Shown here one piece after another: positions 1-33,080 of a stretch of DNA of 33,080 bases. The DNA is from Oligosphaeraceae bacterium. Its GTDB lineage: Bacteria; Verrucomicrobiota; Lentisphaeria; Oligosphaerales; Oligosphaeraceae. The stretch's first letter is position 1, and every line of letters begins with the position of its first letter. The notes beneath the pieces were generated by a model that did no database searches, was not told where the DNA came from, and saw nothing but the letters and a program-made list of their open reading frames with translations. The stretch spans positions 1 to 33,080 of the forward strand of contig JAAZKR010000037.1 of assembly GCA_012799725.1 (NCBI GenBank), written 5' to 3'. The position numbers and the translations under genes are program-made.

Positions 1-965
1 AAGACTTCTCGTATGCCGTTATGCTCCACCTCCACTACGACTACGCAGGTTTGCAGCCAAAAGGCCAATACCATAACCAGGAACAGTGGAACCACAGTGC
101 GCTCCAGGAAGCGGTAAAACCAAGCCTCTGAGACCTCGAAGCCAAATTGGTAGTCCAGCGAAGCAGCCACATTTCTGGCCATGCCGCCGGGTTCGGTAAA
201 CAGTGCCAGCAGCCTGCTTTCCGGCAGCGGGCGTTCCTCTTCACCGGGCAGGCGCGGACGATAGAACTCGATTACGAAGCTAACAAGCAGCTCTATGGCC
301 AACAAAAAGATAAGTACCATGCCGACGCGCGCCATGCTGATATCTATGGTCAAGCGCGCCTTGTCAAAATATTCCAGGAAGAGTGCAATGCCGCTAAGCA
401 GATATAGGAAGCCGGCCATAAACATCCATGCGCCGGAAGGGCGCAGCCAACGGCAGCCTTTATTACGACTGGCGCCGACAAAGAAGCTGCCGGCGATCAG
501 GGTCGCTATGCAGCAGCAAACCGCCAATATTGCCATGGGCAACGGCTTAGGTGCGACGGCAAAAGCCTCCATCCTATTCCAGCGGAACCAAGTAGGCAAA
601 GATATCAGCAGAATCACCAACCCCATGGCGATGGTAAAAAACGGCACAAAATATTTGACGAACTGCATATTCGCCCGGGTTGCCATGCGCAGTGCATCAT
701 CGGCGTCGTCAAACAGCTCGGTTTTGCCATGCGCCTTTCTATAGTCAGCAGCAGCTTCTTCTTCGACAGCTTGTTTTTGCGCAAAATGTGCACGGGCAAA
801 AGCCAAAAAAGCCAAAAGCACGCTGGCAAAAGCAGCTATTACACCGGGTATCATGGCAGAACAGTTGGCGGTATTCATTATATAAATGCCAACAAGACCA
901 AGTGCCAGGCTGAAAACCATGGCTGCCCAGCTCAAATTGCGTGGGCGTGTACTCACTTCATTCAT
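1..965 (-). CDS. HflK-like SPFH/band-7 membrane protein, 5' part (3' end outside window)
   Basis: The frame is open from an ATG at 965 to the window edge, giving 321 codons with no stop. A GGAGG ribosome site lies about 10 bases upstream of the ATG. The visible part holds several hydrophobic spans: residues about 15-33, 41-60, a pair near 105-160, then about 170-235. After these comes a conserved-looking stretch (ARNVAASLDYQFGFEVSEAW, FYRFLERTVVPLF), a further membrane span, and VVVVEVEHNGIREV, which resembles the start of an SPFH domain. E. coli HflK has only one N-terminal span. The long multi-span leader is, from memory, typical of PVC-group HflK-like proteins that regulate the FtsH protease. 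The SPFH domain itself lies outside the window, so the family call is an inference from the junction sequence. It could also be an unrelated polytopic membrane protein. Confidence 0.6.
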   Translation of the reverse strand, partial: MNEVSTRPRNLSWAAMVFSLALGLVGIYIMNTANCSAMIPGVIAAFASVLLAFLAFARAHFAQKQAVEEEAAADYRKAHGKTELFDDADDALRMATRANMQFVKYFVPFFTIAMGLVILLISLPTWFRWNRMEAFAVAPKPLPMAILAVCCCIATLIAGSFFVGASRNKGCRWLRPSGAWMFMAGFLYLLSGIALFLEYFDKARLTIDISMARVGMVLIFLLAIELLVSFVIEFYRPRLPGEEERPLPESRLLALFTEPGGMARNVAASLDYQFGFEVSEAWFYRFLERTVVPLFLVMVLAFWLQTCVVVVEVEHNGIREV

Positions 966-992
966 TGAGGACGACCTCCAAGTAAATGCGAT

Positions 993-1010
993 TGAAGCCC
1001 AATGGCTTCA
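993..1010 (-). other. short hairpin in leader of the HflK-like gene
   Basis: A perfect 7-bp stem, TGAAGCC (993-999) with GGCTTCA (1004-1010), encloses a 4-base loop about 28 bases upstream of the HflK-like start. On the minus strand the run of T lies before the hairpin rather than after it. It therefore does not read as a normal terminator of the upstream tsaC-like gene. A role in the leader RNA is possible but unproven. Confidence 0.35.
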
Positions 1011-1119
1011 CTAAAAAAGGCAATGCAGCTCGTTAATATAATCCTTGTAGCAAAAATGGCAAGAAAACAACAAAAGGCAGATAACCTGTACTTCTCAAAA
1101 TGGCAGGCATTATTCATCA

Positions 1120-1719
1120 TTACTTTTGCAGGCACTCTTGAATCTGTTTTTCAGTAATCGGCCCTGCGCGCAGCAACTGCGGTTCGTCGCCGAGCAGCGA
1201 TATTACGGTAGAGGCCACGCCGTCGGTCTGACTTATCTCACCGGCATCCAGCGCCAACTCCGGCTCACCATTCAGTTGTTGCAGCGCATCTTGCAATGTT
1301 ACAGCTGGCGGCAGTCCCGAGCGATTTGCGCTAGTAGCTGCCAGGGGCTGCTCCAGGCGTTTCAGCAAGCTTAGTAAAAAATCGCAGGCTGGGATGCGCA
1401 GCCCTATAGTTTGCTGCTCCGCTGCCGGGCAAACCATGGTTAAAGGGCCGGGCCAGAATGCGCCGGCCAGCTTTTGCAGCGTCATGTCCACATGCAGTCC
1501 GCAACCAGCTGCCTGCTCCAGCGAAGCAGCCAGCATCTGTAATTGTTTATCCTCGGGGCGTTGTTTCATGGCATAGATACGCTTGCGCCCGGCCTGATTA
1601 TTCCACAGTGTCATTAGACCATACACCGTCTCAGTAGGCATAAGCAACACTGCGCCGGACAGCAAATATCCTACTGCCAGCGTCACTGCCATTTCATCAT
1701 GTATTGAAAGCAGTCTCAC
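1120..1719 (-). CDS. tsaC: YrdC/Sua5-family threonylcarbamoyl-AMP synthase
   Basis: This 199-residue protein matches the YrdC fold, which makes threonylcarbamoyl-AMP from threonine, bicarbonate and ATP for the t6A37 modification of tRNA in the cytosol. Visible family marks are MPTETVYGL near residues 27-35, the basic KQRPEDK stretch (K-x-R...K) near 52, FWPGPLTMV near 88, and SANRSG near 130. The length fits the short TsaC form without the Sua5 C-terminal domain. The start used is GTG at 1719, because the family needs the preceding helix. An in-frame ATG at 1692 would leave a shorter N-terminus, and neither has a clear ribosome site. It begins 43 bases after the MFS gene stop, so the two are probably co-transcribed. 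The functional call is firm at family level; paralogues such as YciO cannot be fully excluded. Confidence 0.85.
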   Translation of the reverse strand: MRLLSIHDEMAVTLAVGYLLSGAVLLMPTETVYGLMTLWNNQAGRKRIYAMKQRPEDKQLQMLAASLEQAAGCGLHVDMTLQKLAGAFWPGPLTMVCPAAEQQTIGLRIPACDFLLSLLKRLEQPLAATSANRSGLPPAVTLQDALQQLNGEPELALDAGEISQTDGVASTVISLLGDEPQLLRAGPITEKQIQECLQK

Positions 1720-1762
1720 AAACAGGTCAACTTTCTGTATTTTTTATCTGGGCATGCTGCAC

Positions 1763-3067
1763 TTAGGCAGTCTGGCTTTGTCGTTTAATCTTTTCCAGTA
1801 TGGGCTTTTCGTTGTATTTCAACAGTGGCAGCAGTAGCAAGAAAAGTATCGGCCCCGCCACAAATATGCTCAATATGCCCAAGTAACAGGCCAGAACCCC
1901 AGCCACGGAGTGTGCCAGGATGGCACCAAGCGAACGAAAGGTAGCCGCCAAGCCAAACATCAGCCCCTTGCGCTCCGGGGGGGTAGTCTTGGAAAGCCAA
2001 GTATTCCAAACCGGCTCCAGGCCGGCCGAAAAGAATATCATCATAAAACGCAGTGGCATAAGGCAGAGCACCGGCACGGCAACGCTTACTCCAAAGAAGA
2101 ATGTACGCGGCAGTGGCATCAAAGTTACGCTCAAGAGCATCATTCCCATAAAAAATGCTGCACCCAATATGGATATACGAGCCACTTTAGACGCGTGTTT
2201 ATCTATCCAGCGTCCCAGGATCACACCGGAAAACATGGCTCCTATACTGCCCATGCCCAAAACCCAGCTGCTTAGACGCGGCGTATTGGGCGAACCAGGT
2301 CCACCATTAAGATATTCGACAAAGAGCGCGAACTGCGAATTGTCCAGATAGCGCGCCAGAGTGGAAAATATGTATAAGGTAAACAGCGGCATGGCCGGCA
2401 TAAGCACGCGACGCCACCCATGCCAGTCCACATCGAACATCTGCCGGAAACGCCTGCTTTTAGCGGGTGCCGATACCGGTGGTGTAAAATTCTCTCTGGC
2501 AAATATCCATACCAGGAGTCCTGAAAATACCAGCGTGATACTGGAAAAAAGGAAAGAGCGTTGAAAGCCGAACTTTTCGGCCAGCAAGCCCCCCAGGAAC
2601 AGGCCGGTCATATCTCCGGAAAAGACCGAAGTACTCAGGAATCCCAGAGCGAATCCCTGCCTTTCGACCGGCGTGCTGCCGGCCACAAGAGTCATGGAAG
2701 CTGACACCGTGCCGGTGAACAAACCCTGACAGCAGCGCAGCATCACGAACCAAATGGGTTTTTTTGCCATGCCCATTAGCAGCACAATCAAAGCGCCGCC
2801 GAAATTGGCTCGCAGCACCATGTTCTTGCGTCCATAGCGATCCGCCAGCACCCCCCAGACGGGTGACATTATTGCAAAGGCCAGATTGGACAAGGCCGCC
2901 GCCATAGCCGCATATGCACGCACCCGTCCCTCATCAGCCAAACCCAACGAACGCAAGTAGAACGGCGCAAAAGGCAGGGAGAGCGAGAAGCCCACATTGG
3001 ATATAAACTGCGAAAGCCACATGATGAACAGGTTTTGCTTCCAATATGTGCGTTCTATACTTGCCAT
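1763..3067 (-). CDS. Major facilitator superfamily transporter (DHA1, multidrug-type)
   Basis: A polytopic protein of about 434 residues with roughly twelve hydrophobic spans. The MFS motif A between helices 2 and 3 is clear (GVLADRYGRK), and the N-terminal half resembles drug:H+ antiporters of the MdtG/TetA type. Examples are the FVMLRCCQGLFTGTVSASM and GFALGFLSTSVFSGDMTG stretches. It probably sits in the inner membrane and exports or imports a small solute by proton exchange; the substrate cannot be read from sequence. The ATG at 3067 is preferred. The same frame extends to a TTG at 3082, adding only five residues, and neither start has a convincing ribosome site. It lies just upstream of the tsaC-like gene on the same strand. 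Confidence 0.85.
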   Translation of the reverse strand: MASIERTYWKQNLFIMWLSQFISNVGFSLSLPFAPFYLRSLGLADEGRVRAYAAMAAALSNLAFAIMSPVWGVLADRYGRKNMVLRANFGGALIVLLMGMAKKPIWFVMLRCCQGLFTGTVSASMTLVAGSTPVERQGFALGFLSTSVFSGDMTGLFLGGLLAEKFGFQRSFLFSSITLVFSGLLVWIFARENFTPPVSAPAKSRRFRQMFDVDWHGWRRVLMPAMPLFTLYIFSTLARYLDNSQFALFVEYLNGGPGSPNTPRLSSWVLGMGSIGAMFSGVILGRWIDKHASKVARISILGAAFFMGMMLLSVTLMPLPRTFFFGVSVAVPVLCLMPLRFMMIFFSAGLEPVWNTWLSKTTPPERKGLMFGLAATFRSLGAILAHSVAGVLACYLGILSIFVAGPILFLLLLPLLKYNEKPILEKIKRQSQTA

Positions 3068-3191
3068 TGCCGCAGAGGTCAAGATTCGTTAAAAGTGCTA
3101 TTTTCAGGGCATCAAGCCACGTGATGCCACAAGAAAAGATTGCCCAGGAGCTGTGAAAAAAACTAAGGCAGCGGTCCTGGAACTATTTTAA

Positions 3192-3258
3192 GCTGTTTTC
3201 CCCTATTCTGAAAGGAGCGTATACAAGTACGCGACTGACAGAAGAGGGGGAAGGCAGC
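3192..3258. repeat. long nested imperfect inverted repeat (hairpin/cruciform)
   Basis: The outer arms 3192-3210 and 3239-3258 pair with one mismatch, one bulge and two G-U pairs on the plus strand. After a 6+6 base internal loop, an inner perfect stem GCGTA (3217-3221) / TACGC (3228-3232) closes a 6-base loop. The element sits between the stop of the beta-barrel gene (3299) and the MFS start, both on the minus strand. On that strand no T-run follows it, so it is not a textbook intrinsic terminator. It could limit read-through or protect a 3' end. Confidence 0.5.
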
Positions 3259-3298
3259 CAAAAAAATCGGAAATGTAAACTTAATTTTGAACAAATCT

Positions 3299-4168
3299 TT
3301 AATATTTCATGGTTGCTTTTATGCCGCCCCAGTAGTTTCTTCTGCTATTGAAGCGTCCATAGTCATCATCCTGCCGCGTCCAGTCACGCACATCGGGGTC
3401 CAGAGCGCAGGAAACCCCCAGATGCGGGCTGATACAAAGCCACTCATTGGCCTGACAATTCAAGGCCAGCTCAAAAACGGCAAAACTCAGTCCCCTGCCG
3501 TCACCACCGTATTCGCTCATAAACGTAGTATCGCCCCAATACAGGTCGCCACTGAATTGCAACTCGAAAGCAGCTTTCTTGTCCAAAGCGTAGGTATAGA
3601 TGCCCCCCAGAACTAGCCAGTTTTCCTCAATTTTATAGTCATGTGCGCCGCTTAGTTTGACTGCCAGGCAGCTGCGACCGCTTTTATAGACTTCGTCAAG
3701 TGAGACGCTCAGCATGATTGCGCCAGAGTTTCCGTCAGTGGCGCTGGGATAGTGGTAATAGGTCCAAGACAGGTCTAAGGTAATTGGCCCTATGCCTTCG
3801 ACATCCTCAAAGGTATAATAATAGCCCACATATGGATTGACTTCTTCAAAGCGCCATTTACGTTCACTGCCATAGAGTCCTTCGTCGCTGCCTACATAGC
3901 CGTTACGGGATTGAAAATGCGTCAGATTGTAAGCCCCCCACACTCCCACGTAAAAGCCTTGGAATTCCATGCTGAGATCGCCGAGCAGCACTGCCTGGTT
4001 GTTGTAAACCATGCCATTATATATGTACTTGCTTGCCCAATCCAGCTCCAGCTTAAACTCGGGACGATCCGCTTCGGCCTGCAAGCCCAAAGCTCTGCCT
4101 GCCTCCTGTGCAAACAACAGACCGGCAAAAAACAGAATTACACAGAAAACCGAAAACTTGCTTCGCAT
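3299..4168 (-). CDS. Exported beta-rich protein, probable outer-membrane beta-barrel
   Basis: The 289-residue product starts with a classical signal peptide (basic start, FSVFCVILFFAGLLFA, cleavage near residue 20-21). It continues as alternating aromatic and polar strands: DWASKYIYNGMVYNNQAV, GFYVGVWGAYNLTHF, NPYVGYYYTF, LDLSWTYYHYP. It ends in ATMKY, an aromatic terminus as expected for barrels inserted by the Bam machinery. The SKYIYNG phrase near the mature N-terminus resembles the start of TorF-type putative porins. Translation begins at ATG 4168, supported by an AAGGAGA site 7-9 bases upstream. A symmetric element (4215-4229) lies in its leader. Substrate and pore function are unknown. 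The gene follows two peptide-type ABC permeases but is separated from them by 275 bases, so joint function is only a guess. Confidence 0.65.
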   Translation of the reverse strand: MRSKFSVFCVILFFAGLLFAQEAGRALGLQAEADRPEFKLELDWASKYIYNGMVYNNQAVLLGDLSMEFQGFYVGVWGAYNLTHFQSRNGYVGSDEGLYGSERKWRFEEVNPYVGYYYTFEDVEGIGPITLDLSWTYYHYPSATDGNSGAIMLSVSLDEVYKSGRSCLAVKLSGAHDYKIEENWLVLGGIYTYALDKKAAFELQFSGDLYWGDTTFMSEYGGDGRGLSFAVFELALNCQANEWLCISPHLGVSCALDPDVRDWTRQDDDYGRFNSRRNYWGGIKATMKY

Positions 4169-4214
4169 CCCATTTCTCCTTGAAATAAGCTGTGATATAG
4201 ACCTTTTCGCCTGT

Positions 4215-4229
4215 CACTCACCGTGAGTG
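4215..4229. promoter_or_regulatory. perfect palindrome upstream of the barrel gene (possible operator)
   Basis: CACTCAC and GTGAGTG form perfect 7-base arms around a single central base, 47 bases upstream of the ATG at 4168. The position and symmetry suit a dimeric repressor site or a short 5'-leader hairpin. No regulator for it can be named from this window. Confidence 0.35.
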
Positions 4230-4328
4230 GGCAGTGATTCGGATAAATATAGCTTTGAATAACAATAAAACCAGAAGAATAATGCAGAAGAGGCGCCTAA
4301 ATCCAACAACAAAAAATCTTTTTATAAC

Positions 4329-4347
4329 TGGCATTGGAATGCCAATG
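4329..4347. repeat. overlapping inverted repeats after the permease operon
   Basis: Two mutually exclusive hairpins overlap here: TGGCATT/AATGCCA (4329-4344) and CATTGG/CCAATG (4332-4347). They lie about 100 bases past the stop of the OppC-like gene. On the minus strand the element is followed within 20 bases by AT-rich sequence with T-runs. A weak terminator for the permease transcript is possible. On the plus strand a T5 run follows directly. Confidence 0.35.
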
Positions 4348-4367
4348 ATTTTTCCACAGGCTGTACA

Positions 4368-4391
4368 GATTTCTGCGCAATCTGCGGATTC
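4368..4391 (+). repeat. AATCTGCG-type intergenic repeat phrase, copy 1
   Basis: The phrase TTCTGCGCAATCTGCGGATT is a degenerate tandem of an eight-to-nine-base unit also found at 6645, 16087, 18383 and 21891. It lies in the 275-base gap between the OppC-like stop and the barrel start. Confidence 0.6.
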
Positions 4392-4443
4392 AAGAGATAG
4401 AAAACAGAAAGATACCTGGTCTCAAAGTCTGTTTAGGGAGCGT

Positions 4444-5562
4444 TCATTGTCTCAACTTCGGGTCCAGGGCGTCTCTGACTGCGTCTCCGAAGATATTTGC
4501 CGGCAGCACCAGTCCGAGCATGAATAGCAAAGCGGCGCAGAGTTTCCACCAGATGACCGGATCCCGGGTCAATTCGCTTCTGGCATCGTTGATCATTGCA
4601 CCCCAGGACATAGTGTCGGCCCCTACACCTATGCCCAGATAAGTCAAAGCCGCCTCGGCTAATACTTCGCTGGAGAAGCGCAGCATGGCGGTAATTAAAA
4701 TTATATGCAATACATTGGGCAGGATATGACGCATGATTATTTTCCGACCCGATGAACCCATACTGATGGCAGCCTGCACGAAGTCGCTTTCGCGCAAGCG
4801 CATAGTTTCGGCACGCAACAGGCGGCAGAGACTGGTCCAAGAGGCTATGCCCATGGCAAGGCAAAGCTGCGCCAATCCTTGTCCGAAGATAATCATAAAG
4901 GCAGCCACGAACAGCACCGTGGGTATGGAGCTGAGTACGGTATAGACATATTGGATAAGATCATCAACCACCCCGCCATAGTAACCGGCACAAACCCCGA
5001 AAAGCATGGCGAATGGCAGAGCCAGCAAGGTGGTCAACAAGCCTATAATCATGCCGGTGCGCACGCTTTTCAGGCACTGGTAAAGCACGTCCACACCTAC
5101 TCGGTCAGTGCCAAAGAGATGCTGACGCGGATAGAGCAGTGCCGGTTGCACGCGGCGCGGCACGCCGTCAGCATCCAATTCGGTTTCGCTGAAAAACTGT
5201 TTTGTGGCCAGCGGCGCCGAGTAGGTTTTCTCTTGTTTGTGACGCAATGGCTGCAACAGGCGGTCCAATGCTGAGGCGCCTTGATCATACAATATTTTTT
5301 GACTTTGCGCATGGCGCATCAGTTCACCGCTCTCAGGATGCCGCATGGGGCTGCACCAGCCGAAGCTGTCAAGCAAGGCTATTAATAAATAGACACAAAG
5401 TACAGCCAGGCAGAACATGCTGCCGCGACGACGCCGTATCTCTCTGAACGCCTCGCGCCAGTACGCACGGCGCGACAGCCTCAGAGCCAGCAGGAATAAG
5501 ACCAGCAATAAGATGCCGGTAGCAAGATTCTTGGCCGGCCAACCTTGAAAAAAATCTGTCAT
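4444..5562 (-). CDS. ABC transporter permease, OppC/DppC/YejE type
   Basis: A 372-residue inner-membrane permease of the peptide/nickel (BPD_transp_1) class. The conserved EAA loop is visible as DFVQAAISMGSSGRKIIMRH followed by ILPNV, the site that docks the ATPase. LFGTDRVGVDVL matches the usual OppC entry to the transmembrane domain, and ALTYLGIGVGADTMSWGAMI the usual exit. It is longer than standard OppC (about 300). There is a preceding extra N-terminal helix (residues about 12-30), and a soluble insert of roughly 80 residues between the second helix and the core, as in YejE-like proteins. It starts 55 bases after the stop of the OppB-like gene and forms a pair with it. No ATPase or binding protein is encoded in this window, so substrate and energising partner are unknown. 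Confidence 0.88.
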   Translation of the reverse strand: MTDFFQGWPAKNLATGILLLVLFLLALRLSRRAYWREAFREIRRRRGSMFCLAVLCVYLLIALLDSFGWCSPMRHPESGELMRHAQSQKILYDQGASALDRLLQPLRHKQEKTYSAPLATKQFFSETELDADGVPRRVQPALLYPRQHLFGTDRVGVDVLYQCLKSVRTGMIIGLLTTLLALPFAMLFGVCAGYYGGVVDDLIQYVYTVLSSIPTVLFVAAFMIIFGQGLAQLCLAMGIASWTSLCRLLRAETMRLRESDFVQAAISMGSSGRKIIMRHILPNVLHIILITAMLRFSSEVLAEAALTYLGIGVGADTMSWGAMINDARSELTRDPVIWWKLCAALLFMLGLVLPANIFGDAVRDALDPKLRQ

Positions 5563-5617
5563 GTCAAAGCAAAGTGGGAAGAACGCTGTGAAGCACGAAT
5601 TAGGGGATATTCAAAAA

Positions 5618-6598
5618 TCATTTCAGTCGGATACGCGGATCAACAAGCGCATAGCATATATCAGCGAGCACGGTGCCCAGCATAAAGAGCAGAGCTCCCA
5701 AGAAGACCATCGCCTTTACGGCGGCAAAATCCTGCGCCGCTACTGCATTAATGGTGTAGCCTCCCAGCCCGGGTATGCCAAAGAAATTCTCCAGCAACAA
5801 ATTGCCCATGATCAACATGAGCAATTGTATGGGTACGTTGGTAAGTATGGGTATCAGGGCATTTTTAAGCACATGCACAAAAAGCACGCGGTTTTCTGAA
5901 AGGCCCTTGGCTCGAGCACTGCGTACGTAATCGCGGTTAATCTCCTCTAAAAAAAGCGTCCGGTAAAACCTGACACCGCCACCAAAATTGCTCAATACTC
6001 CGACAAGGATAGGCAATAGTAAAAAACGCAGCATGCTTAGACCCGGCAGGAAGCCGGACACCGGCAGCAAACGCAACTGCTTGCCCAGTAGAAATTGACC
6101 GGCAATAATATAGATCAGGGTAGACACTGACATGAGCAGGACGCAGCCGATTTGCGCCATACGATCCAAGTTGCTGCCTCTGTTTGCCGCCAAATAGAGA
6201 GCGGCGGCAATATTACACAGCAGACTAGCCAGAAATATAGGCAGAGTTAGGCAGAGCGAGGGAATTATACGCTTACGTATCTCTCTGCCCAGAGGCTCTC
6301 GGTTCATGTCGGAATTGCCGAAATCACCCCAGAACATGGAAAGACTTTTCTGAAAAAAAATAGTCTGAGTGAAGCAGCGCAGGCCGCTTTCTTCACGATT
6401 GTAGAGACGGGGCAGATGATAGCCCAAGGCCTCTTTCCAGCGTGCTATCTGCTCCGGATTGGCTGCCTTGTCGCCCAAAGCCTGCCTGGCCATGTCATCC
6501 GGACTGTTTACCAGAAAAAACAGGGCAAAAACCAATAGGTTGACCCCAAGAAGTATGGGCAGCATATAAGCGATACGGCGCAGTAAATAGGTAGTCAT
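5618..6598 (-). CDS. ABC transporter permease, OppB/DppB type
   Basis: A 326-residue permease starting TYLLRRIAYMLPILLGVNLL, the standard OppB opening. It carries the EAA docking loop DYVRSARAKGLSENRVLFVH followed by VLKNALIP, and ends in the expected LVDPRIRL. The ATG at 6598 is chosen because family homology begins there. The open frame continues upstream to 6742, but that stretch reads through a repeat phrase (6645-6668) and has no family resemblance, so gene callers may wrongly extend the protein by 48 residues. No strong ribosome site is visible at 6598. It pairs with the following OppC-like permease to form the membrane channel of an oligopeptide- or nickel-type importer. It lies downstream of batE, and whether it shares that transcript is unclear. 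Confidence 0.88.
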   Translation of the reverse strand: MTTYLLRRIAYMLPILLGVNLLVFALFFLVNSPDDMARQALGDKAANPEQIARWKEALGYHLPRLYNREESGLRCFTQTIFFQKSLSMFWGDFGNSDMNREPLGREIRKRIIPSLCLTLPIFLASLLCNIAAALYLAANRGSNLDRMAQIGCVLLMSVSTLIYIIAGQFLLGKQLRLLPVSGFLPGLSMLRFLLLPILVGVLSNFGGGVRFYRTLFLEEINRDYVRSARAKGLSENRVLFVHVLKNALIPILTNVPIQLLMLIMGNLLLENFFGIPGLGGYTINAVAAQDFAAVKAMVFLGALLFMLGTVLADICYALVDPRIRLK

Positions 6599-6644
6599 AA
6601 GACTGATATGAAAACAAAGATCAAGGAACCGTTCAAAAGTTTGC

Positions 6645-6668
6645 TTTATCCGCAGATTACATCTGTAA
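6645..6668 (-). repeat. AATCTGCG-type intergenic repeat phrase, copy 2
   Basis: On the minus strand this reads as a degenerate copy, GATGTAATCTGCGGATAAA, matching the copies at 16087 and 18383. It lies about 50 bases upstream of the OppB-like ATG, in the batE-oppB gap. Confidence 0.65.
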
Positions 6669-6765
6669 GCCCTGGTGGCCGTAGAGTGTGGTGCGTTGGT
6701 GGATGCCCTGTGGCCGGCCATATTTGGCCGGGCGGCGCTCATCCTAAGCTCGCTGTGGATTTGAT

Positions 6766-7602
6766 TTATTCTTTGTCCGGTGGCAGCAGCATTTCTATGT
6801 CTTTATTTTGCAGCCAGCAGCTCTGTCCATCCGGCAGCTCCACCTCGGACCAGGTTTTTCGCCGCTGTAACAACTTGAATTCACAGCCGGCATGCAGTGC
6901 CTCTGCGAAACTAGGAGCATAGCTTTCACTGTCACCCTTACGTGGCATACTTTGTGCTGCGACAATGACACCGTATTGTTGCTTGTGCATATTCCGCAGG
7001 CTAATCAGAATCGAGCTGCCGGTGCTCAGGCTTAATATAAGCAGCAAAAGCAAAGTTACTCGCCAGGCCGCCTTGGTATTATACAGCAGCAGTATGGCAT
7101 TCAGCCAGAAAAGCACAAAGAAAACCGAAAACAGCTTTTGCCTCAGGCTTAGACGCAGGTCATGATGCCAGAAGAATAAGGTTTTCAGTATCCGGGCCTG
7201 TTCGCTTTCCTGAAACTGATCGTTGCGCCGAGCCCTTGCATACTGTAAATTTTGCCGCAGTTTGCCATCGTTGGGATCCAACAGCAATGCTCTTCTGTAG
7301 TTCAGGATGGCTCGCCCTAAATCATCCATGCGAAAGTAGACATTAGCCAGATTGTAATAGACGCGGGCATTCTTCAGGTCGCTGTCCTTAAGTACTCTTT
7401 CATAGCGTGCCGCAGCCTTGCGACAAAGCACTACGGCCTGGGCCGGATCACGCTGCCTGATCTCATTGGCCTCATGAAAATAAGCTTCAGCCTCGCTGCA
7501 AAGCAAGACAGCCTTTTCACGGGTCAGCCGTGTGGAGTCGCTGTCAGAAGCAAATGCCACAACAGCCATCAACATAGTAAGGAGCAGTATTTTCGCTCTC
7601 AT
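6766..7602 (-). CDS. batE: BatE-like protein: signal peptide, TPRs, two membrane spans, SH3-like tail
   Basis: This 278-residue protein has the BatE layout. A signal-type N-terminus (residues 1-18) is followed by TPR units at about 30-115 (ARVYYNLANVYFRMDDLGRA, ILNYRRALLLDPND). Two hydrophobic spans follow near 140-160 and 165-185, and then a small SH3-like tail with a W-x-E-V-x-L-x-D-G core (TWSEVELPDGQSCWL). Its ATG overlaps the batD stop by four bases (ATGA at 7599-7602), so translation is coupled. In Bat clusters the TPR proteins are thought to scaffold the VWA proteins at the inner membrane; the molecular job is still uncertain for the whole family. It is the last Bat gene before the two ABC permeases. 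Confidence 0.82.
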   Translation of the reverse strand: MRAKILLLTMLMAVVAFASDSDSTRLTREKAVLLCSEAEAYFHEANEIRQRDPAQAVVLCRKAAARYERVLKDSDLKNARVYYNLANVYFRMDDLGRAILNYRRALLLDPNDGKLRQNLQYARARRNDQFQESEQARILKTLFFWHHDLRLSLRQKLFSVFFVLFWLNAILLLYNTKAAWRVTLLLLLILSLSTGSSILISLRNMHKQQYGVIVAAQSMPRKGDSESYAPSFAEALHAGCEFKLLQRRKTWSEVELPDGQSCWLQNKDIEMLLPPDKE

Positions 7603-9488
7603 AGCACCGCCTCCAGCCCTTTGATGGCCAGCTTCATCTGCTCCCGTAGCTTCGGCAGTGACAAAGTCGTTGCACCGGCAAAGCGTCCAGCCTCACAATC
7701 CGCCAAAATTTGCTTGAAAGGCAAGCAATCTTCTTTGCTCAGGCCACGGGCGCTGAGAATATGCTGCAAGTCGGCATAGGTTACTATGCCCGGCTCCAAT
7801 TGCAGACGTTGACGCAGATAGTCCTGCAAGATTTCGGAAAGCTCCTCCAGCGCTTCCGGCTTATCCGTTTGCATTCTACGCAATCGCGACAGGTTTTTGG
7901 CGGCAGCCTTAGCCGCCAGCCTGGCACCGGGGTTGGCCTCTCGACGCCGTCGCCACAAGGTGGCAGCTGCAAGCAAAGCCCATGCACCCGGCGGCAGCAG
8001 CAACCCGACCAATGTGCTTGCCGAGCTCAACCGAGCGCCGGGGACCTGATTGCCGGCAGCTAAAATAGCGGCAGGCTCATAATTGTGCGCGATACCGACC
8101 TCGGAAAGCTGTAACTCACGGGGCGAAATAGATTCAAGCACGGTGCCGCCAACCGCATCCTGTACAGTCAACGAATGTATTTGCTCGACTTTGATGGGAA
8201 TGGGCTTGCTGACAGCAAAATCATAACTGCCTTTGGCAGAATTGAAGTAGGGGATTTCTAGAGCAGGTATCTCATTGATGCCAGCTCCGTTAGCACGCAG
8301 AGTGCATTGAAAAAGCTTAGCGCCATCCTGTACAATCCCGGGTTCCTGAGCGGATATCTTGAAATTGGCTGCCAGAGCCGGCAGACTCTCCAAGGGTGGC
8401 AGCTTGATATGATCCAAATAAGGCGGTCCGCTCAAAACTATGCTCAATACCATGGGATCACCCACATTAACCTCCCTGGGCTCTGCGCTGACTTCAATGC
8501 GACATTGCCCGACTATACCGCTGAAATTAGCAGGCTGCCCAGCGCTGGGCAAAGGCTTCACGCGCAACTGTAAAGGCGGTGCAACAACGCTGATTTTGCG
8601 AGTAGGACGCCGCGAGCCAGAGAAAAAAGTTTCAAAGTCATCAAAGGGTGAAAGCCGCCGTGACTGCTGTGTTCTTCCACTGCGCAGGTCTTCAATCTCG
8701 CAAATAGCGCTGGACTCCGGTAGATTATAATCACCGGCCTGCAAAGGAATCAGTGGGCGTTCGAAAACCAGGACACTGCAATTCTTGCCTTGAAAACGCA
8801 CATTGCTCTGTAATGCGATAAGCTCAGCACCCTGTTGGTTGTTGATGCCTTGATACTGGCGTTGCCTGGCTCGATCAATTGGCGGCCTATAGTCCGGAAA
8901 AGAAAATTCAGGCCGCTGCAAGACCGGCAAATTGAAACTGTAGTTATAAATCTGCCGGTCTATATACCAGCGCCAAGTAAGCATCAACGGTTCACCTATA
9001 TAGGCTTCGGAACCGGAAAGCTGAGCCTGCAAAACTATACCCTCGATCTTCTCGGGTTCGCGCACTGTGATGCTGATAGGCTGTGTTCGCTTAACTTGGC
9101 CATTGACCATGACTTCGAGCGCAGGAATGTTTAACTTGCCCAGTTGCAAGGGTGTAAGCAGATAGCTAAAGGTGGTGGTGACCGTCACGCTCTGAGTGCG
9201 ACGTCCATTGACAATGCTTAGTCGGCTGCTGTGGCTGTGCTGCGGAGGCTGCGGCGCAACTCGAAATCCGGGGAAAGCAGGCAGGCGTGGAGCATTGGCC
9301 TGTTGCTCTGAGTCTACTTGTATTTGAAATAAAAAAGGCTCGTTCAGGTAGGCATCTTGAGTCTCGACTCCAACACGCAAATCCTGTGCTGAAAGTGCCA
9401 ATCCGCAAAATATTAAAAATTGAGTTAATGTGCGAAGTTTTGTGATTGACACAAATAGCTTCAGCCAAATTATTTTGTTATTTGTCAT
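7599..9488 (-). CDS. batD: BatD family membrane protein
   Basis: A 629-residue protein of the BatD (oxygen-tolerance) family. It has a signal-like hydrophobic segment (residues about 18-34). A long beta-rich exported region begins LRVGVETQDAYLNEPFLFQI and contains the typical LPAFPGFRV phrase. One membrane span follows at about 491-511, then a cytosolic helical tail of about 118 residues. The TFSYLLTPLQLGKLNIPALE stretch is characteristic. The start is uncertain: the ATG at 9488 lies inside a GTCATTG-type repeat phrase, and a GTG twelve codons later also precedes the hydrophobic segment. It is preceded by an unusually long 268-base gap after batB and is coupled to batE by a 4-base overlap. 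It presumably works with the VWA proteins BatA and BatB at the membrane. Confidence 0.88.
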   Translation of the reverse strand: MTNNKIIWLKLFVSITKLRTLTQFLIFCGLALSAQDLRVGVETQDAYLNEPFLFQIQVDSEQQANAPRLPAFPGFRVAPQPPQHSHSSRLSIVNGRRTQSVTVTTTFSYLLTPLQLGKLNIPALEVMVNGQVKRTQPISITVREPEKIEGIVLQAQLSGSEAYIGEPLMLTWRWYIDRQIYNYSFNLPVLQRPEFSFPDYRPPIDRARQRQYQGINNQQGAELIALQSNVRFQGKNCSVLVFERPLIPLQAGDYNLPESSAICEIEDLRSGRTQQSRRLSPFDDFETFFSGSRRPTRKISVVAPPLQLRVKPLPSAGQPANFSGIVGQCRIEVSAEPREVNVGDPMVLSIVLSGPPYLDHIKLPPLESLPALAANFKISAQEPGIVQDGAKLFQCTLRANGAGINEIPALEIPYFNSAKGSYDFAVSKPIPIKVEQIHSLTVQDAVGGTVLESISPRELQLSEVGIAHNYEPAAILAAGNQVPGARLSSASTLVGLLLPPGAWALLAAATLWRRRREANPGARLAAKAAAKNLSRLRRMQTDKPEALEELSEILQDYLRQRLQLEPGIVTYADLQHILSARGLSKEDCLPFKQILADCEAGRFAGATTLSLPKLREQMKLAIKGLEAVL

Positions 9489-9533
9489 TGGTCAACTGTC
9501 ATTGTTGATGGTCGTTCTTGGTGCTTGACGGTC
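9472..9533. repeat. GTCATTG-type repeat phrase overlapping the batD start
   Basis: GTCATTGGTCAACTGTCATTG-like units (9485-9505), followed by diverged copies (GGTCGTTC, CGGTCATCAG), run across the predicted batD initiation codon. Tandem phrases of this kind (GTCATTGGTCA units) are familiar from intergenic DNA in other bacterial genomes. Confidence 0.55.
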
Positions 9534-9542
9534 ATCAGTCTG

Positions 9543-9631
9543 TAGTTTGACCCGGGAAAGGGATCCACCCAAAGACAATGCCCTGTAAAGGCATTGCTTA
9601 CAGGCAACCAGACATACGCCACGTCAAACTA
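9543..9631. repeat. nested and competing inverted repeats in the batB-batD gap
   Basis: Outer arms TAGTTTGAC (9543-9551) and GTCAAACTA (9623-9631) are perfectly complementary. Inside, two hairpins overlap and exclude each other: CAATGCC/GGCATTG (9576-9582 with 9590-9596) and CCTGTAA/TTACAGG (9582-9588 with 9598-9604). The element lies between the fused batB-batC stop and the batD start and could modulate read-through within the operon. Confidence 0.5.
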
Positions 9632-9680
9632 AGCTGCCTAAACTTTATATCAGAACATTTCGTACATTACCTGCTTCTCA

Positions 9681-9735
9681 TGTCTTTGTGCGCCTTGGGA
9701 ATCTCCCCCTTGGCGTTCTCGGGTCTTGGCGGTTA
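9681..9735 (+). repeat. CTTGGCG-type repeat phrase, copy 1
   Basis: The segment contains TCTTTGTGCGCCTTGGGA, then CCCTTGGCGTTCTCGGG and TCTTGGCGGTTAATGAA. These are diverged repeats of a nine-to-ten-base CTTGGCG/CTTTGCG unit, just past the batB-batC stop. Related phrases occur at 15984 and 21834. Confidence 0.55.
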
Positions 9736-9756
9736 ATGAAGATGATTAATCGCCAT

Positions 9757-11634
9757 TTACCAGTCCTTGTCCACCGGTTTCAGGTCAAGCTGCTTTTTCA
9801 GTCTAAGGCGTCGATTCTGCAATTCTTCGTCTATGATGTCCTGCGGCTCCAGGTTAAGTTCAAACCGCTGTTGCTCTTTTTCATCTGCCGCTTCGTCGTC
9901 CGGGTCTTGTTGTTGCTCTTGCTCATCTAAGTCTTCGCCACTGCTGGAATGCTGCTCTTCTTGCTCTTCATTGCCCTGCTCCTGCTCCTCTTGCCGGCCG
10001 GCCTGCTCCTGCTTCTCGCCATCTCGCTGTTGCTGTTGTTGCTGCTGTCCTTGTTGCTCACTCTGTTCTTCTTCCTCGCCCTGCTCCTGCTTCTCACCGC
10101 CTTGCTGTTGCTGCTGTTGCTGCTCTTCTTGCTGTTGCAGCTCATGTAACAATTTTTTCAGGGTCATCTTAGCTTTTTGTGCATTTGCCTTGGCGGTTTT
10201 ACCCTTGGGCACCATCTGCAAGCTGTCTTGGTAATGTGCCACGCTGCGTTCACATTCCTGCACCGCTTGATCCAGCTCCTTGTTTTCTGCCAATTCCGTG
10301 GTGTTCAGGAAAGCGCAATTGCCTAAAGCCAATTTTGCTCGAGACGCCAGCTGTCTATCGGCCGGTTGACGCTGTAAAGCGAGATCATACGCCCGACTGA
10401 AAAGCTCCGCCGCCCTGGTAAAATTTTCCTGTTTGTAGTTTGCCATGCCCCGGTTGAAGTAAAGATAGGGCGAATCCGGCTCTATCTCGGCAGCCTGGGC
10501 ATATTTTTCCAAAGCCGTGCCGTAATCTGCTGCCCGCATGGCCTTATTACCTTCTCGCAGCAGTCTGTCTGCTTCAGCACCTGTTGCCGTCAGTGTTAAG
10601 GCAAGTAAAAGCGAGGCCGATTTGACGATCTGCCGACGTTCGCTCAGCATGCTGCTCAACACCAGGCAAAGCATGCCAAACAGCAGGAATATCTGAAATT
10701 TTTCCTCGTAGCGCTGCAAATTCTGAGACTCCATCTCGCGTTTGGCAGCGCTGGCTATGAGTTGGGTATAGACCTTGTCCAGCTCTATATTGCCGGTGCC
10801 CACCGGCAGATAACGCCCGCCTGGCGTAGCCTCAACCATCTGGCGCAAGGTCTTGGAGTCCAAGCCAGAACGCACAATTTCACCGTTGTATCTGAGCAAG
10901 TCGCGCCTGCCCTGAGCATCGCTGATCACAATAGGACTGCCCGACTCATTGCCCAGGCCCAGTGCTATCAGGCGTATACCCTCCTCACCTATGGCCTTGG
11001 CCGCATCCAAAGGGAAGCTCTCGTGATCTTCACCATCGGTAATCAATACTATGTCCTTGTACTGGCGTTCCTGCCTATCAAAGACCTCACGGCCGACTTT
11101 ACGCAAGGCGTCTCCTATCAAGGTGCCTCCACGCGCGACGCTCTGCGGCGAGGCTTCGGCCAAGCGCATACGAAAGAAGCCATAGTCTCTGGTCAGCGGA
11201 CAGCTCAATACGCTGGTGCCGGCAAAAAGCACCAGTGCCACACGGTCGCCACTCAACACTTCAACGCAGTCATCTATGGCCAGCTTGGCTCTTTCTAAAC
11301 GGTTCGGCTTCAAATCTTCAGCCAGCATGCTGCGCGAGACGTCCAGCAGGAAGACGACATCACGGCCATGCCGCTTCAGGGTCTGTGTTTTCAGATTCCA
11401 TGCCGGTCGGGCCAAGGCCAGCAGCAAGAAAAGCAGAGCCAGCAAAAACAGGCTTTGCCGCAACAGGCGTTTGCCGGGGCTGAAACCGGCCAGCAAACGC
11501 TCGCGCATAGCCGGATCGGCGAATTGGCTCAGAGCCAAGCGTCGTCTGTAGGCGGCATAAAGCAAAAGCGCCGCCAAACAGGGCAAAAGCCAAAGCCAAC
11601 GCAACATGGTTAAATTGTACCAGGTTCCTTGCAT
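9757..11634 (-). CDS. batB: BatB-BatC fusion: VWA domain plus TPR and acidic Q/E-rich tail
   Basis: A 625-residue protein that joins two usual Bat proteins. Residues about 10-80 hold two membrane spans. The von Willebrand A domain (about 90-300) has an intact metal site: DVSRS (residues near 97), the GTLIGDAL threonine, and LITDGEDHE. A second membrane pair lies near 315-355, then TPR units at about 357-430 (EGNKAMRAADYGTALEKYAQ, YFNRGMANYKQENF). Residues about 497-590 are almost only Q, E, D and G, and the C-terminus is basic. BatB and BatC are separate genes in many Bat clusters. The start may be ATG 11634 or, more like the family, ATG 11607 (LRWLWLLPCL); an AAGGA lies 17 bases before the latter. 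It sits between batA and batD with long gaps on both sides. Confidence 0.88.
   Translation of the reverse strand: MQGTWYNLTMLRWLWLLPCLAALLLYAAYRRRLALSQFADPAMRERLLAGFSPGKRLLRQSLFLLALLFLLLALARPAWNLKTQTLKRHGRDVVFLLDVSRSMLAEDLKPNRLERAKLAIDDCVEVLSGDRVALVLFAGTSVLSCPLTRDYGFFRMRLAEASPQSVARGGTLIGDALRKVGREVFDRQERQYKDIVLITDGEDHESFPLDAAKAIGEEGIRLIALGLGNESGSPIVISDAQGRRDLLRYNGEIVRSGLDSKTLRQMVEATPGGRYLPVGTGNIELDKVYTQLIASAAKREMESQNLQRYEEKFQIFLLFGMLCLVLSSMLSERRQIVKSASLLLALTLTATGAEADRLLREGNKAMRAADYGTALEKYAQAAEIEPDSPYLYFNRGMANYKQENFTRAAELFSRAYDLALQRQPADRQLASRAKLALGNCAFLNTTELAENKELDQAVQECERSVAHYQDSLQMVPKGKTAKANAQKAKMTLKKLLHELQQQEEQQQQQQQGGEKQEQGEEEEQSEQQGQQQQQQQRDGEKQEQAGRQEEQEQGNEEQEEQHSSSGEDLDEQEQQQDPDDEAADEKEQQRFELNLEPQDIIDEELQNRRLRLKKQLDLKPVDKDW
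10003..10125 (-). repeat. imperfect in-frame tandem duplication in the BatB-BatC Q/E tract
   Basis: A unit beginning at 10003 recurs at 10081, an offset of 78 bases (26 codons). Both copies encode a run of seven Q followed by a GEKQEQ phrase. Together with surrounding CTG/CTC/TTC triplets it builds the low-complexity tail. The in-frame period means length changes would keep the reading frame. Confidence 0.6.
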
Positions 11635-11723
11635 ATTTCAGTTATCAAAAGCCGATTTTCTGTCGGCACACCCAAAAAAAGTCAACAAACAAAAACAAGC
11701 GGCACGCAGGAAGCTGAAACAAT

Positions 11724-11754
11724 GGCGGCGCTTGCCTTGGTGCAAGCTTCCGCC
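11724..11754. repeat. strong stem-loop in the batA-batB gap
   Basis: GGCGG (11724-11728) pairs with CCGCC (11750-11754), and GCTTGC (11730-11735) with GCAAGC (11742-11747), around a 6-base loop. Only a small internal loop separates the two stems. It lies 17 bases beyond the batA stop. On the minus strand a T-rich stretch follows only about 30 bases later, so processing or 3'-end protection seems as likely as termination. Confidence 0.5.
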
Positions 11755-11771
11755 TGCCCCTGCTCACACAC

Positions 11772-12830
11772 TCAGGGCAATCGCCTGAGCATGGTGTTTT
11801 CCAACAATAACTTCAGGCAGAGCAACACTAGTGCGGAAAACGCAAAAGGCGCAAAGCACTCCTTGACGTCCAACGCACGCAGGGTTTCCATCTCGCTGCG
11901 TTCCAACTGGTCTATCTCCCGATACACGGCCAACAGGCTGTCAGCGTCATCGGCCCAGCGGAAAACACCGCCGGTCTGATCGGTGATCTCCTGCAAGGGT
12001 CGTGCATCCAGGGACGGCGTCCTGCGCAAACGCGCAAACAATCCGCCCGCTGAACCCTCGCCGGCGGTCACAACAATGGCATAGACTTTGACTCCCCATT
12101 TTTGTGCCAGCTCCCCGGCCTCTGCAATGCTGCGTTTGCCGCAGTTATTTTCGCCGTCGGTGAGTAAAATAATCACCTTGCTTTTGATTTCGTAACTGCC
12201 GGGTTCGCGTCGATTCTGTTCGGCCAAAGTCTGTTCCACCTCGTGCAGTCGGGCTGCTGCCAGCGCCAAGGCGTCACCGATATTGGTGCCGTCTTCGCTG
12301 CGCTCAGTGACAATCTGCACGCTGTCCAGATACTGCCTCAGCGCCTCGTGGTCTAAAGTCAATGGGCAAAGTGTGTCGGCATAGCGCGCAAATCTGATTA
12401 TGCCGATCAGATCATTGGAGCGCCCCCCCAGCCCCTTGGCCTTATCGCCGAAAACAAATTCGGTAAAAACCTGTTTTACCGCTTGCAGGCGGTTCATGCG
12501 TCGACGGTCATACTCCATCTCTTGAGTCATGGAAGAGGAACAGTCGATAAGCATCTCAATGGCGATGCCTTCACTGTACTCTTGCACCTGCTCATTGCAG
12601 GATTGAGGGCGCGCCAAGGCCAGGCAAAGAAGCACCCAGGCAGCAAGACCCAAAAAGGCCGGTAAATGCTGCAAAGCCAAACGCCAGGAGCGGACACCAT
12701 CCAAACGCAACAGCGCCAGACCAGAAAACGGAATGGCGGGCGGGCGTTGACGACGCATACGCCGCCAAGCGTAAAGCAGCAGTGGCAACAAAATGCCTAA
12801 TAAAGCAATTGGACTCTCGAAACGATACAT
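11772..12830 (-). CDS. batA: BatA, VWA-domain membrane protein
   Basis: A 352-residue protein with the BatA layout. The N-terminus FESPIALLGILLPLLLYAW is a membrane span, and a second span lies near 56-74 (LPAFLGLAAWVLLCLALARP). A VWA domain covers about 88-300 and a final span lies near 325-345. The metal-binding residues are all present: DCSSS (near 95), DGTNIGDAL, and LLTDGENN. This points to a Mg-dependent, protein-binding inner-membrane subunit facing the exported side, as assumed for the family. It starts 38 bases after the stop of the preceding Bat-associated gene and precedes batB by 137 bases, a gap containing a strong hairpin. No clear ribosome site is seen before the ATG at 12830. 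Confidence 0.9.
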   Translation of the reverse strand: MYRFESPIALLGILLPLLLYAWRRMRRQRPPAIPFSGLALLRLDGVRSWRLALQHLPAFLGLAAWVLLCLALARPQSCNEQVQEYSEGIAIEMLIDCSSSMTQEMEYDRRRMNRLQAVKQVFTEFVFGDKAKGLGGRSNDLIGIIRFARYADTLCPLTLDHEALRQYLDSVQIVTERSEDGTNIGDALALAAARLHEVEQTLAEQNRREPGSYEIKSKVIILLTDGENNCGKRSIAEAGELAQKWGVKVYAIVVTAGEGSAGGLFARLRRTPSLDARPLQEITDQTGGVFRWADDADSLLAVYREIDQLERSEMETLRALDVKECFAPFAFSALVLLCLKLLLENTMLRRLP

Positions 12831-12868
12831 GAAAGCCGATTTTGTTAAACAGTAAGAACCGCTCCGTG

Positions 12869-13846
12869 CTATGGCACAACCTCGGCGGTTTGCTCAATGA
12901 ATGATTTGCAGTAATCGAAGCTCTGCCTGGCATTTTGCGCACCGGGCTGATGCTCGGCGAATTTAACCAAGTCACAGTGCAACATAAACTCTTGCAGCAA
13001 AGGCCTTTTTTCGGCCAAAGGGGAATCTTCTTTAGTCAAGCTTGCTAGAAATTCCTCGCTGGTAAGTTCCGGCGCATTGATCTGAAACCGCTCCTCGATA
13101 TACACCCTAAGTATGAGCGACAAGCGCTGATAGAAAGGCTTAAAGGCCTGTTGCTCCGGCAAGGCTTCGTCAAGAAGCTGCTGCAAAGCTTGCAGAGCTT
13201 TGACATGTGCCGGCACTAAAACGACCGGCGCTTGTACTTTTTTATTGCGTCTAAGCAGCCAGAAACCCAGAACGGCCAGCGAAACCAGCAACAACCCCGC
13301 CACAGTCAGAAGCCAACGACGACTCTGCCCTGGCCTGTGCAGCGATTCGGCCAGATGCAAACCGGATTCGCTGTCTATATCCTGCTTGGCGAAGAATTCC
13401 TCAGGCAAATGCACCTTCAAGCTAAATGCCTCCGTGACCAGCTCTTGTAGCTCATTTTCTCGTTTAAACTGCGCTGTCAAGGCAGGTATGCGCAATTCCG
13501 CGACCGGCATAGGCTCCAAGGTATATCGGCATTCGTAGAGTATGCGTCCGCCATCCAGATGCAAAGGCGTACTGCCGGCAAAGTCTACAACCAAGTAGCT
13601 GGATTCAGCTTTTTTCAGTTCGGGAAAAACAAAGGCCAGGCTCTCGTCAGCCTCAGCTTGCATGATCAACTGCACGCTGTCCATGACACCTACTTCTGCG
13701 CAGTCGCTGTAGATACGGAAGCTCATGTCGCCACGGCTAGCCTCAGCTTGCAGAATGAGCTCGGCTGCCGAACTGTCGAGCCGGCAGGAACAACAAAGCA
13801 AAGCCGATAACAAACAAACTGAACTGTAAACAAAAAATCGTAGCAT
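12869..13846 (-). CDS. Bat-cluster membrane protein (BatD-like/DUF4381-like)
   Basis: A 325-residue protein. It starts with a hydrophobic leader ending LLSALLCCSC, which could be a lipobox or an ordinary signal peptide. An exported beta-rich part of about 150 residues follows (SVQLIMQAEADESLAFVFPE). One clear membrane span sits near residues 178-197 (WLLTVAGLLLVSLAVLGFWLL), with a basic stop-transfer RRNKK, then a helical cytosolic tail of about 120 residues (FYQRLSLILRVYIEERFQI). The layout matches a shortened BatD, and the tail resembles the cytosolic part of DUF4381 proteins that often lie between DUF58 and BatA. I recognise it by position and architecture rather than by a decisive motif. 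Confidence 0.65.
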   Translation of the reverse strand: MLRFFVYSSVCLLSALLCCSCRLDSSAAELILQAEASRGDMSFRIYSDCAEVGVMDSVQLIMQAEADESLAFVFPELKKAESSYLVVDFAGSTPLHLDGGRILYECRYTLEPMPVAELRIPALTAQFKRENELQELVTEAFSLKVHLPEEFFAKQDIDSESGLHLAESLHRPGQSRRWLLTVAGLLLVSLAVLGFWLLRRNKKVQAPVVLVPAHVKALQALQQLLDEALPEQQAFKPFYQRLSLILRVYIEERFQINAPELTSEEFLASLTKEDSPLAEKRPLLQEFMLHCDLVKFAEHQPGAQNARQSFDYCKSFIEQTAEVVP

Positions 13847-13923
13847 GATTTATTTTACCGGGACACGACTTCCGCCCCCTTGACTTTTTGCAACGGCTTT
13901 TTGCGCGGCAAAAAATCGGCGTT

Positions 13924-14799
13924 TCATCTTTTTTTCTCGCGCATTCTGAGGAAGTTTACCAAACTGTGCTGGTAGTCCAAATCGCTGCGCAGTTTCAATT
14001 GGTCTACGCCCATGCCACGCAGCTCATTTTGCAGCTTCTCCTGCCTTTCCCCGTTCATTTTGGCATAAGCCTGTCGTATCCGAGAGCTGCCCGCATCAAA
14101 AAGCAACATTTTGCCGTTCTCACTGTCTTCGAACTCAATCAGGCCCATTGACGGCAAGCTGTGTTCACGGGCATCGCTAAGGCTGACTGCGATCAGATCA
14201 TGACGGCGCGCCAGTTGTCTTAGTTTGCGCTCATAGCCTTGATCCAGAAAATCGGATACCAGGAATACGACAGCTTTCCGACGCTGCACCTTGCCCAGAT
14301 AGTCCAATGCGTTGGCAATATTGGTCAACTTACCCTGCGGTTTGTAGCCCAGTATTTGCCTGATAATGCGCATAGCATGCTTAAGCCCCTTGGCAGGCGG
14401 GACATAGAGTTCTATCTCATCAGTGAACAGCAACAACCCTACTTTGTCATTGCTGCGTACCGCTGAAAATGCCAGCAGAGCGCAAAGCTCTGCGGCCAGT
14501 TCGTTCTTGCTCATGCGCACACTGCCGAATCTGCCGGAGGCCGATAGGTCCATCATGAAAATCACGGTCAGTTCACGCTCTTCGTGAAAACGCTTAATAA
14601 AAGGGCGCCCCTGTCTGGCAGTGACATTCCAGTCAATGGAGCGTACATCATCGCCGGGCTGATACTCGCGCACTTCGTCAAACTCCATGCCGGCACCACG
14701 GAAAGCACTTTTATACTCACCGGCCATCGCCTCAGTAACTATCTTACTGGTACGTATTTGTATATAACGCAGTTTTTTGGCTAAGTCCTTGGGAAGCAT
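13924..14799 (-). CDS. DUF58 (YeaD2-type) VWA-like protein
   Basis: This 291-residue protein carries the DUF58 signature: YKSAFRGAGMEFDEVREYQP followed by GDDVRSIDWNVTARQGRPFI (residues about 28-68). A degenerate VWA-like fold follows, with FMMDLSAS and VVFLVSDFLD in place of the canonical metal site. It has no membrane span and should be cytosolic. DUF58 proteins almost always follow a MoxR ATPase and are thought to be its partner or chaperone client, as seen here: its ATG lies 63 bases after the moxR stop. The order MoxR-DUF58-BatA is the usual one. No strong ribosome site is visible, and the ATG at 14799 gives the standard family length. Confidence 0.9.
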   Translation of the reverse strand: MLPKDLAKKLRYIQIRTSKIVTEAMAGEYKSAFRGAGMEFDEVREYQPGDDVRSIDWNVTARQGRPFIKRFHEERELTVIFMMDLSASGRFGSVRMSKNELAAELCALLAFSAVRSNDKVGLLLFTDEIELYVPPAKGLKHAMRIIRQILGYKPQGKLTNIANALDYLGKVQRRKAVVFLVSDFLDQGYERKLRQLARRHDLIAVSLSDAREHSLPSMGLIEFEDSENGKMLLFDAGSSRIRQAYAKMNGERQEKLQNELRGMGVDQLKLRSDLDYQHSLVNFLRMREKKR

Positions 14800-14862
14800 A
14801 ATTCAAACTTACGAGTATTTTGCCGGGCATGGTTCAGGGCTGAAAGAGAGAAACGCCTTTTC

Positions 14863-15855
14863 CTATGGCACTTTTATGGCGTTAAGTATCATCTGAGCCA
14901 GCTCCTCAGAACTTTTTTCTTCGGCCTCGGCCTCATAATTCAAGACCAGTCGATGTCTGAGCACATCTATGGCCACCGACTTGACATCGTGTGGGGTAAC
15001 ATAGCCGCGCCCCTCTAACATGGCTTGGGCCTTGGCCGCCATACTCAGGAATATAGTCGCCCTGGGGGAAGCGCCATATTGCAGCCAATCACAGAGCTGA
15101 TCGAGCTTATATTCCTGCGGATTTCGGGTAGCATCTACAATGTTTACGATATACTCTTCGATTTTATGATCCATAAAGATATCATCAGCCAGTTCGCGCA
15201 GCCTTTTGATTTCTTGGCCTTGCAGCACCGGCTGCACCTCTATATCCGGCCTGGAGCTGGCCATGCGGCGCAGTATCTGCAGTTCCTCGTCCTTGCTGGG
15301 ATAGTCCACCTTGAGCTTGAACATAAAGCGGTCTACTTGAGCCTCGGGCAGCGCATAAGTGCCTTCCTGTTCCACCGGGTTCTGGGTGGCCAGCACCAGG
15401 AAAGGATCGTCCAAAGCAAAAGTCTCATCACCTATAGTGATCTGCCGTTCCTGCATGGCTTCCAGCAAGGCGCTCTGCACCTTGGCCGGAGCACGATTGA
15501 TCTCGTCAGCCAAGATCAAATTAGCGAAAACCGGTCCTTTTTTGATGCTGAAATCACCGCTTTTGGGATTATAGACCAAGGTTCCTATTAGATCGGCGGG
15601 CAGCAGGTCCGGGGTGAACTGTATACGTTGGAAGCTGACCTGTATGCATTTGGCCAAGGTAGTTACGGTCAAGGTCTTGGCCAGTCCAGGGACCCCTTCA
15701 ATAAGCACATGCTGATTGCACAACAAGGCGAGCAAAAGCCGTTCGATGAGCTGTTCCTGCCCCACAATAACCCGAGCGATCTCCTCGCGCACCTTCTGTA
15801 ATAAAGCGGCCTCCTTGGCGACACGTTCGCCAATTTGCTTGACGTCTACCGACAT
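14863..15855 (-). CDS. moxR: MoxR-family AAA+ ATPase
   Basis: A 330-residue AAA+ ATPase of the MoxR class, acting in the cytosol as a chaperone-like remodelling enzyme for VWA proteins. Walker A reads GVPGLAKT (residues about 52-59) and Walker B is in ILADEINRAPAKVQSALLEA, followed by MQERQITIG. The sensor region FLVLATQNPVEQEGTYALPE and the RFMFK stretch are typical. The ATG at 15855 is chosen because AGGAGT lies five bases upstream; the open frame reaches back to 15879 without support. It is the first Bat gene, placed 312 bases after the U32 gene stop. Any Bat promoter would lie in that gap, which is filled with repeat phrases. Confidence 0.95.
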   Translation of the reverse strand: MSVDVKQIGERVAKEAALLQKVREEIARVIVGQEQLIERLLLALLCNQHVLIEGVPGLAKTLTVTTLAKCIQVSFQRIQFTPDLLPADLIGTLVYNPKSGDFSIKKGPVFANLILADEINRAPAKVQSALLEAMQERQITIGDETFALDDPFLVLATQNPVEQEGTYALPEAQVDRFMFKLKVDYPSKDEELQILRRMASSRPDIEVQPVLQGQEIKRLRELADDIFMDHKIEEYIVNIVDATRNPQEYKLDQLCDWLQYGASPRATIFLSMAAKAQAMLEGRGYVTPHDVKSVAIDVLRHRLVLNYEAEAEEKSSEELAQMILNAIKVP

Positions 15856-15859
15856 AATT

Positions 15860-15865
15860 ACTCCT
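15860..15865 (-). promoter_or_regulatory. ribosome binding site of moxR
   Basis: AGGAGT on the minus strand, with a short spacer to the ATG at 15855. It decides against the upstream ATG at 15879. Confidence 0.7.
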
Positions 15866-15983
15866 GAACAAATTAACACAGTAAAACCTGTGCTCTTAGA
15901 CTAAAAAACAAAAAAGAGGTTCCCAATGCCTTCTTTTTGTCCACGAAAGACGCATGAAGTTAATTTTGCTGTTTTCCCGCTTT

Positions 15984-16002
15984 ACTTGGCCTCCTTGGCA
16001 TC
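15984..16002 (+). repeat. CTTGGCG-type repeat phrase, copy 2
   Basis: ACTTGGCCTCCTTGGCATC contains two diverged CTTGGC units ten bases apart. They are preceded by TTTGCTGTTTTCCCGC, which resembles the lead-in of the copy at 21822-21834. Confidence 0.5.
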
Positions 16003-16086
16003 TAAAGCCTGGGGTTAAGCATGGTTAAGTACTTATGGCGCAAGCTCTTAAGCAGGGCATATATTCGGTTCCTGATCCTAAAAACC

Positions 16087-16124
16087 TGCGTAATCTGCGT
16101 AATCTGCGCAATCTGCGGATAAAA
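16087..16124 (+). repeat. AATCTGCG-type repeat phrase, copy 3 (best preserved)
   Basis: Four successive units (TGCG, TAATCTGCG, TAATCTGCG, CAATCTGCGG) with a nine-base period are followed by ATAAAA. It lies just past the stop of the U32-like gene and is the clearest tandem in the window. Confidence 0.8.
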
Positions 16125-16167
16125 ATGGATTGTACCCACCGCCACGCCCCAAAAAAAACCGGTCTCG

Positions 16168-18258
16168 CTATCGCAACTTGCGTCCATAGTTGAATAGAAA
16201 CGGGTTTTCGCTTAGCTTCGTCAACTCGCGCCTCGGATCAGCGGAGCATTGCAAGTCCACCACCAAGTGCGCCACTTTGACCAAGTTGTTGCACAATCCA
16301 CGCCAGTCATATGGATTTCTAGCGCGCAGTACGGTGAGCTCGCCTTCAATCCGGGGCAGCAGCTCCAGGCCACGGGCATCGCGCAAAAATTCGGCCTGCC
16401 CTGGCGCAAACTCCTTGGGCAGCTGTACCCGACTCCGCATCAAGGGCGGTCTGGCGAAGACAGTCAATGCCAGCGGAGTGCTGGCCTCTTGGCAAAGTTC
16501 CTCAAGCTGCTCGCGGTCAATCTCGCAGGATATGCTGCTGCTACGAAAACCGCAACTCTGCAAAAAGCGAGCGGCATTGGCATTCAACACTGCCAGGCCG
16601 GGTCCGGCCTCCAACGCCGACTTGCGTTTGTTGGCCAGATGCCAAGCATCCCAAGAGTTGATCTCCAATGCCAGCCCGGCCTGTTCAGCGTAATCGAGCA
16701 GCAGCTCAACGCTGCTTAGTTGTGCCTCGTACATCACAGCCGGCAAAGCTAAAACCGAAATAGCCGAGCCCAGTTCTGATAATACAGCAAGTTGAGCATG
16801 TATCGACTCCAGCGATGAAAACAACTCGCAGTCATATATCAGCTCATAACCAAGATCGGTTAAATCCTGCTTTTGCAGCCAAGCAAGCTCACTACGGCCT
16901 AGACGCAGGCGATTGGGCGCATCACCCAAACACCGACTATTTGCTGCGTTCGAGCCATGTTTTGCAAGTAGAAATGCATCCAGTTCCTCAGGTAGTTTGA
17001 TGCGCACCTGCTCTTCGACCTGCTTATTTGCCAGCCTATAAAAACGGCTCAAGCCTTCCTGTACGGTTTTCAAACAACGTCGTGGCAACAACATGGATAA
17101 AATCTCCGGCGCGCAATGCAAACGCCATTCCAAGTTGCCCGGTGACCTGCGCAGCAGCTCGGCATACAGTTGTTCAATGCTGATAGCACGCTTGGCTGAG
17201 ACGATACGCTGTCGGGCAATGCGCAAGCTGTCCTTATGTCCACGCCAGCTAAAATCCCAGACCAGTGCGCCGTCAGCCTCAAGTCGTAAATCTATATTTG
17301 GTTGGCGCGGCACTGACACCGGCTTGGCTTCAGTTTCTGTCGTCAGCCTTGTGCGTGGCCTGCCAGATTCGCCACTGATTTCGCTACGCCGCTCCGCAAA
17401 AAAAGCCTGGCTCATAGGTCTACCGCTATAGTCGCCTAATTGTTCAGCTTGTTCTCGTAGTTCGCTCGCGCTTAGCTCTTGGCGTTTGGCACTTTGAAAA
17501 AGCTGCACTGCACGCCGCACCCAATCTGCCGACTTGAGCCTCCCCTCTATTTTCAGCGCCTTTACACCGCATTCAGCCAATACGGGCAGACATTCCACCA
17601 AGCTAAGATCATGCATAGAGAAGACGCGCCCCTGCTCTCCTTTATCCGTCTGCCAGAGCACTCGGCAGGGGCTGGTGCATGCGCCGCGGTTGCCGCTGCG
17701 TCCCCCACCCCAGCTTGAGAGCAGGCAGCGTCCTGAACAGCTGAAGCAGAGTGCTCCCTGCACAAAGACTTCGCTTTCTATGCCGGGCACTGCGGAAGCT
17801 GCCTTGACCTCATCCTTGCTCATTTCCCTGGCCAGTACCACTCTTTGCAGACCCAGCCTCTTAGCCGCTTGCATACCTGCACTGCTGCTGATTCCGGCCT
17901 GTGTACTGAAGTGAAATTGCAGATCAGGAAAGAAATGGCGCAACTGCAATAAGGCCGCATCGCTTACGATAACTGCATCGACACCAGTTTCGGCAGCCAA
18001 TTGCAGTGAACGCGCTGCCAGCCCTAATTCACGCTGCGCCAGTCCGGTATTCAGGGTCAAATATGCCAGAGCACCATGCTTATGCACCAGGGCTACGGTA
18101 TCGGCCAGCTGCTCGGGAGCAAAGTTTTCCGCTCCCTGACGCGCATTCAGACGTTTTAAGCCAAAATATACTGCATCGCTACCGGCCTCCAGTGCTGCCT
18201 CCAAGACGGCTCTGCCACCGGCCGGCGCCATGATCTCAAGTTGTGCCAAACTAGACAT
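16168..18258 (-). CDS. Peptidase U32-family protein (RlhA/YhbU-like)
   Basis: A 696-residue protein of the U32 'collagenase-like' family. The N-terminal domain opens LEIMAPAGGRAVLEAALEAG and contains the U32 signature: ESEVFVQGALCFSCSGRCLL, then GGRSGNRGACTSPCR near residues 155-195. Its cysteines probably bind an iron-sulfur cluster. The VKALKIEGRLKSADWVRRAV segment and the long C-terminal half match the large RlhA type, which in E. coli hydroxylates 23S rRNA C2501. Other U32 members act in prephenate-dependent tRNA hydroxylation, so the exact substrate is not fixed. The ATG at 18258 is where homology begins. The frame runs on to 18474, but that part translates a repeat phrase (QSADYADYTD) and should not be included. 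No strong ribosome site is visible. Confidence 0.88.
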   Translation of the reverse strand: MSSLAQLEIMAPAGGRAVLEAALEAGSDAVYFGLKRLNARQGAENFAPEQLADTVALVHKHGALAYLTLNTGLAQRELGLAARSLQLAAETGVDAVIVSDAALLQLRHFFPDLQFHFSTQAGISSSAGMQAAKRLGLQRVVLAREMSKDEVKAASAVPGIESEVFVQGALCFSCSGRCLLSSWGGGRSGNRGACTSPCRVLWQTDKGEQGRVFSMHDLSLVECLPVLAECGVKALKIEGRLKSADWVRRAVQLFQSAKRQELSASELREQAEQLGDYSGRPMSQAFFAERRSEISGESGRPRTRLTTETEAKPVSVPRQPNIDLRLEADGALVWDFSWRGHKDSLRIARQRIVSAKRAISIEQLYAELLRRSPGNLEWRLHCAPEILSMLLPRRCLKTVQEGLSRFYRLANKQVEEQVRIKLPEELDAFLLAKHGSNAANSRCLGDAPNRLRLGRSELAWLQKQDLTDLGYELIYDCELFSSLESIHAQLAVLSELGSAISVLALPAVMYEAQLSSVELLLDYAEQAGLALEINSWDAWHLANKRKSALEAGPGLAVLNANAARFLQSCGFRSSSISCEIDREQLEELCQEASTPLALTVFARPPLMRSRVQLPKEFAPGQAEFLRDARGLELLPRIEGELTVLRARNPYDWRGLCNNLVKVAHLVVDLQCSADPRRELTKLSENPFLFNYGRKLR

Positions 18259-18382
18259 GTTGTGTTCAAATAAATAATGATTCAAAGTAAAACTATAAAC
18301 ATAATGCTGTTCCGTAAGCTTGCGCCTTGACCGGTCGGTTTTTATCATGATGGACACTGACTTTTCAAATGCAATTGCTCTT

Positions 18383-18413
18383 AAATCTGTATAATCTGCG
18401 TAATCTGCGGATT
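18383..18413 (+). repeat. AATCTGCG-type repeat phrase, copy 4
   Basis: Units AATCTGTAT, AATCTGCGT and AATCTGCGG in tandem, nine-base period, in the divergent spacer. Read on the minus strand in frame it gives the misleading peptide SADYADYTD. Confidence 0.75.
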
Positions 18414-18547
18414 GACAAAACTGGAAACTGAAAGCCATTACCGCCGCATCTTGCTTGTAAGTTGCGACTAACAAATTAAATTATGCAATCGTCCTTGCCC
18501 GGCTTGTATTTGCCCGCCGGGTGCTTATGACGCCAAGTCCACACAAT

Positions 18548-18554
18548 AAGGAGA
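18548..18554 (+). promoter_or_regulatory. ribosome binding site of the cyclophilin gene
   Basis: AAGGAGA six bases before the ATG at 18561. It favours that ATG over the overlapping TTG at 18558. Confidence 0.75.
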
Positions 18555-18560
18555 ATATTG

Positions 18561-19286
18561 ATGAAGCGTTTATCCTTTCTCAGCTTTCTTTTAGTTGCAA
18601 CATTGTGCCTGCATTTGTCTGCAGACAGCATCAAGTTGAAGGATGGGCGTGTCTTTAAGGGCGAGATCATACGGGGGCAAGATGTAGTCACCGTCAAGCA
18701 AGAGGGCAAGATTTTTCAATTTGCAAAAAAGGAACTGGTTGAAATGAACGGCGAAGTTGTCGCACAAGAGCAAAACCCCCGCATCCGTCTTGCCACCAGC
18801 AAGGGTGATATGATCATAGAACTCTTTGAGGACGAATGCCCTAATACGGTTGCCAATATCATCAGCCTGGCTGAGAGCGGCTTCTATAAGGGCATGTCTT
18901 TCCACCGCATCATCAACGGCTTCATGGCCCAAGGCGGATGCCCCAACTCCAAACGTGGTGCCAGCGGCACGCCGGGTACCGGTGGGCCGGGCTATCGTTT
19001 CGCTGATGAATTCTCCCCTAAGCTCAAACACGACAAGCGTGGTATCCTCTCCATGGCCAACGCCGGACCCGGAACCAATGGCAGCCAATTCTTCCTGTGC
19101 TTCTTGCCTACCCCGCATCTGGACGGACGCCACAGCGTCTTCGGACAAGTGATACAAGGCCTGGAAATTCTTGATAAGCTGGAAGCCGTCGGCACGCAGT
19201 CAGGCAAACCGCAAGAGAATATCAGCTTCAACATTGAAGTGATTTCGAAAAGAAACCACGACTACATTGTCAAAAAAATCCAATAA
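18561..19286 (+). CDS. Exported cyclophilin-type peptidyl-prolyl cis-trans isomerase
   Basis: A 241-residue protein. A signal peptide (residues 1-21, ending LHLSADS) is followed by a small beta-type module of about 45 residues (IKLKDGRVFKGEIIRGQDVV). A full cyclophilin domain then starts at about residue 75 (PRIRLATSKGDMIIELFEDE). Active-site phrases are present: FHRIINGFMAQGG with the catalytic Arg, GTNGSQFFLC, and PHLDGRHSVFGQV. It should assist proline isomerisation in folding proteins in the periplasm. The start is fixed by the AAGGAGA at 18548-18554. The lipoprotein gene begins 18 bases after its stop, so the two are very likely co-transcribed. The N-terminal module recalls the small 'DGRxxxGxI' domain seen in PVC exported proteins; this is an impression, not a firm family assignment. 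Confidence 0.93.
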   Translation: MKRLSFLSFLLVATLCLHLSADSIKLKDGRVFKGEIIRGQDVVTVKQEGKIFQFAKKELVEMNGEVVAQEQNPRIRLATSKGDMIIELFEDECPNTVANIISLAESGFYKGMSFHRIINGFMAQGGCPNSKRGASGTPGTGGPGYRFADEFSPKLKHDKRGILSMANAGPGTNGSQFFLCFLPTPHLDGRHSVFGQVIQGLEILDKLEAVGTQSGKPQENISFNIEVISKRNHDYIVKKIQ

Positions 19287-19303
19287 GCCAACCCGGCGTC
19301 TTC

Positions 19304-21712
19304 ATGTTTTTTCAGCGTCATTGTCATGCCAGCTTCATAATGCCCCTATGCCTTGGTGCCTTGGGACTTTTGCTGCTGTTTGCCGGCTGCTCTGGCACAC
19401 AGCTGCCACCCGGCTTGCACAAAGACAACAATGGTTATCGCGCCAGTTTTGATGCAGAGCTCAGCCCCGAGGCCAAGTACGCCTTTCTCAGCTGGCAGCT
19501 GGAATTACAGCAGAATGCCGGCAGCGATAGAGAACTGTTGGCCTATCTGGCACAACTGCAAGAGAAAGAACTGAAAACCGGCACGCTGCGTCTTGCTGAA
19601 ATGATCACTAAAATGGGTGGTAACTTCACGCGTTTGGACGCCAATGGCGGCCTGCGCTTTGATCCGGCAATCTTCGCTGAAAACGAAAACTGGCAGGAAG
19701 TACTCACTTTACTGGAAAATTTGCGCACAGCTCTGAAAACACCGATTCGGGCCATGCCTAACGATGATGAGATCGCCTTGCTTTTTGGGGCGGAACACGA
19801 ATCTGCCCGGGCTGATTTCCGCGCTTGGCTGGCGGACCGCAGCCCGGAGCTGCCTGACAACCCCATACTGCCGCGAAAGAAGCTCTTGCAGGAGCTGGAC
19901 CAGATACAGGACATCATCAGCCTGAAAAGACGCTTGCTGGACTCTTGCGCCGAGGCTAATGCACTGCTCGAATCCGGCAATGGGCTGAAAGCTGTCAATC
20001 TGCTTGAGGAAACCGGCAAACTACTCCCCGACCATAGCAGTTTAAGCCTGATTGGCGACACCAAAACCCTGGCTGCCCTGGAACGGGAACGTCGTGAACT
20101 GCCCGGCAGAATGTTAAAGCAAGCTCTGGCTGCGGCTGAGAAAAGTATGCACGAGGCGCTGGAAGAATCCCAGCCCCGGGATTCTTTGCGCATGCAAAAC
20201 TCACTGGAAAGCTTGGAACGCCAGCTCACCAACCATTTGCAACTTTGGCAATCCGACCAACGTTTCAAGGACTGCCTGCTTGAACATAAAGATCAGCTGC
20301 AAAGCCTGTTGGGCAAGATGGCAAAATGGCGTGCTCACTTCTGGCAAGAAGAGTTGAGCAAGCTGGCTGAACAAAATGAATTCTGGCCGGCGGCTCTGCG
20401 CTATCAAAGCTTCATGGCTCTGCTCAGCGATGCAGATAGCGGCGATTTGGGACTGTATTTCAAGGTGCGCCCAAACAATGCCGATGGCGCCACGCTGTTT
20501 GCCGAACAAATACAAAGCACATTGAAAGACAAATTCGTCTCCACGCTGCCGGCCGCATTCAAGCATTACCTGTCTGCCATAGATCATGGCAGCAATATCG
20601 CTAACACGCATGGCATTAGCTTGACCCTGTGTAAGATGCTGCAAAGCCTCAGCGAGCTGGCCGGCGGCGAAAACACCTTGCCGGAAGAATGCCGCTCGGC
20701 ACTATCCAAGATGCGAGCCTACGCTGAACAGTCAAAGCGTAATTTAGTCAAGGACAGCCTGCAAAGCACACTGCACATCAACGAGATGTCTTCAGGCAGC
20801 CCCGGCTTGGGCATGACCTACGCCCGAGACCTGGAAAACGTCTTGCGTGGACCGGTGCAGTACGAAGGGCTGCTGCCCTGGCTCAAAATCGCCGAAAACA
20901 ATCAACCGCAAGGCCATCGTGATTACGTCATATACGGCGGCATTATCGCAGATTATAATGCCAACGAACTGGTCGAACGCAGCAGCATGCGCTCGGTTAT
21001 CCGGCATGACGAAATTCAAAAACTTGGCAATCCGGACTACAACGCCGAGGCCGGTGCCAACGCCCCACTGCGGCAAAGTGCTAAATACATCTACCGGCAG
21101 GATGTGCTGGAGCAAGTGATTACCGTAAAGGAGATTGAGCGCTTGGCGCATTTGCGCGTCTTCTTCAATATCAAGGGTCCCGGAGTAGCCGAGCTGCTTG
21201 AGATCAATGAGTTCTATAGTCGCAAATTTGCCATCGAGCAATCCCATCTCTTTGAGGACGTGCACCGTAAACACAGCATCGAGACTTATGATCGCATGGA
21301 GCTCAAGGCACCTGAAGCACCGCCCGCCCTGCTCAACGACCGCGTCTGGAGCAGTGGCGAAATGCTTGACTTCGCAAGAAAGGACAGCCTGCACAGCCTT
21401 GCCGTAAAAGTGCTCTATCAATTGCAATATTTCCCCCTGTTTCTAGCTCAGAGAGCCGAAAGATTCGCCCAGGAAAATGAATGGCAGGAAGCCGCCGAAT
21501 ACTGGGGACGCTGCTACGCGGTTTGTGAAGAACTTAATCCACCGGTGGAAGTCGCGGACGTCTTCAAATTCAGCCAAACCCCCAGTGCCTCCTGCTATGA
21601 AAGCGACATGCGCAAGCTGCAAGACAGACAAAAAGAGCTAAGGGAGCTTAAGCGTACTGTCTCCGAAAAAGCATTCGCGCAGACCTGCACCTACCTCAGA
21701 CAAAAAAAATAA
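19304..21712 (+). CDS. Large lipoprotein of unknown function
   Basis: I do not recognise the family. The 802-residue product starts with a hydrophobic leader and a lipobox, LLLLFAGC, so it should be lipid-anchored. The rest is mostly predicted alpha-helix, rich in Leu, Glu, Gln and Arg, without further membrane spans. Residues about 200-360 look coiled or TPR-like (AVNLLEETGKLLPDHSSLSL), and a more varied segment lies at about 490-640 (DYVIYGGIIADYNANELVER). The C-terminal 100 residues include NEWQEAAEYWGRCYAVCEEL, a TPR-like helix pair. The start is either ATG 19304 or ATG 19340; the second leaves a more normal signal length, and neither has a ribosome site. It follows the exported isomerase by 18 bases and may be its partner or client. 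Confidence 0.7.
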   Translation: MFFQRHCHASFIMPLCLGALGLLLLFAGCSGTQLPPGLHKDNNGYRASFDAELSPEAKYAFLSWQLELQQNAGSDRELLAYLAQLQEKELKTGTLRLAEMITKMGGNFTRLDANGGLRFDPAIFAENENWQEVLTLLENLRTALKTPIRAMPNDDEIALLFGAEHESARADFRAWLADRSPELPDNPILPRKKLLQELDQIQDIISLKRRLLDSCAEANALLESGNGLKAVNLLEETGKLLPDHSSLSLIGDTKTLAALERERRELPGRMLKQALAAAEKSMHEALEESQPRDSLRMQNSLESLERQLTNHLQLWQSDQRFKDCLLEHKDQLQSLLGKMAKWRAHFWQEELSKLAEQNEFWPAALRYQSFMALLSDADSGDLGLYFKVRPNNADGATLFAEQIQSTLKDKFVSTLPAAFKHYLSAIDHGSNIANTHGISLTLCKMLQSLSELAGGENTLPEECRSALSKMRAYAEQSKRNLVKDSLQSTLHINEMSSGSPGLGMTYARDLENVLRGPVQYEGLLPWLKIAENNQPQGHRDYVIYGGIIADYNANELVERSSMRSVIRHDEIQKLGNPDYNAEAGANAPLRQSAKYIYRQDVLEQVITVKEIERLAHLRVFFNIKGPGVAELLEINEFYSRKFAIEQSHLFEDVHRKHSIETYDRMELKAPEAPPALLNDRVWSSGEMLDFARKDSLHSLAVKVLYQLQYFPLFLAQRAERFAQENEWQEAAEYWGRCYAVCEELNPPVEVADVFKFSQTPSASCYESDMRKLQDRQKELRELKRTVSEKAFAQTCTYLRQKK

Positions 21713-21768
21713 CCACAGCCATCTCATAGACTGTGAATGCAGGGACAGAGTTAACCGGATGGACTAAC

Positions 21769-21788
21769 AGTTCAAAGTTCAAGGTTCA
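21769..21788 (+). repeat. AGTTCAA-type repeat phrase
   Basis: AGTTCAAAGTTCAAGGTTCA is three tandem seven-base units with few changes. It is the only copy in the window, directly upstream of copies of two other phrase families. Confidence 0.6.
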
Positions 21789-21833
21789 CAAAGCCCGAAT
21801 TGTCAGCAAACTCGCTTGATTTTGCTATTTTAT

Positions 21834-21861
21834 CCCTTTGCTTGGCGCTCTTGGCGGGAAA
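21834..21861 (+). repeat. CTTGGCG-type repeat phrase, copy 3
   Basis: The run CCCTTTGCTTGGCGCTCTTG, continuing GCGGGAAA, gives three nine-base CTTTGC/CTTGGCG units. Confidence 0.6.
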
Positions 21862-21890
21862 CGAGCAGATTTTATAGTGCGTTCTTAAAA

Positions 21891-21913
21891 ATCTGCATAA
21901 CCTTCGGATAAAA
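21891..21913 (+). repeat. AATCTGCG-type repeat phrase, copy 5 (diverged)
   Basis: AATCTGCATAACCTTCGGAT followed by AAAA keeps the two-unit spacing and the GGATAAAA ending of the copy at 16087, with several substitutions. Confidence 0.5.
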
Positions 21914-22020
21914 CAAATGGCAGTACGAGCAACCAGCACGCTTTGATGCCGAGCAGTGAAAAACAATAATTCTCCCGCTAAGGAATTCATTCATAAATCG
22001 AAAATCGATCACCGAAAACA

Positions 22021-22024
22021 AGGA
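22021..22024 (+). promoter_or_regulatory. ribosome binding site of the DUF1015 gene
   Basis: AGGA six bases before the ATG at 22031; it supports that start over the open frame beginning at 21956. Confidence 0.5.
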
Positions 22025-22030
22025 TGTCTA

Positions 22031-23242
22031 ATGGCTCAAGTGTTTCCTTTCCCCGCCTGGCTGGCACCCGCTGATCAGGCCGCCCGCATCGCCACCTTGC
22101 CTTATGACGTTATGAACCGTCAAGAAGCAGCCAAGATGGCCGCCGACAACCCGCTCAGCTTTTTGCGTGTAACCCGTTCCGAGATAGAGCTGCCCGACAG
22201 CGTCTGCGCCTATGACGCCTCTGTTTATGAGCGTGCCGCAGCCAACTGGCAGAAATTCCGCCGGGAGTACTTGCGCCAGGATGCAAAACCGGGGTTCTAC
22301 GTCTATTCTCTTATTATGCAAGGCCGCCGTCAAACCGGCGTAGTTGCTGCCGCTTCCGTACATGATTACAACAACGATGTCATTCGTAAGCACGAGCGCA
22401 CCCGTCAAGACAAGGAAGACGATCGCACCCGCCATATCAGCACCATACGCGCACAAACCGGCGCAGTCTTCCTGACCTATAGAGACTCAGCAGAGATAGA
22501 CCGTATCGTCAACCTGAGCATGCAGACCGAACCGCTCTTTGACTTTCGTGCCGAGGATGGCATCGGCCATACCGGCTGGCGAGTGCCCGAACAACATAGC
22601 CAGGCACTGCAAGAAGCATTCGCACAAGTCCCCCTGCTATATATAGCTGATGGACATCATCGCGCCGCCAGCGCCAGCCGCACCTGCAAAAAACTGCTTG
22701 AACAGGGCGAAAAAGGCGAAATCGAGCGCTTCCTCTCTGTCATTTTCCCCGCCGGACAACTGCATATCATGCCGTATAACCGGGTAGTACTGGACCTTAA
22801 TGGGCTCTCTGAAGAGCAGTTCCTGACGAAACTGGCCCAGGTCTGCCGGATTAGCGATACCGACAAAACTCAGCCGGATGAGCCCGGTCAGGTCTGCCTA
22901 TATTTTCAAAAGCGCTGGCGACTACTTGATTTCAAGCAAAAAGAGGCCGCCAGTCCTGCCGAAGCTCTGGATGTCAGCCTGCTGCAGAACCAAGTGCTCA
23001 GCCCCATACTGGGCATTGAGAATCCGCGCACCAGCCAGCGCATAGACTTCATCGGCGGCATACGCGGCACTGATGAACTGATCAAGCTGGTGGACAACGG
23101 CCAGGCATGCCTGGCTTTCTCCATGTATCCGACCACCGTCAATGAACTGATGCAAATCGCCGACCGAGGCGAAATCATGCCGCCAAAATCAACTTGGTTT
23201 GAACCCAAGTTGAGAGATGGGCTCTTTACACACGAAATCTAA
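22031..23242 (+). CDS. DUF1015 family protein
   Basis: A 403-residue cytosolic protein of the DUF1015 family, whose biochemical role is not established. Family marks are the opening FPFPAWLAPADQAARIATLP followed by YDV, NPLSFLRVTRSE, the KHERTRQDKEDDRTRH stretch, and the conserved LLYIADGHHRAASA. The last has a metal- or nucleotide-site look (DGHHR). ATG 22031 is used because homology starts there and an AGGA lies upstream. It precedes the LysA-type decarboxylase by 70 bases. From memory, DUF1015 genes elsewhere often lie beside amino-acid biosynthesis genes such as serA, so a link to amino-acid metabolism is a reasonable inference. Confidence 0.88.
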   Translation: MAQVFPFPAWLAPADQAARIATLPYDVMNRQEAAKMAADNPLSFLRVTRSEIELPDSVCAYDASVYERAAANWQKFRREYLRQDAKPGFYVYSLIMQGRRQTGVVAAASVHDYNNDVIRKHERTRQDKEDDRTRHISTIRAQTGAVFLTYRDSAEIDRIVNLSMQTEPLFDFRAEDGIGHTGWRVPEQHSQALQEAFAQVPLLYIADGHHRAASASRTCKKLLEQGEKGEIERFLSVIFPAGQLHIMPYNRVVLDLNGLSEEQFLTKLAQVCRISDTDKTQPDEPGQVCLYFQKRWRLLDFKQKEAASPAEALDVSLLQNQVLSPILGIENPRTSQRIDFIGGIRGTDELIKLVDNGQACLAFSMYPTTVNELMQIADRGEIMPPKSTWFEPKLRDGLFTHEI

Positions 23243-23312
23243 GCCAGTGAACACTTCGTCGAACAAATCGTTCTTTAACTAATCCAACACACATTGCCAA
23301 CAGGGAGAAACA

Positions 23313-24581
23313 ATGCAAATAGTTGATCAACAGATTTTCTTGGAGGAAGTCCCGGTCACTCAGATCGCCGCCACCTATGGCACTCCTACTTACGTTTACG
23401 AGGAAAATCGCATCCGCGAAAACTTCCGCCGCGCCTTGCGGGCTTTCCGCAAATACTATCCCGACTTCCGCTTTTTCTACGCCATCAAAGCCAATAACAA
23501 CTTGGCCATAGCCAACATCCTGCGTCAAGAAGGCGCAGGCATAGACGCAGCCAGCGTTAACGAAATCTTGCTGGCACAAAAGCTGGGACTGGGCGGAAAT
23601 GACGTCATGTTCAGCGGCAACTTCCTGTCTGATGATGATATACAACAGGGCCTGAAGAGCGGCGTTATCTTCAATCTGGATGACATTTCGCTGCTGCCGC
23701 GCGTACTTAGATATGGGCGTCCCGACTTGCTCGCCTTCCGCGTCAACCCCGGTTACGGCCAAAGCGAAGTGGGCGATTTCGTCTGCAACGCCGGCCCAGG
23801 CGCTAAATTCGGACTGCATCCGGATCATGTCTTGGACGCCTACCGCCAGGCCAAGGAAGCCGGCGTCACCCGTTTCGGAGCGCACATGATGCCGGGTTCC
23901 TGCGTTCGTGATCCGGAATACTTCCGCTTCATCACTGAACTGGTCATGGACATCATCGGCAAAGCCGCCAAAGAGCTTGAGATCAACTTTGAATTTGTTG
24001 ACCTCGGCGGCGGCCTGGGCATACCTTACAAGCATGAAGACCATGTGCTGGACATTGAAAAGGCAGCCGAACTCGTAGCTGAAGTCTTCAAAAGCAAAAT
24101 TGCACAGTACGGCATGAAGCCGCCCCAGCTGATGATGGAGCCGGCACGCTACTTCGTCGGAGACGCCGGCTACATCGTCGGCACCGTACACGCCATCAAG
24201 GACAGCTACAGCCGCATCATCGGCACTGACGTCAGCATGAATACCCTGGCAAGACCAGCCATGTACGGCTCCTATCATCATATCTATGTGAATGGACGTG
24301 AGAACGAGGAGCGCATCCCACTGGGACTTTGCGGACAGGTATGCGAAAATACCGACTATTGGGTGAAAGACAGGCCACTGCCCAAAGGCATCACCCTGGG
24401 CGACCTGATTGTAATCGAGAATGCCGGCGCCTACGGTTATTCCATGAGCTATCAGTATAACGGCAGGCTGCGCCCCGCCGAAGTACTGGTCAACGGCAAA
24501 GAGCACTACCTCATACGCGAACGCGAAAATATCGATGACCTGGTACGCAACGTGTTTGTGCCGGAACATCTGCGGAAATAA
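23313..24581 (+). CDS. lysA: PLP-dependent decarboxylase, diaminopimelate decarboxylase type
   Basis: A 422-residue fold-type III PLP enzyme, likely converting meso-diaminopimelate to lysine in the cytosol. The PLP lysine is in FFYAIKANNN (near residue 57). The phosphate-binding glycine loop is VDLGGGLGIPY (near 230), and EPARYFVG (near 275) is typical. The C-terminal active-site motif reads GQVCENTD, with the expected Cys and Glu, and then ENAGAYGYSMSYQYNGRLRP. AGGGAGA lies about six bases before the ATG. A strong terminator follows 54 bases after the stop. Related decarboxylases (carboxynorspermidine, arginine or ornithine types) share the fold, but the CEN and GAYGYSM phrases favour LysA. 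A long antisense frame over this gene is a coding shadow. Confidence 0.83.
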   Translation: MQIVDQQIFLEEVPVTQIAATYGTPTYVYEENRIRENFRRALRAFRKYYPDFRFFYAIKANNNLAIANILRQEGAGIDAASVNEILLAQKLGLGGNDVMFSGNFLSDDDIQQGLKSGVIFNLDDISLLPRVLRYGRPDLLAFRVNPGYGQSEVGDFVCNAGPGAKFGLHPDHVLDAYRQAKEAGVTRFGAHMMPGSCVRDPEYFRFITELVMDIIGKAAKELEINFEFVDLGGGLGIPYKHEDHVLDIEKAAELVAEVFKSKIAQYGMKPPQLMMEPARYFVGDAGYIVGTVHAIKDSYSRIIGTDVSMNTLARPAMYGSYHHIYVNGRENEERIPLGLCGQVCENTDYWVKDRPLPKGITLGDLIVIENAGAYGYSMSYQYNGRLRPAEVLVNGKEHYLIRERENIDDLVRNVFVPEHLRK

Positions 24582-24635
24582 AAGCAAATGTTCACTCAAA
24601 GCCACCCCATAGGCTGCGTGAAACAACAGCAACTC

Positions 24636-24678
24636 ATGCCCTTGCGCTGTCAACACAAGCGCAAGGGCATTTTTTTTT
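24636..24678 (+). terminator. intrinsic terminator of the DUF1015-lysA unit
   Basis: A perfect 13-bp stem, ATGCCCTTGCGCT (24636-24648) with AGCGCAAGGGCAT (24658-24670), encloses a 9-base loop and is followed by an unbroken T-run to 24678. It is the strongest terminator in the window and marks the end of the middle operon. Confidence 0.93.
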
Positions 24679-24718
24679 CAATGGCGTGCCGCTACATGGG
24701 CCGCATGGCTTGAAGAGA

Positions 24719-24760
24719 GCGGCGCAAATATGCGCCGCCACAGAACTAGCGCCGCCACAG
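24719..24760. repeat. GC-rich hairpin and 12-base direct repeat
   Basis: GCGGCGCA (24719-24726) and TGCGCCGC (24731-24738) form an 8-bp stem around AATA. The overlapping word GCGCCGCCACAG occurs twice, at 24732-24743 and 24749-24760. It lies between the lysA terminator and the LacI control region; its role is unknown. Confidence 0.6.
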
Positions 24761-24815
24761 AGTAATCTATGGGACGACTGTGAAATTTTGGCAACTTGCA
24801 AAAGCACACTGCCCC

Positions 24816-24864
24816 ATTTGCAAGATTAAATGCACATATTGCAATTTGCAGAATTAAATGCACA
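24816..24864 (+). repeat. pair of 21-base direct repeats upstream of the LacI promoter
   Basis: TTTGCARRATTAAATGCACA plus one leading base occurs at 24816-24836 and 24844-24864, 28 bases start to start, differing only by an AG/GA swap. Each contains a TTGCA word and a TGCAC word, the same five-base cores as the operator palindrome downstream. Confidence 0.7.
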
Positions 24865-24920
24865 AAAAGCGTGCGTTTAACTTTTCCAGTTACAAAATTT
24901 TTCAACATTTGCATTTTCTC

Positions 24921-24948
24921 TTGCAAATTAGCAAAAGCCAACTATAGT
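24921..24948 (+). promoter_or_regulatory. probable sigma-70-type promoter of the LacI-family gene
   Basis: TTGCAA (24921-24926) and TATAGT (24943-24948) are separated by 16 bases, a fair match to the -35 and -10 consensus. A start site near 24955 would place the operator palindrome just inside the transcribed region. This leaves a leader of about 115 bases before the ATG. Confidence 0.45.
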
Positions 24949-24961
24949 TACTCTTGCCGCT

Positions 24962-24979
24962 TAGTTGCACGTGCAACTA
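24962..24979. promoter_or_regulatory. perfect 18-bp palindrome, probable LacI-family operator
   Basis: TAGTTGCACGTGCAACTA is fully self-complementary, with a central CG step as is typical for LacI/GalR operators. It sits about 110 bases upstream of the LacI-family gene and immediately downstream of the best promoter candidate, which suggests negative autoregulation. Confidence 0.75.
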
Positions 24980-25070
24980 GGTTTGACAAGTTGCAAAAAC
25001 AACAGGCCTGTTGCTTCTTGATTGTGTTTTTATCCTGGGCTTTTCGAATCGTTTTCCCTCGACCCAAAAG

Positions 25071-26144
25071 ATGCCTATCACCTTAAAAGACATAGCAACA
25101 AAAGTTGGAGTTTCGCGTCAAGCAGTGGCTGCCGCCTTATCATTAAGCGGTTCTGGGAAAGTCTCCGCTGAATTGCGTGCCAAGATCCAGCAAGTTGCCG
25201 CAGAGATGGATTATGTTCCCAACCAGACTGCCAGGCGCTTGAAAGGTATTTCCACAAAGACCATCGGATTGTATGGTGCACCCTTTGTCGCGGAGATTAC
25301 CCAAAGCTACTTCAATATGCTTAGTGAGGAATTATACAAATGCGGCTACGATCTTTTGACAAGCTATGGTTTCACTGAGCAGACGGCTCAGCATGCCTTG
25401 CGCGCGATGATAATGAAGGGTGTTGACGGTGTCATCATAACTACTCAAGACAATCCCCTGGCAAAGATGAAGGATGTAAAAACGCCCTACATATACTGTC
25501 CAGTCACTCCGGCAGATTCATTTGACATTGCCATCGACCATCGTAACGGCACATACAATGCCGCCAAAACAATAATCAACCTCGGCAGGCGCCGCCTTGC
25601 CTATATCAGCAACGCGCCCGGCCAGATGCCTAATGTTTCTCCGACGATAGAGAAGCTGGCCGGCTTAGCACAAGCGGCGGAGGAAGCTGGTGTTGAGTTT
25701 TGCCACTTCAGTACCGTGGATACAAAGGGAAACTCTCAGTTACTTGTCAGCCGCATCCTCGATTTTGGTACCGATGCAGTCTTCTGCTGCAATGATTACT
25801 ATGCAGCCCGCCTGGAACATGCATTACTCGCGTCTGGGATTCGCATTCCGGAAGACATGATGCTAGTCGGTTATGACGGTCTCGCGTTTTGCGACTTATG
25901 CCCAGTTCCTCTTTCAACAATAATTCAGCCCATGCGCCAGTTTGCTAAGGAAAGCGCCAACCTTATTCTCGAAAAGATTCAAGGCACTTCCATAAATCGC
26001 CCGGCCAATAGAAAACTGTTGCAACCGTATTTTTACCAGTCTTCCAGTTGCGGTAAACGTAATGCCTTCCTGGATACAATGCCGCTCCGTAATTCCTTCC
26101 CCACCTTGGAGTACATGTGGGAACAAGAAAGGAGGCAATGTTGA
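25071..26144 (+). CDS. LacI/GalR-family transcriptional regulator
   Basis: A 357-residue regulator. The N-terminal helix-turn-helix is ITLKDIATKVGVSRQAVAAA, followed by the LacI hinge-type sequence MDYVPNQTARRLKG (residues about 45-58). A periplasmic-binding-protein-like effector domain fills the rest, including DMMLVGYDGLAFCDLCPVPL and the STIIQPMRQFAKESANLILE stretch. Its recognition helix (SRQAVAAALS) differs from the common VSTVSRVL form. It probably represses its own gene and the downstream secreted proteins until a sugar ligand appears. ATG 25071 starts the family sequence; the frame extends to a TTG at 25011 without homology. The ribosome site is weak. The pseudopilin gene follows 87 bases downstream. 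Confidence 0.92.
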   Translation: MPITLKDIATKVGVSRQAVAAALSLSGSGKVSAELRAKIQQVAAEMDYVPNQTARRLKGISTKTIGLYGAPFVAEITQSYFNMLSEELYKCGYDLLTSYGFTEQTAQHALRAMIMKGVDGVIITTQDNPLAKMKDVKTPYIYCPVTPADSFDIAIDHRNGTYNAAKTIINLGRRRLAYISNAPGQMPNVSPTIEKLAGLAQAAEEAGVEFCHFSTVDTKGNSQLLVSRILDFGTDAVFCCNDYYAARLEHALLASGIRIPEDMMLVGYDGLAFCDLCPVPLSTIIQPMRQFAKESANLILEKIQGTSINRPANRKLLQPYFYQSSSCGKRNAFLDTMPLRNSFPTLEYMWEQERRQC

Positions 26145-26149
26145 TATCC

Positions 26150-26175
26150 ACAAAACTTTTTAAACTTTTGTTTTT
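26150..26175 (+). other. A/T-rich inverted repeat followed by T-run
   Basis: ACAAAA (26150-26155) pairs with TTTTGT (26166-26171) just after the LacI stop, followed by TTTT. It is too weak in G+C to call a terminator with confidence, but could partly separate the regulator from the pseudopilin gene. Confidence 0.25.
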
Positions 26176-26231
26176 ATAGTAACCACAGCATTTTTACAGT
26201 GAGCACCCCAAAAAAAAGAGGATGTAAAAAA

Positions 26232-26966
26232 ATGAAAAAGAACCATTTCACACTCATCGAATTGCTGGTTGTAATAGCAATTATTGCGATTCTGGCCTCC
26301 ATGCTGTTACCCGCCTTGAGCAAGGCCCGAGGCAAAGCACGCACCACCACCTGTCTGTCCAATCTAAAGCAAATTTATCTCTGCACAAGAATCATGGCAG
26401 GCGACATGAATGTGGAACGTCCTCCACACCTAGACTATAAAAATCGTAACAATCATAGTGAGGGTCTGGAGTACTGGTCCTATCATCTTCATACAAAAAA
26501 ATACATCGAAGCACCGATTGTCAGTCAAGATGGCAAAAACATCCCACTAAAAGGCGTATGGAAATGCCCGGCTGAAAGCCATCAGGCTCAGTGGCAAGGA
26601 TCACATTATGCCACCAATCATGCATTCAGCTACAGAGTCGATATTCCCAATGCAACTTACGATGGCAGCCACAACTACTGGGCACCAAACAAGCAGGTTC
26701 CGTTTCCCAGCCAAACGGCATATCTTTCCGAAGCAACAAATTTTCATTATTTGAATTTCCATTTTGCCAATATGCCACTCTTTTTACTAACCACCAACAT
26801 TCGGCATGACAAAGGGCAATCCGTCAACGTTGCCTATGAAGACGGGCATGCCAACACAAGGTGGTATGACACCTTCCCGTCATACGGCATCACTTATGCC
26901 TGGGAACCATCATATACCAGCCGCTTCTTCTGCTATTACGGGCAGAACTACACGAGCCAGTGGTAA
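26232..26966 (+). CDS. Pseudopilin-like secreted protein (prepilin N-terminus, His...DG C-terminus)
   Basis: A 244-residue protein with a type IV prepilin / type II secretion N-terminus. After MKKNH comes [20 protein letters not shown] with the conserved Glu at position 5 of the mature form. It should be cleaved and methylated by a prepilin peptidase and anchored by the same helix. A CLSNLKQ phrase follows the helix, and the C-terminal part holds [17 protein letters not shown], a stretched version of the H-x9-DG motif (11 residues between His and DG here). This kind of protein is greatly expanded in Lentisphaerota and Planctomycetota, where its role is unproven. The ATG at 26232 has GAGG nine bases upstream; an in-frame GTG at 26199 is less likely. 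It lies between the LacI gene and the giant exported protein. Confidence 0.9.
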
Positions 26967-27051
26967 GTATCTAACTGCACAAACTGATTAACAGGAGCTC
27001 CGGGTTGTCTAGAGTCCCTTAATCTTAAGCCCCTTTGGATACTTTGAATAC

Positions 27052-30000
27052 ATGGGAAAGAAAACAATGTCACGATTATTCAGACAAATGCTACTGGTTG
27101 CAGCTGTCCTGCTTCTTACGAATAGCCTGATATTTGGCGATAAGCTATTTGAAGCCACTTTTGACTCATATTCGCCAAATGCCGATATCGCCGGCGGCAG
27201 CAAGCAGGTGGAGGAATTCAAAGCTGGCGATCTGCAACTGAGAATGTATCCTGGGGTTGGCGGCAAAGGCAATTCAATCAATTTCGCAGCTGGTGAGCGC
27301 TGTGTCTATGACTTGCCGGGCAATATGAATCCAGCAGCCGGAACAGTCACCATCTGGCTGTCTAACCGAAACTGGAAACTGACAGATGCTCCCCCACCAG
27401 CCGGAAAAGACGATCTGAGAAATTTTTTTGGTGCGGGCAACAGTAAGTTCAGCATTTCTATTTATGAGATTTGGAATCACTATATTGCAGCAAATATAGT
27501 ATTCGTTGACCCTGCATCGGGAAAACAATATGCAGTCAACCTTCATGCCCGTGTTGACCTGGAAGTCTGGAAACCCGGTGTCTGGCATCGTATTGACCTG
27601 ACCTGGAACGGCTCCAAAGCACATCTATATATCGATGGAAGGATACCACCCGAAACAGAAACCATCATCGACAAGAAGCCGGTTCCTCCTACCATCTCAA
27701 GTACAAACTATCCGATAAAAATTACACCCGCTCCATTCACAGACGGCAAGATCTGGTTTGGTCACTGTCCGTATGGGGACCGCCCCGATACAGTCAAAGA
27801 AACGACTGCAATTGACTCCGTCACAATTTGGGGATATCCACTTTCACCTGACGAGATTCTTGAAGGATACCAGGCTCTTATTCCACCACCTGCCGCTCCA
27901 ATCAAAACAAATCTTTGCACGGTTCCAAAGACTGTGTTGCCCATTGAGATCGACGGGAATCTCGATGATGACTGCTGGACACGGGCGACGAAATTACAGA
28001 TTTACCAAAGACTGGAATTTGAGCAAAGCCCCCAGGATAAGTTCTACGCCTACATCTGTCATGACGGCACCAATCTGCGCTTGGCATATTCTACAGAGAT
28101 TGCGCCAAGAGTCTGCAAATACAGCGCCGAAGTCCGCGACGAAGGCATGATATGCCACGACGATTGCTTCGAATTCCACTACAGAAACGCAACTGGCTCC
28201 TATCAATATATCGTTAATTCAGCCGGTTCAGTATATGACAGCAGAACATTTGATTCCACCTGGAACAGCAATTTCAAATGTGCCACCCAAGTTACAGACA
28301 ACGGATGGTCTCTGGAATTGGTCATTCCGATGGACGAGATAGGCGGCATCGACTCCATACTTGGCAACAAAGAAGATCAGCAGGTCAATTTCGCCTACGC
28401 AACCCACGAGGGCATCATACACTACTATTGGCATTGGGGACCGACACACCATGGTATGTTCGAAACGATTAATGATATAAAATTCAGCGACAAGCCAGAC
28501 TTCGTACAGCTTGATGCACTGTGCTCCCTGGAACAAGGCAGGATGAATCTTCAGATGCACGCGGGGGATTCCATAAAGGGGCAAGCAATCATCAGACCAT
28601 TCAGCGGTTCTGATGTCACGTTCAACGGAGACCTAGCAAAAACACCATGGATCAGACAATTGGACAGCGGTAAGCAGACCCTTATAATCACGGCAACAGA
28701 TGCCAACGACGAGGAAATTTTTCGCACCGTCATTCCTACAACCGTAAAAAAAGCATTGGAGCTTACATACAATGTCAAGCTGCAGCAAAAGAAGATTCAG
28801 ATAACAACAGATTTCTACTGTTCCGGCAGTGCAGTTCTTGAAAACCTGGACAAAGGCCTTCCTGTAACGCTTGAACTCCGGAATCCTGAAGATATTGTCG
28901 TTTCCTCCACAAAAGTCATGGTGACAAAACCACAGCAGACATTTGATATAGATTTCCCGGATGCTCCGGCTCAGGGCATCTATACCATACGTGCAGACGC
29001 CGGAAACAACATTGTCAGCAATGTTGCAATGCGGATGCCAGATTTGACACCATATATAGCCAAACTTGGCGCTGATCACACCGTCCCGGAGCCATGGCAT
29101 CCCGTCAAGGAACTGGGCAACGGCCGCTTTGCAGTACTCGACAGAATCTACGCATTTGACAAGTCCCCCATTCCGCAACAGGTAACGGCATCTGGCGATG
29201 ATCTGCTGTCCAGTTCGCCCAAGATGAGACTTGAAGGCAAGAGCATTAAGTGGAGTGCACACAAGACCCTCGAACGCTTTGAAGACCACATCGCATTCGG
29301 AGGCACAGGCTCTACAGAAAATTTCAAACTAAACTGGCGGGGCGAACTGTGGTTTGACGGCATGTACAAGCTGGATTTCTCACTCTCACCTGATGGTGAC
29401 TGTCAGGATATCAGCGATTTTCATATCAACTGGTCAATGCCGAAGGAATTCTCTCGCTATGCCACAGACCCACTGCTAATTCCATGGAAAGACGGCAAGG
29501 CAGGTACATTCCTGGGTTATCGTCCGAACTTCCGCGATAATGTTCTATGGATGATTGGTTTTGAGAAAGGCTTTCTCTTCTGGACAAAGTCCCAGGCAAA
29601 CTGGCTGAACAATCCCGGTGAACAACCGCTGATGGCAACACAGCGCGGCGAAGAAACTGACGTTACAGTAAAAATCATCAGCAGAGCCGGTAAACTATCC
29701 AAGACTGCCAAATATACCTTTGTCTTCATGGGAACCCCATCAAGACGTCCTCCCTTTGGATTCCGTTCAGCCAACAATGATGGCTGGACATCTATTCCGC
29801 ACCGCAACGTACAATGGGGTTGGAATGGGTGGTATGATGAGAAGGCCGGCAGAGCAACCATGAGTTCTGTCATCGGCTTCCTGCCCGGCAATCCGCCTGT
29901 AGCTTCAAAGTTCTTTAAAGAAGAATTTCATGACAAAGGTGTCAAATACCTGCCCTACAGCATGCCGACAACTCTTTCCACTTGCGAAGCAGACTTTGAT

Positions 30001-31017
30001 ATCATGGACAAACAGTCGATATGCCTGCCAATGCTGCGTCACAACGGCAAGCGTCTTGGCGAAGAATGGTACACAGAGCGTTTCTGCCCCAATGCCACTG
30101 ACCTGCCAACAGATTTCCAGACATGGACCATGGAAAAAGGCATCAACGAATATCCTGGTATCGATGGCGCTTATTTCGACATCGCCCAAGTCTGCTATTG
30201 TGAAAATCGCGAACATGGCTGTGGCGGCGTTGATGTATTCGGACAGCCCTTCACCTCTTCGGACACTCTAGGTTTACGCAACTTCTACATGCGAATCTAT
30301 AAGACAGCCAAAAAGCATGACAGAGGCTACGTTATGATTCATGCTCATACTGCATTCCAGCCCATCTGTCACGGCTTTGGAGATAATTTTGCCCCTGGTG
30401 AAAATGCATTTTACATTGCCAGTCTCAATATGGATCATACTTACTGCGAAGAAATCTCCGAAGACGAATATCTGAGTGACTACAACTGGCGCAAAACAGG
30501 CTTGGGCTACACCATGATTCTCCAAAATCTGCGCGTGACTATCCTGATGCCTGAATTCAAAGAACGCTTCAATGAAATCCGCGACACCCCTGAAATCACC
30601 CTTCGCGGCCTTACTGCATGTTGGATTTACGACTTGAATCCCTGGGCTGGACATGGCGGTCATATGAATACCGTCAGCCGATTTTGGAAAGTCCGAAAAG
30701 ACATGAAGATTAATACGGCCGATTTCTATCGCGGATATTGGGAAAGTGATGCAGTCAAAAGCTCTTCCCCCAACATGCGCACAGGGTATTTCCTCTGGAA
30801 AACGGACACAGATTCACCCTACAAAGCAGTTATCATTGCTGGCAACTTTTCTCGGGAACCGCAACCTGCCTCCCTCATTCTTGATAATGAACAGCTGGGA
30901 CTAAACGGCACTGAAGAGCTATGCGATGCTTGGGCAGGTTATGCAATTACATACGACGCCTTGAAAGACAGAGTCATTCCCGGCAATCACTTCATGCTCA
31001 TCGGCGTGCTCAGATAA
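27052..31017 (+). CDS. Giant exported multidomain protein: LamG-like, CBM9/DOMON-like, DUF6067-type glycoside-hydrolase region
   Basis: A 1321-residue protein. It opens with a signal peptide (FRQMLLVAAVLLLTNSLIFG, cleavage near 30). A concanavalin/LamG-like domain covers about 31-285 (GVWHRIDLTWNGSKAHLYID). A CBM9/DOMON-like carbohydrate-binding domain covers about 288-485 (LPIEIDGNLDDDCWTRATKL). Beta-sandwich linkers fill about 490-670, and a large region covers about 675-1321. The last part resembles DUF6067 proteins, which are treated as glycoside-hydrolase-like. Candidate catalytic or metal positions are the Asp of GAYFDIA near 1042, the cluster CENREHGCGGVDVFGQ near 1050, and the Glu of FAPGENAF near 1117. 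The enzymatic call is inference. It starts at ATG 27052 or ATG 27067; GGGAAAG lies shortly before the second. It is 85 bases downstream of the pseudopilin gene and probably under the same regulator. Confidence 0.82.
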   Translation: MGKKTMSRLFRQMLLVAAVLLLTNSLIFGDKLFEATFDSYSPNADIAGGSKQVEEFKAGDLQLRMYPGVGGKGNSINFAAGERCVYDLPGNMNPAAGTVTIWLSNRNWKLTDAPPPAGKDDLRNFFGAGNSKFSISIYEIWNHYIAANIVFVDPASGKQYAVNLHARVDLEVWKPGVWHRIDLTWNGSKAHLYIDGRIPPETETIIDKKPVPPTISSTNYPIKITPAPFTDGKIWFGHCPYGDRPDTVKETTAIDSVTIWGYPLSPDEILEGYQALIPPPAAPIKTNLCTVPKTVLPIEIDGNLDDDCWTRATKLQIYQRLEFEQSPQDKFYAYICHDGTNLRLAYSTEIAPRVCKYSAEVRDEGMICHDDCFEFHYRNATGSYQYIVNSAGSVYDSRTFDSTWNSNFKCATQVTDNGWSLELVIPMDEIGGIDSILGNKEDQQVNFAYATHEGIIHYYWHWGPTHHGMFETINDIKFSDKPDFVQLDALCSLEQGRMNLQMHAGDSIKGQAIIRPFSGSDVTFNGDLAKTPWIRQLDSGKQTLIITATDANDEEIFRTVIPTTVKKALELTYNVKLQQKKIQITTDFYCSGSAVLENLDKGLPVTLELRNPEDIVVSSTKVMVTKPQQTFDIDFPDAPAQGIYTIRADAGNNIVSNVAMRMPDLTPYIAKLGADHTVPEPWHPVKELGNGRFAVLDRIYAFDKSPIPQQVTASGDDLLSSSPKMRLEGKSIKWSAHKTLERFEDHIAFGGTGSTENFKLNWRGELWFDGMYKLDFSLSPDGDCQDISDFHINWSMPKEFSRYATDPLLIPWKDGKAGTFLGYRPNFRDNVLWMIGFEKGFLFWTKSQANWLNNPGEQPLMATQRGEETDVTVKIISRAGKLSKTAKYTFVFMGTPSRRPPFGFRSANNDGWTSIPHRNVQWGWNGWYDEKAGRATMSSVIGFLPGNPPVASKFFKEEFHDKGVKYLPYSMPTTLSTCEADFDIMDKQSICLPMLRHNGKRLGEEWYTERFCPNATDLPTDFQTWTMEKGINEYPGIDGAYFDIAQVCYCENREHGCGGVDVFGQPFTSSDTLGLRNFYMRIYKTAKKHDRGYVMIHAHTAFQPICHGFGDNFAPGENAFYIASLNMDHTYCEEISEDEYLSDYNWRKTGLGYTMILQNLRVTILMPEFKERFNEIRDTPEITLRGLTACWIYDLNPWAGHGGHMNTVSRFWKVRKDMKINTADFYRGYWESDAVKSSSPNMRTGYFLWKTDTDSPYKAVIIAGNFSREPQPASLILDNEQLGLNGTEELCDAWAGYAITYDALKDRVIPGNHFMLIGVLR

Positions 31018-31110
31018 CATTCGTTAATATTTTTGTGATGGTTCTTCCGCGTTGAACGAAAAAAATCAAAAATTATTTTGAAAGAAAACTGCCTGGCAAG
31101 CGTAAAATCG

Positions 31111-31130
31111 GGCAAAAATTGCCGTTTTTT
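31111..31130 (+). terminator. probable intrinsic terminator of the giant exported gene
   Basis: GGCAA (31111-31115) and TTGCC (31119-31123) enclose three A, followed by G and six T. The stem is short but correctly placed about 95 bases after the stop, in the gap between two convergent genes. Confidence 0.5.
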
Positions 31131-31182
31131 ACTGCCTATGGGATGACTGTGTTTTTAATAAGCAGAACAACTCTTCCGGGGC

Positions 31183-33080
31183 TCACTGGATGCCCAGCAT
31201 TAGGAAATGTGCTCCCGGAATGGTTAATTGCTCCAGCTCCTCTGCGCTAATATCTTTCTCATTCCAGAGGTCCCGGAACTGTGTTACCGGATCAATGCCC
31301 ATTTTCTTCCAGTCGATTTCGAGCGCTGCTTTTACTTCGTGGCGGTTAAAGTTCGAGACGATCAGGACGCGCCGGTAGGGATGTCCGTCTTTCCACTCGA
31401 ACCAGCCGCAGTATACTTGCGGCGATGCGGATTTTACGGCGTCACTGACCCAATATCCGTGGTAATCAACCACGTCGTCAATCTCGAGTTCCCGGCGGAT
31501 TCGCCAGTATTTGTCGATGGTTGGGCGATGCACATAATGTCCCCATACGTTAAGATCATAGACGGACATTGCCGTAAGGGAACGGATGGCATATTCGGGG
31601 TTGTCTAAAATTTCTCTCCGGTGCTGTTTAAGTTTTGGCATAAGGTCACAGGCGCGCCCCTGCTGCAGGATCATCGAGTAGGGTACGCCGGCTTTGCGCC
31701 AATTTAATTCACTCAGATAAATATCCGGCGAAAATTCCTCGGTATAGGCATACCACAGATTGTTGCAGGCGGCCGCGAAGGTATTTTCGCCGGGTGCAAA
31801 GCTGTCAATAAAAGAGTGGACAAATGGGACAAATGCCACATGGCAGTGCAGCACAATGTCGCCGCCACGCTTGTGAATAGTTTTATAGACTCGCAGGAAG
31901 AAGTCGCGCAGACCGAGCGCATCACTCGAAAAAAACTTCTGGCCAAACATATCCACCCCGCCGCAACCGTGTGCTGGATTTTCGCAGTTGCGCACCGTAG
32001 CCACATCAAAGTACAGGCCACCGCATTTGGGATGGCGCTTCATTGCCTCATCGATCCACCAGGTCCACAGGTCAGCGGGGGCGCTTGTCGCATTGGTGCA
32101 ATACTGCCAAAGCAGCCACCGATTTCCCAAGTAGACTCCACTATGGGTTGTACCGGGAAGATTGCGGTCATTTTTATCCCATAGGTCCATGTCGGGTTCC
32201 CAAGTGTTCAAGTGACCAGGCATGGTGTATATGAGGATCTTGATATCTCGACCAGGATATTGCTGGTCAAATTTTTCGGGATAGCGTGGACGAACCATCG
32301 CAGGACTGCTTGCATCACGACTGACATCTATGCCAAAATCGTGGGTGACTTCTTGGCAGCGCCCATAACTGCAGAAATTGAAGCGGCGATGATCTTTTTT
32401 GGGAATGCGCGGCGGTGTCGGCTGCAGAACAAGCGTATATTCGGCGGGACGAGGCAAGGACACCTGTTTGTCAATCATGCGTGCAGTAAGTGTGACCTGT
32501 TTGCTGTCGCGGCGGACTTCCAATGAAGAGCGTCCAGGAGTATTGATCCAGTTTGCGTTTGATTTGTTCCAGAAGCAAAGTCCCTTTTCAAAGCCGGTGA
32601 GCCATAGCAGCCCAGCGGCGCGTTTTTCGTTGGCGTTGTAGCCGCGGACGTTGCTTGTAATGACATCGTTTTCCCATGGAAGCAGATAGGGGTCCAGCAC
32701 ATATCTGCCAAATTCCCTGTGGACAGCAGTCGTCAGAATGAAGCTTTCAGCCTGCGGAACGGCAAGGATAAGGTCCATCTTATACATTCCGTCAAACCAG
32801 AGTTCGCCTTTAAAATCGAGCGTGCCCTGATCTGTTTTACCATCGGCGGCGAAGCGGATGCAGTCCGGATCGGTTTTAGTGACACGGAAGTTATTCCACT
32901 CGATTGCTTTTCCATCAACTGTGAAGAGGGGGCTGGCTGTCAGGAGTTCTTCACCTTTGACTATGATTCTGCTTGGAAGTGGGGAAGTGCCGTCAAATTC
33001 AAAGATGCGATTGAGTACCTCGTAACAATTCTCCCGGAGAATTTTCACGGGATGCCAAGGCAGAGGAACGCTGTTATCTT
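31183..33080 (-). CDS. DUF6067-type glycoside-hydrolase-like protein, 3' part (5' end outside window)
   Basis: The frame is open to the window edge, giving about 632 codons. A GTG at 33048 is not the true start, because the upstream codons (VPLPWHPVKIL) still align with VPEPWHPVKEL in the neighbouring giant protein. From there to the stop the two are clear paralogues. Shared phrases include GELWFDGMYK, FEKG-FW-KS-ANW, YFD-A, CEN--HGCGGVD-FGQ, FAPGEN, WRK-G--Y-MILQ and GYW-SDAVKS-SP. It therefore represents the same catalytic-looking region. Whether it also carries N-terminal LamG/CBM domains or a signal peptide cannot be seen. It ends head-to-head with the giant gene, 165 bases away, and probably serves the same glycan with a different specificity. 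Confidence 0.82.
   Translation of the reverse strand, partial: DNSVPLPWHPVKILRENCYEVLNRIFEFDGTSPLPSRIIVKGEELLTASPLFTVDGKAIEWNNFRVTKTDPDCIRFAADGKTDQGTLDFKGELWFDGMYKMDLILAVPQAESFILTTAVHREFGRYVLDPYLLPWENDVITSNVRGYNANEKRAAGLLWLTGFEKGLCFWNKSNANWINTPGRSSLEVRRDSKQVTLTARMIDKQVSLPRPAEYTLVLQPTPPRIPKKDHRRFNFCSYGRCQEVTHDFGIDVSRDASSPAMVRPRYPEKFDQQYPGRDIKILIYTMPGHLNTWEPDMDLWDKNDRNLPGTTHSGVYLGNRWLLWQYCTNATSAPADLWTWWIDEAMKRHPKCGGLYFDVATVRNCENPAHGCGGVDMFGQKFFSSDALGLRDFFLRVYKTIHKRGGDIVLHCHVAFVPFVHSFIDSFAPGENTFAAACNNLWYAYTEEFSPDIYLSELNWRKAGVPYSMILQQGRACDLMPKLKQHRREILDNPEYAIRSLTAMSVYDLNVWGHYVHRPTIDKYWRIRRELEIDDVVDYHGYWVSDAVKSASPQVYCGWFEWKDGHPYRRVLIVSNFNRHEVKAALEIDWKKMGIDPVTQFRDLWNEKDISAEELEQLTIPGAHFLMLGIQ

Follow-up and report, generated by a model that had tools for sequence, protein, structure and literature searches.

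Repeat phrases in two spacers of an Oligosphaeraceae bacterium: probably the inside of one decayed MITE copy in the first, and adjoining pieces of unrelated repeats in the second

The window, i.e. the whole stretch of 33,080 nucleotides analysed here, forms contig C124 of a draft genome of 3.25 Mb, which comprises 314 contigs and is 93% complete. Two of its spacers carry stacks of short repeated phrases. The moxR-U32 spacer is flanked by moxR and by a gene for a U32 peptidase, whose nearest named relative comes from a Lentisphaerae bacterium MAG (74% identity), while the DUF1015 spacer separates an 802-aa ORF without Pfam match from a DUF1015 gene. The first-pass annotation had suggested that both stacks, with the order CTTGGC then AATCTGC and a similar distance between the two, reflect a composite element or a shared generating process. 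In what follows, co-occurrence and gene-avoidance counts refer to about 0.78 Mb, namely contigs C1-C80 (each at most 20 kb) together with the window; other counts come from genome-wide pattern or BLAST searches unless stated.

Two of the three phrases described for the DUF1015 spacer are indeed there. The AGTTCAA array, which the tandem repeat finder places at 21769-21788 (+), is a GTTCAA module sitting where the MITE family discussed below has GGTTCAAAAGTC, and CTTGGCG belongs to a 40-bp module ending CTTGGC...CTTGGC at 21816..21855 (+). The third, AATCTGCG, is absent from 21769-21913 according to the pattern search. The spacer has AATCTGCA instead, and from 21890 to 21913 (+) it carries AATCTGCATAACCTTCGGATAAAA, apparently a decayed AATCTGC module; this part aligns only weakly to the AATCTGC part of the MITE, with a score of 31 that was reached by 3 of 1000 shuffles. 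In the moxR-U32 spacer the described phrases are present: it holds CCACGAAAGA at about 15941, where we read a CCACGAAAGACGC phrase (15941..15953, +), then CTTGGCCTCCTTGGC at 15985, and three units of AATCTGCG at 16092-16117. Its own CTTGGC module occupies 15960..15999 (+). Pairwise alignment of the 40-bp modules of the two spacers gives 32 of 40 identical positions and a score of 44, the maximum of 1000 shuffles being 28; CTTGGCGCTCTTGGC at 21841 and CTTGGCCTCCTTGGC at 15985 make 2 matches where shuffling predicts 0.10. The order CTTGGC then AATCTGC is the same in both spacers, but the distances are unlike: about 50 bases separate the two phrases in one case, 107 in the other case.

The phrase families are far commoner in this genome than expected by chance (exact AATCTGCGTAATCTGCG, for example, occurs 33 times genome-wide versus 0 times for the reversed pattern), and they avoid genes: of 75 loosely defined AATCTGCG places, 14 fall in coding sequence, where 62 would be expected. 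Further spacers of the window also have AATCTGCG phrases, at 4370-4398, 6638-6660 and 18384-18412.

A genome-wide BLASTN search with the DUF1015 spacer returned at least 12 other copies, complete or partial, of the spacer's first 138 bases; most of them are 70-80% identical to it. They lead to a multi-copy MITE subfamily of 337-435 bp with no transposase gene between the ends. The ends of the family are inverted repeats of the CACAGYCATCCCATA type, of which the genome has 141 termini when one mismatch is allowed, the reversed control giving 1, and the 9-bp target duplications are identical at 9 of 9 positions in L114, L128, L129, L135, L176, L186 and L252. Fuller copies run from a CACAGCCATCCCATAG start through GGTTCAAAAGTC, GATTTTGCCATTTTTTCCCTTTGCTTGGCG and a AACCGCAAAG/ACGCAAAG array to a TTATGGGATGACTGTG end; some have additional CTTGGCG and AATCTGCGGATAAA beyond the array, so that a second CTTGGC stands 3' of it. 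Phrase arrays differ in unit number from copy to copy, and the order GTTCAA, CTTGGC, CGCAAAG, AATCTGC is never inverted among copies with several modules. Two further traces of such elements lie in the window. A TIR pair search found a short element with CACAG-type ends and no clear duplication at 24597..24782 (-), and 31041..31151 (-) is one end of another CACAG-type MITE (profile match, E 1.5e-19). This clear terminus is the sole use we made of the iterated whole-MITE profile, which drifted (387 matches of mixed orientation). Near the short CACAG-bounded element, a 28-bp unit is also repeated 2.3 times in tandem (24800-24864).

The copy in the DUF1015 spacer, at 21714..21958 (+), is degenerate, with 73% identity over 126 consensus positions (E 4e-13). 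It matches the consensus from the first terminal base, and its left terminal inverted repeat CACAGCCATCTCATA, located by pattern search at 21714..21728 (+), has one mismatch to CACAGYCATCCCATA. The left boundary is firm. The right one is approximate and was placed by eye; this end is degraded, and the copy has no CGCAAAG array. Sequence reading further gives a putative left target duplication, AAAAATAAC (21705..21713), which overlaps the upstream stop codon, and a putative right one, AAAAACAAT (21959..21967), the two being identical at 7 of 9 positions. The right end and this imperfect duplication are, in our reading, weak points of the assignment.

We consider it likely that the DUF1015-spacer stack is the inside of this one decayed MITE copy, and that the moxR-U32 stack is a different case, in which unrelated repeat pieces adjoin. 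Hence the idea of a composite element appears sound for the DUF1015 spacer, whose phrases lie inside one order-keeping MITE, but not as a common explanation of both spacers. Inserting at the upstream ORF's stop codon, a MITE would have brought the whole stack into the spacer in one event; the CGCAAAG array and a large part of the right end would have disappeared from this copy afterwards. The comparison of orthologous spacers suggested in the first-pass annotation speaks in the same direction, although gain or loss as a unit is judged here from one close relative. In that relative, the same-genus genome G001, the 802-aa ORF likewise has the DUF1015 gene as its neighbour (83-84% identity); the spacer between them is about 120 bases long, the MITE is absent, and a TCCGATACG array is in its place (L385, about 1383-1500).

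Could the phrases simply be independent tandem expansions by slippage in tolerant spacers, so that no mobile element is needed? The arrays do vary in unit number and avoid genes, and in G001 other arrays (TCCGATACG; GGACACGAAG) are found close to the corresponding genes, as this explanation would have it. Slippage, however, cannot yield what the MITE copies have in common, namely a non-tandem stretch of at least 130 bp together with fixed ends and 9-bp duplications, and we regard it as quite unlikely as the whole explanation. Slippage may nonetheless shape arrays within elements. In the explanation that we favour, the repeated phrases are small tandem arrays inside the elements, expanding and shrinking between copies.

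The moxR-U32 stack is built differently. Positions 16002..16133 (+) correspond to the right half of a hairpin-rich dispersed repeat family, which we call Fam2; copies on C182, C286, C3 and C255 match it across 98-132 bases with 80-84% identity. Inside this half, at 16066..16124 (+), lies a cassette of about 60 bp that bears AATCTGCG; loci on C127 and C246 are 82-83% identical to it in alignments of 57-59 bases. The Fam2 core has 27 matches in about 1.2 Mb, which is not an unbiased sample. Its hairpins show apparent compensating changes in a reading by eye; at gathering thresholds, no Rfam family matched the window or the Fam2 repeat of five loci. At 9516-9593 (-), between two genes, the hairpin family is represented by a further, incomplete copy (TGCCTTTACAGGGCA...).

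That both spacers hold a single composite element, copied as a unit, is in our opinion highly improbable, a shade more so than slippage. The 32 of 40 identities of the common module and the common order are what such an element would leave behind. On the other hand, the AATCTGCG part of the moxR-U32 stack belongs to Fam2, whose copies elsewhere match the window from 16002 onward and do not have the CTTGGC module on their left, and a BLAST search found no second copy of this CTTGGC-Fam2 junction in the genome. The twofold difference in spacing argues against it too, as does the lack of enrichment of the ordered pair. With both phrases on one strand and at most 400 bases apart, CTTGGC preceded AATCTGCG 2 times in the 0.78 Mb, where 0.9 were expected and up to 4 arose in 300 trials of random placement in spacers (a model with a crude gene mask, run over 20 ordered pairs); for this ordered pair, the co-occurrence that had been proposed as a check is therefore no higher than chance. 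Of the pairs internal to the MITE, GTTCAA then CGCAAAG was found 3 times versus 0.1 expected and CGCAAAG then CTTGGC 3 times versus 0.3, all of these being small counts. Judged by their sequences, the two stacks have one module in common and are otherwise different. Separate insertions or recombination would have brought a stray CTTGGC module and half of Fam2 together between moxR and the U32 gene.

Among relatives, a same-genus MAG has a GGACACGAAG array after its U32 gene (L221, about 6370-6470), and moxR was not found near that gene. G009, G012 and G018 keep U32 and moxR together with none of the phrases present; the spacer of G012 has a long near-perfect palindrome, ACGAAAAGCACGAAACGACCCGGAAAAATTTCATGGGA (L336, about 1960-2090). 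Of 199 genomes searched, 42 have exact CACAGYCRTCCCATAG sites, our own included, and the AATCTGCG pair has a patchy distribution, being present in 8 genomes out of 60. G001 has neither an exact CACAGYCRTCCCATAG site nor an exact AATCTGCG pair. G016 has 84 exact copies of AATCTGCGTAATCTGCG and no exact CACAG end; many of those copies are no more than a few hundred bases away from the start of a contig.

As to what moved the MITE, the mover has to be inferred from another genome, because our own holds only a broken remnant of an IS4 transposase. In the same bacterial family, the single-contig genome G007 contains a 1550-bp element with MITE-type ends and 9 of 9 identical duplications in three copies. 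The element has one transposase gene, with DDE_Tnp_1 and DUF4372, and the product matches NF033592 (transpos_IS4_1) with 226 bits against a curated cut-off of 115, which places it in the IS4 family. An IS4 transposase acting in trans would then have moved the MITE. It is barely credible that the IS1380-type transposase on C198 did so instead: it is the sole DDE_Tnp_1 match in the genome and has a TACAGCTATCCCATA end about 300 bp upstream, but the ends of its own element are CCTAAAAAAAGCAGT...ACTGCTTTTTTTAGG, the nearby CACAG end looks like that of a neighbouring MITE, and in G007 such ends are borne by an IS4 element. This candidate partner was dropped once its own ends were read. The same was done with a 2037-bp segment of C134 between two CACAG ends, which encodes a LacI-type regulator and no transposase. 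The C198 sequence itself (G000:C198; L224, about 868 to end) is an IS1380-type insertion sequence with CCTAAAAAAAGCAGT ends that is cut by the contig end; its end sequence also occurs in L150 and L170.

We found no paper with the exact phrases and no description of the MITE family in a limited open-access collection of the literature. The family is new but of a known kind, and each of its properties has precedents. It shares its ends and the 9-bp duplication with an IS4-family insertion sequence, the G007 element; unlike IS4 elements it carries no transposase gene, and repeat modules take the place of the core. BrickBuilt of Porphyromonas gingivalis is likewise a MITE with a tandem minisatellite inside, lying between genes (PMC4596501), though it has one 23-nt unit, whereas the present family has several units in fixed order and a host from another phylum. 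The BOX elements of Streptococcus pneumoniae are modular repeats whose tandem middle varies; they have inverted ends as well as target duplications, and different families nest within each other (PMC3049150); the likeness is one of description, in a different host. TIMEs are mosaic gene-less elements derived from Tn3 that share ends, exchange cores and insert in AT-rich DNA (PMC4133298), with 38-bp Tn3 ends and 5-6 bp duplications instead of the IS4-type ends and 9 bp seen here. Finally, REP/BIME sequences are short hairpins repeated between genes, as Fam2 at moxR-U32 appears to be, except that the arms of Fam2 differ among copies.

A third, MITE-like element type has GTCCAAAAAGG ends and apparent CTANNTA-like duplications of roughly 6-8 bp. 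The AATCTGCG phrase is present in 20 of 20 listed end pairs of this type, a count in which some pairs overlap and which is biased, some loci having been fetched for the phrase; AATCTGCG-bearing elements of this sort are seen at L012, L028, L096, L175 and others. The cassette loci on C127 and C246 terminate in a GTCCAAAAAGG-type terminus, and about 60 bases around AATCTGCG are alike in GTCCAAAAAGG-type loci and in the moxR-U32 copy. This likeness suggests a cassette common to element types. We tentatively entertain, as a conjecture that has somewhat the worse of the odds, that unrelated families (CACAG/9-bp, GTCCAAAAAGG and Fam2) exchange minisatellite cassettes from a common pool, the cassettes spreading independently of any one transposase.

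Many of the terminal repeats stand no further than about 300 bp from a contig end, and this suggests a reason for the positions of the breaks in the draft genome. For this bacterium, many puzzling spacer phrases would be the insides of small transposable elements, and one MITE family gains defined ends, a target duplication and a likely source of transposase. Less usual is the recurrence of one AATCTGCG-bearing cassette in several unrelated element families. If the reading of a shared cassette pool is true, it would provide a case for how non-autonomous elements acquire their cores.
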